Below are positions 1-64,000 of a stretch of DNA of 64,000 nucleotides, in pieces. Location: contig NZ_JAFLWI010000012.1 in NCBI RefSeq assembly GCF_017315945.1, positions 1 through 64,000 of the forward strand, given 5' to 3'. The DNA comes from Candidatus Enterococcus courvalinii. GTDB taxonomy: Bacteria > Bacillota > Bacilli > Lactobacillales > Enterococcaceae. Numbering within the stretch: position 1 is the stretch's first letter; each line of letters starts with the position of its first letter. A program made the position numbers and the translations under genes. The notes below the pieces were generated by a model that saw nothing but the letters and a program-made list of their open reading frames with translations, was not told the DNA's origin and searched no databases.

Positions 1-219
1 GATGCCGATGCCGACGCTGATGCCGACGCCGATGCGGATGCCGATGCGGATGCGGATGCCGACGCCGATGCGGATGCCGACGCGGATGCAGATGCCGATG
101 CCGACGCCGATGCGGATGCCGATGCCGATGCAGATGCTGACGCAGATGCTGATTCCGACGCCGACGCCGATGCCGATTCCGACGCTGATGCGGATGCTGA
201 TTCCGACGCAGACGCGGAT
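1..219 (+). repeat. GAYGCN hexamer tandem array encoding (Asp-Ala)n
   Basis: About 36 consecutive six-base units of the form GAY-GCN (occasionally GAY-TCC) fill the first 219 bases. They vary at third codon positions, mixing GCC, GCG, GCA and GCT, while the protein stays Asp-Ala. The array continues past the left window edge. Such tracts tend to change length by recombination or slippage. Confidence 0.85.
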
Positions 220-465
220 GATGATCCTACTCCAGTTAAACAAACAGGACCAACGCCAAAATTACCACTTCAACTAGGTAATGACCGTTATCCACCAAGT
301 GGTAAAGGCGGGGCTGGAATTGGCACGACACCGAAGTCAAGTCCAAAAACTTATCCGAAAACATCTGATCAAACAAGTGCTTCAACCTCATTACTAGGAG
401 CATTAACAGCGTTTATTTCTGGGCTAGGGATTTGGAAACTTCGCAAAGGAAAAAAGAATAAATAA
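1..465 (+). CDS. C-terminal end of a sortase-anchored Asp-Ala repeat surface protein (5' truncated by window)
   Basis: Reading frame 1 is open from the first base to a TAA at 463-465. Residues 1 to about 75 are an almost pure Asp-Ala dipeptide repeat with a few Asp-Ser units, encoded by degenerate GAY-GCN hexamers. A Pro/Lys-rich stretch follows, then YPKTS, a hydrophobic segment (LLGALTAFISGLGIW) and a basic tail (KLRKGKKNK). This order is that of a sortase cell-wall sorting signal, although the motif is YPKTS rather than LPXTG. The acidic repeat probably acts as a wall-spanning stalk, like the Ser-Asp repeats of Sdr proteins. The N-terminal functional domains lie outside the window, so the ligand or role is unknown. 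Confidence 0.85.
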   Translation, partial: DADADADADADADADADADADADADADADADADADADADADADADADADADSDADADADSDADADADSDADADDDPTPVKQTGPTPKLPLQLGNDRYPPSGKGGAGIGTTPKSSPKTYPKTSDQTSASTSLLGALTAFISGLGIWKLRKGKKNK

Positions 466-536
466 AGCTAAGTAGCAAAATAAAATAGATTGATGAAGGG
501 AGAATTCTCTTCATCAATCTTTCATGAGGTGAGGAT

Positions 537-2222
537 ATGTTTGTTCAGACGACCGAAAATAGTTTGGCTTCAATCAAAGAAATCATTGATCAAGTTGAAA
601 CAAACGTGACTAATAAACTGTTGATTGTTAGTACCGGTGATTTTAGTGAACGCGGACGAGTCATTGAATTTTACGGCAACAATTTCAAGACGATCTGGAA
701 CAACTTTTTATCCGCATATAAAATCAATCAATTCAATCAAGCTCCTTATTTAAGAATTGATATTTTGACAAAAGAAACGAAAATCGATTTTGCTCAGTTC
801 CTAGCAGGTTTAAAAAAAGTTCGCCGAAATAACTACGTTGATTTTAATGTCAGGATCGATGGTTTACGAAAACGAAGCTTCTTAATGGAAGAACTTGTGG
901 CTAATGCAATTTTGAAACCAAGTAAAGCGCATAAAGTGGGGAAAAATCTTCCAGATTTACAAATCGATGAACAAAATTATCGTGGCTATGTCAAACGAAA
1001 ATACGGGAGAAATGAACAAGATTTAAGTTACTTACAACGCTCAGATTTTTATTTGTTTGAAACGAAGTCATATTACCTTGAAGAAGGGCAACTTTTACCG
1101 ATTAAGGACTATGGAAATGGAAATCGAATACGAGAAATCTCTCGAGAAAATTTAGCACAAATGACAGATTTAGTTATTGATAAAGGGAGTAGTTATTTAG
1201 AAAATCAGTTAAGTTCTACTGGAAAATTTATTTATGGCTATTATCCCTGCTATGCCCAACCAATTAAAGGCTACAATTCAGTTCGACATTTTTCTTCCTT
1301 ATATGCGTTAGCAGAAGCAGCAGAATACTTTTCTGATCAAAAGATGCTGGCATCAGTAAAAGACGGATTACTTTGGGGGCTGGAACACTTAACAGCTGAA
1401 CTCGATGATTATCTCTTGGTCAAAGAGCAACTAGCGAAAGATGTGGAGTACAAGCTAGGTGCACAAGCAACGGCAATACTGGCTGTTGCCAAGTATGTCG
1501 AGTTGACGCAAGACGAGTTCTTTCATTCATTCTTACAAGAGCTGATCCGAGTAGTTGAAGATAAATTTTTGACAGCGGAAAAGAAAACCATTCACGTATT
1601 GGATGGTCAGTTACAAGTGAAAGAGCAGTTCCGAATCGTTTACTATGACGGTGAAATTTTATTTGCATTATTGCGTGCTTATGAAATTTTGAAACAGCAA
1701 GAAATTTTGACAATCTGCGAAGGTCTAATGACACAGTTCGTTGCCAATAATTATCAAAAATATCACGATCATTGGTTAAGTTATGCGACAAATGAATTAC
1801 TGAAGTATCAACAGGAAAAGGAATATTACCAATTTGGGTTAAAAAATGCTCTGGAAAACATCAATTTCATTGATAAACGTGATACTGCTTATCCAACGAT
1901 GCTGGAATTATTAGTTGCGGCATCAAAAATGATGGCTAAATTAGAAGTGAGTCCATTTAGAAAAGAAATCTTTCCATTAGATAAAGATTTTTTTCAAGCA
2001 AAAACAAGAATCAATCATGTGATGGAAAAGAGAGTGTTACATGAAATAACAATAGGTGTGATGTTCCCGGAATTTGCGCAATTTTTTAAACAGCCTGCGA
2101 TTGTTTGTTACGGCTTCTTTGCCCGACATGACCGTTTTCGTATGCGGATTGACGATGCGGAGCATTTTCTGTCAGGTTTGATCAATTATCAGATGCATAC
2201 CAATAAAGAGGAGGGATTCTAA
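537..2222 (+). CDS. Conserved cytoplasmic protein of unknown function, partner of a Mur-ligase-like enzyme
   Basis: A 561-residue protein without signal peptide or membrane segment. The start has a good ribosome-binding site (GAGGTGAGGAT). I do not recognise a named family with certainty. The middle and C-terminal part (about residues 200-550) is a series of amphipathic helices with aromatic-rich spots such as YGYYPCYAQP and YYDGEILFALLRAYE, and it ends in RIDDAEHFLSGLINY. This resembles the alpha/alpha-toroid fold of six-hairpin glycosidases. It is translationally coupled to a small membrane protein (stop and start share one base) and then a Mur-ligase-like gene, so the three probably act together, perhaps on a cell-envelope polymer. 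The function is inferred from context only. Confidence 0.75.
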   Translation: MFVQTTENSLASIKEIIDQVETNVTNKLLIVSTGDFSERGRVIEFYGNNFKTIWNNFLSAYKINQFNQAPYLRIDILTKETKIDFAQFLAGLKKVRRNNYVDFNVRIDGLRKRSFLMEELVANAILKPSKAHKVGKNLPDLQIDEQNYRGYVKRKYGRNEQDLSYLQRSDFYLFETKSYYLEEGQLLPIKDYGNGNRIREISRENLAQMTDLVIDKGSSYLENQLSSTGKFIYGYYPCYAQPIKGYNSVRHFSSLYALAEAAEYFSDQKMLASVKDGLLWGLEHLTAELDDYLLVKEQLAKDVEYKLGAQATAILAVAKYVELTQDEFFHSFLQELIRVVEDKFLTAEKKTIHVLDGQLQVKEQFRIVYYDGEILFALLRAYEILKQQEILTICEGLMTQFVANNYQKYHDHWLSYATNELLKYQQEKEYYQFGLKNALENINFIDKRDTAYPTMLELLVAASKMMAKLEVSPFRKEIFPLDKDFFQAKTRINHVMEKRVLHEITIGVMFPEFAQFFKQPAIVCYGFFARHDRFRMRIDDAEHFLSGLINYQMHTNKEEGF

Positions 2223-2461
2223 TGGTTGGAACGATTCGTTTCATTGCGTTATCTTTGATTGGTTTATCTTATTTCATTTTTAAGGTACGCCGGGAAAAAG
2301 AGCGGAAAGGTCAGCAGCCTCCAGCAGATCTAACTGGGTATGAGAAAGATGAAAATGGCTTGTATCCTTGGGAAAATGACCAGAATGATTCGCCTGAAAG
2401 AATCAAAAAAACAGCAACCAGATACGTGAACCAAGCACGTCCAAGACGTGGTCGTTGGTAA
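2222..2461 (+). CDS. Small single-pass membrane protein
   Basis: A 79-residue protein whose ATG overlaps the TAA of the preceding gene by one base, indicating translational coupling. Residues 4-21 (IRFIALSLIGLSYFIFKV) form one membrane segment followed by a strongly charged tail that contains YPWEN-like aromatic residues and ends in an Arg-rich stretch (RPRRGRW). I do not recognise a named family. Its position between the 561-residue protein and the Mur-ligase-like enzyme suggests that it tethers the pair to the membrane, by analogy with small subunits of polyglutamate synthases, but that is only an inference. Confidence 0.7.
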   Translation: MVGTIRFIALSLIGLSYFIFKVRREKERKGQQPPADLTGYEKDENGLYPWENDQNDSPERIKKTATRYVNQARPRRGRW

Positions 2462-2490
2462 TCGGTAAACGAAGAAGGTGGGGTGAAAAA

Positions 2491-3978
2491 ATGACGACCA
2501 TTCGAACATTGCTAACGGAAATCGAAGGGAATTATTTCAGAGAGTATGAAAATTTGGATCAAGAAATAACAGATTTAGAATATTTTTCAGGACACTTAAA
2601 GAAACACCTTGATTATTCTTCAACGATTTTTGTTTGTATCACGCCAGAAAGAAGAAACTATATTAATCGAAAACCAGTTAAATGGCTAGATGGTAATGAA
2701 CAAATTGCTGGAAGAGAAGATGAATTTGGTTTGATTGTAACAGAACGTCCAATCACAGATGATTCAGTTCAGGTTCCACAGTTTATCGTTCCGAATAGCT
2801 GGGAATTTCTCTTAAACTTATCAGCTAAGCTTCGAGCAGATTTTACTAAACCTGTGATTGCTATTACTGGTTCTGCGGGAAAAACATCGACGCGAATGAT
2901 GATTTCTCATTTATTTAAAGAAAAGAAAGTGTTAGAGAACCGAGGAAATCACAATGTACGTTTTGCAATCCCGCTGTATATGAGTAAGTTATTAACTGAT
3001 CCAGAGATCTTTAATTTAGAAGTTTCAGTAAATGCGTTGAATTCCTATGATACTGGTTCTATGTCAAAGTTGATCGAACCAGATATTGCATTGGTAACCT
3101 CAATTGGTGAAGCACATCTTAGTTCATTGAAGGATACAAAAGGCGTGGCAATTCACAAAGCCAAGATTTTTGAAGGTTTAAAAAAAGGTGGAACGGCGAT
3201 TATCAACAAAGATATGGGACGAGAAGAGTTCACTATGTTAGTTGATGCTGCCAGAAAAAGAGATGCGGAAATCTACACTTATTCATTACAAGATTCACTA
3301 GCAGATGTCTATGTCAAACAGTGGCAACAAAAGAGAGAATACTGTGAGTTAATAATTTCTTTTTTAGGCGAAGAGAGGGCTGTCAAACTAACTGTTTCTT
3401 CTGCTGGGATGATTTCCAATGCATTAGCAACGTTACTGGTGGTTCATGAGGTGGAAGGGACGGTCGAACCCTATCTTAGAAAATTTGAGACGTTTAGACC
3501 ACTACACAAAATTTTAGAAAAATCATCAATAACGATTGCACCAGAAAAAACATTTACGTTTATTGATGATACCCACAACGCTTCATTACCGGCTATGAGA
3601 AACGCAATTGGTTACTTTAATGATGTACGTCCTTATTATTTAGGAAAAAGTTTTCTGATTTTAGGGCAAATTGCTGATTTAGGAGAGGCAGCGAAATCTA
3701 TTCATCTTGCTATCAAAAAAGATATGGAAGATGCCGATGCTGATTACATCTTTGGCTATGGTGAGCAGTTCAAAGAAATCTTTGCTCTGGAGCAAAAAAA
3801 TGATCCGAAATTTCACTGGTTTGCTACGTTAAAAGAATTATCAGAACAATTGGAAACGCTACTGAGTGATGATAGTTTGATTTTAGCTAAAGGCTCAGTG
3901 ACAGGAAGCGATTTCCAGCAAATTGATCGGTATATCCGTAGCTTAGGAAGAAGTTTCAATAGTCAAAAGGTTCACTGA
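2491..3978 (+). CDS. Mur ligase family protein (PgsB/CapB- or MurF-like amide ligase)
   Basis: A 495-residue ATP-dependent ligase. The P-loop AITGSAGKTSTR near residue 140, the following ENRGNHNV and the later FIDDTHNAS motif are typical of the central and C-terminal Mur ligase domains, which join an amino acid to a carboxylate through an acyl phosphate. The N-terminal 110 residues do not look like a UDP-MurNAc binding domain, so this is probably not a canonical MurC-F. I chose ATG 2491, which has the AAGGTGGGG ribosome-binding site; an in-frame TTG at 2455 overlaps the preceding gene. It closes a three-gene cassette just upstream of the WxL cluster. A poly-gamma-glutamate-type or peptidoglycan-modifying ligase is possible, but the substrate is unknown. 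Confidence 0.8.
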   Translation: MTTIRTLLTEIEGNYFREYENLDQEITDLEYFSGHLKKHLDYSSTIFVCITPERRNYINRKPVKWLDGNEQIAGREDEFGLIVTERPITDDSVQVPQFIVPNSWEFLLNLSAKLRADFTKPVIAITGSAGKTSTRMMISHLFKEKKVLENRGNHNVRFAIPLYMSKLLTDPEIFNLEVSVNALNSYDTGSMSKLIEPDIALVTSIGEAHLSSLKDTKGVAIHKAKIFEGLKKGGTAIINKDMGREEFTMLVDAARKRDAEIYTYSLQDSLADVYVKQWQQKREYCELIISFLGEERAVKLTVSSAGMISNALATLLVVHEVEGTVEPYLRKFETFRPLHKILEKSSITIAPEKTFTFIDDTHNASLPAMRNAIGYFNDVRPYYLGKSFLILGQIADLGEAAKSIHLAIKKDMEDADADYIFGYGEQFKEIFALEQKNDPKFHWFATLKELSEQLETLLSDDSLILAKGSVTGSDFQQIDRYIRSLGRSFNSQKVH

Positions 3979-4011
3979 TTAAGTTCATTAGGATGTGAGG
4001 GAGGGGGTTAG

Positions 4012-5376
4012 ATGCGTTCTTTTCAAAGAAAAAAAGTTTGGCAAATATTTGGAATAACTTTCTGTTCGGTCTGGATTATTTTAAGCCAGACCCATGTGGT
4101 CCAGGCACTTTCTCTAGAATTATTTGGGACAACGACACTTTCAAATAACAGCCAAACCACTGCCGAAGAACCATTTTTACATGTGGAAAATACGCCAGTT
4201 ACTTTTGTGCTCACGGGAGAAAATGGCGTAGGCGTCGGGGCGATTACAACGGGTGAAAAGTATGGAATACTTGAAATTCCGACGGAAATGGTTGGTTATG
4301 TTCAAGTTAATGGACCTGCAATTGTACAGACGACGGTGACTGTCCCTTTGAGTCAATCCCCTTTACAAGCGTTGATGCCGACAATCAGTTCAGTTATCTC
4401 TTTAATTGTTAATTCGCCACTGGTCTCCGCAGCAAATAAAACAGCTGTGAATCAAGCATTAACGGAATTAACCTCGGAAAATTTTGGTAGTCAAAACTTG
4501 TCTCTTGCGATTAACCCAAGAACGAATACGCAATTTGAAGTAGCGATTAGTCAAGGTTTATTGCCTATTTTAGCTACAACGTTAAAAAATCGTGTCCAAA
4601 ATCTATTAACCGTTGTCACAGCCATTCCTCTAATTGGAACAGTTTTAGGTGTGTTATTGACACCCTTTACAACGGCGTTGAATCAATTAATCAATAATCT
4701 GAATTCACCAACTTCCACTGATAGTCGTGCCTTGGTAGCTGGCTCAATTTTAGGAAATACGCAAGCGTCATTTCCTTTTCTGATTTCTTCGCCTGCGATC
4801 ACAAGTGATTATGTTGCAAATTTTTCAGGAATGTTTATTCAGACAGATGAAGTGCTGATCCAATTAGGGGAGTCTGTTGCGCAGACGACCATTTATTTTT
4901 CGGCAGGATCGTTGGATATGGAAACAGTATTGCTTCCAAGTGACTTAGATTTTGGGGAACATGTTATTCAAACGCAAATGGATGAGTTACTGATTGCTAA
5001 AGAAAATCAACAAGTAACGACAGGTGTTGTTCAAATCAGTGATACGCGATTGGTAGAAAAATTTTGGCAGTTAAAAGTGGAGCAGTTAACTTCATGGAAC
5101 CAGGGTACGAATGAACTTTTGGCACAACTACAAATTAAAAATGCTGATCTGATTTCAACTTTTCCTGCAGGTTCAGTTAGTAGCACCGCCAATCAGATTG
5201 TTGGATTAAATGTTGGTGTCCAACAAACCCTTATCCAGTTAAATGGAACGACGCAACCAGGTGATGTTTTGTTAAATCTTAGTGAATTTCAATTATTTGT
5301 TCCGAAAGAAACTGTGAAATCGACGGGAACTTACCAAACCGTTTTAGAGTGGGTGTTGTCAGATACACCTAGTTAG
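4012..5376 (+). CDS. Large WxL-domain surface protein
   Basis: A 454-residue secreted protein. Residues 1-33 are a signal peptide with a basic start, a hydrophobic core (IFGITFCSVWIIL) and VVQA before the likely cut. The last 150 residues carry a WxL domain: SDLDFGEHVIQTQ, the first Trp motif in FWQLKVEQ and the distal YQTVLEWVLSDTP. WxL domains bind peptidoglycan non-covalently. Residues about 100-250 are rich in Leu/Thr/Asn and contain hydrophobic stretches such as IPLIGTVLGVLLTPF, unusual for a WxL protein. It is followed by a short WxL protein and a WxL-interacting protein, the standard cluster order. The ribosome-binding site GGGAGGGGG is strong. Confidence 0.9.
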   Translation: MRSFQRKKVWQIFGITFCSVWIILSQTHVVQALSLELFGTTTLSNNSQTTAEEPFLHVENTPVTFVLTGENGVGVGAITTGEKYGILEIPTEMVGYVQVNGPAIVQTTVTVPLSQSPLQALMPTISSVISLIVNSPLVSAANKTAVNQALTELTSENFGSQNLSLAINPRTNTQFEVAISQGLLPILATTLKNRVQNLLTVVTAIPLIGTVLGVLLTPFTTALNQLINNLNSPTSTDSRALVAGSILGNTQASFPFLISSPAITSDYVANFSGMFIQTDEVLIQLGESVAQTTIYFSAGSLDMETVLLPSDLDFGEHVIQTQMDELLIAKENQQVTTGVVQISDTRLVEKFWQLKVEQLTSWNQGTNELLAQLQIKNADLISTFPAGSVSSTANQIVGLNVGVQQTLIQLNGTTQPGDVLLNLSEFQLFVPKETVKSTGTYQTVLEWVLSDTPS

Positions 5377-5400
5377 ATTGCTAAAGGAGGAGGAATTGTT

Positions 5401-6009
5401 ATGAAAAAGGAAATATTTACAAGCTTAGCGATGTTAGGGCTGTGCTTACTCTCTAGTCAAATTGTTTTGGCAGACTCACAGACACAAGGAGAAGTGAATT
5501 ATCTTCCGGGGGTATTGGAATTTGATTATACGAGTGAGATTCCAACTGAGTTAAATTTTGGTGAACATCCAATTCAAACCGTGACGGCAGAAAATTGGAT
5601 TGCAACGACAACGGGTGAACAGACAGCACCAGCGACAACTGGAGCGGTTGACGTTCGAGATAACCGAGGAGATCTTACTGGAACTTGGTTAGTGAAAGTA
5701 GCACAAGTCGAACAATTTCAAACGAGTGACGAAGTGGAATTAACAGATGCAGTGTTAAGTTTATCGTTTGGTTCAGTTGCAAATAACTTATCTTTAAGCC
5801 CAACGAGCACTTATGAAAATGATGAATTAGCTATTCAGGTATTTAACCAAGAATTTACGGTGTTAAGTGCAACGGCTGGAGAGAATTCTGGAGATACTTC
5901 CTTGGCAATCGATCAGTTTTCTTTAGCAGTACCAGCTAATACGAATAAAGTTGCAGCAGAGTATACGACAACCTTGAATTGGATATTTTCTTCAACACCA
6001 GAACCATAA
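5401..6009 (+). CDS. Small WxL-domain surface protein
   Basis: A 202-residue protein with a clean signal peptide (residues 1-24, ending VLA before DSQ). Almost the entire mature protein is one WxL domain: LNFGEHPIQT, GTWLVKVAQ as the first Trp motif, and YTTTLNWIFSSTPEP at the C-terminus. It starts 24 bases after the large WxL gene behind an AGGAGGAGGA ribosome-binding site. In characterised enterococcal loci the small and large WxL proteins form a complex with a DUF916 protein at the cell surface. Here the stretch around GEHPIQT is very similar to the equivalent stretch GEHVIQT in the upstream gene, so the two domains are likely paralogous. Confidence 0.9.
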   Translation: MKKEIFTSLAMLGLCLLSSQIVLADSQTQGEVNYLPGVLEFDYTSEIPTELNFGEHPIQTVTAENWIATTTGEQTAPATTGAVDVRDNRGDLTGTWLVKVAQVEQFQTSDEVELTDAVLSLSFGSVANNLSLSPTSTYENDELAIQVFNQEFTVLSATAGENSGDTSLAIDQFSLAVPANTNKVAAEYTTTLNWIFSSTPEP

Positions 6010-6042
6010 AAAGTTGAGTAGATGAAAAGAGGAGGGATAATT

Positions 6043-7047
6043 GTGAAATGGTTGATTGGAATATTGGGAATAGTAGGATTGAGTTTGGAATTTGTGGTGC
6101 CAGTTCAGGGAGAATCACTCCAAAGTTTTGATGCGCAAATTCAACCGAATCAAGAAATACCTTCCCAAAATGATGCCTATTTTGATTTACAACTAGCACC
6201 TGAACAAGAAGTACAGTTAAAAATAGTTGTGACGAATTTAAAAGAGTCGCCAGTCACGATTGTTCCTTCTTTTAATCGCGCAAGAACGAATCAACTAGGT
6301 GTTGTTGAGTATTCTGGAAAAAATCAGGATACAATACAAGCGTTACCAGCTGATATTGAACAAGTGGTCCAATTGTCACAAAAGGAATTTCCTTTAAAAG
6401 GACAGGAGCAAAAAATTCTTGAGTTAACTGTCAAGATGCCAAATAAACCATTTGAAGGTGTGCTTGCTGGCGGAATTTATCTTCAAGAAAAGCCACGGGA
6501 AAAAGCAGAAGGTAACATTCAAAATGTCTTTTCTCGAGAAATAGCTGTTTTGCTACAAAATGAACGAGAAAAAATGGAACCCGTTCTGGAAATGAAGGAA
6601 GTTTCCCCAACTCAAGTTAATGGCAGAAATGCTGTAAAAGTAGGGTTACAAAATACGAAGGCAACGTATTTATCAACAGCTGATATTCAGTATGAGTTAT
6701 TTAAAGAAAAAGAAGAATCTCCTCAATTAAGTGGAAATCAAGCGATTGGATTTGCTCCTAATAGTGGGATGGCTTACTTGATCTTTTTAGAGGGGCAAAA
6801 GTTCGAGGAGGGAACATACCGTTTAAAGACAACGGTTAGTAAAGAAGATTTTCAGTGGAGTGAGGAAACGTTATTTAAGGTGACTAAGAAGACATCTGAC
6901 TCTTATAATAGAAAAGATGTTTCGATCGAAGAACCTGAAAAGCTGTTTCCATGGTTGATTTGGCTAGGGATTGGGATAATTTTGGGACTGATGGCAGTAA
7001 TTGTCTGGTTGTTAAACAAGTTACGAAAAAACAAACAAAATAAATGA
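6043..7047 (+). CDS. WxL-interacting protein, DUF916/DUF3324 family, membrane anchored
   Basis: A 334-residue protein with an N-terminal signal peptide (KWLIGILGIVGLSLEFVV) followed by a DUF916 domain (FDLQLAPEQEVQLKIVVTNLKESPVTI) and a DUF3324 domain, then one C-terminal membrane helix (about residues 300-322) and a basic tail. This is the WxLIP component that binds WxL proteins and peptidoglycan. I chose the GTG at 6043, which has an AGGAGGG site eight bases upstream; the ATG at 6022 would lie before that site and has none of its own. It is the last gene of the surface operon and is followed by a terminator hairpin. Confidence 0.9.
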   Translation: MKWLIGILGIVGLSLEFVVPVQGESLQSFDAQIQPNQEIPSQNDAYFDLQLAPEQEVQLKIVVTNLKESPVTIVPSFNRARTNQLGVVEYSGKNQDTIQALPADIEQVVQLSQKEFPLKGQEQKILELTVKMPNKPFEGVLAGGIYLQEKPREKAEGNIQNVFSREIAVLLQNEREKMEPVLEMKEVSPTQVNGRNAVKVGLQNTKATYLSTADIQYELFKEKEESPQLSGNQAIGFAPNSGMAYLIFLEGQKFEEGTYRLKTTVSKEDFQWSEETLFKVTKKTSDSYNRKDVSIEEPEKLFPWLIWLGIGIILGLMAVIVWLLNKLRKNKQNK

Positions 7048-7059
7048 GTTTGAATCAGA

Positions 7060-7093
7060 AAGCTGGGACAGTGTGGTGTTCCAGCTTGTTTTG
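7060..7093 (+). terminator. Intrinsic terminator after the WxL cluster
   Basis: AAGCTGG at 7060 pairs with CCAGCTT ending at 7087, followed by GTTTTGTG. The T-run is weak. The AGCTGGGAC core is shared with other hairpins in this window. Confidence 0.6.
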
Positions 7094-7369
7094 TGTGATA
7101 ACGCGCCTTTAGTTGGAACTGATTACTTGGCGCCACAATCTTTATTCAAAAAAAAGCATAAATTTTTCATTTTATGCCAATTTATCACTCATTTATGCAC
7201 AATTCTGTCTTTTCTCTAAAGTAGTGCTATGGTATGATAATGAAGAATTTTGAAAATTTACATAATTTCTGCACTGTTTTTTAAAGTTTTATTATGATTA
7301 AAGTGGGGAATTGCTGAATAAATTGTTGTATGAGAAAATATTTTAGAAAATGTGAAACAGAGGTGTACT

Positions 7370-8590
7370 ATGAAGCGGTGGCAAAAAGTAGTTTTAGCTT
7401 TTCTCGGAGTTTTTGTTCTTTTGATTGTCGGACTTTCGGCATATGGAATCAAATTTATGGGTGAAGCAAATCAAACAGTCAACAAAATTTCAAAGAATTT
7501 AAATCGAGTTTCAACTAAACGATCGGACAAAGTCAGTATTGACGATCGAGAACCATTTTCCGTTTTATTACTCGGACTAGACACTGGTGGTTTGGGACGG
7601 ACAGAGCAAGGTCGTTCAGACACCATGATGGTTGTAACAGTTAATCCAGAAAAGAAAACTTCAACAATTGTCAGCTTGGATCGTGATATTTATACGAACA
7701 TCGTTGGCTATGGAACAGTTGACAAATTAAATCACGCCTACGCATTTGGCGGGGTTGAAATGGCAATGGACTCAATTGAACAATTGTTGGATATACCACT
7801 CGATCATTATGTGACAATCAACTTGGATGGAATGAAAGATTTGATTGATGCGGTCGGTGGGATTGAAGTCAATAATAAAATTGACTTTACGCTTGATGGT
7901 GTCCACGTACCTGTCGGCAAACAAAAGCTAGATGGTGAAACAGGATTAGCTTATGCCAGAATGCGTCATGAGGATCCAGAAGGGGATATTGGTCGTCAAC
8001 GTCGTCAACGTGAAGTTGTCACGAAAATCGTCAACAAAGTTCTAAGTCTAGATGGTGTGAGCAATTATCAAAAGATTTTAAAAGCAGTTGAAAACAATGT
8101 GAAGACAGACTTGGAATGGGACGATATGTTAGATGTTGCAACGAATTACACTGCAGCATTCAATAAAATCGATCAAGGACAACTACAAGGGGAAAGCACA
8201 ACAATTAATGAAATTTATTATCAAATTCTTGGTCAAAATGAGTTATTGAAAGTTCAAAACAAATTGAAAAAACAATTAGATTTGAAAACAAGTAGCACAT
8301 TGCCTAATTTGGAAAATGATAATGCGTATCAAATGTTTTATGATGATTCAGAAGATGGAACGGGTCTAACTTCAGGTAGCACTGTCACCGATGGTAATGA
8401 CTATTCCAACAGTTATTCAGATGATTATTCATCAACCTACTCAGATGGTAATGGGAATTATAATCAAGACTACAATCAAGACAATGGGTATGGTACTGAA
8501 AACAACTATGATCAAAATAATAACCAAGAAAATTATGAACAATATACACCGGAAGATACAAATCAATACAATTATAATGGAAATTATTAA
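7370..8590 (+). CDS. LCP (LytR-CpsA-Psr) family cell-wall polymer ligase
   Basis: A 406-residue membrane protein. Residues 5-27 form one N-terminal membrane helix; the LCP domain spans about 60-290, with the conserved SLDRD loop and the Arg-rich ARMRHEDPEGDIGRQRRQ motif that bind polyprenyl pyrophosphate substrates. LCP enzymes transfer teichoic acids or wall polysaccharides from the lipid carrier to peptidoglycan. The last 80 residues are a low-complexity Asn/Tyr/Asp/Gln tail. I chose ATG 7370 with AGAGGTG eight bases upstream over a GTG at 7352. It is probably monocistronic, as terminators stand on both sides. Which polymer it attaches cannot be told from sequence. Confidence 0.92.
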   Translation: MKRWQKVVLAFLGVFVLLIVGLSAYGIKFMGEANQTVNKISKNLNRVSTKRSDKVSIDDREPFSVLLLGLDTGGLGRTEQGRSDTMMVVTVNPEKKTSTIVSLDRDIYTNIVGYGTVDKLNHAYAFGGVEMAMDSIEQLLDIPLDHYVTINLDGMKDLIDAVGGIEVNNKIDFTLDGVHVPVGKQKLDGETGLAYARMRHEDPEGDIGRQRRQREVVTKIVNKVLSLDGVSNYQKILKAVENNVKTDLEWDDMLDVATNYTAAFNKIDQGQLQGESTTINEIYYQILGQNELLKVQNKLKKQLDLKTSSTLPNLENDNAYQMFYDDSEDGTGLTSGSTVTDGNDYSNSYSDDYSSTYSDGNGNYNQDYNQDNGYGTENNYDQNNNQENYEQYTPEDTNQYNYNGNY

Positions 8591-8600
8591 ATAAAAATGA

Positions 8601-8652
8601 ATCGCCCTACTAAAAGTCGTCAGTCGATTTTTAGTAGGGCGATTTTTATTAA
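8601..8652. terminator. Strong bidirectional terminator between LCP gene and rlmD
   Basis: ATCGCCCTACTAAAA at 8602 pairs perfectly with TTTTAGTAGGGCGAT, then TTTTTATT. An A-rich stretch precedes the left arm, so it can also stop leftward transcription from rlmD. Confidence 0.85.
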
Positions 8653-8684
8653 TAGATCGTAAATGAGCTATTCTTTTTATCTAT

Positions 8685-10061
8685 TTATTTTTTAGTTAAT
8701 TTGACAACGACTTCACAGCGAGCAGTTTGTGGAAACATGTCGACCGATTGCAAATAGTCGACTTGGTAACATTTGGTTAATTCAACTAAGTCGCGAGCCA
8801 AGGTCGAAACGTTACAAGAAATATAAACCAGTTTTTTGGCTGGATGTTTCAATAAAGCTTGAGTTAATTTAGCGTCCAAACCAGTTCGAGGTGGATCAAC
8901 GATGATTCCATCTGGTTGGAATCCTTCTTCGAGCCACTTAGGCAAAAGTTCTTCTGCCGTTCCGACTTCATAACGAGTATTATCGTAGCCTAAACGTGTT
9001 GCATTTTTTTTCGCATCATTAATTGCTTGAGGAACAATATCCATTCCGCGAACTTCTTTGGCATATTTTGCAACACTCAACCCAATTGTTCCAACACCAC
9101 AATACGCATCTACAACTGTTTCATCTTTTTCAATGGCTAATGCTTTGATTCCTTCTTGATAAAGAATTTTTGTTTGTTCTGGATTCAGTTGGAAAAAGGC
9201 GCGTGGTGATAAATCAAAAGTGACTTCGTTGATTCGTTCTTCGATTGCTTCTTTTCCCCAAAGATGAATCGTTTCGTCACCCATTACCAAAGAAGTTTTT
9301 TGGGGTTGAACATTTTGCATAATGGAAACTACTTCAGGTAACCGTTCGTTGATTTCACGAATCAGTGCATTTTTTTGTGGGAATTTTTGACTTCGAGTAA
9401 TAAAAACGACTTGCAGTTCTCCCGTTTGAATCCCAACACGAACCATGATTGTCCGAAAAATACCGCTATTTGTTCGTTCATCATAAATAGGTAGATCATA
9501 TTTATTTAACAAGCGAACGACTGTATTCATCACTTTTTGTGTTCGAGGTTCTTGAACCAAGCAATCAGTCAGTGGAACTAAATTGTGTGAATTCGCTTGA
9601 TATAAACCAGCTTCGATTTGGTTGGTTTTTTTGTTTTTTCTTAACTGAAATTGGGCTTTATTACGATAGCGCCAAGGATCTTCCATGCCAATCGTTGGTA
9701 ATAGAGAAAAATGACGGAAGCCAGTAGGTTTGAATTTTTCAAGTGCTTGTAAGAGCAAATCTTTTTTGAAATCGAGTTGTGCATGGTAGGCTAAATGTTG
9801 TAATTGACAACCACCGCACTCGTAATAAACAGGACAAGGAGCGACAACGCGTTGGCTACTTGGTTTTTTTACTTTCACAAGTTCTGCTTCTGCGTAGCGA
9901 GGTGTCGCCTTGGTGATTTTCACAAGGACTTCTTCTTTTGGTAAAGCATAGGGAACAAAAATAATCAATCGTTTGAAGTAGCCAATGCCTTCACCATTGA
10001 TACCAAGTCGTTTAATTTTTAAAGGAACTGTTTGTCCGGTTTTGACAATTGTTTCTGCCAT
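8685..10061 (-). CDS. rlmD: 23S rRNA (uracil-C5)-methyltransferase RlmD-like
   Basis: A 458-residue RumA/TrmA family enzyme that makes 5-methyluridine in 23S rRNA using S-adenosylmethionine. An N-terminal TRAM domain (about residues 5-60, KRLGINGEGIGYFKRLIIFVPYALP) is followed by a C-x5-C-x2-C cluster (CPVYYECGGC) for a 4Fe-4S centre. The catalytic domain contains DAYCGVGTIGLSVA, IIVDPPRTGLD and the YISCNVSTLARDL motif with the nucleophilic Cys. Family length is normal. It is divergently transcribed from recX. In Gram-positives a single enzyme of this family can modify both U747 and U1939 (RlmCD), so the exact site specificity is open. Confidence 0.9.
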   Translation of the reverse strand: MAETIVKTGQTVPLKIKRLGINGEGIGYFKRLIIFVPYALPKEEVLVKITKATPRYAEAELVKVKKPSSQRVVAPCPVYYECGGCQLQHLAYHAQLDFKKDLLLQALEKFKPTGFRHFSLLPTIGMEDPWRYRNKAQFQLRKNKKTNQIEAGLYQANSHNLVPLTDCLVQEPRTQKVMNTVVRLLNKYDLPIYDERTNSGIFRTIMVRVGIQTGELQVVFITRSQKFPQKNALIREINERLPEVVSIMQNVQPQKTSLVMGDETIHLWGKEAIEERINEVTFDLSPRAFFQLNPEQTKILYQEGIKALAIEKDETVVDAYCGVGTIGLSVAKYAKEVRGMDIVPQAINDAKKNATRLGYDNTRYEVGTAEELLPKWLEEGFQPDGIIVDPPRTGLDAKLTQALLKHPAKKLVYISCNVSTLARDLVELTKCYQVDYLQSVDMFPQTARCEVVVKLTKK

Positions 10062-10167
10062 AGGTATCTCCTTTTTTCGTTTGATGTGGGTCTATTCTAT
10101 CACAAAATCGCTGTCGGCGGGGAGTTTCTATGATATGATAGAGAATATATGTTCGAGGAGGAGTTTC

Positions 10168-10968
10168 ATGATAACAGTGACGAGGATCAGTAAAGGCAAG
10201 GGCCCTTTTTACCAAGTCGATTTATCTGCTGGCGAGCCACTGCGCGTGTCAGAAGATGTTTTAATTCGTTATCGTTTACTAAAAGGACGAGAGTTAGATG
10301 AAGAACTAATCAAAGAAATCAAAAAAAGTAGTGGAGAAGACTTTGGTTTTCAGCAAGCATTGAATTATTTGAGTTACCAATTACGTTCAGAAAAAGAAAT
10401 TCGTACCTATTTAAAAGAAAAAGAAATCGTTCAAGAAGATCGAAATAAAATCGTTGCACGATTGAAAGAATTAGATTTGATCAATGATCTTGTTTATGGG
10501 GAAAGCTACGTCCGAACGCAGATGCGTCTGAGTGACAAAGGCCCCAGAAAGTTGAACCAGCAACTACAACAAAAAGGGCTAAAACCAGAAATCATCGAGC
10601 AAGCATTGAGCCAATATCTTTTTGAAGACCAAGTGGAAGTTGCTAGTATCGCAGCACAAAAAGCATACAAAAAAAATCATGGAAAAAGCCAGAAAGAACT
10701 CTTACGAAAAATCCAACAAAATTTAATGACCAAAGGCTTCAACTCGGAAGTTATCCAGCAGGCAATTGCCCAATTACCACAAGAAGTGGATGAGGAAGCA
10801 GAGTATGAATTGTTGGTAAACCAAGGCGAAAAATTATGGCGAAAGAATGCACGTTTTGATTTAACAAAACGTAGAATGAAAGTCAAACAGAGTCTTTATC
10901 AAAAAGGATTTAATCTGGATTTGATTCAACGATTTATTTCAGAAAAGGAAGCAGAAATCAGTGAATAA
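10168..10968 (+). CDS. recX: Regulatory protein RecX
   Basis: A 266-residue RecX protein, which binds RecA filaments and limits recombination and SOS activity. The three-helix repeats are visible as YLSYQLRSEKEIRTYLKEKE, ELDLINDLVYGESYVRTQ and GPRKLNQQLQQKGL, and they recur in the C-terminal half. The start at ATG 10168 has GAGGAGGAG seven bases upstream, whereas the longer reading frame reaches back into rlmD on the other strand. It overlaps the start of mutY by eight bases, so the two repair genes are co-translated. Confidence 0.92.
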   Translation: MITVTRISKGKGPFYQVDLSAGEPLRVSEDVLIRYRLLKGRELDEELIKEIKKSSGEDFGFQQALNYLSYQLRSEKEIRTYLKEKEIVQEDRNKIVARLKELDLINDLVYGESYVRTQMRLSDKGPRKLNQQLQQKGLKPEIIEQALSQYLFEDQVEVASIAAQKAYKKNHGKSQKELLRKIQQNLMTKGFNSEVIQQAIAQLPQEVDEEAEYELLVNQGEKLWRKNARFDLTKRRMKVKQSLYQKGFNLDLIQRFISEKEAEISE

Positions 10969-12148
10969 AGAGTGGAAAAACTGGTCAACAGAACAGACAA
11001 AAGAATTTCAGAAAAAATTTGTTGAGTGGTATGAAAGAGAAAAAAGAAATTTACCTTGGCGCTATAATCGCGACCCTTACCGTATCTGGATCTCAGAGAT
11101 TATGCTACAGCAAACGCGCGTCGATACAGTTATCGACTATTTTTATCGGTTTATGGAGTGGTTTCCAACAATCGAAGCGCTAGCTAATGCACCAGAAGAA
11201 AAATTACTGAAAGCTTGGGAAGGACTAGGCTATTACTCCCGTGCTCGAAATATCCAAGCAGCAGCGAAACAAATCATGAATGAATTTGGTGGGAAAATGC
11301 CTCAAACAGTTGCTGAGATCAGCTCATTAAAAGGAATTGGTCCTTATACAACGGGAGCTATTGCTAGTATTGCCTTCGATTTGCCTGAGCCCGCAATTGA
11401 TGGAAATGTGATGCGGGTTGTGAGTCGTTTGTTTTGTATTGAAGAAGATATTGCGAAGGCGTCTAGTAGAAAAGTTTTTGATGAAGCAGTTCGAAGCATT
11501 ATTGATGAAGAACATCCGGGAGAATTCAATCAGGCATTCATGGATTTAGGTTCAGCTATTTGTACACCAACTTCTCCAAAATGTGAGAGTTGTCCCATCC
11601 AATCTTTTTGCTTAGCAAATAAGCGCGGAATTCAAACAGATTTTCCTGTTAAAACCAAAAAAGCAAAACCTAAAGACGTATATTATGTGGCAGCAGCTAT
11701 CCAAAATCAAGCAGGCAGCTTTTATTTAGAAAAACGGACAAGCCAAAAGTTATTGGCAGATATGTGGACGTTTCCGTTAGTTGAAGTCACGCTTGAACAG
11801 TATCAGGAACTTCTGCAGAAGTGGGTATCTGTCACTGACAATCAGCCTAATTTATTTGATGAGTTGCTAGTTGCAGATGAACAGGTAGCTTTACCATTTG
11901 CTCACCAAGAAACAGTTATTTGGCAAAAGCGTCATTTGGGTGAGGTGGTTCACGTGTTCAGTCATTTAAAATGGCATGTTCTTTTGTTTTATGGGCGAGC
12001 AACAAACGGGACTACTCAACTGTTACCAGAATCCGAAGCCACTTTGTGGATCGAGGAAGCAAAGTTTGCTCAATTTGTTTTTCCGAAAGTTCAAATGAAA
12101 TTGGTAGACCAACTTGAGAAAAATAGAAACAATAGTAATCCTTCCTAG
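10961..12148 (+). CDS. mutY: A/G-specific adenine DNA glycosylase MutY
   Basis: A 395-residue base-excision repair enzyme that removes adenine opposite 8-oxoguanine. Seen directly: catalytic Glu46 in ISEIMLQQT, the helix-hairpin-helix LKGIGPYTTGAIAS, catalytic Asp147 in AIDGNVMR, and the 4Fe-4S cysteines C201, C208, C211 and C217 in the expected C-x6-C-x2-C-x5-C spacing. The C-terminal 150 residues form the NUDIX-like domain that recognises 8-oxoG. The GTG start at 10961 lies inside the end of recX, indicating translational coupling. Confidence 0.95.
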   Translation: MNKEWKNWSTEQTKEFQKKFVEWYEREKRNLPWRYNRDPYRIWISEIMLQQTRVDTVIDYFYRFMEWFPTIEALANAPEEKLLKAWEGLGYYSRARNIQAAAKQIMNEFGGKMPQTVAEISSLKGIGPYTTGAIASIAFDLPEPAIDGNVMRVVSRLFCIEEDIAKASSRKVFDEAVRSIIDEEHPGEFNQAFMDLGSAICTPTSPKCESCPIQSFCLANKRGIQTDFPVKTKKAKPKDVYYVAAAIQNQAGSFYLEKRTSQKLLADMWTFPLVEVTLEQYQELLQKWVSVTDNQPNLFDELLVADEQVALPFAHQETVIWQKRHLGEVVHVFSHLKWHVLLFYGRATNGTTQLLPESEATLWIEEAKFAQFVFPKVQMKLVDQLEKNRNNSNPS

Positions 12149-12241
12149 GCAAAGAGAAAGTTTATTGATATAATAATTACGATGTCGGTGTAATGAACAC
12201 CCAAACACAAAGCACGAGATGCTGCTTAAGGAAGGGTTGCT

Positions 12242-12775
12242 ATGGGAGTTCCAAAAGAAGGAGAGTTTGTCACGATCCAAAGTTACAAACACGACGGCAA
12301 ATTGCATCGAACGTGGCGTGATACCATGGTATTAAAAACAAGCGAACACTCAATGATCGGCGTGAACGATCACACTTTAGTTACCGAGTCTGACGGTCGC
12401 CGTTGGGTAACGCGAGAACCAGCGATTGTGTATTTCCACAAAAAATACTGGTTTAATGTAATAGCAATGATTCGTGAAAAGGGGGTTTCCTATTATTGTA
12501 ATCTAGCTTCACCTTTTTTATTAGACGATGAAGCCTTGAAGTATATCGACTATGATTTGGATATCAAGGTATTTCCTGATGGAGAAAAACGTTTGTTAGA
12601 TGTTGATGAATATGAAATGCACAGTAAAATCATGCATTATCCTAATGACATCGACTTCATTTTAAAAGAGAATGTGAAGATTTTAGTTGACTGGATCAAT
12701 AATGAACAAGGACCTTTTTCTGAAGGCTATATTGATATTTGGTATGATCGTTATAAGCAATTGTCGCGAAAGTAA
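12242..12775 (+). CDS. ntdP: DUF402-family nucleoside tri-/diphosphate phosphatase
   Basis: A 177-residue protein of the DUF402 (UPF0374, B. subtilis YgaC-like) family. Conserved segments include [25 protein letters not shown] and the acidic [20 protein letters not shown], which supplies metal ligands. Members hydrolyse nucleoside tri- and diphosphates with Mn2+ or Co2+. Start ATG 12242 follows GGAAGGG. It is a single gene between mutY and a bidirectional terminator. The family match is confident; the in vivo substrate is not known from sequence. Confidence 0.85.
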
Positions 12776-12784
12776 AACAAAAAA

Positions 12785-12832
12785 AGAACAGCGGACTAGA
12801 GAAAAAATTTCTTGAGCCCGCTGTTTTTTTAT
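12785..12832. terminator. Bidirectional terminator between ntdP and GNAT gene
   Basis: AACAGCGG (12787) pairs with CCGCTGTT, flanked by A-rich sequence on the left and seven T on the right. It serves converging genes. Confidence 0.8.
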
Positions 12833-13272
12833 TGCTGTGACATTTTCTTTCGCATATGTAGATGAGGCATTCCCGCATCTTCAAACGGTTCGCCATAAAT
12901 TTCATAGCCTAGCTTGGAATAAAAGTTCACAGCAGTTTCTTGAGCACCTAAAAGAATAGTGTTGTAGCCTTGATTTTTGGTGAATTCTTCAGCTTCCTTC
13001 ACTAAGTGATTTCCTAAACCTTGTTGGCGGAAATTTTGAAGGATCGCCATTCGTTGCAATTTCATTTTGCCATTGTCTAATGGCAGTAAACGAACTGTCC
13101 CACATGGTTCTTTTTTTTCAGAATAAAGGACAAAATGAATACATCTAGCTTCATCTTTATCAATTTCTCGTTCAAGCGGAACGCCTTGCTCAACGACAAA
13201 TACCTGATGTCGAATGCGAATAGCATCTAAATAAATCCCACTTAACGTATCTCTTGTTTGTACGATTTTCAT
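12829..13272 (-). CDS. GNAT family N-acetyltransferase (ElaA/YjcF-like)
   Basis: A 147-residue acetyl-CoA-dependent transferase. The GNAT acetyl-CoA loop is LQRMAILQNFRQQGLGNHLV, with beta-strand and helix order as in the family; VFVVEQGVP and HLHMRKK at the ends resemble the ElaA/YjcF branch. Start ATG 13272 (minus strand) is preserved by an AGAGGTGA ribosome-binding site; the more distal ATG at 13290 would use none. The acceptor substrate is unknown. It converges on ntdP across a shared terminator. Confidence 0.88.
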   Translation of the reverse strand: MKIVQTRDTLSGIYLDAIRIRHQVFVVEQGVPLEREIDKDEARCIHFVLYSEKKEPCGTVRLLPLDNGKMKLQRMAILQNFRQQGLGNHLVKEAEEFTKNQGYNTILLGAQETAVNFYSKLGYEIYGEPFEDAGMPHLHMRKKMSQQ

Positions 13273-13420
13273 TCTACAATCACCTCTCATTATTTTTTAG
13301 TATACTGGAAAGCTTCTTAAATGAAAAGTCGTGATAATCATTCCAGAAAAAAGAAAAGTTAGAGAAGAATTTTCAAACCAGATGCGCTATACTATAAAAA
13401 AGAGAAAAGGAGGAAATCGA

Positions 13421-14539
13421 TTGTTTGAAAAACTGCGAAATTCCAAATTGATGTTTTGGTCTTTTGAATTATTGATCTTGGCTACATTGATTTTGGTTTC
13501 TTCAAAAATCAATTTTATATTTGAACCCATTGGGACATTTTTTTCAACCTTATTTGCGCCAGTTTTAATTGCTGGATTCTTGTATTATATTTTGAATCCT
13601 ATTGTTAAGCTGCTGATGCGAACAAAAATCAAACGAACTTGGGCAGTTGTTCTTGTATTGCTGATGCTACTGACGGCAATTATTTGGATTTTACTGAGTG
13701 TGATCCCAAATCTGGTACAACAAATTTCTTCATTGGCTTCAAACATGCCCGACTTCATCAAACAAGTTGAAAGTTGGTTAAGAGAAATGGCAGAGTTACC
13801 AATCTTTAAAGAAGTGAATATCAGCAAATATTTAGACCAGTTAGATATTTCTTATGGTCGAATCATTCAACAATTTTTAAGCGGGATCTCTTCTAGTTTG
13901 GGCTCGATTGTCGGGACAATCGCTTCTGCAACGATTGTGATTGTGACGGCACCATTTATTTTGTTCTATATGCTAAAAGACGGCGAAAAACTGGTACCCA
14001 ATATTGAACGCTTTTTCCCAGAAAAAAGAAGAAGTCAAATCGTCGAGTTACTAGGTCAATTGAACCAGACATTAGCTAACTATATTAGTGGTCAAGCAAT
14101 TGAATGTTTATTTGTTGGTACGTTTACCTTCCTAGGATATTTTATTCTGGGTATTGATTATGCCTTTTTATTCGGAGTGATTGCAGGTTTGACCAATTTG
14201 ATTCCTTACTTGGGCCCTTATTTAGGGTTAGCTCCGGCCTTCTTAGTGACGGTTTTCAATGAACCATTTAAAGCATTGCTTTGCTGTATTGTTGTGCTCG
14301 TCGTTCAACAACTAGATGGAAATATCATTTATCCAAATGTGATTGGAAAATCATTGAAGATCCATCCATTGACAATTATTATCGTCTTATTAGTTGCTGG
14401 AAATATTGCTGGACTACTAGGAATCTTCTTAGGTGTACCTTTTTATGCGATTTGTAAAACAATTATTTCTTATGTTATCAAAATCGTTAAGGAAGATCAG
14501 CGAAACGAAAGTACGAAGAAAATCGCAACGACACCTTAA
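13421..14539 (+). CDS. AI-2E family transporter
   Basis: A 372-residue integral membrane protein with about seven or eight helices and the AI-2E/PerM family signature: a pair of N-terminal helices, an amphipathic central domain (PNLVQQISSLASNMPDFIKQ), APFILFYMLKDGE, and GLTNLIPYLGPYLG. The TTG at 13421 has AAAGGAGG seven bases upstream and is preferred over an ATG at 13331 that lies 40 bases before the promoter-like TATACTATA. Family members were named for autoinducer-2 export, but many are Na+/H+ antiporters or of unknown substrate. Confidence 0.88.
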   Translation: MFEKLRNSKLMFWSFELLILATLILVSSKINFIFEPIGTFFSTLFAPVLIAGFLYYILNPIVKLLMRTKIKRTWAVVLVLLMLLTAIIWILLSVIPNLVQQISSLASNMPDFIKQVESWLREMAELPIFKEVNISKYLDQLDISYGRIIQQFLSGISSSLGSIVGTIASATIVIVTAPFILFYMLKDGEKLVPNIERFFPEKRRSQIVELLGQLNQTLANYISGQAIECLFVGTFTFLGYFILGIDYAFLFGVIAGLTNLIPYLGPYLGLAPAFLVTVFNEPFKALLCCIVVLVVQQLDGNIIYPNVIGKSLKIHPLTIIIVLLVAGNIAGLLGIFLGVPFYAICKTIISYVIKIVKEDQRNESTKKIATTP

Positions 14540-14591
14540 GACCTGCACCGCTGTTTTTATTGCAAAGAAAATTGCTTTGTGATACCATTTT

Positions 14592-14620
14592 AACGTGGCT
14601 ACCTAGCCACGTTTTTTTCT
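14592..14620 (+). terminator. Intrinsic terminator
   Basis: AACGTGGCT and AGCCACGTT form a nine-pair hairpin with a four-base loop, followed by TTTTTT. Confidence 0.85.
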
Positions 14621-14665
14621 ATCGTAAACTAAAAAAATTTAACTTAACAAGGAGAGAATGCGATT

Positions 14666-16042
14666 ATGAATGCTGACCCTGAGAGTCAGTCGCTGTTAGC
14701 GCAGATTTTATTATTGATCGTTTTGACATTGATCAATGCTTTTTTAGCTGCTTCAGAGATTGCGGTTGTATCTATCAATAAAAACCGGGTTGAACAAAAA
14801 GCTGAAGAAGGAGATACAAAATCACAAAAACTTTTGAAAATATTGCAAGACCCTACCAACTTTTTATCTACGATCCAAGTTGGGATCACATTGGTCAACA
14901 TTTTATCTGGTGCTTCTTTGGCCAATACGTTGTCTGAGAAACTTGCGCCAGTACTAGGTGGAAGTGCGGCAGCAAAAAATCTTGCTAGTGTGATTGTTTT
15001 GGCAATTTTAACTTATGTATCGATTGTTTTTGGGGAACTTTATCCAAAACGAATCGCTTTGAATAAATCTGAAGAAGTTGCACAATTAACTTCTGGTTTT
15101 ATCCGAGCAATTGGTGTGGTAGCAAAACCTTTTGTGTGGTTGTTGTCTGCCTCAACTAGTTTGTTAGCCCGAATCACTCCGATGACATTTGACGACGAAG
15201 ACTCAAAGATGACTCGAGACGAAATGCGTTATATGTTGGAAACAGAAGGTGTCTTGGATAATGAAGAACTAGAAATGCTACAAGGTGTTTTTTCTTTAGA
15301 TACGAAAGTTGCGCGAGAAGTGATGGTACCTCGAACGGATGCTTTTATGATCGACATCAATGATTCCGTTGAAGATAATATCAATGAAGTTTTATCCGAA
15401 AACTATTCTCGAATACCTGTCTATAATGAAGATAAGGATAAAGTAATCGGGATTCTTCATACGAAAAACTTATTAAAAGCTGCTCATAAATTTGGCTTTG
15501 CTAACTTAGAAATTCGTAAAATCATGCAAGAACCATTGTTTGTTCCTGAAACGATTTTTATTGATGATTTGTTATATGAATTGAAGAAAACACAAAACCA
15601 AATGGCCATTTTACTTGATGAGTATGGTGGTGTAGTAGGTTTAGCAACTTTAGAAGACTTGCTAGAAGAAATCGTCGGTGAAATCGATGATGAATCAGAT
15701 GAAGTCGAAAGCCTTTATGAAAAAGTAGGAGAACATGAATATATCATTCAAGGGCGGATGCTGATCGATGAATTCAATGAAGCATTTGATACAGATCTTC
15801 ATATGAGCGATGTCGACACGATGGCTGGTTACTTGATTACAGCATTAGGATTGATCCCTGATGAAGGCGAAAAGCTTTCATTTGATGTTGATAACGTAAC
15901 GTTGATTTCAGAGGAAATGGAAGGATCCAGAATTTTAAAAATTCGTGTGCAATTCCATGATCCAGAAGAAGTCGAAGTAGAGCCAGAAGAGGAACGTCGT
16001 TATTTTAGAAAAGAGTTCGAAGATGACGAGCTCAGAAGATAA
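14666..16042 (+). CDS. CNNM/CorC-HlyC family membrane protein (hemolysin-family transporter)
   Basis: A 458-residue protein with the DUF21 (CNNM) membrane domain at about residues 8-200, four hydrophobic segments including [16 protein letters not shown], a CBS-domain pair at about 215-335 ([59 protein letters not shown]) and a CorC_HlyC domain at about 350-435. The family includes Mg2+ efflux proteins such as B. subtilis MpfA; the name hemolysin is historical. It is monocistronic, between terminators, with a good site (AAGGAGAG) before ATG 14666. Confidence 0.9.
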
Positions 16043-16048
16043 AAAGAA

Positions 16049-16082
16049 GAGAAGCTGTGATGAAAGTCACGGCTTCTTTTTG
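16049..16082 (+). terminator. Intrinsic terminator
   Basis: AGAAGCTGTG pairs with CACGGCTTCT (one G-T pair), then TTTTTG. Confidence 0.75.
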
Positions 16083-16204
16083 AATTTATCCACTCACTGA
16101 CTGTTTCATTGAAGAAATACATGATATACTAATCTAGTTGTAAGACGAGACTATTAGGTATTCGCAGAAACAGTAAATAAATGATGAAGAAACGGAGTTA
16201 ATCT

Positions 16205-17782
16205 ATGAACAAGGAATTAAAACAACAAGTTGATAATCGCCGAACATTTGCGATTATTTCCCATCCGGATGCTGGGAAAACAACGATTACTGAACAATTA
16301 CTTTTATTTGGCGGTGCAATTCGCCAAGCCGGTACGGTCAAAGGGAAAAAAACAGGGAACTTTGCTAAATCTGACTGGATGGAAATCGAAAAACAACGTG
16401 GGATCTCAGTTACCAGTTCAGTAATGCAACTGGATTACAAAGGAAAACGTGTCAATATTTTGGATACACCAGGACACGAAGACTTCTCTGAAGATACGTA
16501 TCGAACATTGATGGCTGTCGATAGTGCAGTGATGGTAATTGATAGTGCGAAGGGGATTGAAGCACAAACAAAAAAATTATTTAAAGTTGTCAAAAAACGT
16601 GGTATTCCGATTTTTACTTTTATCAACAAACTCGATCGTGATGGTCGCGAACCACTTGAATTACTTGAAGAACTAGAAGAATTATTAGATATCGAGTCTT
16701 ACCCAATGAACTGGCCAATTGGGATGGGAAAGGGATTGGAAGGTTTATATGATATCTACCATAATCGTGTAGAATTTTACCGTCCTGAAAACTATAACGA
16801 TGAGCGTTTAGTTGAACTAGATGAAGATGGCTTATTACCAAACAATCATCCATTGACTCAAAATTCAATCTATTCACAAGTATTAGAAGAAGTGGAGTTA
16901 GTTAAAGAAGCTGGCGATGCTTTCAATGCGGAAAAAATTGCACGTGGTGATCAAACGCCTGTCTTCTTTGGTTCAGCGTTAACGAACTTTGGTGTGCAGA
17001 CATTTTTGGAAACATTTGTAGACTTGGCACCATCACCACATGGCCATAAAACTCGAGACGAGCAAGTTATTAGTCCTTATGAAGAAGAGTTTTCAGGGTT
17101 TGTCTTTAAAATTCAAGCAAATATGAATCCTGCACATCGTGACAGAATTGCTTTTGTACGAATTTGTTCAGGAACATTTGAACGTGGGATGGACGTGTCT
17201 TTAGAACGTACAAGTAAAAAATTGAAACTAAGCAATGTGACCCAGTTTATGGCAGATGCACGTGAAAACGTCGAAAATGCAGTAGCGGGAGATATCATTG
17301 GAGTCTACGATACCGGAAATTACCAAATTGGTGATACTTTATATGAAGGAAAATTGAAAGTTGCTTATGAAGAGCTACCTTCATTTACACCAGAATTGTT
17401 TATGAAAGTCACAGCGAAAAACGTGATGAAACAAAAATCTTTCCACAAAGGAATCCAACAATTGGTTCAAGAAGGTGCAATCCAGTTGTACAAAACTTAT
17501 TTGACTGAAGAGTATATTATTGGGGCTGTAGGGCAACTTCAATTTGAGGTTTTCCAATACCGAATGATGAATGAATACAATTCAGAAGTTATCATGACAC
17601 CTATGGGGAACAAAATTGCTCGTTGGATCAACCCTGAAGATTTGGATGAAAAGATGAGCTCCAGTCGAAATATTTTAGCACGTGATCGTTTTGATCAACC
17701 GTTATTCCTGTTTGAAAATCAATTTGCGATGCGTTGGTTCAGTGACAAGTATCCTGATGTTGAATTAAAAAGTTTACTATAA
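16205..17782 (+). CDS. prfC: Peptide chain release factor 3
   Basis: A 525-residue translational GTPase that recycles RF1/RF2 from the ribosome after peptide release. G-box motifs are [10 protein letters not shown] (G1), a switch I region ending [18 protein letters not shown] (G3) and NKLDRDG (G4). EF-Tu domain II and the RF3 C-terminal domain follow, with [13 protein letters not shown] as in the family. Length is the usual 520-530 residues. It stands alone between terminators. Confidence 0.96.
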
Positions 17783-17834
17783 AAAAATTGCTTGTAAATC
17801 AGCTGTAAAAAATAAAAATGCTATATTTATAAAA

Positions 17835-17876
17835 AGTCCTTCTTTGTCAAAACTTGATGGAGAAGGGCTTTTTTGT
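17835..17876 (+). terminator. Intrinsic terminator after prfC
   Basis: AGTCCTTCT pairs with AGAAGGGCT (one G-T pair), followed by TTTTTTG. Confidence 0.75.
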
Positions 17877-17984
17877 TTGAACTAACCGAAATATCCCTGT
17901 GCTATAATGAAATAAATAATCAAAACATAAAAGAACTGTATTTTGATTGGATACATAGAATAAAAATGTATGAGGTGCTGAAAT

Positions 17985-18359
17985 ATGTTTCGGAAAATAG
18001 ATCAATTTGTTAAGAAGTCACCAATTTATAGAATGATCGTAGTGATTACACTAGTCGCAGTAGGCGAAGTTTTGTTCAACCTGATTAATCATCGCTTTTT
18101 ATTTAGTAACATGCAAACAACATATACGTTTCTATTGCTCTATGGAGGGATGTTGCTTGTTTCGAAACTCCGTTTGCCAAGTTGGCTACTGTTCGTCTTG
18201 GTCTATTTGATTTTCTTTAGTATGTTTAGTGTTGAAATGTTTTTGGATCATAGTTATGTTGACTATACTTCTTTTATTGTCATTGGTGGGATCACTCTGT
18301 TGATAGCAACAATCGTAACGATTGGTGCAGTGGAAATCAAAAAGCGGGGGCACCGCTAA
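17985..18359 (+). CDS. Four-helix integral membrane protein of unknown function
   Basis: A 124-residue protein with four predicted membrane helices at about residues 16-33, 44-60, 65-82 and 93-115 and short charged ends (MFRKIDQFVKK, EIKKRGHR). I do not recognise its family. The GAGGTG site before ATG 17985 is good and the coding frame has ordinary codon use. It lies alone between the prfC terminator and the TetR promoter, and no clear terminator follows. Confidence 0.7.
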   Translation: MFRKIDQFVKKSPIYRMIVVITLVAVGEVLFNLINHRFLFSNMQTTYTFLLLYGGMLLVSKLRLPSWLLFVLVYLIFFSMFSVEMFLDHSYVDYTSFIVIGGITLLIATIVTIGAVEIKKRGHR

Positions 18360-18546
18360 TATAAGTGAGTGAAAAAGTACTAACTGAATGGTTCAAAAGA
18401 AATGTTTAGCTAGAAAATTTTTATAAAAAAGACCAATTTTGAGAGACTTTTTTCGTGGAATTGAAATGGCAACACGCAATCTTTTTCTAAGAACATAAAA
18501 ATGAGTAGATGAAAAGCATGTATTTCTTATAATTGACCTTTTGTAA

Positions 18547-18594
18547 TTGACGGCTAAAAGAAATTCTAGTATCATCGATATGAACGTTGTTCAT
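18547..18594 (+). promoter_or_regulatory. TetR-gene promoter with overlapping operator palindrome
   Basis: TTGACG (18547-18552), 17 bases, then TATCAT (18570-18575) make a clear promoter. The palindrome ATGAACGTTGTTCAT (18580-18594) covers the expected transcription start. A near-identical palindrome recurs at 19185-19199 after the regulator gene, so this is very probably the regulator's operator and the gene is autorepressed. Confidence 0.8.
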
Positions 18595-18611
18595 GTTAAG
18601 GGGGAAGGGTA

Positions 18612-19166
18612 ATGAATAATGCTGTTAGCTCAAAAGAAGCACTGGTTAGCTATTGCAAAGAAATTGTGAAAGAGCAAGGAATTCAGGCGGTCAATATTCG
18701 TTCTTTAGCAAAAAAAAGCGGCATCTCTGTTGGCGCTGTTTATAATTATTTTCCTTCAAAAAGTCATTTGCTGTCTGCAACAATTGGAAGTATTTGGACA
18801 GAAATCTTTCATTTGTCTGAAACATCTTTCGACTTTGATAACTTTCTTGACTGTTTGGTAGCTTTGTTAAAAAGTATCGAAGAAGGAAAAAAACTGTATC
18901 CTAATTTTTTTACAGCACATGCATTAGTTATGCCTGCGGAAGATCAAGCAATGGGTTCAGAATTGATGGAAACTTATTGGAACCATATCAAGCAAGGCAT
19001 GCTCAAGGCGTTACAAAAAGATCCACAGGTTCGAGACAATGTGTTTAATCATCAATTATCGATGGAGGGATATGTTGATTATATATTTGAGTTATTTCTT
19101 TATACGATGATTAGCGAAAAACAACACGAAAACTTATTACAACTCGTCCGTAACTCAATCTATTAG
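18612..19166 (+). CDS. TetR/AcrR family transcriptional regulator
   Basis: A 184-residue regulator. The N-terminal helix-turn-helix is residues about 10-55 (GIQAVNIRSLAKKSGISVGAVYNYFPSKSHLLSA), the canonical TetR form. The C-terminal ligand domain is divergent and does not reveal the inducer. Operator palindromes lie 18 bases before its start and 18 bases after its stop, directly before a three-gene membrane operon, so it likely represses itself and that operon. Start ATG 18612 follows GGGGAAGGG. Confidence 0.92.
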   Translation: MNNAVSSKEALVSYCKEIVKEQGIQAVNIRSLAKKSGISVGAVYNYFPSKSHLLSATIGSIWTEIFHLSETSFDFDNFLDCLVALLKSIEEGKKLYPNFFTAHALVMPAEDQAMGSELMETYWNHIKQGMLKALQKDPQVRDNVFNHQLSMEGYVDYIFELFLYTMISEKQHENLLQLVRNSIY

Positions 19167-19184
19167 TAAAAAATTTAAAGCAAA

Positions 19185-19199
19185 ATGAACATTGTTCAT
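19185..19199 (+). promoter_or_regulatory. Second TetR operator palindrome
   Basis: ATGAACATTGTTCAT matches the operator at 18580 in 14 of 15 positions, including both six-base arms. It sits 12 bases before the ATG of the next gene and abuts its ribosome-binding site (AAGGGG), so a bound repressor could block transcription or translation of the membrane operon. Confidence 0.78.
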
Positions 19200-19210
19200 A
19201 AGGGGTACTT

Positions 19211-19621
19211 ATGGTAAAAAAATTACAATTATTATTAGTTGCAAGTTTAGTTTGGCTATTTGCAGGTTTTAATGTCGCAAAAATTGGAATAGATGCATAT
19301 CGAAGTTATCTTGGAATATTGAATATAGTTCTATCCATTTTGGTTTTTTTGATCTTTTGGTTCATGATATTTGGACCTTTGGTGAAAAAACATACCCAAA
19401 GAATCAGTGAACTGAACGAAGAAATGCAGTTCTTTTTAAATTTTTTTGATGGCAAATCATTTAGTATCATGGCAATCATGATTCTTGGAGGTCTTGGTAT
19501 CCGAAAGTTTCAGCTATTACCTGAGCAATTTATTGCTATTTTTTATAGTGGTCTGGGAATTGCGTTGTTTTTGGCAGGTATCGTTTTTGGGTATAACTAC
19601 TTTAATACAAATAGAAAGTGA
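19211..19621 (+). CDS. Membrane protein of unknown function, first gene of TetR-controlled operon
   Basis: A 136-residue protein with four predicted membrane helices (about residues 5-22, 33-55, 80-97 and 108-127) separated by a charged loop (KKHTQRISELNEEMQ). I do not recognise a named family. It starts just after the second operator and is followed nine bases later by the DUF2871 gene, so its expression and role are probably tied to that pair. Confidence 0.75.
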   Translation: MVKKLQLLLVASLVWLFAGFNVAKIGIDAYRSYLGILNIVLSILVFLIFWFMIFGPLVKKHTQRISELNEEMQFFLNFFDGKSFSIMAIMILGGLGIRKFQLLPEQFIAIFYSGLGIALFLAGIVFGYNYFNTNRK

Positions 19622-19630
19622 GCAGAAAAT

Positions 19631-20050
19631 ATGAAAAAAGTGATGAATACAGCGATTGTTTATTTTGTTCTAGCAATGAGTAGTGGTGTTTTTTATCGAG
19701 AAATTACTAAGTTAAATGATTTTATGGGGCAAACGGTTTTGGCGGTTGTCCATACTCATTTATTTGCTTTGGGAACAGGACTATTTTTATTGATGGCAGT
19801 TCTTTTTAAACTGACACATCTAGAAGAAAATAAACTGTATAAAAAGTTCTATCTATTATATAACATTTCTTTTCCTTTGATGATTGTAATGATGGTTGTT
19901 AGGGGGATGATCCAAGTTCAGCAACGAGCGATTTCTACGAGTATGGATGCAATGATTTCTGGGATTGCAGGTTTATCGCATATTGGAGTTGCAGTGGCAT
20001 TGTTGATGGTGTTATTAGCAATAAAAAAAGAAATGCTTAATGAAATGTAG
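19631..20050 (+). CDS. DUF2871 family membrane protein
   Basis: A 139-residue protein with four predicted helices. The segment VVHTHLFALGTGLFLLMAVLFKL and the later GIAGLSHIGVAVALLMVLL match the DUF2871 family as I know it, including His residues inside helices that could bind haem or metal. No function is established for this family. It is in an operon with an HsmA-like protein that also has buried histidines; together they may form a small haem- or redox-related membrane complex, which is inference. Confidence 0.82.
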   Translation: MKKVMNTAIVYFVLAMSSGVFYREITKLNDFMGQTVLAVVHTHLFALGTGLFLLMAVLFKLTHLEENKLYKKFYLLYNISFPLMIVMMVVRGMIQVQQRAISTSMDAMISGIAGLSHIGVAVALLMVLLAIKKEMLNEM

Positions 20051-20068
20051 GAAGAAGGAGAAGTGTAG

Positions 20069-20446
20069 ATGTCAACTTTATTAATTGCAGCAATTAGTTG
20101 TATGGTTTTAGCTTTAACGTTTTATACGATTGGAGTATTTGCCGAAAGAAAAACAGGTTTATTGTTGAACTGGCACGCACTGGTTTTCTGGTGTGGTTTT
20201 GTCTTTGATACTGCTGGAACAACGATTATGAGTAAAATTTCTGGTCATGGTTTTACCTTTAATTTGCATAGCGTAACAGGATTAGTTGCGTTACTATTAA
20301 TGGCTTTCCATGCAATTTGGGCAACAATTATTTTGATCAAAAAAGACGACAAAGCTAAGCAGACATTTCATCGATTTAGTTTATTTGTCTGGATTGCATG
20401 GTTAGTTCCTTTTGTTTTAGGTATTTTTATTGGGATGAATCAATAA
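20069..20446 (+). CDS. HsmA family protein (TIGR03987)
   Basis: A 125-residue four-helix membrane protein. The segments LNWHALVFWCGFVFDTAGTT, NLHSVTGLVALLLMAFHAIW and HRFSLFVWIAWLVPFVLG fit the HsmA family, which has several conserved His residues within or next to helices, often a haem-binding pattern. GAAGGAG lies before ATG 20069. It ends the TetR-controlled operon and is followed by a strong terminator. Its biochemical function is not established. Confidence 0.82.
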   Translation: MSTLLIAAISCMVLALTFYTIGVFAERKTGLLLNWHALVFWCGFVFDTAGTTIMSKISGHGFTFNLHSVTGLVALLLMAFHAIWATIILIKKDDKAKQTFHRFSLFVWIAWLVPFVLGIFIGMNQ

Positions 20447-20487
20447 GAATTTTTGTCTAAAAAGTGTAAGAAATAAAAAACAGTATT

Positions 20488-20526
20488 AGAGGAGGAGATA
20501 AAATAAAATCTCCTCCTCTTTTTCTA
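20488..20526 (+). terminator. Strong terminator of TetR-HsmA operon
   Basis: AGAGGAGGAGAT and ATCTCCTCCTCT form a perfect 12-pair stem with an eight-base loop, followed by TTTTCT. Confidence 0.9.
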
Positions 20527-20621
20527 TTCTTTAGAGGTTGGATTTATTAGTTGACAAGCGACAAATAGCACATTTTTTTGTTATGATTTTATCAAGAATA
20601 GACTTCAAGGAGTGATTAATA

Positions 20622-21164
20622 ATGGCAAGGCCGAAAAAGAAGACGGATCTGATGTTCCTTGCAGAGGAACAATTTGTTGCATTGATGGAGTTGGTAAATA
20701 CGTTGACCGAAGAGGAACAGAAGACGCCATTTACGTTTGATGAAGCATTTTTGTCCAAGAAAAAAGAAAAACATTGGCGTCGAGATAAAAATATCCGAGA
20801 CGTTTTTATTCATTTATATGAATGGCATCAATTACTCTTACATTGGGTGAAAGAAAATCAAGTTGGCAAAGAAGTTTCATTTCTACCATCACCTTATAAC
20901 TGGCGAACGTATGGCGAAATGAATGAGGCGTTTGTTGAAAAGCACCAAGTAACTTCTTTGGAGCAAGCAAAAGACCTGTTGAAGCAAAGTCATCATGAAG
21001 TGATGAGGGTAATTAATTCTTTTACAAATGAAGAATTATTTGTAAAAAACCAGTTAAGCTGGACAGGAAATTCGACATTGGGTAGTTATTGTATCTCTTC
21101 GACTTCTAGTCACTATGAGTGGGCAATTAAAAAAATCAAGCAACATATCAAAAATAAGAAATAA
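20622..21164 (+). CDS. ClbS/DfsB family four-helix bundle protein
   Basis: A 180-residue DinB-like four-helix bundle protein. VFIHLYEWHQLLLHWVKEN and FLPSPYNWRTYGEMNEAF match the ClbS/DfsB (formerly DUF1706) family, whose founding member ClbS protects against colibactin. Most relatives in Firmicutes have no known role, and no toxin locus is seen here, so resistance is not implied. It has its own AAGGAG site and lies between a terminator and an AraC-type regulator. Confidence 0.85.
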   Translation: MARPKKKTDLMFLAEEQFVALMELVNTLTEEEQKTPFTFDEAFLSKKKEKHWRRDKNIRDVFIHLYEWHQLLLHWVKENQVGKEVSFLPSPYNWRTYGEMNEAFVEKHQVTSLEQAKDLLKQSHHEVMRVINSFTNEELFVKNQLSWTGNSTLGSYCISSTSSHYEWAIKKIKQHIKNKK

Positions 21165-21289
21165 AATTGATATTCAAAGGGACCAAACTGTGTTACTACA
21201 TTCATGAAAAATCGACTAAAAATGTCTAGCTAAAATCAAGTATAGTCACTGACAAAAGGTTAACCTGTTAATGAAGTTAGGAGGAAAAG

Positions 21290-22150
21290 ATGATTCAAGA
21301 CTTAAACAAACTAATTGATTATATCGAAGAAAACTTAACAGGCGAACTTTCGTTGACTGAAATTGCTCAACAAATGGGAATTTCTGACTATCATTTAAAA
21401 CGAACTTTTTCATTTGTTGCTGGTATGACTTTAGCGGAATATGTCAAAAATCGAAGACTGGCATTAGCAAATCAAGATTTGATTTCAGGAGAAAAAGTTA
21501 CTGAAGTCGCATTTCGTTATGGGTATCAGACAGTCGAAGGCTTTTCAAGAGCTTTTCGAGAATGGAGTGGTTACTTGCCTTCAGAGATTAGAAAAATAAG
21601 AATCCAAAAATCTTTTCCTAAACTTTCATTTTATATTGAAATAAGAGGAGGAATTTCTATGGAATTCAAAATTGAAAAAAAGGCGGCATTTCAACTGGTA
21701 GGTGTGTCTAAGCGTGTACCAATCAAGTTTGAGGGAAAAAACCAAAGAATTGTTGAATTGGCACAATCAATCACCGAAAAACAGCGGGAAGAAATGTATC
21801 AGTTAGGTGACTTATATCCCCACCAAGTAGTAAATGCTTCTTATCATTTTGATGAGGGAAGATTAGTAGAAACAGGAAGCTTGACCCATATGATTGGTTT
21901 TTTAACTAGTAAAGAAAATGTGTTTAGTGATTTGGAACAGATAACTGTTCCAGAACATACATGGGCTATTTTTCCTAACCGTGGAAAGTTTCCCGAAGTA
22001 CTACAAGAAACAATGGCACGGATTTTCTCTGAGTGGTTACCTTCATCAGAGTATCAATTGGTAGAGGCACCAGAAATTTCTTTTACTAATTGGACAAAAG
22101 ATCAAGAGAATCTGACTAGTGAAATCTGGCTAGCAGTTACCAAAAAATAA
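21290..22150 (+). CDS. AraC family regulator with GyrI-like effector domain
   Basis: A 286-residue regulator. Residues 1-105 carry two helix-turn-helix motifs of the AraC/XylS DNA-binding domain (LSLTEIAQQMGISDYHLKRTF and VTEVAFRYGYQTVEGFSRAFREWSG), and residues 120-286 are a GyrI/Rob-like small-molecule-binding domain (IEIRGGISMEF to the C-terminus). This order is as in SoxS/Rob-like effector regulators of drug responses. An internal AGGAGG plus ATG at 21660 could also make the effector domain on its own. AGGAGG precedes ATG 21290. The inducer and targets are unknown. Confidence 0.92.
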   Translation: MIQDLNKLIDYIEENLTGELSLTEIAQQMGISDYHLKRTFSFVAGMTLAEYVKNRRLALANQDLISGEKVTEVAFRYGYQTVEGFSRAFREWSGYLPSEIRKIRIQKSFPKLSFYIEIRGGISMEFKIEKKAAFQLVGVSKRVPIKFEGKNQRIVELAQSITEKQREEMYQLGDLYPHQVVNASYHFDEGRLVETGSLTHMIGFLTSKENVFSDLEQITVPEHTWAIFPNRGKFPEVLQETMARIFSEWLPSSEYQLVEAPEISFTNWTKDQENLTSEIWLAVTKK

Positions 22151-22227
22151 ACAATGGTTATTAAGTGTCAAGTTGGTTTCAGAAATACAAAGAAATTCAG
22201 ACTAATGACAGTAAAACTTTGCTACAC

Positions 22228-22262
22228 AAGGTTGGGATGAATTTAAATTCCAGCCTTTTTTA
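22228..22262 (+). terminator. Intrinsic terminator after AraC-GyrI gene
   Basis: AAGGTTGGGAT pairs with ATTCCAGCCTT, including G-T pairs, followed by TTTTTA. Confidence 0.7.
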
Positions 22263-22472
22263 TTTTGGTTCAATCGAACAAACTGGAGAGATAGAATTAA
22301 TTGCTATAAAATAAGTTGGAACTCGCACAATAGTAAAAAATATTTCTTGCTTTTTTACTAGCAAATAGGAGGACTGTTTTTTTACACGATTTCTCAAAAA
22401 AATTTAAAAAGAAAAAAATTTTTTTCGTTTTTGCGTATATAAACTTAAAAAAGGAAAGCGAGGTGGAAAATA

Positions 22473-22727
22473 ATGGAGACAGAGTGGCAAAAACGAGAAC
22501 GAAAATTGAGGAAAAAAACGGAGATGTTAAGACTGTGCCGACTATTGGATATTGAAGATTGGGATCAAAATCAGGCAATTAGTAGCGAAATCAAAAAAAT
22601 AGTTAGCAGAGTGACTCGAAAACCAGAAGTTAGCAATAAAAAGGATATGAAAAGTCAAAAGGAACAAAGCTACAAAGAAACAAAAAAGTTAAGAGACAAG
22701 CCGAGTGTTGCAAAAGAAAATCAGTGA
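22473..22727 (+). CDS. Small charged hypothetical protein
   Basis: An 84-residue, very Lys/Glu-rich protein (METEWQKRERKLRKKTEM at the start) with no membrane segment and no recognised domain. The first 45 residues could form a helix; the rest is low complexity. A GCGAGGTGG site stands 11 bases before ATG 22473. The upstream 200 bases are extremely A/T rich. It may be a genuine small gene, but the coding evidence is modest. Confidence 0.5.
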   Translation: METEWQKRERKLRKKTEMLRLCRLLDIEDWDQNQAISSEIKKIVSRVTRKPEVSNKKDMKSQKEQSYKETKKLRDKPSVAKENQ

Positions 22728-22829
22728 GAAAAGAATTAACCAGCTACTACTATACGTATTATATGTATGCATGAATTGTAATATAGAAAAAACATGATTA
22801 TCTCAATATTAAGAAAAACAGAGAAAAAA

Positions 22830-22882
22830 AGCCTGATCAACATGAATTGATGAACAATTCAAGTAAATCAGGTTTTTTTTAA
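22830..22882. terminator. Bidirectional terminator upstream of DUF1827 gene end
   Basis: CCTGAT (22832) pairs with ATCAGG (22867) around an inner GAATTG/CAATTC hairpin, with A-run on the left and eight T on the right. Confidence 0.75.
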
Positions 22883-23202
22883 TTATATGCTAATTCTTGT
22901 CCCAATGGTTGTTTTGGAATAGAAATTTCAACCATACCTTCAAGTTCGATAACTGTGATGTCTTCTTTGCGATAGTCTGCGTCATGGAGTTTATTCAAGA
23001 AGTATTTTTGTACTTCTTGAATTTCATTTTGGCGGATATTTCGCTTATGATTCACTAGCAAAATTTCATTGTGTTCAGGTGCTTCAGTATAGACAACTGT
23101 GGTATTTCCCATGCTATAAACTTTGACCATATGTGCGTCAGTATTTTCTAATTGATTTAATACAAGGCGTGAATGGCTATTCGTCACGTTTACTAATTTC
23201 AT
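22879..23202 (-). CDS. DUF1827 family protein
   Basis: A 107-residue cytoplasmic protein that matches the DUF1827 family known from enterococci and related lactic acid bacteria (start MKLVNVTNSHSRLVLNQLEN; IPKQPLG near the end). No function is established. I chose ATG at 23202 because AGAGGTG stands eight bases before it; a GTG at 23211 sits inside that site. It precedes clpE on the same strand order but is separated by a terminator, so it is probably a separate unit. Confidence 0.8.
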   Translation of the reverse strand: MKLVNVTNSHSRLVLNQLENTDAHMVKVYSMGNTTVVYTEAPEHNEILLVNHKRNIRQNEIQEVQKYFLNKLHDADYRKEDITVIELEGMVEISIPKQPLGQELAYN

Positions 23203-23319
23203 GGCGCTCACCTCTCTTCTTTACGCATAAGTACATAAGTAACAGAATTATTTACCTAATTATAATTTTTTTCTCATAAAATGAAAAGTAATTTGCATTG
23301 ATATTTGAAAATAAACAAA

Positions 23320-23378
23320 GAAGAAAAGCCGAACTTTCTAAGAAATTTGTAAAACAAATTGAAGAAAGCACGACTTCT
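23320..23378 (-). terminator. Terminator downstream of clpE (minus strand)
   Basis: On the minus strand, AAGTCGTGCTTTC pairs imperfectly with GAAAGTTCGGCTT around an inner AATTTG/CAAATT hairpin, then TTTTCTTC. It lies directly after the clpE stop. Confidence 0.6.
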
Positions 23379-23415
23379 CTTTCGAGTGAACACTGCAAAA
23401 ATTTTTAGTTACTAA

Positions 23416-25653
23416 CTATTCGGCAGTTTCAGAGCTTGATTCTTTTGCCAAACGTTCAGGTTTTGATGTAATAACGATTCGGTTTTCTTTATCTAGTTTT
23501 GCTTTCAAGTCATGAATTGTTGGATGATCTAGATAAAATTCCGCGATTCCGTCTTCAATTTGTTCTTGGATTGTTCGACGAAGTGGACGTGCACCCATGG
23601 ATGGATCATATCCTAAATCAACTAATTTTTCTTTGACATTTTCTGGTACTTCAATATGAAGTTGTTGTACTGCTAACATATCATTTACATCGTTCAACAT
23701 TAAAGTAACGATTGACATCAAATCTTCTTTTGATAAAGCACTGAATTCAATGATGCCGTCAAAACGGTTCAAGAATTCTGGTGTGAAATAATTGTTTAAT
23801 TGATTCAAGACGGAACGAGTAACGCCTTCTCTCGCTGCACCGAAACCAACATTGGCTTCCACTTTACCTGTGCCAGCGTTACTTGTCATAATGATAATCG
23901 TATCTTTGAAGCTGACCGTCCGACCTTGTGCATCTGTCAAGCGACCATCATCCAAAATTTGCAAGAACATGTGTAAGACATCTGGATGTGCCTTTTCAAC
24001 TTCATCAAGCAAGATTAGACTGTATGGATTACGGCGGACTTTTTCAGTTAATTGTCCAGCTTCTTCATAACCAACATAGCCAGGAGGGGAACCAATCAAT
24101 TTTGATACGCTGTGTTTTTCCATGTATTCAGACATGTCGAAACGAATCATTGAATCCTCAGAACCAAACAACTCGAAAGCTAACTGTTTAGCAAGTTCTG
24201 TTTTCCCAACACCAGTAGGTCCAACAAATAAGAATGAACCAATAGGACGGTCTTTTTTACTTAAGCCGACACGGTTACGGCGAATGGCTTTTGCAACGCG
24301 TTCAACAGCGTTGTCTTGACCGATGACGTGTGCTTTCAAATCCGTTGCAAGATTTTTAAGCTGTGTTTGCTCTTTTTCTTTTAATTCGCCAACGGGAATG
24401 CCTGTGCGTTGTTCAACAATTTGTTCCATATCTTTTTCTGTGATGACTGGTGTTTCTTCATCAGTAATTTGTTTTTCTTTCATTTTTTGCAGTTTATTGA
24501 TTTGGTCACGGTAATAAGCCGCTTTTTCAAAGTCTTCTTCGTTGGAAGCCTGTGTTTTTTGTGTTTCAGCTTCTTGTAATTTTTTATCAATCGTTTTTGG
24601 ATCAACGATTTGAATGGTTAAGTTTTTCTTTGAACCAGTTTCATCTAATAAATCAATTGCTTTATCAGGTAAAAAGCGGTCTTGCACGTAACGATTAGAT
24701 AAAACAGCAGCAGCTTTGATTGCTTCATCAGTATATTTTACATGATGATAATCTTCATAACGTTTTTGTAGACCTTTTAAAATACTGATTGTTTCATCAA
24801 CAGTTGGTTCATCGACGCGGACAGGTTGCATCCGACGTTCGAGTGCAGCATCTTTTTCAATAATTCGATATTCATTCAAAGTCGTAGCACCAACCATTTG
24901 AAGCTCCCCACGAGCCAAAGCAGGTTTTAAAATGTTTCCGGCGTCCATGTTTCCATCGCCAGCAGCACCTGCACCAACGATCTCATGAACTTCATCAATG
25001 AATAAGATGACATTTTCTGCTTGTGTGATCTCTTCAATCAATTTTTGCATACGTTCTTCAAATTGACCGCGAATTCCAGTTCCTTGAACTAAAGAAACAA
25101 CATCCAGACGAATGACTTCTTTGTCCATCAGTTTTTGAGGAACATCGCCATCAACGATTTTTTGTGCTAACCCCTCAACAACTGCTGTTTTACCAACACC
25201 GGGTTCACCAATTAAAACAGGATTATTTTTTGTTCGGCGGTTGAGGATCTCAACCACGCGTTTAATTTCTTCATCCCGACCGATGACTGGATCGATGTCA
25301 CCTTGGCGAGCTTGCTCGGTAATATTAATGCCGTACTCTCCAAGTAAGCCTTCAGCATTTCCTTGGGGTGGTTGTCCACCGTTGAAATTATTTCCGCCAC
25401 CGAATTGAGTAGGTGGTGTTTGTTCATAACCATTTCCTTGTTGTTGCATTTGATTAGACATTGAACGGAATAGATCGTCAAGACTACCAAATCCAAATGG
25501 ATCGTTTTGGGCCATATTTGTCAGACCTCCATTTTTTTGATTTTTGATTTTTTGATAACAGCTCTGGCAATAATCTAATTGCGCTCGATGTCCGTTAACT
25601 GTTGCGTATAAATGAATTGTTGCTTCATTTTTGCCACAATTTTGACAAAGCAT
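23416..25653 (-). CDS. clpE: ATP-dependent Clp protease ATP-binding subunit ClpE
   Basis: A 745-residue Hsp100 unfoldase that feeds ClpP. The N-terminal zinc finger (C3, C6, C29, C32) and the lack of the usual double N-domain identify ClpE rather than ClpC. Next come a Gly/Asn/Gln-rich linker, AAA domain 1 ([14 protein letters not shown]), a UVR-like coiled middle ([18 protein letters not shown]) and AAA domain 2 ([14 protein letters not shown]) with [13 protein letters not shown] 25653 has AAAGGA upstream; a GTG at 25674 would precede it. A CtsR-type operator lies about 130 bases before the start, as expected for a heat-shock Clp gene. Confidence 0.95.
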
Positions 25654-25778
25654 GTGTTGTTCACGTCCTTTCACAAAATGGGTTGCATCTTTATTTTACA
25701 ACGCATATTTCAAGAGGTAAAAAGAAAACCCTTATCTTTCTTCCGTTTATTAGTTAGGCGAGAAGGTGAAAAAAGTCT

Positions 25779-25832
25779 ATTGACCATTTCTGACCTTTGA
25801 ATTTATTATACTAAAAAAAAGAAGAGAATCAA
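25779..25832 (-). promoter_or_regulatory. clpE promoter with CtsR operator
   Basis: Read on the minus strand: TTGATT (25832-25827), 16 bases, TATAAT (25810-25805), then GGTCAGA-AAT-GGTCAAT (25795-25779). The last element matches the CtsR heptad repeat GGTCAAA-NAN-GGTCAAA with two mismatches and sits at the likely transcription start. Confidence 0.8.
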
Positions 25833-26232
25833 CTATTTTAACTCGAATCAATTCTGCATTTAAAATAGCGCAATAAAGGCACATCTAGTAGAAAGAATGT
25901 TTGAAACTACATAACAAATTTTTGTTCTTTTTATTAAGAAAGTAGGGAGAAAAAAATTCGTATGATTTGTCCAAAAAAGAAGATAAAATAATGGGTAATT
26001 GTTGGAAACGCAATCAATGAAAGAATGCGAAAGAGTAAATCCAATAACGAAAAGAAAAGAAGTTTAAATAAAATACTTTTCACTGAATTTGAATGAAAAC
26101 TGTTGTATCTGTCGAGAAAAAATGGTAATCTTTACAAATGAAAGGGTAAAGCTTTATTAGAAATCTTCTGGATTGCTAAAAAAGAAAACCCTCACATAAA
26201 AAACAACACTCACTTAAAGGAGACCGATCAAT
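25833..26232. other. Long A/T-rich intergenic region upstream of ptsH
   Basis: About 400 bases without a plausible gene on either strand. It must contain the ptsH promoter and leader. The only regulatory-like sequence I see is TGGAAACGCAATCA at 26003-26016, which agrees with the catabolite-response consensus TGWNANCGNTNWCA at eight of ten defined positions. No hairpin or riboswitch is evident. Confidence 0.45.
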
Positions 26233-26499
26233 ATGGAAAAGAAAGAATTTCACGTAGTAGCAGAAACTGGGATCCACGCACGTCCAGCTACATTATTAGT
26301 ACAAACAGCAAGCAAATTTAACTCTGATGTAAACTTAGAGTATAAAGGTAAATCAGTAAACTTGAAATCTATCATGGGCGTTATGTCTTTAGGTGTAGGT
26401 CAAGGTTCTGACGTTACAATTACAGCTGAAGGTGCTGACGAAGCAGACGCTATGGCAGCTATCGTAGAAACAATGAAGAAAGAAGGCTTATCTGAATAA
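26233..26499 (+). CDS. ptsH: Phosphocarrier protein HPr
   Basis: An 88-residue PTS phosphocarrier. His15 in ETGIHARPA accepts phosphate from enzyme I, and Ser46 in [11 protein letters not shown] is the HPr kinase site used for carbon catabolite control with CcpA. The sequence is uninterrupted and of normal length. AAAGGAG precedes the ATG by nine bases. It overlaps ptsI by one base, and codon use is strongly biased to A/T-ending abundant codons, as for a highly expressed gene. Confidence 0.98.
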
Positions 26500-28226
26500 T
26501 GGTTGAAATGCTAAAAGGGATTGCCGCTAGTGACGGTGTAGCCGTTGCAAAAGCTTACCTGCTAGTTCAACCGGATTTATCATTCAGTAAGACAACAGTA
26601 GAAGATACAGCTGCTGAAGAAACTCGTTTAGATGCTGCATTATCAAAATCTACTGAAGAATTGCAACAAATTCGTGAAAAAGCAGCGCAAAGCTTAGGTG
26701 AAGCAGAAGCGCAAGTATTTGATGCTCATTTGATGGTTCTATCAGACCCAGAGATGATTGGTCAAATCAAGCAAAATATTAAAGATAACAGTGTGAATGC
26801 TGAATCAGCTCTTAAAGAAGTAACTGATATGTATATTGGCATGTTTGAAGCTATGGATGACAACGCTTATATGCAAGAACGTGCTGCTGACATTCGTGAC
26901 GTTGCAAAACGTATTTTAGCGCATCTATTAGGCGTGAACTTGCCAAATCCTTCAATGATCAACGAAGAAGTTGTCGTTGTTGCCCATGATTTGACACCAA
27001 GTGACACAGCTCAATTAGATCGTACATTCGTTAAAGCTTTTGTGACTGATATTGGCGGACGTACTTCTCACTCTGCAATTATGGCTCGTTCTTTAGAAAT
27101 TCCAGCAATCGTTGGAACAAAAGAAATCACTGCTAAAGTAAAAGAAGGTCAAATGTTGGCTGTTAATGGTATCGAAGGTGACGTTATCATCGAACCAACG
27201 GACGAACAAAAGGCTGAATTTATTAAAGCAGGTGAATCTTACGCTGCACAAAAAGCAGAATGGGAAAAATTAAAAAATGCTGAAACAGTTACGGCTGATG
27301 GCAAGCATTTTGAATTGGCTGCAAATATCGGAACGCCAAAAGATTTAGTTGGTGTTCATAACAACGGCGGAGAAGCTGTTGGTCTTTATCGTACAGAATT
27401 CTTATACATGGATTCTCCAGACTTCCCTACAGAAGATGACCAATATGAAGCTTATAAAGCTGTTTTAGAAGGTATGGAAGGTAAACCTGTTGTTGTTCGT
27501 ACAATGGACATCGGTGGGGACAAAGAATTACCTTACTTACAATTACCACACGAAATGAACCCATTCTTGGGTTATCGTGCACTACGTATCAGCTTGTCTG
27601 AACAAGGTGATGACATGTTCCGCACACAAATGCGTGCATTGTTACGCGCCTCTGTTCATGGTAACTTGCGTATCATGTTCCCAATGGTAGCTACTTTGAA
27701 AGAATTCCGTGCAGCAAAAGGAATCTTTGAAGATGAAAAACAAAAATTAATCAGTGAAGGCGTGGAAGTATCTGATACGATCCAAGTCGGAATTATGATT
27801 GAAATTCCTGCCGCAGCTGTCATTGCTGACAAGTTTGCTAAGGAAGTTGACTTCTTCTCAGTAGGTACAAACGACTTGATTCAATATACTATGGCTGCTG
27901 ACCGCATGAACGAACGTGTTTCATATCTATATCAACCTTACAATCCATCAATCTTACGTTTAATTAAAAACGTAATTGACGCAGCGCATGCTGAAGGCAA
28001 GTGGGCTGGAATGTGTGGAGAAATGGCTGGGGATCAAACAGCTGTGCCTCTATTAGTTGGTATGGGCTTAGATGAGTTCTCAATGAGTGCAACATCTATC
28101 CTTAAAACACGTAGCTTGATGAAACGTTTAGATACAACGAAAATGGCTGAACTTGCTGATCGCGCGTTGAAAGACTGCGATACAATGGAAGAAGTCGTTG
28201 AACTTGTAAATGAATACGTAAAATAA
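26499..28226 (+). CDS. ptsI: PTS enzyme I (phosphoenolpyruvate-protein phosphotransferase)
   Basis: A 575-residue enzyme that moves phosphate from phosphoenolpyruvate to HPr. The active-site His lies in [13 protein letters not shown] near residue 190; [22 protein letters not shown] and GMCGEMAGD mark the PEP-binding barrel. The ATG at 26499 overlaps the ptsH stop, so the two are coupled. A terminator closes the operon. Confidence 0.97.
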
Positions 28227-28237
28227 GCTTGATTATT

Positions 28238-28287
28238 GAGTGTTAGAATTTTCGCTAACTTAGTGAGATTTCTAACACTTTTTTTGT
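28238..28287 (+). terminator. Terminator of ptsHI
   Basis: GTGTTAGAAA pairs with TTTCTAACAC around a loop of about 20 bases, followed by seven T. Confidence 0.8.
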
Positions 28288-28359
28288 TTCCTCAAAATCG
28301 GATTAGTTCTTTCAATTGAATCGCTTACTTTTAAAGTTGTTGAAAAATAGGGCTTAAGT

Positions 28360-28390
28360 TTGAGTGACAGTTTCATGGCTATGTTATACT
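28360..28390 (+). promoter_or_regulatory. Promoter of bgsAB
   Basis: Extended -10 TGT-TATACT ends at 28390, with a weak -35 TTGAGT at 28360-28365 (spacer 19). The expected transcription start near 28397 supports the GTG start at 28414 for the next gene. Confidence 0.6.
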
Positions 28391-28413
28391 ATATAGGAGA
28401 AGGGGGACGTAAG

Positions 28414-29463
28414 GTGAAAGTATTATTATATTTTGAAAGTGAAAAAATACTTGCAAAATCTGGGATTGGACGTGCGCTTGATCATCAAAAGCGTGCTTTG
28501 TCAGATGTAGGGATTCCCTATACCTTAGATACCAATGATGACTATGACATTTTGCACATCAATACTTATGGTATCAATAGTCATAATATGGTTAACAAAG
28601 CGCGAAGAGATGGCAAAAAGGTTGTTTATCATGCACATTCGACAGAAGAAGACTTTCGCAATTCGTTCATTGGCTCTAACCAATTATCTCCTGTCGTCAA
28701 AAAATATCTAGTGAGTTTGTATCAAAAGGCAGACTATTTGATTACACCTACGCCATATTCTAAAAGGTTACTGGAAAGCTACGGAATCGAAGTGCCCATT
28801 CGTGCGATTTCCAATGGGATTGATTTAGATAAATACCAACCGGATCTTACGAAAGAACAAAAATTTAGAGAATATTTTGATTTATCTCCAAATCAAAAAG
28901 TAGTGATTTGTGTTGGTTTGTTTTTTGAACGAAAGGGAATCATTGACTTCGTTGAAATTGCTAGAAAAATGCCTGAGTACACATTTATTTGGTTTGGTCA
29001 TGTGCCGATGTACTCGATACCTAAAAATATTCGAAAAATCGTCAAAGAAGATCATCCAAAAAATGTCATATTTCCTGGTTATATTCGTGGAGATGTTATT
29101 GAAGGGGCTTATTCGGGTGCGGACTTGTTTTTCTTTCCTTCCTATGAAGAAACTGAAGGAATCGTTGTTTTAGAGGCGTTAGCAAGCCGACAAAATGTCT
29201 TAGTTAGAGATATTCCAGTTTATGAAGGCTGGTTACAAGATGGTAAAAACTGTTACATGGGACGAACGAATCAAGAATTTATTGAGAAAATCAGACAAAT
29301 AACTGAAAAAGAGATCCCAAGTTTGGTGCACGCCGGCTATAAAACAGCTGAGGAACGAAGCATCGAACGAATTGGCCAAGAACTTCAAGAAGTTTATGAA
29401 ACGGTGTTGGAGGAACAAGAAACACCTTTAGAGGTAAGAAAAAGTAAATCAATGAAAAGGTAG
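28414..29463 (+). CDS. bgsA: Glycolipid glycosyltransferase BgsA-like (second sugar of diglycosyl-diacylglycerol)
   Basis: A 349-residue GT4 glycosyltransferase (GT-B fold). The start KVLLYFESEKILAKSGIGRALDHQ is that of the CpoA/LafB/BgsA group, which adds the second hexose to monoglucosyl-diacylglycerol and so builds the membrane glycolipid anchor of lipoteichoic acid. The EETEGIVVLEALA segment is the nucleotide-sugar binding site. I chose GTG 28414 with AAGGGGG upstream; an ATG at 28360 would lie ahead of the promoter. The next gene is its partner, 17 bases downstream. Confidence 0.85.
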   Translation: MKVLLYFESEKILAKSGIGRALDHQKRALSDVGIPYTLDTNDDYDILHINTYGINSHNMVNKARRDGKKVVYHAHSTEEDFRNSFIGSNQLSPVVKKYLVSLYQKADYLITPTPYSKRLLESYGIEVPIRAISNGIDLDKYQPDLTKEQKFREYFDLSPNQKVVICVGLFFERKGIIDFVEIARKMPEYTFIWFGHVPMYSIPKNIRKIVKEDHPKNVIFPGYIRGDVIEGAYSGADLFFFPSYEETEGIVVLEALASRQNVLVRDIPVYEGWLQDGKNCYMGRTNQEFIEKIRQITEKEIPSLVHAGYKTAEERSIERIGQELQEVYETVLEEQETPLEVRKSKSMKR

Positions 29464-29480
29464 TTTGGAGGCAAAAAAAC

Positions 29481-30704
29481 ATGAAAGTTGGCTTTTTTAC
29501 CGATACCTATTTTCCGCAAGTTAGCGGAGTTTCTACATCAATCAAGACATTAAAAGATGAGCTTGAAAAAAATGGTCATGAAGTCTATATTTTCACTACA
29601 ACAGATCCGAATGCGGATAAATTAGAAAAAGATGTTATTAGGATGCCAAGTGTCCCGTTTGTTTCTTTCAAAGATCGACGAATCGTTGTAAGAGGCATGT
29701 GGTATGCTTATTTAGTTGCCAAGGAGTTGGAGCTGGATTTGATCCATACGCATACTGAGTTTGGAGCGGGAATTTTGGGGAAAATGGTAGCCAGAAAATT
29801 GAAAATTCCAGTTATTCATACGTACCATACAATGTATGAAGATTATCTTCATTATATTGCAAATGGTAAAGTGATCAGACAGTCACACGTCAAATATTTT
29901 TCGCGTATTTTTGCTAACCATACGACAGGCGTTGTCTGTCCAAGTGAACGAGTGATTGACACACTGCGCGGGTATGGTGTAGTTGCGCCTTTACGAGTGA
30001 TTCCAACGGGGATTGATATCGAAAAATTTAAGCGAGCAGATATTACCACTCAGGAAATCAGTACATTACGGTCGTCATTAGGATTAACTGATGACCAATT
30101 GATGGTGCTTTCGCTTAGTCGGCTCTCTTATGAGAAAAATATTCAAGCAATTATTCAAGGCTTTCCAGAAGTCATTGCGTCTTATCCAAACGCACGCTTA
30201 GTGATTGTGGGAAAAGGGCCTTATATGGAAGAATTACAGGATTTAATAGAAGAATTGGACTTACAAGAAGTTGTTCAGTTTACCGGTGAAGTTGATAACA
30301 ATGCAGTTGCTCTTTATTATAAAGCAGCAGATTATTTTGTCAGCGCGTCCACTTCTGAAACACAAGGGCTCACGTATACAGAAGCTATGGCGGCTGGTAC
30401 ACCGTGTGTGGTTGAAGGTAACGCTTATTTGAATCGCCTGTTCGATCATGCATCCTTAGGGAAGACTTTTGAAACAGACGAAGATTTTGCACAAGCACTT
30501 ATTCAATATATAGTAGATGATATTCCTGGTGATGAAGCAGTTCTAGCCGCAAAACTTTATGAAATTTCGTCTACGCATTTTGGTGAAGCAATGATTGAAT
30601 TTTACCAAGATATGATTGTTTATCATGAAGAAGAAACGCGTCGAAAAGAAGAAGAAGCTTCCATCGAGCGAATCAAAATTAAATTAAATTCATTTAAACG
30701 ATAA
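29481..30704 (+). CDS. bgsB: 1,2-diacylglycerol 3-glucosyltransferase BgsB-like
   Basis: A 407-residue GT4 enzyme. MKVGFFTDTYFPQVSGVSTS with HTHTEFGAG and the donor-site SETQGLTYTEAMAAG motif match the alpha-monoglucosyldiacylglycerol synthase group (BgsB, LafA, alMGS). It makes the first glucose link on diacylglycerol at the membrane. The C-terminal 20 residues are charged and helical, suitable for membrane contact. The bgsA-bgsB order agrees with E. faecalis. Confidence 0.87.
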   Translation: MKVGFFTDTYFPQVSGVSTSIKTLKDELEKNGHEVYIFTTTDPNADKLEKDVIRMPSVPFVSFKDRRIVVRGMWYAYLVAKELELDLIHTHTEFGAGILGKMVARKLKIPVIHTYHTMYEDYLHYIANGKVIRQSHVKYFSRIFANHTTGVVCPSERVIDTLRGYGVVAPLRVIPTGIDIEKFKRADITTQEISTLRSSLGLTDDQLMVLSLSRLSYEKNIQAIIQGFPEVIASYPNARLVIVGKGPYMEELQDLIEELDLQEVVQFTGEVDNNAVALYYKAADYFVSASTSETQGLTYTEAMAAGTPCVVEGNAYLNRLFDHASLGKTFETDEDFAQALIQYIVDDIPGDEAVLAAKLYEISSTHFGEAMIEFYQDMIVYHEEETRRKEEEASIERIKIKLNSFKR

Positions 30705-30720
30705 ATAAAGCAATTTATTC

Positions 30721-30766
30721 TTAACAAACCTTGATTCTAGCGTATACTAGAGTCAAGGTTTTTTTT
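30721..30766 (+). promoter_or_regulatory. Terminator hairpin of bgsAB carrying an embedded promoter for the next gene
   Basis: AACCTTGATTCTAG (30727-30740) and CTAGAGTCAAGGTT (30747-30760) make a 14-pair stem with six T after it, a good terminator. TTAACA (30721-30726) and TATACT (30743-30748) with a 16-base spacer form a promoter whose -10 lies in the hairpin loop. AGGAGG of the next gene begins just after the T-run. Confidence 0.75.
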
Positions 30767-30779
30767 AGGAGGTTAGAAC

Positions 30780-31667
30780 ATGAAACTCGGATTTATTGGA
30801 ACAGGTGTAATGGGTAGTTCTATTGTTGAACACTTATTACGAGCAGGATATGAAGTGGTCGTTTATAATCGGACAAAAGCAAAAGCAGATTCTTTAGTTG
30901 CTAAGGGAGCTGTTTGGGCAGATACACCACAATTAGTGGCTGAACAAAGTCAAGTGATTTTTACAATGGTCGGTTATCCAACGGATGTTGAAGAAATTTA
31001 TTATGGACAAAATGGCATTTTTTCAGCAGATGTTTCAGGAAAAATTGTGGTTGATTTAACAACTAGTACACCAACTTTGGCAGAGAAAATTGCTCAGACA
31101 GCTTCTGAAAAAGGAGCAGCTGCATTAGATGCTCCTGTATCAGGTGGTGATTTGGGGGCAAAAAATGCTACATTAACAATTATGGTTGGTGGACGAGAAG
31201 ATATTTATGAAAAAGTTTTGCCGATTTTTAGAGAGTTTGGCTCAACTTTCACGTTACATGGTGGCGCAGGAAAGGGACAGCATACTAAGATGGCTAATCA
31301 AATCATGATTGCTGGGACAATGACAGGAATGACCGAAATGTTAGCTTACGCAGAAAAAAATCAACTTGATTTGAAAAAAGTGATTGAAACGCTTTCTGGT
31401 GGTAGTGCAGCAAACTGGTCGTTGAGCAATTATGCACCACGTATTTTACGTGAAGACTATTCTCCTGGATTTTTTGTTAAACATTTTATCAAAGATTTAA
31501 AAATTGCATTAGATGAAGCAGAAAATCAATCACTTGAATTGCCTGCTACTAAACAAGCACTTATTTTGTACGAACAGTTGGCTGGTAAAGGGTTTGAAAA
31601 CGATGGCACACAAGCGTTGATTAAACTTTGGTGGCCGAATGGAAATGTCCCAGAAAAAAAATCATAA
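30780..31667 (+). CDS. NAD(P)-dependent beta-hydroxyacid dehydrogenase family oxidoreductase
   Basis: A 295-residue enzyme of the 6-phosphogluconate/3-hydroxyisobutyrate dehydrogenase family. The Rossmann motif is GFIGTGVMGSSI at the start, the substrate-binding DAPVSGGDLGA is clear, and the catalytic Lys lies in KMANQIMIAGTM. The substrate could be tartronate semialdehyde, 3-hydroxyisobutyrate or another small hydroxyacid or aldehyde. AGGAGG stands seven bases before ATG 30780, immediately after the bgsB terminator. Confidence 0.85.
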   Translation: MKLGFIGTGVMGSSIVEHLLRAGYEVVVYNRTKAKADSLVAKGAVWADTPQLVAEQSQVIFTMVGYPTDVEEIYYGQNGIFSADVSGKIVVDLTTSTPTLAEKIAQTASEKGAAALDAPVSGGDLGAKNATLTIMVGGREDIYEKVLPIFREFGSTFTLHGGAGKGQHTKMANQIMIAGTMTGMTEMLAYAEKNQLDLKKVIETLSGGSAANWSLSNYAPRILREDYSPGFFVKHFIKDLKIALDEAENQSLELPATKQALILYEQLAGKGFENDGTQALIKLWWPNGNVPEKKS

Positions 31668-31752
31668 AAAACTGGTTTTTTTCGCGAAAATCAATGCAAG
31701 ACAGCCATGACTTTGTTACAATATAACAGAAATAAGAAAAGGAGGACCTCCT

Positions 31753-31983
31753 ATGACACATTCACAATTAGTCGCAATTATTAAACGACTGGAGGCTATG
31801 GTCGAATCAGCAGACAACGAGTTGCAAGTTCGTCGCTTTGAAAAAGAAGGCGTTGAAAAATGTACAGTAACTTATGATAAAGCAACTGCTACATTTGAAT
31901 TAACTGAAACAGATACACATCAACAATACGAGTTTGATAATATTGATATCGTTGCGATGGAAATCTACGACTTAATCCAATAG
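31753..31983 (+). CDS. DUF1797 (YkuJ-like) family protein
   Basis: A 76-residue cytoplasmic protein. The sequence (SQLVAIIKRLEAMVES, FELTETDTHQQYEFDNIDIVAMEIYDLI) fits the DUF1797/YkuJ family, whose function is not established. AGGAGG lies seven bases before the ATG and is part of the palindrome AGGAGGACCTCCT (31740-31752). Confidence 0.85.
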   Translation: MTHSQLVAIIKRLEAMVESADNELQVRRFEKEGVEKCTVTYDKATATFELTETDTHQQYEFDNIDIVAMEIYDLIQ

Positions 31984-32010
31984 TTTGGCTAATTTAGCGT
32001 AAGCTTGTAC

Positions 32011-32060
32011 ACAACATAAAAAGACCGAGATGATTATTCGTCTCGGTCTTTTTATGTTGT
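32011..32060. terminator. Strong bidirectional terminator
   Basis: Two perfect 20-base inverted arms (32011-32030 and 32041-32060) with a ten-base loop. The stem contains AAAAAGACCGAGA/TCTCGGTCTTTTT, giving U-runs in both directions for the converging genes. Confidence 0.92.
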
Positions 32061-32086
32061 ACTTTTGAGTGGCTATTAGAAGTTAC

Positions 32087-33022
32087 TCATTGATTATTTA
32101 TTTGTGGTGGTTCTTTACTAAGCTTCCGCTGGTAGCTGAGCAAAATTTGAACAGGATCAACTTCCGCCTTTGTCAATTGTTGTTTTTTTGCTAAAGTATC
32201 GCTTCCGGCGGTGGAATGAAAATCAGGTGGGATATCATTAGCCAGTTTAGATGTCGCTACTAATTGACCGTAGCAAACTAGATAATATTTTGTTAGCTGT
32301 GGATTTGCCGCAACGGGTAAAGCCAAAGTAAGATAAGGTGTTTGCAAAAATGCGTTTTGGTTTCTAATTTGTCGAATGAAGGAAGTCATTAGTTCGATCT
32401 CATTTTGGATACTACTTGCACGTTCAAAATTGAGAAGTTCAATAAAATGTTCTTGTCGTTGTTTAAGATAAGACAAAATTTTTTTATTTCGACCTTGTAG
32501 AAGTCCGTAGATTTCTTTTTTCTTTTGTTGAAAGGATAATTGACTGATTGTTGGAAGCTGTGTTCGCAAAGCTAGTAGACTAATTTCTTTTAACCAAGGC
32601 ATTTGGTAAGTTTCTTCTAAAATGCGTAAGATAGTAGGCATTTTTTTATAAGAGCGAAAAGGACCAAAACTTTGAGAAGTTGGATCATCCGACAGAATAA
32701 AACCACTGTCAGTTAATTGCAGATAATTATAATTAGTAAAGTAGTTCATTTGTCGATTATAAATGGGGTGATAGTGTTGAATTAGTTCGCATTCTAAGAG
32801 TAGCGCGTCTAGTTCGGTATCTACAACGACAAAATCAAAATCGACAATTGTATGTATCATTCTTAGTACTTTATTTGAATGTTGCTTGTTTTGTTGAAAG
32901 TAACTACTTACACGATTTTTTAACTGTTTAGCTTTACCAACATAAATCACCGAGCCGTGTTTATCTTTCATTAAATAAACCCCAGGAAGAAGAGGTATAT
33001 TTTTGACTTTTTCTTTAAGCAT
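32087..33022 (-). CDS. GIY-YIG nuclease with UVR motif (Cho/UvrC N-terminal-like)
   Basis: A 311-residue protein. The N-terminal 95 residues are a UvrC-type GIY-YIG nuclease (PGVYLMKDKHGSVIYVGKAKQLKNRVSSYF), with Tyr, Arg and the Glu in ALLLECELI; near residues 190-220 there is a UVR-like helix (RQEHFIELLNFERASSIQNEIEL). The UvrC C-terminal RNase H and HhH domains are absent, so it resembles Cho, the auxiliary 3'-incising nuclease of nucleotide excision repair. Role is by homology. It runs opposite to fabT. Confidence 0.85.
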   Translation of the reverse strand: MLKEKVKNIPLLPGVYLMKDKHGSVIYVGKAKQLKNRVSSYFQQNKQHSNKVLRMIHTIVDFDFVVVDTELDALLLECELIQHYHPIYNRQMNYFTNYNYLQLTDSGFILSDDPTSQSFGPFRSYKKMPTILRILEETYQMPWLKEISLLALRTQLPTISQLSFQQKKKEIYGLLQGRNKKILSYLKQRQEHFIELLNFERASSIQNEIELMTSFIRQIRNQNAFLQTPYLTLALPVAANPQLTKYYLVCYGQLVATSKLANDIPPDFHSTAGSDTLAKKQQLTKAEVDPVQILLSYQRKLSKEPPQINNQ

Positions 33023-33119
33023 AACTCCTCCTTTTGTCTTTCAATCAAAAAGACTATAACAAATTTGAAAAAAACAAACAAGAAAACTTGTTTTTTAGAA
33101 AATAAATAAACAAAAAAGC

Positions 33120-33132
33120 TTTGATAATCAAA
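33120..33132. promoter_or_regulatory. FabT operator 1
   Basis: TTTGATAATCAAA is a palindrome matching the FabT box (core of AxTTTGATTATCAAAT). It lies 207 bases before the fabT start, closer to the start of the divergent nuclease gene. Confidence 0.75.
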
Positions 33133-33248
33133 ATATTTTTTCAGAATAAATTTTTAATCTATCATTGTTGAATATTTGTTTTATCAACATTTATAAATGA
33201 GTTTTTTCTTAAAATAAACTGAGAATCAAAAAAAATCACTGAATATGG

Positions 33249-33305
33249 TTGATTTTTGAAAAAAGTTAAGATATAGTTTGAACATCAAAAGATTTGATAA
33301 TCAAA
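33249..33305 (+). promoter_or_regulatory. fab operon promoter with FabT operator 2
   Basis: TTGATT (33249-33254) and TATAGT (33272-33277) are spaced 17 bases, and TTTGATAATCAAA (33293-33305) lies just after the expected start of transcription and 22 bases before fabT. This fits autorepression of the fab operon by FabT with acyl-ACP. Confidence 0.82.
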
Positions 33306-33326
33306 CTAATTAGTGGATGGTGGAAC

Positions 33327-33767
33327 ATGGAACCAGATTTGAAAACAGTTAATGATTATCTCGTAAGTGTGTTCAATGATATTTTGACGATCGAAGAGTC
33401 TGAATTGAAAAAATCACAATTCAACGATCTATCAATTACTGAGATGCATACGATCGAGGCAATCGGTATGTATAAGAAAAAAACAACTTCAGAAGTAGCA
33501 AAGGAGTTATCGATCACTGTTGGGACCTTGACCACTGCCATCAACAAATTAGTGAAAAAAGGGTATGTTGAGCGTATTCGCAGTGAAGATGATCGGCGTG
33601 TGGTAAAACTAGGCTTAACGAAAAAGGGTAAGCTATTATATCGCGTACACCAACATTTTCATCGAGAGATGGTCAAAAATATTCTGGACGGAATGGGCGA
33701 CCAAGAACAACATGCTTTGTTAAATGCACTGAAAAACTTGCATGATTTCTTGCGAGAGTATAAGTGA
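33327..33767 (+). CDS. fabT: Fatty-acid biosynthesis repressor FabT (MarR family)
   Basis: A 146-residue MarR-family regulator. The winged-helix part is about residues 40-110 (TTSEVAKELSITVGTLTTAINKLVKKGYVERIRSEDDRRVV). In lactic acid bacteria FabT uses long acyl-ACP as corepressor and turns off the fab genes when exogenous fatty acids are present. Two operator palindromes stand upstream. I chose ATG 33327; the longer TTG start at 33294 would lie inside the operator. The ribosome-binding site is weak (GGTGG), consistent with low expression. Confidence 0.93.
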   Translation: MEPDLKTVNDYLVSVFNDILTIEESELKKSQFNDLSITEMHTIEAIGMYKKKTTSEVAKELSITVGTLTTAINKLVKKGYVERIRSEDDRRVVKLGLTKKGKLLYRVHQHFHREMVKNILDGMGDQEQHALLNALKNLHDFLREYK

Positions 33768-33776
33768 GGAACGCTA

Positions 33777-34739
33777 ATGGAACAATTTGGAACAATTACG
33801 GCAACTGCAAGTGTACTTCCTGAAAGAATCGTGACCAACGATGAACTTTCACAGATGATGGAAACATCCGATGAATGGATCAGTTCACGAACTGGGATTA
33901 GAGAAAGACGTTGTGTAACAAATCAAACAACATCAGATCTTTGTTTCCTAGTTGCGCAAAAATTACTAGAAAAGCAAAAAATGCAGCCAGAAGAACTAGA
34001 TTTCATCGTAGTTGCTACGATTTCTCCTGATTATGCGATGCCTTCAGTGGCTGCGCAAGTCCAAGGACGATTGGGAGCAACCAAAGCAATTGCTTTTGAT
34101 TTGAGTGCTGCTTGTACTGGTTTTGTGTATGCACTAAGTATTGCTGAAAAAATGATTCGCTGCGGCTCAAAAAAAGGGCTTGTGATTGGTGGAGAAACGC
34201 TGTCTAAGTTACTTGACTGGACAGACCGCTCGACAGCTGTATTATTCGGTGATGGAGCAGGTGGTGTGTTATTAGAAGCTGGCGCGACACAAAAATTATT
34301 AGTGGAGCATTTGGCAACAGATGGCACAAGAGGTTCTTCATTAACAGCAGGATATTATGAAAATCAAAGTCCATTTTATTCTGAAAAGTCAGAAGGTTCT
34401 TACTACTTACAAATGGTTGGACGTGATATTTTTGACTTTGCAGTCCGTGATGTCGCGAAGAATCTAAAAGAAATAACGCAAGAAAATTCAGTTGATTATC
34501 TACTTTTGCACCAAGCAAATCAACGAATTATTGAGAAAATCGCTCGGAAAGTCAAAATTCCACAAGAGCAGTTTCTAGCAAACATGGATAAGTATGGTAA
34601 TACTTCTGCTGCAAGTATTCCTATTTTATTAGACGAGGCAGTTTCCGCTGGGACGCTTCAATTAGGCAGTAATCAAAAAGTGGTATTTACAGGTTATGGC
34701 GGAGGTTTAACATGGGGAAGTATCCTCATGGAGCTATAA
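33777..34739 (+). CDS. fabH: Beta-ketoacyl-ACP synthase III
   Basis: A 320-residue KAS III that starts fatty-acid synthesis by condensing an acyl-CoA with malonyl-ACP. Catalytic Cys113 lies in DLSAACTGF; His is in LLHQANQRI and Asn in GNTSAASIP. Length is normal. It starts nine bases after fabT. Confidence 0.96.
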   Translation: MEQFGTITATASVLPERIVTNDELSQMMETSDEWISSRTGIRERRCVTNQTTSDLCFLVAQKLLEKQKMQPEELDFIVVATISPDYAMPSVAAQVQGRLGATKAIAFDLSAACTGFVYALSIAEKMIRCGSKKGLVIGGETLSKLLDWTDRSTAVLFGDGAGGVLLEAGATQKLLVEHLATDGTRGSSLTAGYYENQSPFYSEKSEGSYYLQMVGRDIFDFAVRDVAKNLKEITQENSVDYLLLHQANQRIIEKIARKVKIPQEQFLANMDKYGNTSAASIPILLDEAVSAGTLQLGSNQKVVFTGYGGGLTWGSILMEL

Positions 34740-34799
34740 ACTGATAAATGATAAAAATAAAACTATAAAATTGTAAACAATATCGGAGGAATATATCGT

Positions 34800-35024
34800 A
34801 TGGTATTCGAAAAAATTCAAGAAATTATTGCAGAAGAATTAGGGAAAGAAACAGAAGAAATTAAATTAACAACAGATATTCAAGAAGATTTAGAAGCTGA
34901 TAGCTTGGACTTATTCCAAATCATCAACGAAATCGAAGATGAATTTGATGTGAAAATTGAAACAGAAGATGGCATTAAAACTGTACAAGATTTAGTTACT
35001 TACGTTGAAAAACAAACTGCATAA
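34800..35024 (+). CDS. acpP: Acyl carrier protein
   Basis: A 74-residue acidic protein. Ser35 in EADSLDLFQ is the 4'-phosphopantetheine attachment site (the usual motif is DSLD). AGGAGGAA... upstream is strong (GGAGGAA ending eight bases before the ATG). A 60-base gap separates it from fabH, and a terminator-like hairpin follows, so acpP may be made in excess of the genes after it. Confidence 0.96.
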
Positions 35025-35042
35025 TCATGTAATAAGGTTGGG

Positions 35043-35082
35043 GGCTGGGACATTTCCGATATGAAATGTCTTGGCCTTTTTG
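35043..35082 (+). terminator. Terminator-like hairpin between acpP and fabD
   Basis: GGCTGGGACATTTC pairs with GAAATGTCTTGGCC (14 pairs, three wobble), six-base loop, then TTTTTG. It lies inside the operon, so it is probably a partial terminator. Confidence 0.7.
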
Positions 35083-35128
35083 AATAAATGGATACTTAAT
35101 CGTCTATCCTAAATTATTGGAGAATATA

Positions 35129-36055
35129 ATGAAGACAGCATTTTTATTTAGTGGGCAAGGTGCTCAATATCAAGGCATGGGTCAAGATTTATATCATGAA
35201 CCTGTAGTAAAGCAAACATTTGAGGAAGCAAGCCAAATTCTTGGTTATGACATGGCAGACTTATGTTTTACTGAGAATCAGCAGCTAAATCAGACAACTT
35301 ATACACAGCCGGCGATTTTAACGGTAAGTGTTGCCTATTATCGTTTATTACAAGAACAAGGAATCACTCCTGACGCAGCATTAGGGCTTAGCTTAGGAGA
35401 GTATTCGGCATTGGTGGCAAGTGAAGCGCTATCGTTTGGGGAAGCAGTAGCATTAGTGGCGAAACGCGGTGCTTATATGACTGAGGCGGCGCCAACCGGA
35501 AGCGGAAAAATGGTCGCTGTTATGAATACACCGATTGAAGTGATTGAAGCTTGTTGCCAAGAAGCAAGTCAGTTTGGCATTGTTTCACCTGCAAATTATA
35601 ATACACCACAACAAATCGTTATTGGTGGAGAAGTAGCAGCTGTTGAGGCGGCGATGACCTTGTTACAAGAACAAGGTGCCAAACGAATGATTCCATTAAA
35701 TGTTAGTGGCCCATTTCATACAGGCATCCTAGCGCCAGCAGCGCAAAAACTAGCAAAGGAATTAAAATCAATCTCATTCAACGAACCAAAGATTCCAGTG
35801 ATTAGCAATACCACCACTGAGATCATGACAAAAGAGACAATTCCTAACTTGTTAGAGCGTCAAGTAAAGTCGCCTGTTCGTTTTTATGAAAGTATTGAAA
35901 AATTAAAATCATTGGGAATTGACCAAATGATTGAAGTCGGACCAGGGAAAGTCTTGAGTGGTTTTATGAAAAAAATCGATAAAACGATTCCTGTTTACCG
36001 TGTTGAGAATCAACAAACATTTGAAGAAACTTATCAACGATTATCAGGGAGGTAA
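35129..36055 (+). CDS. fabD: Malonyl-CoA:ACP transacylase
   Basis: A 308-residue acyltransferase that loads malonate on ACP. Active-site Ser88 lies in GLSLGEY, His in SGPFHTGIL, and the oxyanion-hole Gln in SGQGAQ near the start. ATG 35129 has GGAG six bases upstream; TTG 35117 would extend it by four residues. It is the first gene after the internal hairpin. In E. faecalis fabK stands between acpP and fabD; it is not present here. Confidence 0.95.
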   Translation: MKTAFLFSGQGAQYQGMGQDLYHEPVVKQTFEEASQILGYDMADLCFTENQQLNQTTYTQPAILTVSVAYYRLLQEQGITPDAALGLSLGEYSALVASEALSFGEAVALVAKRGAYMTEAAPTGSGKMVAVMNTPIEVIEACCQEASQFGIVSPANYNTPQQIVIGGEVAAVEAAMTLLQEQGAKRMIPLNVSGPFHTGILAPAAQKLAKELKSISFNEPKIPVISNTTTEIMTKETIPNLLERQVKSPVRFYESIEKLKSLGIDQMIEVGPGKVLSGFMKKIDKTIPVYRVENQQTFEETYQRLSGR

Positions 36056-36057
36056 TT

Positions 36058-36795
36058 ATGGACGTTAGAGGAAAAAACGTTTTTGTCACAGGAAGTACAA
36101 GAGGCATCGGGGAAGCAATCGCAATTGCGTTTGCTAAAGCAGGTGCCAATATTGTCTTAAATGGTCGCAGCGCGATTTCTTCAGAAAAATTGGCTGAAAT
36201 TTCAGCTTTAGGTGTTACCTGTATTGGGGTATCTGGTGATATCTCTGATTTTACTAAAGCAGGTGACATGATCAGGGAAGCGCAAGAGAAGTTAGGTTCT
36301 GTTGATATTTTAGTCAATAATGCTGGAATCACGAATGACAAATTATTACTTCGTATGGACGCTGAAGATTTCAAAAAATGTTTGGATATCAATTTGACTG
36401 GTACATTCAACATGACCCAACATGTTCTAAAACAAATGATGAAGAAACGTGAAGGTGCAATCATCAATTTGGCAAGCGTTTCTGGCTTAATCGGAAATGT
36501 CGGACAAGCAAACTATGCAGCTAGTAAAGCTGGAGTTGTTGGCTTAACAAAATCAGTTGCCCGAGAAGTAGCGACGCGTGGAATCACATGTAATGCCATT
36601 GCGCCAGGCTTTATTGCAACAGATATGACGGATGTTCTATCTGAAAAGGTGAAAGAACAAGTTACAAAACAAATTCCATTGCAACGCTTTGGTAATGTGG
36701 AAGATATTGCCAAAGCTGCAGTTTTCTTAGCAGAAAATGCGTACATCACAGGTCAAGTGATCAATGTTGATGGCGGTTTGGTCATGCACGGATAA
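36058..36795 (+). CDS. fabG: 3-oxoacyl-ACP reductase
   Basis: A 245-residue short-chain dehydrogenase that reduces 3-ketoacyl-ACP with NADPH. It shows TGSTRGIGEAIA for cofactor binding, NNAGI, the catalytic Ser in NLASVSG and Tyr/Lys in YAASKAGVVG, and ends with INVDGGLVM. It starts two bases after the fabD stop, with GGGAGG upstream. Confidence 0.96.
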   Translation: MDVRGKNVFVTGSTRGIGEAIAIAFAKAGANIVLNGRSAISSEKLAEISALGVTCIGVSGDISDFTKAGDMIREAQEKLGSVDILVNNAGITNDKLLLRMDAEDFKKCLDINLTGTFNMTQHVLKQMMKKREGAIINLASVSGLIGNVGQANYAASKAGVVGLTKSVAREVATRGITCNAIAPGFIATDMTDVLSEKVKEQVTKQIPLQRFGNVEDIAKAAVFLAENAYITGQVINVDGGLVMHG

Positions 36796-36813
36796 TAGAA
36801 AGGAAGATGATTG

Positions 36814-38049
36814 ATGAATCGAGTAGTAATTACAGGCTATGGTGTTACTTCGCCAATCGGAAACGATGGAGATAGCTTTTTAGATAGTTTAAAAAATGGA
36901 ACGAACGGAATTGCACCAATTACAAAATTTGATGCAACTGAAACAGGGATTACGCTCGCTGGTGAAGTAAAAGATTTCCCTTATGATAAATACTTTGTTA
37001 AAAAAGACAGCAAACGTATGGACATGTTTTCGATTTATGGAATCTATGCCGCTCTTGAAGCAATTGAAATGAGTGGATTAGAAAAAGAAAAAATCGATCA
37101 AGACCGTTTCGGCGTTATCGTTGGCTCAGGAATTGGTGGTTTACCAACAATTGAAAATCAAGTGATTCGTTTGCATGAAAAAGGTGCTAAGCGCGTATCA
37201 CCAATGTTTGTTCCTATGTCGATCGCTAACATGGCTGCTGGAAATATTGCCTTGCGGGTAGGTGCTAAGGGAATCTGTACATCAATCGTTACAGCTTGTG
37301 CTAGTGGAACGAACTCGATTGGTGAAGCTTACCGTAACATCAAACATGGCTATTCAGATGTTATCTTAGCTGGCGGAACAGAAGCGACAATTTGTGAAAT
37401 GGGAATCGCAGGTTTTGCTGCGTTGACAGCTTTATCAACTGCTACAGATCCAACACGTGGTTCCATTCCATTTGATGAAGAGCGTAATGGTTTTGTTATG
37501 GGAGAAGGCGCTGGAATCTTAGTGATTGAGTCCTTGGAACATGCAAAAGCACGTGGTGCAAAAATCTATGGTGAAATCGTTGGTTATGGTTCAAATTGTG
37601 ATGCCTATCATATGACAGCACCAACACCAGACGGATCAGGCGCTTCAAAAGCAATGAAATTGGCAATGGACGAAGCAGGAATCCAACCAGAAGAAGTGGG
37701 TTATATCAATGCGCATGGAACAAGCACACCTGCAAATGATCAAGCAGAAGCAAAAGCAATTCAATTAGCACTTGGTGAAAACTTCCGAGAAACCTATGTC
37801 AGCAGTACGAAATCAATGACAGGTCATTTACTAGGCGCTGCTGGGGGAATCGAAGCTTTAGCAACGTTGTTAGCGTTAGAGCACCAATTTGTACCACCAA
37901 CAATCAACGTAATGAATCAAGATCCAGAAATTGATTTAACAGTCGTAAAAAATGACAGTAAACCTGCTGAAATTACTTATGCAATGAGTAACTCACTAGG
38001 TTTCGGTGGACACAATGCGGTCCTTTGTATGAAACGCTGGGAGGAATAA
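36814..38049 (+). CDS. fabF: Beta-ketoacyl-ACP synthase II
   Basis: A 411-residue elongating condensing enzyme. The Cys nucleophile lies in VTACASGTNSIG, with His in NAHGTSTPAND and TGHLLGAAGG. ATG 36814 is preceded by AAAGGAA; a TTG three bases earlier is the alternative. It sits in the middle of the fab operon before accB. Confidence 0.96.
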   Translation: MNRVVITGYGVTSPIGNDGDSFLDSLKNGTNGIAPITKFDATETGITLAGEVKDFPYDKYFVKKDSKRMDMFSIYGIYAALEAIEMSGLEKEKIDQDRFGVIVGSGIGGLPTIENQVIRLHEKGAKRVSPMFVPMSIANMAAGNIALRVGAKGICTSIVTACASGTNSIGEAYRNIKHGYSDVILAGGTEATICEMGIAGFAALTALSTATDPTRGSIPFDEERNGFVMGEGAGILVIESLEHAKARGAKIYGEIVGYGSNCDAYHMTAPTPDGSGASKAMKLAMDEAGIQPEEVGYINAHGTSTPANDQAEAKAIQLALGENFRETYVSSTKSMTGHLLGAAGGIEALATLLALEHQFVPPTINVMNQDPEIDLTVVKNDSKPAEITYAMSNSLGFGGHNAVLCMKRWEE

Positions 38050-38051
38050 GT

Positions 38052-38537
38052 TTGAATATCAGTGAAATTAAAGAACTAGTAACGCAATTTGATCAATCTT
38101 CTTTGACTGAATTTGATTTGCGCGAAGGTCAATTTGAACTTTATATGAATAAAAATAATACAAGCCGTGGAGCAGCAACAGCGCCCCAAACGATGGAAGC
38201 ACCTGCAGTTCAACCTGTATCAGCTAAACCAGAAATCAAACCAGATGAACCGGTCAAGGAACAGTCTGTCGTAGCAGATACGAAGCAAGAAATTGAGGGT
38301 ATCGAAGTAAAATCACCAATTGTTGGTGTTGTATATTTACAACCATCACCGGATAAACCAGCTTACAAAAAAGTTGGTGACCAAGTAGCAAAAGGTGAAA
38401 TCATCTGTATTATTGAAGCGATGAAACTAATGAATGAGATTACCAGTGAATTTGACGGAGAAATTGTTGAAATTCTGGTTGAAAATGAAGAAGTTGTTGA
38501 ATTTGGTCAACCACTCGTTAAAATTCAGCCAAAATAA
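38052..38537 (+). CDS. accB: Biotin carboxyl carrier protein of acetyl-CoA carboxylase
   Basis: A 161-residue BCCP. The N-terminal 35 residues, a Pro/Ala/Val/Glu-rich linker (about 40-85) and the biotinyl domain with IEAMKLMNEI (biotin on Lys) are seen in order. The TTG at 38052 has GGGAGGAA upstream and gives the expected start NISEIKELV; a longer frame runs back into fabF. Confidence 0.95.
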   Translation: MNISEIKELVTQFDQSSLTEFDLREGQFELYMNKNNTSRGAATAPQTMEAPAVQPVSAKPEIKPDEPVKEQSVVADTKQEIEGIEVKSPIVGVVYLQPSPDKPAYKKVGDQVAKGEIICIIEAMKLMNEITSEFDGEIVEILVENEEVVEFGQPLVKIQPK

Positions 38538-38551
38538 GAAAGAGGTAGAAG

Positions 38552-38971
38552 ATGAATATTCAAGAAATCAAAGAAATCATTCCACATCGTTACCCAATGT
38601 TGCTGATTGATCGAGTGGAAGAAATGGTTGCAGGCGAAAGAGTTATCGCTAAGAAAAATGTCACAATCAATGAACCTTTTTTTCAAGGACATTTTCCGGA
38701 AGAACCAGTTATGCCAGGTGTGCTGATTGTTGAAGCAATGGCACAAGCTGGGGCAGTTGCCTTATTGTCTTTAGAACAATTTAAAGGAAAGACAGCTTAT
38801 TTTGGCGGATTGGATAAAGCAAAATTCCGTCGCAAAGTGACACCAGGAGATACTTTGTACTTGGAAGTTGAAATTATCAAAGTAAAATCTTCCGCAGGAA
38901 TCGGGAAGGGTGTCGCAAAAGTGGATGGCAAAAAAGTTGCCGAAGCTGAATTAACCTTTATGATTGGATAG
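38552..38971 (+). CDS. fabZ: 3-hydroxyacyl-ACP dehydratase FabZ
   Basis: A 139-residue hot-dog fold dehydratase. The catalytic His is in [14 protein letters not shown], with Glu in VEAMAQAGA, and [11 protein letters not shown] is the N-terminal signature. It lacks any sign of isomerase specialisation that I can judge by eye. AGAGGTAG lies before the ATG. In enterococci a second paralogue (FabN) elsewhere may make unsaturated acids. Confidence 0.93.
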
Positions 38972-38978
38972 GTGAAAT

Positions 38979-40358
38979 ATGTTTTCAAAAGTTTTGATAG
39001 CTAACCGCGGTGAAATTGCCGTGCGGATTATTCGTGCCTGTCGTGAATTAGGTATTCAAACAGTTGCTGTATATTCAGAAGCAGATGCTGACGCACTGCA
39101 TACCCAATTAGCAGATGAAGCGATTTGCATTGGACCAGCTAAAGCTGTTGATTCCTATTTGAACGTTCAACAGGTTTTAAGTGCGGCAATCGTTACTAAG
39201 GCAGAAGCGATTCATCCAGGTTTTGGTTTTTTATCTGAAAATAGTCGTTTTGCATCAATGTGTGAAGAGTGCAATATTGTTTTTATTGGGCCTAAAAGTG
39301 AAACAATTGATGCGATGGGGAATAAAATTAATGCCCGTCGCTTGATGCAAGAAGCGAAAGTTCCGGTGATTCCGGGAAGTAAAGGCGTACTTTCTACTGT
39401 AGAAGAAGCTTTGTCTGTTGCGGATAAGATTGGTTACCCAGTTATGCTAAAGGCCGCGGCTGGTGGTGGTGGTAAAGGAATTCGGAAGGTGATGACCAAA
39501 GAAGACCTACCACAACACTTTGCTTCAGCACAACAAGAAGCTGCTGCTGCGTTTGGAAATGACGAAATGTATTTGGAAAAAATCATTTATCCAGCAAGAC
39601 ATATTGAAGTTCAGATATTGGGTGACCATTATGGGAATGTCATTCATTTGGGTGAGCGTGATTGTTCGTTACAAAGAAATAATCAAAAAGTTCTTGAAGA
39701 ATCCCCATCTGTTGTGATTTCTGCTGCAAAACGTGCAGATTTAGGCGCTGCGGCTGTTCGTGCAGCGAAAGCTGTGGATTACGAAAATGCTGGAACCATT
39801 GAATTTCTGATGGATGAATCTGGTGCCTTTTACTTTATGGAAATGAATACGCGAATTCAAGTAGAACATCCAGTGACAGAAATGGTAACGAATGTTGACT
39901 TAGTGAAAAAGCAAATTGAAATCGCAGCAGGCGAACCATTGGGGTTAGAACAAAGCGACATCAAGTTTCAAGGTCATGCGATTGAATGTCGAATCAATGC
40001 GGAAAATCCAGCTTTTCATTTTGCCCCTTCACCTGGAACCATTGAAAACTTATTACTTCCTGCTGGAGGAATGGGTTTACGTGTCGATAGTGCAGTTTAT
40101 TCAGGCTATAAAATACCTCCATACTATGATTCAATGATTGCTAAAGTCATTGTTCACGGCGATACTCGCTTTGAGGCGTTGATGAAAATGCAACGTGCCT
40201 TAAGTGAAATCGTGACAGATGGTGTTGTGACAAATGCCGAATTTCAAATGGACTTGATTAGTCATCCAGCAGTGATTGCTGGTGATTACACGACGGCATT
40301 TTTACAAGAAGAATTTTTACCAAATTGGACACCTGAAACGGAGATTGGAGGCGAGTAG
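38979..40358 (+). CDS. accC: Biotin carboxylase subunit of acetyl-CoA carboxylase
   Basis: A 459-residue ATP-grasp enzyme that carboxylates the biotin of AccB. The start KVLIANRGEIAVRIIRACRELG, the Gly-rich loop KAAAGGGGKGIRKV and FIEMNTRIQVEHPVTE-like region (FMEMNTRIQVEHPV) are typical. Length is normal; it ends directly before accD. Confidence 0.97.
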   Translation: MFSKVLIANRGEIAVRIIRACRELGIQTVAVYSEADADALHTQLADEAICIGPAKAVDSYLNVQQVLSAAIVTKAEAIHPGFGFLSENSRFASMCEECNIVFIGPKSETIDAMGNKINARRLMQEAKVPVIPGSKGVLSTVEEALSVADKIGYPVMLKAAAGGGGKGIRKVMTKEDLPQHFASAQQEAAAAFGNDEMYLEKIIYPARHIEVQILGDHYGNVIHLGERDCSLQRNNQKVLEESPSVVISAAKRADLGAAAVRAAKAVDYENAGTIEFLMDESGAFYFMEMNTRIQVEHPVTEMVTNVDLVKKQIEIAAGEPLGLEQSDIKFQGHAIECRINAENPAFHFAPSPGTIENLLLPAGGMGLRVDSAVYSGYKIPPYYDSMIAKVIVHGDTRFEALMKMQRALSEIVTDGVVTNAEFQMDLISHPAVIAGDYTTAFLQEEFLPNWTPETEIGGE

Positions 40359-41228
40359 ATGGCTCTGTTTAAGAAGAAAAAATATATTCGCATTAACCCA
40401 AATCGAGGAGCTCAGCCTACAAGTCCACCAACTGTTCCTGACAACATGTGGGCAAAGTGTCCGAATTGTAAACACATCATTTATACAAAAGATATTGGTG
40501 AAGAACGCGTTTGTCCGAATTGTGGTTACACGTTTCGTATCAGTGCTTGGCAGCGATTAGCGTTAACGATTGATGAAAAAAGTTTTGAAGAATGGGATAC
40601 TGAATTAGCAACAGAAGATCCTTTGAACTTTCCTGGATACCAAGAAAAAATTGAAACAATGCAAGAAAAAACTGGCTTGCATGAAGCTGTTTTGACTGGT
40701 AAAGCAACGATCAATGACATTCCTTTGGCAATTGGCGTGATGGATTCAAACTTTATTATGGGGAGCATGGGAACGATTGTTGGCGAAAAAATAACTAGAT
40801 TATTTGAACGAGCGTTAACAGCTAAATTACCCGTGGTGTTGTTTACTGCCTCTGGTGGTGCCAGAATGCAAGAAGGTATTTTTTCTTTAATGCAAATGGC
40901 AAAAATTTCCGCCGCGGTAAAACGTCACAGCAATGCAGGACTTTTTTATTTAACAATTTTGACTGATCCAACAACTGGTGGTGTAACTGCTAGTTTTGCG
41001 ATGGAAGGGGACGTGATTTTAGCTGAACCACAAAGTCTGATTGGTTTTGCTGGCCGTCGGGTAATTGAACAAACGATTAAACAGGAATTACCAGAAGACT
41101 TTCAAAAGGCAGAATTTTTGTTAGCGCATGGTTTTGTTGATCAGATCGTTCCACGCACAGACTTGAAGCAGACCATTCATCAGTTGCTTGAGTTGCATAC
41201 ACAGAAAGGTTGGTTGGATCATGAATAA
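40359..41228 (+). CDS. accD: Acetyl-CoA carboxylase carboxyltransferase subunit beta
   Basis: A 289-residue carboxyltransferase subunit. A four-cysteine zinc ribbon (CPNC near residue 35 and CPNCG near 54) is followed by the crotonase-like domain with [12 protein letters not shown] and [11 protein letters not shown]. It overlaps accA by eight bases. Confidence 0.96.
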
Positions 41229-42006
41229 AACGGCTCATGAGGTTGTTCAACTAGCTAGAGCAAAAGAACGTTGGACGAGTTTAGATTTTTTTGAAGAAAT
41301 TTTTGATGGATTTCAGGAGTTTCATGGTGATCGTTTGTTTGGTGATGATGAAGCAATCGTTGGTGGTGTTGCTCGCTTAGCTGGCAAACCAGTCACAGTG
41401 ATTGGCATCCAAAAGGGTCGAGATCTACAAGAAAACATCCAACGAAACTTCGGTTCACCACATCCAGAGGGGTACCGCAAAGCTTTGAGGTTGATGAAAC
41501 AGGCAGAAAAATTTAAACGACCAGTCATCACGCTGATTAATACTGCCGGAGCTTATTGTGGGGTCGGAGCAGAAGAACGTGGTGAAGGAGAAGCAATCGC
41601 TAAAAATCTTTTAGAAATGTCTGATTTAAAAGTACCAATTATAGCAATCATCATTGGTGAAGGCGGTAGTGGTGGGGCACTTGCGCTAGGCGTTGCTGAT
41701 GAAGTTTGGATGCTTGAGCAAACGATTTATGCGATTCTTTCGCCAGAAGGTTTTGCATCTATTTTATGGAAAGATGGAAGCCGAGCGGCTGAAGCGGCGG
41801 AGTTGATGAAAATTACTGCGCCTGAATTACATGAGCTGGGGATTGTGGACAAGGTGATTCCAGAAACCTTTAATGGGGAACCAATTCCTTGGGCTAAAGT
41901 AGCATACATGATGAAAAAATCAATGATTGAAAAATTAACTGAATTATCGCAAACGGATGTAACAACTTTACTTGAAAAGCGTTATGAAAGATTCCGTAAG
42001 TACTAA
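41221..42006 (+). CDS. accA: Acetyl-CoA carboxylase carboxyltransferase subunit alpha
   Basis: A 261-residue subunit, partner of AccD in transferring the carboxyl group to acetyl-CoA. [35 protein letters not shown] and [15 protein letters not shown] are characteristic. The ATG at 41221 has AAAGG upstream and overlaps accD; it lacks the longer N-terminal helix of the Gram-negative protein, as usual in Firmicutes. A terminator ends the operon. Confidence 0.96.
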
Positions 42007-42019
42007 GCGATTGATGATA

Positions 42020-42050
42020 AGAGGTTGGGATTTCTCCCAGCCTCTTTTTG
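42020..42050 (+). terminator. Terminator of fab/acc operon
   Basis: AGAGGTTGGGA pairs with TCCCAGCCTCT (one G-T pair) with a short loop, followed by TTTTTG. Confidence 0.85.
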
Positions 42051-42212
42051 TTGTATTGAAAAAGACAAAGCAATTTGCTTTTCTTTGATTCAATCTGACT
42101 TTTCAGTGGCTTGGAATCGTTTGGGATGAAGTTGTAGGAGTATATTTTTAGTCGAAAACGAAGAAAAATTCACAATAAATGGAATTTTCGCATGTTTTTT
42201 CAAAAATTACTC

Positions 42213-42240
42213 TTGAAATGAATAAAAAATCTGATATTAT
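42213..42240 (+). promoter_or_regulatory. Promoter of amino-acid ABC transporter operon
   Basis: TTGAAA (42213-42218) and extended -10 TGA-TATTAT (hexamer 42235-42240), spacer 16. Downstream is a leader of about 50 bases to the lipoprotein start. Confidence 0.65.
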
Positions 42241-42295
42241 GTATAATAACTCATTAACTTAATGTTGAGTGTATAAATATTAGAGGAGAGTATCG

Positions 42296-43120
42296 ATGAA
42301 AAAAATAATTTGGTTTGCGATGGTTTCAATGGTAGTACTTTTAGGCGCATGTAGCTCAGGAGGAAAAGAAACAAGTAATGATTCAAAAAAAGAAGTGATT
42401 CAAAGCATCCAAGATTCTGGAAAATTAGTGGTGGGAACTTCTGCAGATTTTGCTCCGTTTGAATTTCATACGATGATTGATGGAAAGGATAAAATCGTCG
42501 GTGTGGATATTGATTTGGCGAATGAAATCGCAAAAGAACTGGGTGTCAAAGTCGAGTTGATGGATATGGAATTCAATGCGGTATTAGCAGCCTTACAACA
42601 AGGAAAAGTCAATTTAGCGATTTCTGGTATTTCGGCAACAGAAGAACGTCAACAAACATTTGATTTCTCAGATAATTATTTTGCTCCGCCTCAAAAAATG
42701 GTGATTAACAAAGAAAACGCAAATGAATTAACTAGTCTCAAAAGTTTTGCAAAGAAAAAAGTGGGCGCACAAAAAGGATCAGTTCAAGAAGATGTGGTGA
42801 AAGAACAAGTGGCTGATGCGCAATTAGTTTCTGTAGCTAAAGTGCCTAATCTGATTATTGAATTAAAACAAGGATCAATTGATGGATTGGTTTTAGAAGA
42901 AACCGTTGCAAACTCCTATATTGAAAATAATCCAGAATTGATGTTAGCAGATGTTGATTTAGTTTCGAGCGACGAAGAAGCCTATGCAATTGCATTACCA
43001 AAAGGGGAAGAAGAATTACAAAAGAAAGTCAATCAAGTCATCCAAGAATTACAAAGCTCAGGAAAAATGGATGAATTTATCCAAAAAAATACAGAGTTAG
43101 CTAAAAAAGCAGAAGAATAA
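42296..43120 (+). CDS. Amino-acid ABC transporter substrate-binding lipoprotein
   Basis: A 274-residue lipoprotein. The signal peptide ends in the lipobox LGAC with Cys19 as the lipidated residue, followed by a Ser/Gly/Asp linker. The SBP_bac_3 fold follows: GKLVVGTSADFAPFEF, GVDIDLANEIAKELG, ISGISATEERQQTFDFS. This subfamily binds polar amino acids, most often Gln, Arg or Cys derivatives; the exact ligand cannot be assigned. Permease and ATPase genes follow. Confidence 0.92.
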   Translation: MKKIIWFAMVSMVVLLGACSSGGKETSNDSKKEVIQSIQDSGKLVVGTSADFAPFEFHTMIDGKDKIVGVDIDLANEIAKELGVKVELMDMEFNAVLAALQQGKVNLAISGISATEERQQTFDFSDNYFAPPQKMVINKENANELTSLKSFAKKKVGAQKGSVQEDVVKEQVADAQLVSVAKVPNLIIELKQGSIDGLVLEETVANSYIENNPELMLADVDLVSSDEEAYAIALPKGEEELQKKVNQVIQELQSSGKMDEFIQKNTELAKKAEE

Positions 43121-43134
43121 AGGAGTTTGATTAC

Positions 43135-43821
43135 GTGAATTTTTCATTTCTATCGGTATACTATCCCTATTTCCTGTCAGGTGCATTAATTACATTAATT
43201 ATTTCCGTTATTACGATTGTTTTTGGAACAGTAATTGGTGTCATTATGGCATTGTTGAAACTTTCAAAGATTCGCCCGTTACGGTGGTTTGCCAATGCTT
43301 ATATTGAAGTATTACGTGGGACGCCAATGCTGATCCAAATTTTGATTGGTTTCGGATTGTTACAAGGCGTGGTTCATGCACCGACAGTTACTCTAGGTGT
43401 GTTAGATGTTGATTTTAGTCGGCTAATACCAGGGATGATCGTTTTATCAATGAATTCGGGTGCTTATGTCGCTGAAATCGTTCGTGGTGGTATCATGGCT
43501 GTCAATTTTGGGCAAGAAGAGGCGGCTAGCTCGTTGGGACTTAGACCAATGCAGACGATGCGCTATGTGATTTTACCACAAGCCTTGAGAAATATTTTAC
43601 CTCCAATGGGTAATGAATTTATCACGTTGATCAAAGATTCTTCCCTACTTTCAACGATTGGAATCTACGAGTTATTAAATAGTGCTCAAATCGTTATCTC
43701 GAATTCTTATCTCCCTTTAGAACCTCTCTATGTAGCCGCAATTATTTATTTTGTTCTAACCTTTTTGATGTCGAGATTGCTGCATGTTTGGGAAATCAAA
43801 TTAGGTAAAGGATACCGATGA
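43135..43821 (+). CDS. Amino-acid ABC transporter permease
   Basis: A 228-residue membrane permease of the His/Glu/Gln/Arg/opine type. The EAA loop is [31 protein letters not shown]. About five membrane helices. GTG start at 43135 with AAAGGAG upstream. It lies between the binding protein and the ATPase, as in polar amino-acid importers. Confidence 0.92.
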
Positions 43822-43835
43822 AAGGAAGGGCATCA

Positions 43836-44567
43836 ATGGAAGCACTTATTCAAGTGAATCACTTAACCAAAACGTTTGGACAAAAAGAAATTTTAAAAGG
43901 TATCACATTAGAAATCTCTCAAGGAGAGGTCGCGGTTGTGATTGGGCCGTCGGGCTCTGGAAAAAGTACGTTTTTACGTTGCTTGAATCTGCTAGAAGAG
44001 CCGACCAGTGGAATAATCTTATTTGATGGTCAAGAAATCACCAATAAAAAAACAGATATTTACCAAATGAGGGAACAGATGGGAATGGTTTTTCAACAAT
44101 TTAATTTATTTCCAAATCTAACAGTGTTAGAAAATATTTTGTTGGCACCGACGAAAGTAAAAAAAATCAGTCGCGCAGAGGCAGAAGAAAAAGCGTTAGT
44201 CCTTCTTGATAAAGTCGGCTTGGTAGCAAAAGCAAATGAATATCCGCAAGCATTGTCAGGCGGACAACAGCAAAGAATCGTAATTGCTAGAGCTCTTGCG
44301 ATGGAACCCAAAGTAATGTTGTTTGATGAACCAACGTCCGCATTAGATCCAGAAATGGTGGGAGAAGTTCTATCAGTAATGCAGGAGTTAGCAAAGGAAG
44401 GTATGACTATGGTAATCGTGACCCATGAAATGGGGTTCGCGCGAGAAGTTGGGGATCGTGTTTTGTTCATGGATGATGGAAGGATGATTGAAGAAGGGAC
44501 ACCAAAAGAACTTTTCGAGGAAACAAAGAAAGAGCGAACACGTCAGTTTCTTGAAAAAGTTTTATAA
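43836..44567 (+). CDS. Amino-acid ABC transporter ATP-binding protein
   Basis: A 243-residue ABC ATPase. Walker [10 protein letters not shown], signature LSGGQQQR, Walker [16 protein letters not shown] and the H-loop VTHEMGF are complete. ATG 43836 has GGAAGG upstream; an ATG at 43818 overlaps the permease stop and lacks a site of its own. It energises the importer formed with the preceding two genes. Confidence 0.94.
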
Positions 44568-44571
44568 AAGG

Positions 44572-44605
44572 AAAACGATTGCCAATGGGGTGATCGTTTT
44601 TTTTT
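44572..44605 (+). terminator. Terminator of ABC operon
   Basis: AAAACGAT pairs with ATCGTTTT around a 13-base loop, followed by a further run of T. Confidence 0.75.
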
Positions 44606-44706
44606 CGAAAGAGTGAGATACAAAATAAAACAAGCAGTTGTGAACGGATACAAAAATGTGTGAAATGGATTGAATGGTAAAGGTAGTTTTTTTTTAGATT
44701 ATGCAG

Positions 44707-44752
44707 TATAATTAGGGGCTGAGGAGTACCTGGTGTGCTCCTTCATTTTTTG
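44707..44752 (+). promoter_or_regulatory. -10 element and attenuator-like leader hairpin before yqeG
   Basis: TATAAT at 44707-44712 (no convincing -35). Ten bases later AGGAGTAC (44722-44729) pairs with GTGCTCCT (44735-44742), then TCATTTTTTG. The hairpin lies in the leader, 27 bases before yqeG, and resembles a weak intrinsic terminator. Confidence 0.55.
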
Positions 44753-44768
44753 CAAATGAGGAGACAAG

Positions 44769-45296
44769 ATGTTTTCAAACTATAAACCAACATGGATGGT
44801 AGAAGCCATCTATCAAATTACCCCTGCACAGTTGAAAAATTTAGGTATCAAAGCCGTGTTAACTGATTTGGATAACACATTGATTGCTTGGAATAATCCA
44901 GATGGAACAGAAGAATTGTTGAATTGGATTTTAGAGATGAAAAATGCTGACATTCCTGTTGTAGTTGTTTCAAATAATAACTCGAAGCGAATTGAACGAG
45001 CTATCGAAAAGTTTGATTTGCTTTATATTGCTCGTGCAATGAAACCATTTGCTGTAGGAATCAATCAAGCAAAGAAAAAGTTGAACCTTGCTGATGATGA
45101 ACTCGTAATGATTGGTGATCAAATCATGACGGATATCCGTGGCGCAAATCGCGCAGGGATTCGTAGTATTTTGGTCAAACCAATTATCGAGACGGATAGC
45201 TGGAAAACACAAATCAATCGTTTTTTTGAAAAAAGAATCATGGCTCATTTATTAGTAAATAATCCTGATATGGGCTGGCGAGGTGGAATTGAATGA
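44769..45296 (+). CDS. yqeG: YqeG family HAD-IIIA-type phosphatase
   Basis: A 175-residue HAD superfamily phosphatase. The DxD nucleophile motif is LTDLDNTLIAW, motif II is VVVSNNNSKR, motif III lysine follows in VGINQAKKKL, and motif IV is VMIGDQIMTDIRGANRAG. Its substrate is not established in general. It overlaps yqeH by four bases (ATGA), and this order is conserved in the Firmicutes ribosome-biogenesis operon. Confidence 0.92.
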   Translation: MFSNYKPTWMVEAIYQITPAQLKNLGIKAVLTDLDNTLIAWNNPDGTEELLNWILEMKNADIPVVVVSNNNSKRIERAIEKFDLLYIARAMKPFAVGINQAKKKLNLADDELVMIGDQIMTDIRGANRAGIRSILVKPIIETDSWKTQINRFFEKRIMAHLLVNNPDMGWRGGIE

Positions 45297-46402
45297 GTGA
45301 AGAATTACACTGTATCGGGTGCGGCTCGATTATTCAAACAGATAGACCAGGAGAACTAGGATATACACCGCAATCTGCCTTAGAAAAAGGGTTGGAATCA
45401 GGTGAAGTTTATTGTCAACGTTGCTTCAGACTACGACATTACAATGAAATCCAAGATGTTTCGTTAACAGATGATGATTTTTTACGTTTGTTAAATGAAT
45501 TAGGTCAAAAGGATGCATTGATCGTTAACGTTGTCGATATTTTTGATTTCAATGGTTCATTGATTCCGGGATTACATCGTTTTGTTGGCGATAATCCAGT
45601 GTTATTAGTAGGTAATAAAGTCGATATCTTACCAAAATCACTGAAGAAACCTAAAATGATCCAATGGATGACGGAGCGTGCGCATGAAGCTGGGCTCAGA
45701 CCTGTCGAAGTACTACTGACAAGTGCCAAAAAAGCACATGAAATGGAAGATTTATTGGCTAAAATCGAAGAATATCGTGAAGGTAGAGATGTCTATGTCG
45801 TTGGTGTGACGAATGTCGGTAAATCTACACTGATCAATCAAATCATCAAGAATACTGCGGGTGTTCAAGATGTGATTACTACCTCACAATTTCCCGGAAC
45901 GACTTTAGATAAGATTGAAATTCCTCTAGATGACGGTCAAGCGCTAATTGACACACCGGGAATTATTCACCGCCATCAAATGGCGCATTATTTAGGCAAA
46001 AAAGATTTACGTATTATTGCACCAACAAAAGAAATCAAACCGAAAGTTTATCAATTGAATGATGGTCAAACACTCTTTTTAGGTGGATTGGCACGTTTTG
46101 ATTTTGTAAATGGTGAACGTGGCTCATTTATTGCGTATGTTTCAAATGATGTGAATATCCATCGAACAAAACTCGAAAAAGCAGATGAATTTTACGCAAA
46201 ACATGTGGGTGGACTTTTACAGCCACCACGTCCTGACGAGGTAGCAGAGTTCCCTGAATTAGTTCGTTTTGAATTTTCAGTGAAAGAAAAAACGGACATC
46301 GTTTTTGCCGGACTTGGATGGATCACTGTGTCACAGCCAGCTGTTGTTGCTGGATGGGCGCCTAAAGGTGTCGATGTAATCAAGCGTAAAGCTTTAATTT
46401 AA
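45293..46402 (+). CDS. yqeH: Ribosome biogenesis GTPase YqeH
   Basis: A 369-residue circularly permuted GTPase needed for 30S assembly. An N-terminal zinc finger (CIGCGS, then YCQRCFRL) precedes the permuted G motifs: NKVDILP (G4), TSAKK (G5), GVTNVGKSTLINQ (G1) and DTPGI (G3). The C-terminal region is as in the family. The start overlaps yqeG. Confidence 0.95.
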   Translation: MSEELHCIGCGSIIQTDRPGELGYTPQSALEKGLESGEVYCQRCFRLRHYNEIQDVSLTDDDFLRLLNELGQKDALIVNVVDIFDFNGSLIPGLHRFVGDNPVLLVGNKVDILPKSLKKPKMIQWMTERAHEAGLRPVEVLLTSAKKAHEMEDLLAKIEEYREGRDVYVVGVTNVGKSTLINQIIKNTAGVQDVITTSQFPGTTLDKIEIPLDDGQALIDTPGIIHRHQMAHYLGKKDLRIIAPTKEIKPKVYQLNDGQTLFLGGLARFDFVNGERGSFIAYVSNDVNIHRTKLEKADEFYAKHVGGLLQPPRPDEVAEFPELVRFEFSVKEKTDIVFAGLGWITVSQPAVVAGWAPKGVDVIKRKALI

Positions 46403-46417
46403 GGAAGAAGGAAAAAA

Positions 46418-46729
46418 ATGGAATTAAGAGGAAAACAAAAACGTTTTTTACGTAGTCAAGCACATCACTTGCAGCCTATTTTTCAAATTGGAAAAGGCGG
46501 AATCAACTCAGCGATGCTTGTTCAAATCAATGAAGCATTAGAAAAACGTGAACTAATCAAAGTTACTTTGTTACAAAACACGGATGAAATCGCTGAAGAT
46601 GTTGCACGAATTTTAGAAGAAGAAGTTCAATGTGAGATTGTTCAAATCATTGGACGTGTATTGGTGTTATACAAACCATCAAGTAAAGAAAAATATCAAC
46701 GCATTTCACGAGAAGTAAAAGCAATCTAA
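46418..46729 (+). CDS. yhbY: CRM-domain RNA-binding protein YhbY
   Basis: A 103-residue single CRM domain protein that associates with pre-50S particles. GKGGINSAMLVQINEALEKRELIKV contains the conserved GxxG loop. GGAAGAAGG site upstream. It sits in the conserved yqeG-rsfS operon. Confidence 0.94.
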   Translation: MELRGKQKRFLRSQAHHLQPIFQIGKGGINSAMLVQINEALEKRELIKVTLLQNTDEIAEDVARILEEEVQCEIVQIIGRVLVLYKPSSKEKYQRISREVKAI

Positions 46730-46742
46730 GGAGTGGTCGTTA

Positions 46743-47390
46743 ATGAGTACGCAGGCTAATCTATTTGTTCGTTCACGAGTTTTTCCAAAAGAAATGCCAC
46801 AAGTTTTTGAAAAAAAACGGCAAGTTGGAATCTTGGGCGGAACATTTAACCCTGTCCATCTGGCACATCTAGTTATGGCTGAACAAGTTGGACAGAATTT
46901 AGGACTGGATCGCGTATTTTTAATGCCATCCTATCAACCACCACATATTGATGAGAAAAAAACGATTCCGGCAGCGCATCGTTTGAATATGCTTGAGCTC
47001 GCAATCGAAGACAATCCATTTTTGGCAATTGAAACCGTGGAATTAAGTCGTGGTGGTAAAAGTTATACTTATGACACAATGAAAGCCTTGACGCAGAATA
47101 ATCCAGATACAGATTATTATTTCATCATTGGCGGAGATATGGTTGAGTATCTACCGAAATGGTACAAAATCGACGAATTAGTCCAACTTGTCCACTTTGT
47201 GGGTATCAAGCGTGCTGGTTATGGAGTCGAAACACCGTATCCGGTAATCTGGGTCGATGTGCCTGAAATTGACATTAGTTCGACCAAGATTCGTCAAAAA
47301 GTTCGTCAAGGTTGCTCGATTCGCTACTTAGTTCCTGACAAAGTAGTTGATTACATTCAGAAAGAAGGCTTGTATCAATATGGATTATAG
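46743..47390 (+). CDS. nadD: Nicotinate-nucleotide adenylyltransferase
   Basis: A 215-residue enzyme that makes deamido-NAD from nicotinate mononucleotide and ATP. GILGGTFNPVHLAHL holds the (H/T)xGH-type HLAH motif and ISSTKIRQKV is the C-terminal ATP site. About 25 extra residues precede the core. It overlaps yqeK by 11 bases. Confidence 0.95.
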   Translation: MSTQANLFVRSRVFPKEMPQVFEKKRQVGILGGTFNPVHLAHLVMAEQVGQNLGLDRVFLMPSYQPPHIDEKKTIPAAHRLNMLELAIEDNPFLAIETVELSRGGKSYTYDTMKALTQNNPDTDYYFIIGGDMVEYLPKWYKIDELVQLVHFVGIKRAGYGVETPYPVIWVDVPEIDISSTKIRQKVRQGCSIRYLVPDKVVDYIQKEGLYQYGL

Positions 47391-47967
47391 TAGTCATTAT
47401 ACTGCGGATACTCGCGAAACATTGATGCAAAAAGTCCAAATGCGAATGAGTGAGCGTCGTTTTCAACATGTCTTAGGTGTAGAGAAAATGGCGATAGCAT
47501 TGGCTGAAAAGTATGGTTGTTCGCCAGAAAAAGCTAGTATTGCCGCGCTGACTCATGATTATGCAAAAGAACGTCCAGATGATGAGTTTATGCTAGTCAT
47601 CAAACGTGATGGATTTGATCCTGATTTGCTAAATTATGGCAATGCGATTTGGCACGGACTTGTAGGTGCTTCATTTGTTGAACGTGAATTGGGCATTACA
47701 GATCCTGAGATTCTAAATGCTATTCGAGTGCATACAACTGGGGCAGCAAAAATGACCTTACTGGATAAAATCATTTATGTCGCTGATTATATCGAACCAG
47801 GCAGAAATTTTCCTGGGGTAGAAGATGCGCGAGAAATCGCATTAGTTGACTTAGATGAAGCAGTTGCTTTTGAGACCAAGCACACACTAGCTCATTTAAT
47901 TGAGCAAGAACAACAAATTTATCCAAAAACAATCGAAACATACAATCATTGGGTGGCGAAAAAATAA
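47380..47967 (+). CDS. yqeK: HD-domain phosphohydrolase YqeK (symmetrical Ap4A hydrolase type)
   Basis: A 195-residue HD-domain protein. RFQHVLGVEKMA, LTHDYAKE, AIWHGLVGA and ADYIEPGR give the metal ligands of the YqeK family, which splits diadenosine tetraphosphate symmetrically. ATG 47380 lies inside nadD in another frame; the longer TTG start has no site. Confidence 0.92.
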   Translation: MDYSSHYTADTRETLMQKVQMRMSERRFQHVLGVEKMAIALAEKYGCSPEKASIAALTHDYAKERPDDEFMLVIKRDGFDPDLLNYGNAIWHGLVGASFVERELGITDPEILNAIRVHTTGAAKMTLLDKIIYVADYIEPGRNFPGVEDAREIALVDLDEAVAFETKHTLAHLIEQEQQIYPKTIETYNHWVAKK

Positions 47968-47999
47968 ATTTGTCATCAAATGTTAAGGAGGAAATTATC

Positions 48000-48353
48000 A
48001 TAGATAGCAAAGAACAATTACAAATTGCGGTAAAAGCAGCAGATTCAAAGCGTGCAGAAGATATTTTAGCACTTGACGTGAGAGAAGTTTCTTTATTGGC
48101 AGATTATTTTATGATTTGCTCAGCAAACAGTGAACGTCAAATGAACGCAATTACAGAAGAAATTATTGACAAAGAAGAAGAAAATAACTACGAAGTGAAA
48201 CGCATTGAAGGAAAAGAAGGTGGAAAATGGATCCTGATTGACCTTGGTGATTTGATTGTCCATGTCTTCCACGCACCTGAAAGAGAATTTTATAATTTAG
48301 AAAAATTATGGTCAGATGCACCACTTGTAAACATTTCTGAATGGTTGGATTAA
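48000..48353 (+). CDS. rsfS: Ribosomal silencing factor RsfS, likely with a non-canonical start codon
   Basis: A 117-residue protein that binds uL14 and blocks subunit joining. DILALDVREVSLLADYFMICSA and GDLIVHVFHAPEREFYNLEKLW are characteristic. A perfect AAGGAGG (47985-47991) is followed in frame by ATT, ATC and ATA at 47994-48002, then GAT AGC AAA, the position where the usual MxxK start would be. No ATG, GTG or TTG follows the site at a usable distance. In-frame TTG codons at 47949 and 47970 lie before it and lack a site. I place the start at ATA 48000, eight bases after AAGGAGG; ATC 47997 is also possible. Confidence 0.82.
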   Translation: MDSKEQLQIAVKAADSKRAEDILALDVREVSLLADYFMICSANSERQMNAITEEIIDKEEENNYEVKRIEGKEGGKWILIDLGDLIVHVFHAPEREFYNLEKLWSDAPLVNISEWLD

Positions 48354-48354
48354 T

Positions 48355-49095
48355 ATGGCTTACGAAACATTCGCTTTTATTTATGATGAAGTAATGGATG
48401 AAACGCTCTATCAACAATGGTTAGCATTTTCAAAGAGACACTTACCTGAGCAAACAAAGAACATTTTAGAGCTTGCTTGTGGTACGGGCGCATTAGCTGT
48501 GGAATTTGCAAAAGCTGGGTACAATGTGACTGGACTTGATTTGTCAGAAGATATGTTGATGATGGCAAGTCAGCGCGCTTTTGAGCAAGAAACAGCGATC
48601 CAATTTGTTGAGGGAAACATGTTAGATCTTTCAGAAGTAGGACAATACGAAGCGATTACTTGTTATTCAGATTCATTATGTTACATGGAGAATGGGCAAG
48701 AAGTTCAACAAGTTTTTGATGAAGTCTATCAAGCTTTAGAAGAAAATGGACGCTTTTTATTTGATGTACATTCTGTTTATCAAGTAGATACGGTTTTTCC
48801 AGAATATAGCTATCACTATCAAAGTGAAAAATTTGCTTTTTTATGGGACAGTTATCCAGGAAAAGAACCACACAGTATTGAGCATTTCTTAACCTTTTTT
48901 GTAGAGGATTTGGATCAGCCTGAAAAATTTATCCGCGAAGACGAGCTTCATCAAGAACGCACGTATTCAATGGAAAGCTATTTACGTATGTTAGAAAATA
49001 GTGGTTTTTCAAAAGTAGAGGCTTATGGTGATTTTACAGATGAAACGCCAACCGAAGAAACGAAACGCTGGTTCTTTGTAGCCTATAAAGAATGA
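48355..49095 (+). CDS. Class I SAM-dependent methyltransferase
   Basis: A 246-residue methyltransferase. Motif I is ILELACGTGALAVEFA, followed by the acidic VTGLDLSEDML and VEGNMLDL. This is the methyltransferase commonly found after rsfS in Firmicutes; its substrate is not established. It starts two bases after rsfS and is the last gene before a terminator. Confidence 0.9.
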   Translation: MAYETFAFIYDEVMDETLYQQWLAFSKRHLPEQTKNILELACGTGALAVEFAKAGYNVTGLDLSEDMLMMASQRAFEQETAIQFVEGNMLDLSEVGQYEAITCYSDSLCYMENGQEVQQVFDEVYQALEENGRFLFDVHSVYQVDTVFPEYSYHYQSEKFAFLWDSYPGKEPHSIEHFLTFFVEDLDQPEKFIREDELHQERTYSMESYLRMLENSGFSKVEAYGDFTDETPTEETKRWFFVAYKE

Positions 49096-49100
49096 ACTTA

Positions 49101-49137
49101 AAAAGAGCCGTGACAAATTGTCGCTGCTCTTTTTTCT
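49101..49137 (+). terminator. Terminator of yqeG-rsfS operon
   Basis: AGAGCCGTGAC and GTCGCTGCTCT form a stem with two mismatches and a five-base loop, followed by TTTTTC. Confidence 0.7.
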
Positions 49138-49170
49138 TGTTTTGCTTGGAAAAGACAAAGGAGGGATCTG

Positions 49171-50340
49171 ATGAGAAGTTGTGGTTTAATCGTAGAATAT
49201 AATCCATTTCACAATGGTCATCGCTATCATGCAGAAATGGCGAGAAAACAGACAGGTGCGGAAGTTGTCATTGCTGTAATGAGTGGCAATTTTTTGCAAC
49301 GAGGCGAACCAGCTATTCTTGACAAATGGCAACGTGCAAATGAAGCATTACAAAATGGCGTGGATCTAGTTATTGAATTACCTGTTGAATGGGCAGTCCA
49401 ATCTGCCGATTATTTTGCAAAAGGTGCGGTGAGACTATTGCAAGATTTGGGCTGTGATTCATTATGTTTTGGAACAGAAAACACGACGCAGTTTGACTAT
49501 GAGTCATTTGGAAAATTTGTTCGGAACAACCAACGTGAAATTGATCAGGCATTTCAAAATTTAGCCGATCAAAAAATCAGCTACCCACAAAAAATGACAG
49601 AGGTTTTTCGTACACTACTGCAAGATGACCAACTTGATTTTGCTTCGCCCAACCATATTTTAGGCTTGAGCTATGCCAAAGAAAATGCAAAGTATGAACG
49701 ACCGATGGCCCTTCATCCAATCAAAAGGAAAAGTGCTGGGTATCACGAGAAAGAAATTTCTGATGAGACGATTGCAAGTGCCACTGCTATTCGGGAAGCT
49801 GTTGCTAAGCAAGATGAAGTCCAACACGTTGTCCCAGAAGTAACAGCTCACGATTTACTAACGAAACCAACTCAAACCTGGGATGAACTATGGCCATATC
49901 TACGTTATAAATTATTATCGACGAATGCAACACAACTGCAGGAAATTTATCAAATGACGGAAGGGTTAGAAGTTCGGTTACAAGAAGCAGCGAAGCAGGC
50001 TACGAATTTTCATTCTTTTGTATCTCTGGTTAAGACTAAGCGTTATACTTGGACAAGAATTCAACGATTGGCTTGCTACGTGTTATTAAACATAACGGAG
50101 TCTGAAATTTTAGCGCAGCAAGAAAAAAACTATCTTCACGTATTGGGATTTACTAACGTGGGAAGACAGTTTCTGAAAGAAAAAAAACAGGAAACTAGTC
50201 ATGTGTATTCACGAATAGGTAAAAAAGAAGCCACGGAGGCGCAGCTATTAATTCGCAGCGATCAGATTTATTGTTTAGCGAACAGTCAGTTGACTGAACA
50301 AAATTTTGGCCGAATGCCCATTCGGATCAAGAAGAAGTGA
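49171..50340 (+). CDS. tmcAL: tRNA(Met) cytidine acetate ligase
   Basis: A 389-residue enzyme that makes N4-acetylcytidine at the wobble position of elongator tRNA-Met from acetate and ATP. GLIVEYNPFHNGHRYH is the nucleotidyltransferase-type signature, with AVMSGNFLQRGEPA and the later SATAIREA. AAAGGAGGG precedes the ATG. Earlier names are YlbM and nucleotidyltransferase. Confidence 0.93.
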   Translation: MRSCGLIVEYNPFHNGHRYHAEMARKQTGAEVVIAVMSGNFLQRGEPAILDKWQRANEALQNGVDLVIELPVEWAVQSADYFAKGAVRLLQDLGCDSLCFGTENTTQFDYESFGKFVRNNQREIDQAFQNLADQKISYPQKMTEVFRTLLQDDQLDFASPNHILGLSYAKENAKYERPMALHPIKRKSAGYHEKEISDETIASATAIREAVAKQDEVQHVVPEVTAHDLLTKPTQTWDELWPYLRYKLLSTNATQLQEIYQMTEGLEVRLQEAAKQATNFHSFVSLVKTKRYTWTRIQRLACYVLLNITESEILAQQEKNYLHVLGFTNVGRQFLKEKKQETSHVYSRIGKKEATEAQLLIRSDQIYCLANSQLTEQNFGRMPIRIKKK

Positions 50341-50471
50341 AAATAAATTGTTGATTGTTTGATAAAATAGGAATAATGAAAAAAAGCTTCACAGAACTTG
50401 GATTCACAAGTATAATGAAACAGGACGTTTTTGCGTTACGGAACTAGAAAAAGAGAAAGCGAAGTGAAAAT

Positions 50472-51191
50472 ATGGGTCGTAAATGGGCTAATATTGTGGC
50501 AAAGAAAACTGCTAAAGATGCAAACAACAGTCGAATTTATGCAAAATTCGGGATTGAAATTTATGCGGCAGCGAAATCAGGTGAACCTGACCCACACGCT
50601 AACCAAAAGTTACATTTCGTTATTGATCGTGCGAAAACCTATAATGTGCCTAAACATATTATTGACCGCGCCATTGAAAAAGCAAAAGGTTCAGGAGATG
50701 AAACATATTCTGAATTGCGCTATGAAGGATTTGGACCAAATGGCTCAATGGTGATTGTTGATACATTGACAAACAATGTGAACCGAACTGCTGCAGATGT
50801 TCGTGCAGCCTTTGGTAAGAACGGTGGAAACATGGGTGTCTCTGGTGCCGTTTCTTATATGTTTGATAACACAGCTATTTTTGGTTTTGCTGGCGACGAT
50901 GCGGATGAAATTCTTGAATATTTAATGGAAAAAGATATCGATGTTCGTGATGTCATCGAAGAAGAAGGACAAATTATCGTGTATGGTGAAGTTCCTGATT
51001 TCCACGCTATCCAAGAAGCATTGAAAGAAAAAGGCATTACAGAGTTTTCTATTGCAGAAATTCAAATGTTACCACAAACTGAAATCACTTTAGCGGGTGA
51101 TGATTTAGTACAATTTGAAAAAATGATCGATGCATTAGATGAGCTTGAAGATGTTCAAAACATTTTCCATAATGTGGAGTTGGACGACTAG
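50472..51191 (+). CDS. yebC: YebC/PmpR family protein
   Basis: A 239-residue protein with the YebC fold. [27 protein letters not shown] is the typical start of the Firmicutes YeeN-like branch; [17 protein letters not shown] closes it. Long annotated as a transcription regulator, the family has also been linked to relief of ribosome stalling at proline stretches. GCGAAGTG lies before the ATG. It is probably monocistronic. Confidence 0.92.
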
Positions 51192-51385
51192 CATTTCTTC
51201 TAGTCTGTTTAAACTTTTCAAATCAAAGAAGTATGGCAGGGTGATGCCATGCTTCTTTTTTGATAAAAGAAAGATTTTACTAGTTTATTTTTGTTTTTTA
51301 TTCCATTTCACCTGTGGTATCATAGGGTTACAGGTATTATTTTGGAATGATACAGAGTATATTGGAATTTGGGCGAGGAATAATG

Positions 51386-52030
51386 ATGGAAGCAAAAATA
51401 ATTTTGGAACCTTTCGATAGAATATTAAGCGGTTACGAAAAAGTAGAAGAATTAGCGGTAAATATTGCTGATTGTTCAACTATTGCACATAAGTATGCAC
51501 GATTTGGTGTAGAAGGCTATCGTTTAGGAAACTATACTGGGATAGGTTATTTGAATCGTTATTTGGAATGTGCGATTGATCGAGTACCCATGCTCATTTA
51601 TCAAAAGAATTATTTGATTCCACTCTTGTTTAAGAATGCTGAAACATCTTTCCAGCTGTTTAACGATGCATACCGAATGGAAGCTTTCTTTTTGCTGTTA
51701 GAATGGAGTTTGAAACATCAACCAGAAAAGATTTTGATTGAACAAGATCCAACTGTTACTTCATCTAAAAAGAAAATCATCGACAGTGCCTATCTCGTGT
51801 TTCGTTTGACCGAAATTTTGGACAGCGGAGGATATCCAATCAGTCATTTTCAAACAATTGAACAATTTATTGACTGGAATCGAATTTATCGTTTGATTGA
51901 CAATGGTGGGGTGGGACGTCATAGTAAAGTATTTGATCCTGAATTCCCAGAAAACATTGAAGAATTACGTATGATCGTGTCTTTAGTTAGTTTGAAGTAT
52001 CCGGAAACAGATTTGCAGATACCTGAATAA
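51386..52030 (+). CDS. Hypothetical cytoplasmic protein
   Basis: A 214-residue protein without signal or membrane segment. Helix-rich; notable segments are CSTIAHKYARFGVEGYRLGNYTG, RMEAFFLLLEWSLKHQ and NGGVGRHSKVFDPEFPENIEELRM. I do not recognise the family. Start ATG 51386 (or 51383) follows GCGAGGAA. A bidirectional terminator follows, so it stands as its own unit between yebC and helD. Confidence 0.7.
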   Translation: MEAKIILEPFDRILSGYEKVEELAVNIADCSTIAHKYARFGVEGYRLGNYTGIGYLNRYLECAIDRVPMLIYQKNYLIPLLFKNAETSFQLFNDAYRMEAFFLLLEWSLKHQPEKILIEQDPTVTSSKKKIIDSAYLVFRLTEILDSGGYPISHFQTIEQFIDWNRIYRLIDNGGVGRHSKVFDPEFPENIEELRMIVSLVSLKYPETDLQIPE

Positions 52031-52113
52031 ATACAAAAATTTTCGTTGCAGATACTATGTGCATAGGTAATCTGTACAGCATAAAAAGATTATGGTGCAA
52101 AACGTTTAGCGCC

Positions 52114-52155
52114 AAAAAAGAGGTGTGACCAAATTAGTCACACCTCTTTTTTTAT
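52114..52155. terminator. Bidirectional terminator between hypothetical gene and helD
   Basis: AAAAAGAGGTGTGAC and GTCACACCTCTTTTT form a perfect stem with an eight-base loop, with U-runs in both directions. Confidence 0.9.
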
Positions 52156-52163
52156 AAAATAAC

Positions 52164-54443
52164 TTATATCACTTCATTGCTATAAGTCAGCGGCTCAATC
52201 GCATTCAATAATGGACTCTTATTGAATGAAGTAAACAGTGTCAATTCATGCATGGCACGTGTACACATCGTATATAAAATGAGTTTGTCTTGTTCTGTGT
52301 GGAATTGTTCTTCGTTAATATTCCATAAGAAGACGCGATCAAATTCAAGTCCTTTTGCCAAGAAGGCAGGTAATAGAATAATTGAACGTTTCATGAAGTC
52401 TTCCTCATCAAGAATCAACTGAACTTGTCGTTTCAAACTTTCAGGGAATTGCTCATATAACTGTTCACATTCCTCTTGCGTTTTAGCAATGATTGCTGTC
52501 CGCCAATGTTTCGCTTTGACTTGAGTTTGTTCAAGTGTTTCTTCAAACCAATGAAGTTGTTTTTCAGCGGTTGAAGCTTCAATGATGACTGGCTTATCTC
52601 CTTTTCGAGCAGTTGTTTCGACACGGTCTTCTTTTGATAAGAAATGGTTCGCAAAATCAGTGATTTCTTTAGTTGAACGGTAACTAGTTGTTAATTGGAA
52701 ACGTGTGACCTCTTGGCTTTCAAAGAGCTGTGGGAGAGAACCGACAATAGTCTCGTTACCAAAGACATTTTGATTGAGATCGCCACAGAAAGTTAAGTTT
52801 GCTTTTGGATAAAGTGCTTGAAGTAGAGCAACCTGAGATGGTGCAAAATCTTGCATTTCATCAATAAAAACATAGCGTGCTTTTTGAGTGATTGTTACTG
52901 GAAATGTGCGACGCATAAGCAAGAAGAATAAAACAGCATCTTCTTGTTTCATTTGTTTTTGACGGAAATTCAGACGAATCTCTGCAATTTGCTGTGTCCA
53001 TTGTTCATTAGAAATCCCATGAGAAACAAGTGTGTTTTCTGGAACACTTTGTAAAAAGTGCAGGTATTGTTTAGGCATATTCACAAATTGATAGTTCGTA
53101 ATACCGCGATGAACACGGCGAAATTTTTTACGTACGATTTGGTTTGCCAGTTTTTTGCGTAAGGATTTCTCTTTTTGTTCTGTGTACTCAAGGTTGGGAT
53201 CAGTTGCGTATAATTCTTGTAATTGTTCCTCAGCCAAATCTTTGACCCATTGCTGACGTGTTTCGTCCTTTTGCAAACCACCTAGTTTTTTAAGTAGTTT
53301 TGTTTGAAGTAAAGAGAGACGTTGGTGCAATGGTAACAAATTATTCGTTTCTTGGTACCATTTTCGAATAGCATCTTTTGCAAGAATCGTTCGTCCATTG
53401 ATTTTCATATCACGGAATAAAGGACCATAATTTGTGATTGCTTTTACATAGGTGTGGATGTGATCAACTAGTGTTAGGCCGTTCTTTAAGTCGTGGATTG
53501 GGTCATTCTTTCCATATAAAAATCCATGTTCTTGTTGGTCTTCTTCAACTAGTGCATAGTCTTGTAACAGTTCTTGCATATAGTTTCTAAATGTCTTGGT
53601 CGGAACGCCGCTTTCCCCAAGAGAAGGTAAGACAGTTGAAATATAGTCCGAGAATAAATGGTTGGGTGAAAATAGCAATACGTGTTCCGCATCTAACCAT
53701 TTTCGATTATGGTAAAGTAAAAACGCAATTCGTTGAAGTAACGCAGAGGTTTTTCCGCTTCCTGCAATTCCTTCAATCAGCATTACCTTGCTAGTTGTGT
53801 CGCGAATGATTGCATTTTGTGCCTTTTGGATCGTCGAAACGATGTTTTTCATATGAGTACTTGATGCTTCATCTAAAATTTCAAGTAAGAAGTCATCATT
53901 GATTACTTCAGAAGTATCTACCATTGAGAGAATCTCGCCGTCTTGGATTTTGAATTGGCGTTTAAGTAATAACTCAACGGTCATACGTTCGACATCCGTT
54001 TCATAGTAGGCAGGTCCGATTTCGCCTTCATAATAAAGATTGGCGATTGGTGCACGCCAGTCGATGACAATTGTTTCTTCGGTCAAATCACGTAAAGAAG
54101 CAATCCCTAAATAAAGCGTTTCTGCTTCATTTTCTTCTTTAAAATCAATACGGGCAAAATAGGGATTTCCTTGCATGACATCTAGCGTTTGCAAACGATG
54201 TTGTTGTGCATCGAGAGTATGATATTTTAATAGTAATTCTTGTTCATGTTGGCGGTATTCAACAGCAGACTCGTAAAATGCCTCGTTAGAACCAGCACGG
54301 ATGCGGTGATTCGCTGTTTCTTTTGTCGAGGTATTCATTTCTTGGGTCAATTCTTGTTGCTTACTGTTTAATAATTTTTGTTCAAGCTGGATCAATTGAA
54401 TGGTTTCATCCACATGTGCTTGTTCCATTTGTCTTTCATTCAT
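52164..54443 (-). CDS. helD: HelD-like UvrD/Rep family helicase, RNA polymerase recycling factor
   Basis: A 759-residue superfamily 1 ATPase. An N-terminal coiled-coil arm (about residues 1-85) precedes FARIDFKEENE and the 1A domain with Walker A IEGIAGSGKTSALLQRIAF. Later motifs are FIDEMQDFAPSQVALL, LTFCGDLNQNVFG and LTTSYRSTKEI. HelD removes stalled RNA polymerase from DNA and RNA; it lacks DNA-unwinding functions of UvrD. It is a single gene on the minus strand. Confidence 0.92.
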   Translation of the reverse strand: MNERQMEQAHVDETIQLIQLEQKLLNSKQQELTQEMNTSTKETANHRIRAGSNEAFYESAVEYRQHEQELLLKYHTLDAQQHRLQTLDVMQGNPYFARIDFKEENEAETLYLGIASLRDLTEETIVIDWRAPIANLYYEGEIGPAYYETDVERMTVELLLKRQFKIQDGEILSMVDTSEVINDDFLLEILDEASSTHMKNIVSTIQKAQNAIIRDTTSKVMLIEGIAGSGKTSALLQRIAFLLYHNRKWLDAEHVLLFSPNHLFSDYISTVLPSLGESGVPTKTFRNYMQELLQDYALVEEDQQEHGFLYGKNDPIHDLKNGLTLVDHIHTYVKAITNYGPLFRDMKINGRTILAKDAIRKWYQETNNLLPLHQRLSLLQTKLLKKLGGLQKDETRQQWVKDLAEEQLQELYATDPNLEYTEQKEKSLRKKLANQIVRKKFRRVHRGITNYQFVNMPKQYLHFLQSVPENTLVSHGISNEQWTQQIAEIRLNFRQKQMKQEDAVLFFLLMRRTFPVTITQKARYVFIDEMQDFAPSQVALLQALYPKANLTFCGDLNQNVFGNETIVGSLPQLFESQEVTRFQLTTSYRSTKEITDFANHFLSKEDRVETTARKGDKPVIIEASTAEKQLHWFEETLEQTQVKAKHWRTAIIAKTQEECEQLYEQFPESLKRQVQLILDEEDFMKRSIILLPAFLAKGLEFDRVFLWNINEEQFHTEQDKLILYTMCTRAMHELTLFTSFNKSPLLNAIEPLTYSNEVI

Positions 54444-54533
54444 GGCTTATTTGCTCCTTCCGCCTTAAATAACGAACTAAAAGTATAGCACAATTACGGG
54501 AAAAAAGGTATTTTTTAAAAGTTAGTAAAAAAG

Positions 54534-54554
54534 TTTGACGATAGGTTAGTCAAA
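54534..54554 (+). promoter_or_regulatory. Inverted repeat upstream of the metal ATPase gene, possible operator
   Basis: TTTGAC and GTCAAA are separated by nine bases. TTGACG within it could be a -35. The position, about 120 bases before the metal ATPase, suggests a regulator site, but no known metal-regulator box is recognised. Confidence 0.4.
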
Positions 54555-54671
54555 ATACTTTTAAAAAAAACGGAAGAATAAACAAGAATGATAGTTGTTT
54601 TCATTTAGCACGTATCAGTTTAAAAACGAGAAAAGAACGCCTATGCTTGAAAATGAAAGAAGGTTGGGAAA

Positions 54672-56450
54672 ATGACACATTTTAGAAAATTTCTTTTAAC
54701 ATTATTGATTGGTGGAGTAGCGTTGAACAGCGAGTTTGTTTTTCATCAGTCTCAACTAGCATTCTTTTTAATCGCAACAACTGGTGGTATTCTCGCCTTT
54801 TTGATGTTTCTTGAAATGATCAAAACGTTACGTTCTGGGAAATATGGCGTGGATGTTTTAGCAATTACAGCGATTGTAGCAACACTAATAGTGAAAGAAT
54901 ATTGGGCGAGCTTGATGATTTTGATCATGTTAACTGGTGGCGACAGCCTAGAGGATTATGCCAATCAAAAGGCAAGCAAAGAGTTACAAGCGCTGCTTGA
55001 TAATACACCCCAAACAGCACATAAGTGGAACAATGGAAACTGGGAAGAGTTACCAGTCGATCAAATCGAAGTCAACGACAGATTAGTTGTTAAACCTGGT
55101 GAAACAGTCCCTGTGGATGGACGGGTGACCAAAGGAAGTTCGGAAATAGATGAATCTTCATTAACAGGTGAATCACAACCAATTACTAAGAATATTGGTG
55201 ATACGTTATTGTCTGGTTCCATCAATGGTGATCGCTCATTAGAAATGCGGGTCGAAAAACGGGCAGCAGATAGCCAATATCAATTGATTCTTAATCTGGT
55301 TCAAGAATCGAAAGAAAAACCAGCAAAGTTTGTCCGAATGGCAGATCGCTACGCAGTTCCATTTACGTTGGTAGCTTATCTCATTGGTGGAATTGCTTGG
55401 TGGCTTTCAGGTGACCCACACCGTTTTGTCGAAGTCTTAGTTGTCGCTTCGCCTTGCCCCTTGATTTTGGCAGCGCCAGTCGCACTTGTTGCTGGAATGA
55501 GTCGTTCTAGTAAAAATGGGATCGTTGTTAAAAATGGCACTACGCTTGAAAAGCTAGCAGTGACTAAAACCATTGCTTTTGATAAAACCGGCACGATAAC
55601 CAAAGGACAATTGGAAGTGACAGCAGTTCGACCAATTGGGAAATGGTCAAAAGAAGAACTACTAGTGTATGCAGCTAGTGCCGAACAAGAATCAAGTCAT
55701 ATTTTAGCCCGTTCATTAGTTAGTTACGCAAAAAATCAAAAACTGCTGCCAACTTCAGAATTAAAAGAAATTGTTGGCCAAGGAATTGAAGCAATGATTG
55801 ATAATCACTTTATCCAAGTGGGCAGAGCAAAATGGTTGGGCGTAACAGAAATTGCCTCTGCAGAAACCATTATTTATGTTGCTTTTGATCGAAAATTTGT
55901 TGGCACGATCCACTTTGCAGATGTGATTCGTCCTGAGGCAACGAATGCTATCAATCAATTGAAAGATTTTCATTTGGAACAGGTGATGATGCTCACTGGC
56001 GATAACCAAACGGTGGCGCAAACAATTGCCAAAAAAGTCGGAATCATGACAGTCCATGCGCAATGTTTACCTCAAGACAAATGGCAAATTTTAGCGGATG
56101 TTCCTAAGAAGCAAAGACCAGTGACGATGGTTGGCGACGGTGTGAACGATGCACCTGCGTTAAGTGCAGCAGATGTTGGCATTGCGATGGGGGCACATGG
56201 GGCAACAGCTGCGAGTGAAAGTGCAGATGTGGTCATTTTAAAAGATGATTTGACACGGGTTCCTGAAGCTGTTCTGATTGCCAAAGAAACGATGCACATC
56301 GCACGTCAATCAGTCATGTTGGGCATTTTTATTTGTATTGTACTAATGCTGATCGCAAGCTTTGGCGTAATTCCCGCACTATTAGGAGCTATGTTACAAG
56401 AAGTGGTTGATACAGTTTCGATTTTAAGTGCGCTACGTGCAAAAAAATAG
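54672..56450 (+). CDS. P1B-type heavy-metal translocating ATPase with SPC membrane motif
   Basis: A 592-residue P-type ATPase without an N-terminal metal-binding HMA domain. TGES (ESSLTGES), DKTGT and VGDGVNDAPALSAADVGIAMG are intact. The membrane metal motif is SPCPLILAAP rather than CPC, and the last helix reads LQEVVDTVSILSALRA without the His-Glu-Gly-Gly motif. SPC occurs in P1B-4 pumps that move Co2+, Fe2+ or Zn2+, but this protein does not match that group fully. The substrate and direction are therefore unclear; efflux is the usual role. Confidence 0.88.
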   Translation: MTHFRKFLLTLLIGGVALNSEFVFHQSQLAFFLIATTGGILAFLMFLEMIKTLRSGKYGVDVLAITAIVATLIVKEYWASLMILIMLTGGDSLEDYANQKASKELQALLDNTPQTAHKWNNGNWEELPVDQIEVNDRLVVKPGETVPVDGRVTKGSSEIDESSLTGESQPITKNIGDTLLSGSINGDRSLEMRVEKRAADSQYQLILNLVQESKEKPAKFVRMADRYAVPFTLVAYLIGGIAWWLSGDPHRFVEVLVVASPCPLILAAPVALVAGMSRSSKNGIVVKNGTTLEKLAVTKTIAFDKTGTITKGQLEVTAVRPIGKWSKEELLVYAASAEQESSHILARSLVSYAKNQKLLPTSELKEIVGQGIEAMIDNHFIQVGRAKWLGVTEIASAETIIYVAFDRKFVGTIHFADVIRPEATNAINQLKDFHLEQVMMLTGDNQTVAQTIAKKVGIMTVHAQCLPQDKWQILADVPKKQRPVTMVGDGVNDAPALSAADVGIAMGAHGATAASESADVVILKDDLTRVPEAVLIAKETMHIARQSVMLGIFICIVLMLIASFGVIPALLGAMLQEVVDTVSILSALRAKK

Positions 56451-56472
56451 TTGAACTCAAATGAAGGCAGTA

Positions 56473-56518
56473 ATCCTGATTGTGAGAAGTGATTATTGGT
56501 GATTCAGGATATTTTTTT
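56473..56518 (+). terminator. First terminator after the metal ATPase
   Basis: ATCCTGA pairs with TCAGGAT around a loop of about 24 bases, followed by ATTTTTTT. Confidence 0.6.
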
Positions 56519-56594
56519 AAGTGAGTAAGGATTTCATTTTTGTTAGGGATTGCCAACTTTGAAAATGGGTAGGAACAATATAAGAAAATAAACG

Positions 56595-56632
56595 AGGATT
56601 AGTTAGGTGGTAGCCAGCTAATCCTTTTTTTA
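56595..56632 (+). terminator. Second terminator after the metal ATPase
   Basis: AGGATTAG pairs with CTAATCCT around an inner weak hairpin (TGG/CCA), followed by seven T. Confidence 0.75.
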
Positions 56633-56743
56633 CTTAGCAAGTGTAGAGAATAAGGGTGTTATAATTAGTGAAAAAGAGAAACCAACACATCAAACGAAAA
56701 GTGATTATGTTTGTAGAAATGAATGGTGAGGAGGCTACAGTTG

Positions 56744-57577
56744 ATGCAGTATAAGTTGGAGCAGTTTATTGAGAACAGTGAATTTCCAGCTATCTTTATT
56801 ATCCAAAAGGCCGAAGAAACACAAATTTTGCGTCATTGGCATAAAGAGATTGAGATAACTTATGTCGCTAAAGGAAAGGTTGATAGTTACTTTATCGAAG
56901 GAAAAAATTATACAGTTAATGAAGGTGAAGCAGTATTTGTCAATCCATTTGAAATACATGGTATACGAAATATCAAGGAAACTTCTTATCCGGATAGTGT
57001 ACTTACAATTATTTTTCCAACACCGTGGATTGAAAAATATTTTCCAGATATAGCAAAATTTAGGATAAATCAATCAAAAATTTCTCAAGAGAGTGTTACC
57101 AAGAAACAGTATGCCATGTTTATTTCAGAGCTTGACTCGCTGTTTGAGTTAGTCAAGAAACCAGTTGATAGAATAAACAATGTCATGATTACTGCCAGTT
57201 TATTGAAACTCTTGGGAATGTATGTCAAAGAATTTGCTATTGAACAAGCAGAAAATTCAAGCCATCTGTTGGATGAGAAAATCTACAAAATATTAGACTA
57301 TATACACAAAAATTCTGATCAACGCTTGAAAATTTCAATGATTGCTGATGAATTTTATTTATCAGAAGGGTACCTTTCTCGCTACTTTAACAGTAAAGTT
57401 GGTGTTTCAATCATTAGCTATTTAGAATTGATTAGAAGCTATCAGGCTATACAGTTGATCCGCGAAACAGATCGAACGATTGAAGAAATTGCTTTAGAAA
57501 CAGGGTTTGCTAGTACAAAGTCTTTAAATAAAACACTAAAAAAACATTATAATCAGACGGCAAAATTCTTTCGCTGA
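56744..57577 (+). CDS. AraC family regulator with cupin sensor domain
   Basis: A 277-residue regulator. The N-terminal half (about 15-100) is a cupin-type sugar-binding domain (HWHKEIEITYVAKG, YTVNEGEAVFVNPFEIHGI), and the last 100 residues are two helix-turn-helix motifs (RLKISMIADEFYLSEGYLSRYF and TIEEIALETGFASTKSLNKTLKKH). GAGGAGG stands nine bases before ATG 56744 and six before a TTG at 56741. It is followed by MFS, esterase and lipase genes and probably activates them. Confidence 0.9.
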   Translation: MQYKLEQFIENSEFPAIFIIQKAEETQILRHWHKEIEITYVAKGKVDSYFIEGKNYTVNEGEAVFVNPFEIHGIRNIKETSYPDSVLTIIFPTPWIEKYFPDIAKFRINQSKISQESVTKKQYAMFISELDSLFELVKKPVDRINNVMITASLLKLLGMYVKEFAIEQAENSSHLLDEKIYKILDYIHKNSDQRLKISMIADEFYLSEGYLSRYFNSKVGVSIISYLELIRSYQAIQLIRETDRTIEEIALETGFASTKSLNKTLKKHYNQTAKFFR

Positions 57578-57660
57578 GTACCCAAAGGTCAGGATATGCC
57601 CTAATAGTAAGCAGGAAAGCCTCTTATTTTATTTAATCGCGTGAGCTAATATTCAATTAT

Positions 57661-57674
57661 AGAAAGCGCTATCT
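57661..57674 (+). promoter_or_regulatory. Catabolite-response (cre)-like site before MFS gene
   Basis: AGAAAGCGCTATCT agrees with TGWNANCGNTNWCA at eight of ten defined positions and is nearly palindromic. It lies 24 bases before the MFS start, where CcpA could block transcription. Confidence 0.45.
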
Positions 57675-57697
57675 AAATGAAATGGAGGTTTTTTAGT

Positions 57698-58873
57698 ATG
57701 AGTAAGAATAACCCATTATTCAAATTTGCTATTTTGTCGATATCCCTAATCTGTATGGTTGCGCCAGCTGTATCAGCGACTGTGCCAGATATCTTATCAG
57801 TGTTTCCAAACAGAAGTGCTGGTTCAATTGAACTATTAATGTCAGTCCCCAATTTTGGTATTTTTCTATTTGTTTTTATTGCTCCAATGATTACTCGAAA
57901 AATTGGTGACAAAACGACTGTATTGCTAGGGTTAACGATTGCCCTTTTAGCAGGAGTCACACCAGCTTTTACAACAAACTATACTCTTTTATTGATTTCA
58001 CGCTTCTTGCTTGGTTGCGGAATAGGTTTATTCAATGCATTAGCATATTCTTTAATTACCAAATATTACAGTGGCGAGGAAAGAAATCGTTTATTAGGAT
58101 ACCAAGGAGCGCTAACAGCTTTAGGTAGTACCATTTTTAGCCTGATTGCAGGATGGTTATTACAATTCAACTGGCATTTAAGCTATCTTGTGTATTTCAT
58201 TGCGATTATTCCAATCATTTTATTTGGATTTATCGTACCGAATGGCCAACAAGACTTAGAAGAAAATGCGTCAGATAAAAAAGTAACAATAGAAAGAGCA
58301 GTTATTTTTTATTCAGTTTATCTATTTTTTGTTTATGCTTTCTTTATGACTGCAATTTTCAAACTGGCTTCTTTATTTATCGAAATGGGGATTGGGACAC
58401 CAGCACAAGCCAGCTTGAGTTTAGCCATTTTAACTGCATGTGGATTTTTTAGTGGAATTGTTTTTGGAAAAGTAAAACAAGGATTGAAGTCATTTACTGG
58501 TCCGGTTGCTGTTGCATGTCTTGGTGTTTCACTTGTAAGTCTCAGTTTAGCGAATCACTTGGTGCTAGTTACTGTATTAGTGATTGCTATTGGGTTTTTC
58601 CAGGGATTAATTAACCCAACGGTCTTTAGTGAAGTGGCAGAAGTCAGCAACGCTGCTTCTCAAAATATTGCTTCCACCTGTCTGTTAGTTGGAATTAATC
58701 TGGGCGTGTTTTTAAATCCTACAATTATATCAGGTTTCAGTAAGTTGGCTGGAATCACTACGACATCAACAACCTTTTTGTTGTCAGGTGCTTTGTTGAT
58801 TATTAGTGCAGTAATCTATCAGCTATTTATTCAAGCACAAAATAAAAAAGTAAAGAAGGTAATGGAACAATGA
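57698..58873 (+). CDS. Major facilitator superfamily transporter
   Basis: A 391-residue membrane protein with about 12 helices in two six-helix halves joined by a charged loop near residues 180-200 (NGQQDLEENASDKKVT). The first-half motif A region is ITRKIGDKTTVLLG, and LLGCGIGLFNALAYSLI is typical. GGAGG lies nine bases before ATG 57698. Substrate unknown; with the downstream esterase and lipase, uptake or export of an acylated compound is possible. Confidence 0.88.
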   Translation: MSKNNPLFKFAILSISLICMVAPAVSATVPDILSVFPNRSAGSIELLMSVPNFGIFLFVFIAPMITRKIGDKTTVLLGLTIALLAGVTPAFTTNYTLLLISRFLLGCGIGLFNALAYSLITKYYSGEERNRLLGYQGALTALGSTIFSLIAGWLLQFNWHLSYLVYFIAIIPIILFGFIVPNGQQDLEENASDKKVTIERAVIFYSVYLFFVYAFFMTAIFKLASLFIEMGIGTPAQASLSLAILTACGFFSGIVFGKVKQGLKSFTGPVAVACLGVSLVSLSLANHLVLVTVLVIAIGFFQGLINPTVFSEVAEVSNAASQNIASTCLLVGINLGVFLNPTIISGFSKLAGITTTSTTFLLSGALLIISAVIYQLFIQAQNKKVKKVMEQ

Positions 58874-59868
58874 ACATTGAAAGAAAAAACTTAGTTGGAA
58901 AATTAACTTCTGGGAGTAGAGCGGAGCTAATGCCATCGTCAGGACAATCGAATACAGAAAGCACACCACAAACGATTGTTCAAATGAGAGATGGTATGGG
59001 GTGGCCGGCTAAAGATATCACAACGCATAACCTGCTAATTGAGGACGCGGTACTTAAAGGACATATCCCCGTAAGAGTGTATCGCAAGGAAAAACTTAAA
59101 GGGAAAGTATTACCCGTTTTAGTTTATTATCATGGCGGTGGCTTCTTTGGTGGCTCAATCCAAAATGTAGAGCAAATTTGTAGAATATTTGCTGATAGAG
59201 CAGATTTAGCAGTAGTCTCTGTTGGCTATCGCTTAAGTCCAGAAAATCCTTTTCCTGCTGGATTGCTAGATTGTTATAAAGTGGTTGAAGTTTTGGCAAC
59301 AGAAGGTCATTTATTCCATATTTCATCAGACAAAATTTTTGTTGCTGGTGATTCAGCAGGCGGGAATTTAGCAATCAGCGTAGCTATTTTAGATGCGTCA
59401 ATTATGACCACTGGTTATGTAAAAAAAATAGTTTCTTACTATCCTGTTGTTGACCTGACATCAAAAGGAAAAGGAGAATTTTGGGATACGCGTGCTATCA
59501 AAACGCAAAGCGAAGAAGAAAAAGAACTCGTTACGGAGTATATTAATGGGTTCTCGTCCTTGGAAGCACAGGTTGAAGATTGGTATTGTGGGGCTTCAAT
59601 CAATCGTTCAAATGAGTTGATTTCACCACTATTCGCTTCGGATAAGGTCTTGTCCCAATTACCACCGTTAAAAATCATCGTCGGTGAATTTGATCCGTTA
59701 AGACAACAAGTAGAATCATTTGCTGAAAAGTTGCTAGCTGCAAAGACAGAAGGCTCAATGACCGTATATCCAGGAGTCATTCATGCATTTATGGATAAAA
59801 TCGGTATTTATGATGAAGCAGAAGAGGGGGTTTTGGAAGGAATTACTTTTTTGAAAGGGGATAATTAG
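58870..59868 (+). CDS. Alpha/beta hydrolase, hormone-sensitive-lipase type esterase
   Basis: A 332-residue cytoplasmic esterase. The HGGG oxyanion motif is in YYHGGGFFGGS, the nucleophile Ser in GDSAGGNLA, the acid in GEFDPLRQQ and His in GVIHAFMD. This is the HSL (family IV) type that splits short-chain acyl esters. The ATG overlaps the MFS stop (ATGA), so the genes are translationally coupled. Confidence 0.92.
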   Translation: MNIERKNLVGKLTSGSRAELMPSSGQSNTESTPQTIVQMRDGMGWPAKDITTHNLLIEDAVLKGHIPVRVYRKEKLKGKVLPVLVYYHGGGFFGGSIQNVEQICRIFADRADLAVVSVGYRLSPENPFPAGLLDCYKVVEVLATEGHLFHISSDKIFVAGDSAGGNLAISVAILDASIMTTGYVKKIVSYYPVVDLTSKGKGEFWDTRAIKTQSEEEKELVTEYINGFSSLEAQVEDWYCGASINRSNELISPLFASDKVLSQLPPLKIIVGEFDPLRQQVESFAEKLLAAKTEGSMTVYPGVIHAFMDKIGIYDEAEEGVLEGITFLKGDN

Positions 59869-59869
59869 T

Positions 59870-59917
59870 ATGAAATGGAATAAAAAAATGGACTTGTTTG
59901 TTTCGTCATTACTTTAG
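59870..59917 (+). pseudogene. Displaced N-terminus of the secreted lipase gene (frameshift at A7)
   Basis: ATG 59870 follows AAAGGGG and opens a 15-codon frame that stops at TAG 59915-59917. It contains seven A at 59882-59888. If one A were added, the frame would continue through a perfect signal peptide (MKWNKKNGLVCFVITLVG, then VAGIATGV and VYASSK) into the lipase below, for 336 residues in total. As read, the start and the body are out of frame. Confidence 0.75.
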
Positions 59918-59964
59918 TAGGTGTAGCTGGTATTGCCACAGGCGTTAAACATGTTAAACATCCC

Positions 59965-60879
59965 GTGTATGCTAGTTCTAAATCCTATGAAAGTGAACTT
60001 GAATTTAAAGAGCTAAATCAGGACATTGTTGAAAATAGTTTATGGGTGTATCCAGACGAAAACTTGATTAGCCAAAAGAAAGAAATTGTTTTGCTAGTCA
60101 ATGGTAAAGACAATACTGGTTTTGGTGCATGGTCGTGGTCGTATGGTGCCCAGTTACCAGAAGATGAATTTATTCCAGCGACAATTACTTTACCAAAGAG
60201 GAATACGACAGACTTACAATACTCTGGGAAATTCGTTGCAGCTGCTGTTTGGTTGCTGAAAGAAAAATACCCAGATCATAAACTCTCGATTGTTGCTCAT
60301 AGTATGGGAAACTTAGCAACAGCATGGGCATTACATTATCGCCCTACATTCATGTCTCAAAATGTCGAAACGTATGTAGCTTTAGGAGCACCATTCCAAG
60401 GGTTACCAGAAATTCCAGATTTTATTCCTTTTGTTCCAGCAATTAGACAAGCAACACGGGAATCAGATTTCTTAACTCGAATTAATTCTGCCGCTTTTCC
60501 TGACGGCATAAATTATCTATCAATTATTTCAAAAAATGATGAACTAACAACACCAGCTGATGTGAAGCATCTTGCCTCATTTCCTAATGGAACAATTGGG
60601 GAAACAATTGTTCCTCAAGAATTTTATCATAAACCTGATCAAGTGATTTCTCATGTCGGTGAGATGGCAGATAATGGCATTTATGAATTGGTCAAAACAT
60701 TTTTACGTGATGGAACAACAAATAATGTAGATCTGAATGCTGCAAATAAAAAGTACTATCCTGCATTAGAAGTTCAGGGGTTAGAGTTAACTGAAAAATA
60801 TGGAACAAAACCTGCTCATGCTGGTGATGCAAAAATAGAAGCAAATGAGCCAGATGATAGTCAAGATGTTGTAAAATAA
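59965..60879 (+). CDS. Lipase-like alpha/beta hydrolase, body of a secreted enzyme separated from its signal peptide by a frameshift
   Basis: A 304-residue alpha/beta hydrolase. The nucleophile is in VAHSMGNLATAWAL, the acid probably in SKNDELTTP and His in VISHVGEM; the lid-like PFQGLPEIPDFIPF follows the nucleophile. It resembles extracellular lipases/acyl hydrolases of enterococci and lactobacilli. In this frame the only early start is a GTG at 59965 without a clear ribosome-binding site. The missing signal peptide is encoded upstream in another frame (see 59870-59917). It probably follows the esterase in an operon and ends in three hairpins. Confidence 0.8.
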   Translation: MYASSKSYESELEFKELNQDIVENSLWVYPDENLISQKKEIVLLVNGKDNTGFGAWSWSYGAQLPEDEFIPATITLPKRNTTDLQYSGKFVAAAVWLLKEKYPDHKLSIVAHSMGNLATAWALHYRPTFMSQNVETYVALGAPFQGLPEIPDFIPFVPAIRQATRESDFLTRINSAAFPDGINYLSIISKNDELTTPADVKHLASFPNGTIGETIVPQEFYHKPDQVISHVGEMADNGIYELVKTFLRDGTTNNVDLNAANKKYYPALEVQGLELTEKYGTKPAHAGDAKIEANEPDDSQDVVK

Positions 60880-60920
60880 AAGTAAGGTTGTGGCGCAAAG
60901 CGTTTAGCTTCAAGCAAAAA

Positions 60921-60953
60921 GGAAACTTTTCTAAAAAAGTTTCCCATGTTTTT
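60921..60953 (+). terminator. Hairpin after the lipase
   Basis: GGAAACTTTT pairs with AAAAGTTTCC with a four-base loop, then CATGTTTTT. The first of three consecutive hairpins. Confidence 0.55.
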
Positions 60954-61006
60954 ATGAAAAGAGGACTTACTGCCGAATGAGCTGTGAGAACATCGCTTAT
61001 TCGGCA

Positions 61007-61043
61007 AAAGGAGGTATGACAAAATTTTTGTCATACCTCCTTT
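61007..61043. terminator. Strong terminator hairpin
   Basis: AAAGGAGGTATGACAAAA is perfectly complementary to TTTTGTCATACCTCCTTT, with T-rich sequence after it. Bidirectional in form. Confidence 0.8.
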
Positions 61044-61110
61044 GTTTAAAAAAGAAATTAAACGAGTAGAACTAAACTGGAATATAAAAAGATGAAAGGA
61101 ATAAAAATAA

Positions 61111-61293
61111 ATGAGCAAAACGATTCATTTGACGACAGCTAAAAGTAAGGTAAAGAAAAGGCTTTATTTATTTCAACTCATTTTTGTTTTACTGATGTTG
61201 CTTTGTTTGTATACAACCCATTATTTTTTTGCTTTCAATTTCGGTATGATAGCTAGTCTATTTTACTTTTTTCAAAAGATAAGCAAAAATTGA
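61111..61293 (+). CDS. Small hydrophobic membrane protein
   Basis: A 60-residue protein with a basic start (SKTIHLTTAKSKVKKR) and one or two membrane helices (LFQLIFVLLMLLCLYTTHYF and FGMIASLFYFF). AAAGGA lies 11 bases before the ATG. I do not recognise a family. Its small size and isolated position between terminators keep confidence moderate. Confidence 0.5.
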   Translation: MSKTIHLTTAKSKVKKRLYLFQLIFVLLMLLCLYTTHYFFAFNFGMIASLFYFFQKISKN

Positions 61294-61602
61294 TGACCAT
61301 TCAGTATGGCTGTATTTTTATTTTCTAACATAAGTTTATTCCGAAAAGTGAAAAGAAATCCAATGTACCTAGCTTGCTTTTTTAAGTTTAGAAAGTTTTA
61401 TCTGTTACATAGAAATGTCTCGAAACAATTAAAATCTATCCTGTTTTTGTGCTAATATAAAGTACGAAAAGAACAACGTCAGCTAGTTAAAAAAATGGTG
61501 TTTGCGTTGGAAATCAAATGTAGATGATTCATAAGCTGTATCACGTCTATTTTTGTTTTTGTCTTAAAAAAGAAAAAACTATCTCGAAAGGGGGTGAAGG
61601 AG
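61294..61602 (+). other. Intergenic region with a candidate promoter
   Basis: No convincing gene. TGC-TAATAT at 61450-61458 is an extended -10 without a good -35 and could serve the tautomerase gene; AAGGGGGTGAAGGAG (61588-61602) is its ribosome-binding region. Confidence 0.4.
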
Positions 61603-61782
61603 ATGCCGTTTGTTCATGTTGAATTAGTCGAAGGCCGTAGCCCGGAACAACTAGAAAATATGATGAAAGATATCACTGAAGCTGTTCATAAAAATACAGA
61701 TGCACCAAAAGAGCATATCCATGTCATTATCAATGAAATGAAAAAAGGTACTTATGGTGTAAATGGAGAATGGAAAAAATAA
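61603..61782 (+). CDS. 4-oxalocrotonate tautomerase family protein
   Basis: A 59-residue tautomerase. After removal of Met the catalytic Pro becomes residue 1 ([15 protein letters not shown]); GTYGVNGEW near the end carries the aromatic residue of the active site. The start at 61603 is chosen because Pro must be N-terminal, so the longer frame from 61594 is unlikely. The physiological substrate in Firmicutes is not known. Confidence 0.92.
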
Positions 61783-61835
61783 GTCTGATTTCACACTTGC
61801 TTTTTCTAAATATTAGTGGTTAAATAAACACATAA

Positions 61836-62063
61836 TTGATTGATGAGAAAGACAACTGAATTTGAGAGTCTTCTATTAGAGAGGAAAAGCTAGGCTGAAA
61901 CTTTTCCAGAAGAAAACCAAAGGATGACCACTTTCGAAACCCTTGTTGAAACAAAGGCGGTCGGACCGTTAACACGCTCGAGGAACACATTTTTTGTGTT
62001 CAAAATTAGGTGGAACCACGAAATTTTCGTCCTAGTATCTGTTTGGATACTAGGACTTTTTTT
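61836..62063 (+). ncRNA. T-box riboswitch controlling thrS
   Basis: A Stem I region (61840-61930) contains AGAGAG followed by a GGAAAAG/CTTTTCC hairpin with a CTGAAA loop. After AGAAGA the specifier loop reads AAACCA, with ACC (Thr) at 61916-61918. The T-box AGGTGGAACCACG (62008-62020) is clear and precedes the terminator. Uncharged tRNA-Thr is expected to favour the antiterminator and thrS transcription. Confidence 0.92.
62029..62063 (+). terminator. T-box terminator
   Basis: GTCCTAGTATC pairs perfectly with GATACTAGGAC around a six-base loop, followed by seven T. It competes with the antiterminator that includes the T-box bases. Confidence 0.92.
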
Positions 62064-62102
62064 GTCGAATCGAGTCAGTCAAAATTCAAAGGAGGAATTT
62101 CT

Positions 62103-64000
62103 ATGTTAAAAATTACTTTTCCAGATGGCGCAGTCAAAGAGTTCGAGGCTGGAATCACAACCTTGGCAATTGCTGAAAGCATCTCAAAAAGTTTAGCTAA
62201 AAAAGCATTAGCAGGTAAAGTGAACGGTCAATTAGTTGATTTAGATCGTCCAATTGAAGAAGATGCAACAATTGAAATTGTGACCCCTGATCACGAAGAC
62301 GCACTTGGATTAGTTCGTCATTCTGCTGCTCATTTGATGGCTCAAGCAATGCGTCGTTTATATCCTAGTATCCATTTTGGTGTAGGACCAGCAATTGAAT
62401 CAGGTTTTTACTACGATACTGATAATGGTGAAAATCCGGTTACAGCGGAAGATTTACCAGCAATTGAAGCTGAAATGATGAAAATCGTTAAAGAAAACTT
62501 GCCAATTGAACGCCGTGTGCTATCCAAACAAGAAGCACTAGAAATTTTTGCAAGTGATCCTTATAAAGTAGAATTGATCACTGAATTGCCAGATGATGAA
62601 GTGATTACTGCTTATCAACAAGGAGAATTCATTGATTTATGCCGTGGCCCACACGTTCCGTCAACAGGACGTATCCAAGTATTCAAGTTATTATCAGTAG
62701 CAGGTGCTTACTGGCGCGGAAATTCAGACAATCATATGATGCAACGTGTCTATGGAACAGCATTCTTCGACAAAAAAGAATTGAAAGAATTTATTCGCTT
62801 GCGTGAAGAAGCAAAAGAAAGAGATCACCGTAAATTAGGAAAAGAACTTGGTTTATTTATGGTTTCACCTGAAGTTGGTTCAGGTTTACCATTCTGGTTA
62901 CCAAAAGGTGCAACAATCAGACGTACGATTGAACGTTATATTGTAGACAAAGAAATTAGTTTAGGTTATCAACATGTGTACACACCGATTATGGGTGATG
63001 TGGAACTTTATAAAACATCTGGACACTGGGATCACTATCAAGAAGACATGTTCCCACCAATGGATATGGGTGATGGCGAAATGTTAGTATTACGTCCGAT
63101 GAACTGCCCTCATCACATGATGGTTTATAAAAACAATATCCATTCTTATCGCGAATTACCAATTCGTATTGCTGAATTAGGAATGATGCACCGCTATGAA
63201 AAATCTGGAGCACTTTCAGGATTACAACGTGTACGTGAAATGACTTTGAATGATGGTCATACTTTTGTACGTCCCGATCAAATCAAAGATGAATTCAAAC
63301 GCACACTTGAATTGATGGTTGCTGTCTATGCGGACTTTAACATCACAGACTATCGTTTCCGTCTAAGCTATCGCGATCCAAACAATACAGATAAATATTT
63401 TGATGACGATGCAATGTGGGAAAAAGCACAAGACATGTTAAAAGCTGCAATGGATGAATTAGAACTTGACTATTTTGAAGCAGAAGGCGAAGCAGCATTC
63501 TACGGACCAAAACTAGATGTTCAAGTAAAAACAGCTTTGGGAACAGAAGAAACATTGTCAACTATTCAATTAGACTTCTTGTTACCAGAACGTTTTGATT
63601 TAACTTACGTAGGTGAAGATGGTGAAAATACACACCGCCCAGTAGTTATTCACCGCGGAATCGTATCAACGATGGAACGTTTTGTTGCTTATTTAACAGA
63701 AGTATACAAAGGAGCATTCCCAACTTGGTTAGCACCAATCCAAGCAACAATTATCCCTGTTTCTGTTGAAGCACATGGGGATTATGCGTATGAAATTAAA
63801 GAACGTCTTCAAATGAAAGGCTTGCGCGTGGAAGTTGATGATCGTAATGAAAAAATGGGCTACAAGATTCGTGCTTCACAAACACAAAAAATTCCTTATC
63901 AATTAGTTGTTGGGGACAAAGAAATGGATGATGCAACTGTCAATGTTCGTCGCTATGGAAGTAAAGAAACTTCTGTCGAAGACTTAAATATCTTTGTTGA
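62103..64000 (+). CDS. thrS: Threonine-tRNA ligase (3' end beyond window)
   Basis: ThrS, about 632 residues visible and open to the window end. An N-terminal TGS domain (residues 1-62) is followed by the editing domain with [16 protein letters not shown], then class II catalytic motifs ([14 protein letters not shown] with Cys and His zinc ligands) and the anticodon domain, reached at [22 protein letters not shown] precedes the ATG. The expected family length is about 640-650 residues, so only a few residues are missing. Expression is controlled by the T-box upstream. Confidence 0.96.

Follow-up and report, generated by a model that had tools for sequence, protein, structure and literature searches.

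Organization of the locus

Within the 64-kb stretch of DNA that was analyzed (the window), we identified one compact unit in which the gene of a TetR-family regulator is followed by three genes for small membrane proteins, with a promoter-like site at its start and a terminator-like hairpin at its end (Table 1). The three membrane genes follow one another at distances of 9 and 18 bases, and each product shows four hydropathy peaks, in agreement with the first-pass annotation, which had described three small four-helix proteins and had assigned two of them to the DUF2871 and HsmA families. Both assignments exceed the curated cut-offs (27.4 bits for PF11070 and 78.2 bits for TIGR03987), and the regulator passes the TetR_N model (cut-off 24 bits). 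For the remaining membrane protein, which we call Mem3, no Pfam or NCBIfam family scored above its cut-off.

Table 1. Features of the TetR-Mem3-DUF2871-HsmA unit (positions in the window).
Feature	Position	Strand	Remarks
Promoter-like TTGACG-17-TATCAT	18547..18575	+	Sequence; consensus scan 10 of 12; precedes tetR
Operator 1 (predicted), ATGAACGTTGTTCAT	18580..18594	+	On expected transcription start; before tetR
tetR, TetR-family repressor, 184 aa	18612..19166	+	PF00440, 40.3 bits
Operator 2 (predicted), ATGAACATTGTTCAT	19185..19199	+	Abuts mem3 ribosome-binding site
mem3 ribosome-binding site AAGGGG	19200..19205	+	Sequence
mem3, four-helix membrane protein, unnamed family ("Mem3"), 136 aa	19211..19621	+	72 named relatives
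DUF2871 membrane protein, 139 aa	19631..20050	+	PF11070, 154.8 bits
HsmA-family membrane protein, 125 aa	20069..20446	+	TIGR03987, 152.8 bits
Terminator-like hairpin, 12-pair stem, then T-run	20488..20519	+	Closes unit

The regulator gene sits between two near-identical palindromes, which are present where the first-pass annotation had placed them. The spacing of the promoter-like site puts the first one on the expected transcription start, also as proposed there. The second had been described as lying on the ribosome-binding site of the next gene; it adjoins this site without covering it. Promoter-like matches are no commoner in the stretch than in shuffled sequences (4 vs a mean of 9.9), and a TTGACG-17-TAAAAT site occupies the equivalent place in Enterococcus dispar (L042, the same as L062) and E. 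canintestini (L050, the same as L064), both of which also carry the two palindromes. Operator 2 lies 605 bases downstream of operator 1, and the consensus scan found no promoter-like match on the + strand just upstream of it, so it may work by looping or as a roadblock.

When up to two mismatches were allowed, the two operators were the only matching places in the 64 kb (4 strand hits; shuffles gave a mean of 0.81 and a maximum of 3). The pattern TGAACNNNGTTCA occurs at 5 places in the 2.6-Mb genome, of which the operon pair is intergenic and the other three lie within open reading frames, and it is not over-represented genome-wide (a backward control pattern gave 9 forward and 9 reverse matches). 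The weight of the case for the operators is therefore carried by position and conservation. A wider regulon in the window genome was ruled out, as only the operon's two of the 5 exact palindromes are intergenic. A literature search with the letters of the operator returned a single match, which concerns lung cancer.

The four genes were compared with those of two organisms that fall in one genus with the window genome (G012, E. thailandicus, and G010, Enterococcus sp. DIV0660C). Against E. thailandicus (L060) dN was 0.010-0.072 and dS 0.30-0.37, and against DIV0660C (L059) dN was 0.021-0.054 and dS 0.07-0.22. These values fit purifying selection; the signal is least clear for mem3 in the comparison with DIV0660C (dN 0.054 to dS 0.075).

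Conservation of the operators and of the regulator

To follow the palindromes beyond the window we relied on 72 named Mem3 loci, obtained from a scan with mem3 that reaches relatives matching one of two peptide patterns. TetR is present in 38 of them, and in 28 of these 38 TGAACNNNGTTCA precedes both tetR and mem3, while 9 have the first site only and one (L077) has none. Operator 1 is thus found in 37 of the 38 loci, 27-63 bp upstream of the tetR profile match, and operator 2 in 28, 25-48 bp upstream of mem3; no additional TGAACNNNGTTCA sites were found across the 362,467 bases of these 38 loci. The palindrome also precedes mem3 in 7 of the 34 named loci without a detected TetR. Among 24 aligned members, identity to the TetR of the window falls to 32%, and the two lowest, L129 and L080, keep both sites. 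This comparative evidence argues strongly for autoregulation by this TetR, which probably binds the palindromes, and it bears out the earlier description of a TetR beside two matching operators.

A search from the side of the regulator gave at least 7 of 398 genomes (up to 8 candidates per genome were scored). Of the six loci besides that of the window, two have Mem3, two have a protein of 220 aa and two have neither; L190 and L192, from the same search, showed no palindrome even with a looser pattern.

As for what the regulator senses, its matches among solved structures fall mostly in the DNA-binding part and include KstR, MtrR and AcrR, which are regulators of lipid or drug responses. This likeness favors a reading in which TetR senses a small hydrophobic toxicant (a drug, bile acid, fatty acid or quinone) and the membrane proteins belong to a general response to envelope stress, their histidines being structural or proton-handling and not ligands of haem. 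Many of the named Mem3 hosts belong to genera of the gut, which would suit such a role. We regard this reading as rather doubtful. Against it, two histidines are kept in the ligand domain of the regulator, H103 in 37 and H125 in 35 of 39 members, and are candidate ligand residues.

Gene neighborhoods and distribution

The partners found within 1.5 kb of Mem3, on either strand, vary considerably. Where TetR is present in the 72 loci, it is alone in 11, with the 220-aa protein in 10, with DUF2871 in 6, with both in 6, and with DUF2871 and HsmA in 5, this last being the full set of the window. The loci without TetR have only DUF2871 (7), only the 220-aa protein (2), only HsmA (2), or DUF2871 and HsmA (1), and in 22 no partner of the four lies nearby, which counts against the explanation that we favor below. 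The first-pass annotation had proposed surveying whether the TetR, DUF2871 and HsmA genes stay together elsewhere. The five of the 72 Mem3 loci in which all three adjoin come from two Enterococcus, Lactococcus formosensis, an uncultured Eubacteriales bacterium and Anaerovorax odorimutans. The neighborhood is thus conserved outside close relatives, and the annotation passes the one of its refutation criteria that concerns such conservation. Beyond Enterococcus, the full set is thus known from Lactococcus and two Clostridia.

A search of 15 genomes of the genus found DUF2871 and HsmA in the identical 3 genomes. Among 295 genomes of the order, HsmA scored above its cut-off in 16 and DUF2871 above its own in 63, and Mem3 had matches in 13, two of which (G066 and G226) we discounted as weak and located in frames with stops. 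All 11 remaining Mem3 genomes have DUF2871, which adjoins Mem3 in 10 and lies on a different contig in the other (G264). Seen from DUF2871, among 30 loci from the order, examined with 3-kb flanks, TetR and Mem3 adjoin in L042 and L050, and Mem3 alone in L049. Similarly, the palindrome was found in only one (L150) of 24 HsmA loci outside the group of the window. Most DUF2871 and HsmA genes seen here fall outside the TetR/palindrome scheme. Where HsmA does belong to it, three arrangements occur: within the operon (the window, L059, L060, L063, L065 and L071), in divergent orientation to mem3, each of the two genes having a palindrome upstream (L124 and L128), and on its own behind a TetR, where the palindromes are again of this type (L150).

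Matches in mobile elements were few. Of 72,556 plasmid records, 2 matched Mem3 and 6 matched HsmA, and DUF2871 had a match in 1 of 50,697 phage records, all below 60% identity; therefore we see no sign of recent spread by plasmids (for Mem3 and HsmA) or phages (for DUF2871). A role in anti-phage defense was also discarded: when the 220-aa protein and the four proteins of the operon were compared with PADLOC, the sole match at or below 0.01 was one of 15.5 bits in the DNA-binding part of TetR.

Mem3 and the 220-aa protein

The first-pass annotation had missed that Mem3 accompanies this TetR in 38 of the 72 named loci and shares its frame with DUF2871 in some genomes. Its conserved residues include R64 (71 of 71), D80 and R98 (both 72 of 72) and H61 (70 of 71). 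In L087, L139 and L140, and also in L130, which is cut by the start of the contig, Mem3 and DUF2871 lie in one open frame common to both, which suggests that the two proteins touch. Compared by sequence with solved structures, Mem3 gave nothing better than E 1.1 and the 220-aa protein had no matches up to E 1; oxidase-like character was rejected for both (hhalign, 0.2% each).

HsmA and haem

Four histidines of HsmA are conserved among 22 members (H36 in 21, H67 and H81 in 22, H101 in 20), and the protein of the window keeps them. The first-pass annotation had stated that no function is known for the DUF2871 and HsmA families. This does not hold for HsmA, since two reviews describe the protein of Clostridioides difficile as haem-binding and, presumably, protective against redox stress. 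In one, haem sensed by HsmR leads to activation of hsmRA, and HsmA stores haem in the membrane and acts against oxidative stress (PMC12670364); in the other, HsmR represses until haem binds, and HsmA binds haem without exporting it, presumably sequestering it (PMC11442138). These accounts and the conserved histidines lend support to the haem or redox theme of the earlier annotation, and by analogy the HsmA of the window may bind haem as well. The haem binding reported for C. difficile HsmA speaks against both the toxicant reading and a role in binding bare metal. Two further observations concern relatives of the protein. Silencing of hsmA in C. difficile R20291 left haem-dependent metronidazole resistance unchanged, and iron depletion raised the expression of a TIGR03987 gene of Bacteroides 2.5-fold, a change that was not significant (P 0.28).

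A likeness to cytochromes was seen in part of the family. Weak matches to Cytochrom_B561 were found in 12 of the 22 members (best 3.1e-5) and to Ni_hydr_CYTB in 11 (best 0.0012). The HsmA of the window had no Cytochrom_B561 match and reached only 14.2 bits with Ni_hydr_CYTB, against a cut-off of 30.1. Its comparison with solved structures by sequence gave nothing better than E 0.56, and neither an oxidase-like HsmA (hhalign, 0.1%) nor kinship between DUF2871 and HsmA (0.4%) was retained.

Neighbor proteins were scanned at 9 HsmA loci, and at 4 of them (L014, L018, L019 and L022) an MFS transporter adjoins HsmA, which would be in line with the sensing of a toxicant. On a plasmid of Paraclostridium sordellii, a member of the Peptostreptococcaceae, the gene listed just before HsmA codes for a MarR regulator, and the HsmA protein is 48% identical to that of the window. 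C. difficile belongs to this family too.

Similarity of DUF2871 to a segment of haem-copper oxidases

In DUF2871 nine residues are invariant (R23, H41, H43, G48, Y77, G92, G111, G114 and H117, in 52 or 53 covering rows), and the three histidines are kept in 52 of 52. When a 38-member DUF2871 profile was compared with 13 COX1-family proteins of Bacillota using hhalign, the two aligned over 93 columns with 90% probability and a pairwise E of 1.7e-6. Within the oxidase it takes in a quarter of the template (columns 289-388 of 416), and it places H41 and H43 on the oxidase HxH columns H320 and H322. In the oxidases, the histidines of this HxH are axial ligands of two haems; the motif ligates haem rather than copper. 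The score of 48.25 compares with maxima of 20.3 in 100 column shuffles and 26.1 in 100 hydrophobicity-preserving shuffles, and with 15.7 for the reversed profile. With both histidine columns masked, 37.2 remains (58.7%), and the DUF2871 of the window alone scores 36.8 (65.5%) against the COX1 family.

The likeness is not shared evenly among the oxidases. Rows 0-6 of the COX1 set gave 88.2% and rows 0-8 gave 88.9%; the three aa3 rows alone did not match (0.4%), and row 7, the sole clearly cbb3-like row, reached 2.3% on its own. The five of rows 0-6 that were scanned score 39-78 bits with the cbb3 subunit model, far below its cut-off of 583, and row 8 matches none; going by their motifs, rows 0-6 and row 8 may be NOR-like. 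The Pfam DUF2871 model matches residues 303-380 of one oxidase (L171; E 0.004, 17.9 bits, below the cut-off of 27.4) and had no match in the other oxidase scanned (L168). The match in L171 covers the same stretch as the hhalign alignment. In the opposite direction, 1 of the 38 DUF2871 members matches COX1 (8.6e-4). Comparison with solved structures by sequence gave nothing better than E 0.92 for DUF2871.

Judged by these profiles, DUF2871 resembles a part of distant haem-copper oxidases, which the first-pass annotation had overlooked. A link to cytochromes is not a new idea, because a genomic language-model paper, which refers to an earlier structural hypothesis, associates DUF2871 with domains of cytochrome c and cbb3 (PMC12804078). 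Our literature search found no text that mentions DUF2871 together with "nitric oxide reductase," and the excerpts that it returned on DUF2871 contained no functional test. In one such excerpt two DUF2871 genes of Staphylococcus epidermidis respond to glucose, which might agree better with a general response of the kind expected under the toxicant reading; the oxidase-like HxH, kept in every DUF2871 sequence, argues against it.

Two other readings were considered. The three invariant histidines, two of them as HxH, could bind bare metal, copper or zinc, and the system would then handle that metal. We consider this very improbable, given that the HxH aligns to that of the oxidases. Alternatively, the membrane proteins could form a miniature haem-using reductase that removes O2, peroxide or NO and is fed by quinol or another donor, as the alignment with COX1-family catalytic subunits and the weak b561 resemblance among HsmA members would allow. 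This seems unlikely to us: DUF2871, with 139 residues and only four hydropathy peaks, aligns with a quarter of the oxidase and is no complete subunit I carrying the other ligand helices, and no electron donor protein was recognized in the operon.

Host haem supply

We found no match to CydA, COX1 or ferrochelatase in the window genome. The absence of a COX1 or CydA match would leave room for a small reductase. Of 38 entries hand-picked from loci with the module or parts of it, 37 were searched for ferrochelatase, and 32 of these genomes, that of the window included, had no match; the five with a match are Kurthia gibsonii (L101), two Collinsella (L106 and L121), Enorma phocaeensis (L112) and Lactococcus fujiensis (L076). 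The match in L. fujiensis is in pieces with stops. The absence of ferrochelatase fits the use of outside haem, but it could also be a frequent trait of these lineages.

A model for the function of the operon

The explanation that we favor, with a probability of about 0.55, is that the operon is a TetR-autorepressed module that puts borrowed haem into small membrane proteins and thereby gives protection related to haem or redox stress. The dedicated TetR would occupy both operators and so silence its own operon until a ligand, most likely haem or a haem-linked oxidant or NO signal, releases it. The released operon would yield TetR and the three membrane proteins. HsmA and DUF2871 would each hold a b-type haem through their conserved histidines. 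This haem would come from the surroundings, as the cell seems to lack the means to produce its own, and Mem3 would pair with DUF2871 or anchor it. Together the proteins would store or shield membrane haem, whose redox chemistry would protect the cell. We infer the binding of TetR to the palindromes, the role of haem as ligand and cofactor, the contact between Mem3 and DUF2871 (from the shared open frames) and protection as the function. Besides the Mem3 loci without partners, several observations count against this model: the known partner of HsmA is a MarR and not a TetR, most HsmA and DUF2871 genes seen fall outside the scheme, solved structures gave no good sequence matches for the membrane proteins, the HsmA of the window scores poorly with the cytochrome models, the aa3 rows and the cbb3-like row do not match DUF2871 on their own, and five genomes do have a ferrochelatase match. 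The results on hsmA silencing, on iron depletion and on the glucose response likewise speak against it.

A broader version is tentative at best. It would make the scheme a widespread regulon, with one TetR type and a fixed operator pair controlling exchangeable tiny haem-holding proteins (Mem3, DUF2871, HsmA and the unnamed 220-aa protein), in which DUF2871 would be a free-standing NO-reductase-like core fragment using borrowed haem to remove O2, NO or peroxide in bacteria that have no respiratory chain. Should DUF2871 prove to be a working fragment of the oxidase or NO-reductase core, its haem site would be exceptionally small for that superfamily.

The control scheme recurs in distant bacteria, and one regulator type with a recognizable operator unites a reported haem-binding protein, DUF2871 and two unnamed membrane families; therefore their functions can be tested together. 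The module also points to a way in which bacteria that apparently do not synthesize haem, here without a CydA or COX1 match, might exploit haem from food, blood or neighbors.

Comparison with known systems

The likeness to haem-copper oxidases (COX1 family, PF00115) is confined to the region of DUF2871 around the HxH, the protein having only 139 residues and four helices. HsmA is similar to cytochrome b561-type proteins in size, in its four helices and in its conserved histidines, and about half of the 22 members match them weakly, while the HsmA of the window stays far below the cut-off. Compared by description, HsmRA of C. difficile also combines a regulator with a membrane protein of the HsmA family, but its regulator is a MarR and that of the window a TetR, and the window operon adds two palindromes, Mem3 and DUF2871. 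HrtR of L. lactis, FhtR of E. faecalis and HatR of C. difficile, likewise compared by description, are haem-sensing TetR regulators that are reported to control efflux proteins (HrtBA and HatT), whereas no transporter family scored above its cut-off in the window operon. Like the TetR of the window, they have palindromic operators; FhtR is reported to bind two palindromes and to release them with haem (PMC7858072).

Gene arrangements around HsmA, Mem3 and DUF2871

The members of the operon were also found in other combinations, some of which are listed with their coordinates in the table together with the flanking genes. In the HsmA locus L150, hsmA alone directly follows tetR, and a palindrome of the same type as the putative operator of the window's TetR precedes each of the two genes. 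Each gene is likewise preceded by a palindrome in the Mem3 loci L124 and L128, where mem3 and hsmA are divergent, and no TetR of the window's type was recognized within these two loci. In L014, L018, L019 and L022, hsmA lies next to the gene for a roughly 490-aa MFS transporter. In Gardnerella, Mem3 occurs together with DUF2871 in L069, L092 and L097 and without it in L091, L093 and L094; neither the palindrome nor a TetR of the window's type lies within any of these loci.

Features flanking the operon and alternative arrangements
Feature	Location	Remark
Hydrophobic protein, 124 aa	window 17985-18359	immediately 5' of operon
DUF1706 protein and AraC regulator with GyrI-like domain	window 20622-22150	3' of operon
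TetR, then HsmA alone	L150:1495-2530	same-type palindromes 5' of both genes
HsmA/Mem3 divergent pair	L124:4403-5420; L128:1892-2907	two Clostridium species
220-aa membrane protein	L073:5445-6116; L104:3752-4417; L115:4543-5208; and relatives	alignment A3

The hydrophobic protein had no match in Pfam or NCBIfam searched up to 0.1. On the other side, the order of the DUF1706 and AraC/GyrI-like genes is kept in L008, the E. thailandicus counterpart. As a separate observation, ferrochelatase appears on contig C34 of Lactococcus fujiensis (G696, the genome of Mem3 locus L076) solely in the form of three adjacent fragments, of which two contain stops.

Finally, we identified a very highly conserved 220-aa membrane protein after Mem3, with the order Mem3, 220-aa protein, DUF2871 in six loci; in L189 and L190, from the regulator-side search, it comes after the TetR and Mem3 is absent. 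No Pfam family scored above cut-off for this protein, which is weakly similar to the MASE3 and 7TMR-DISM sensor domains.
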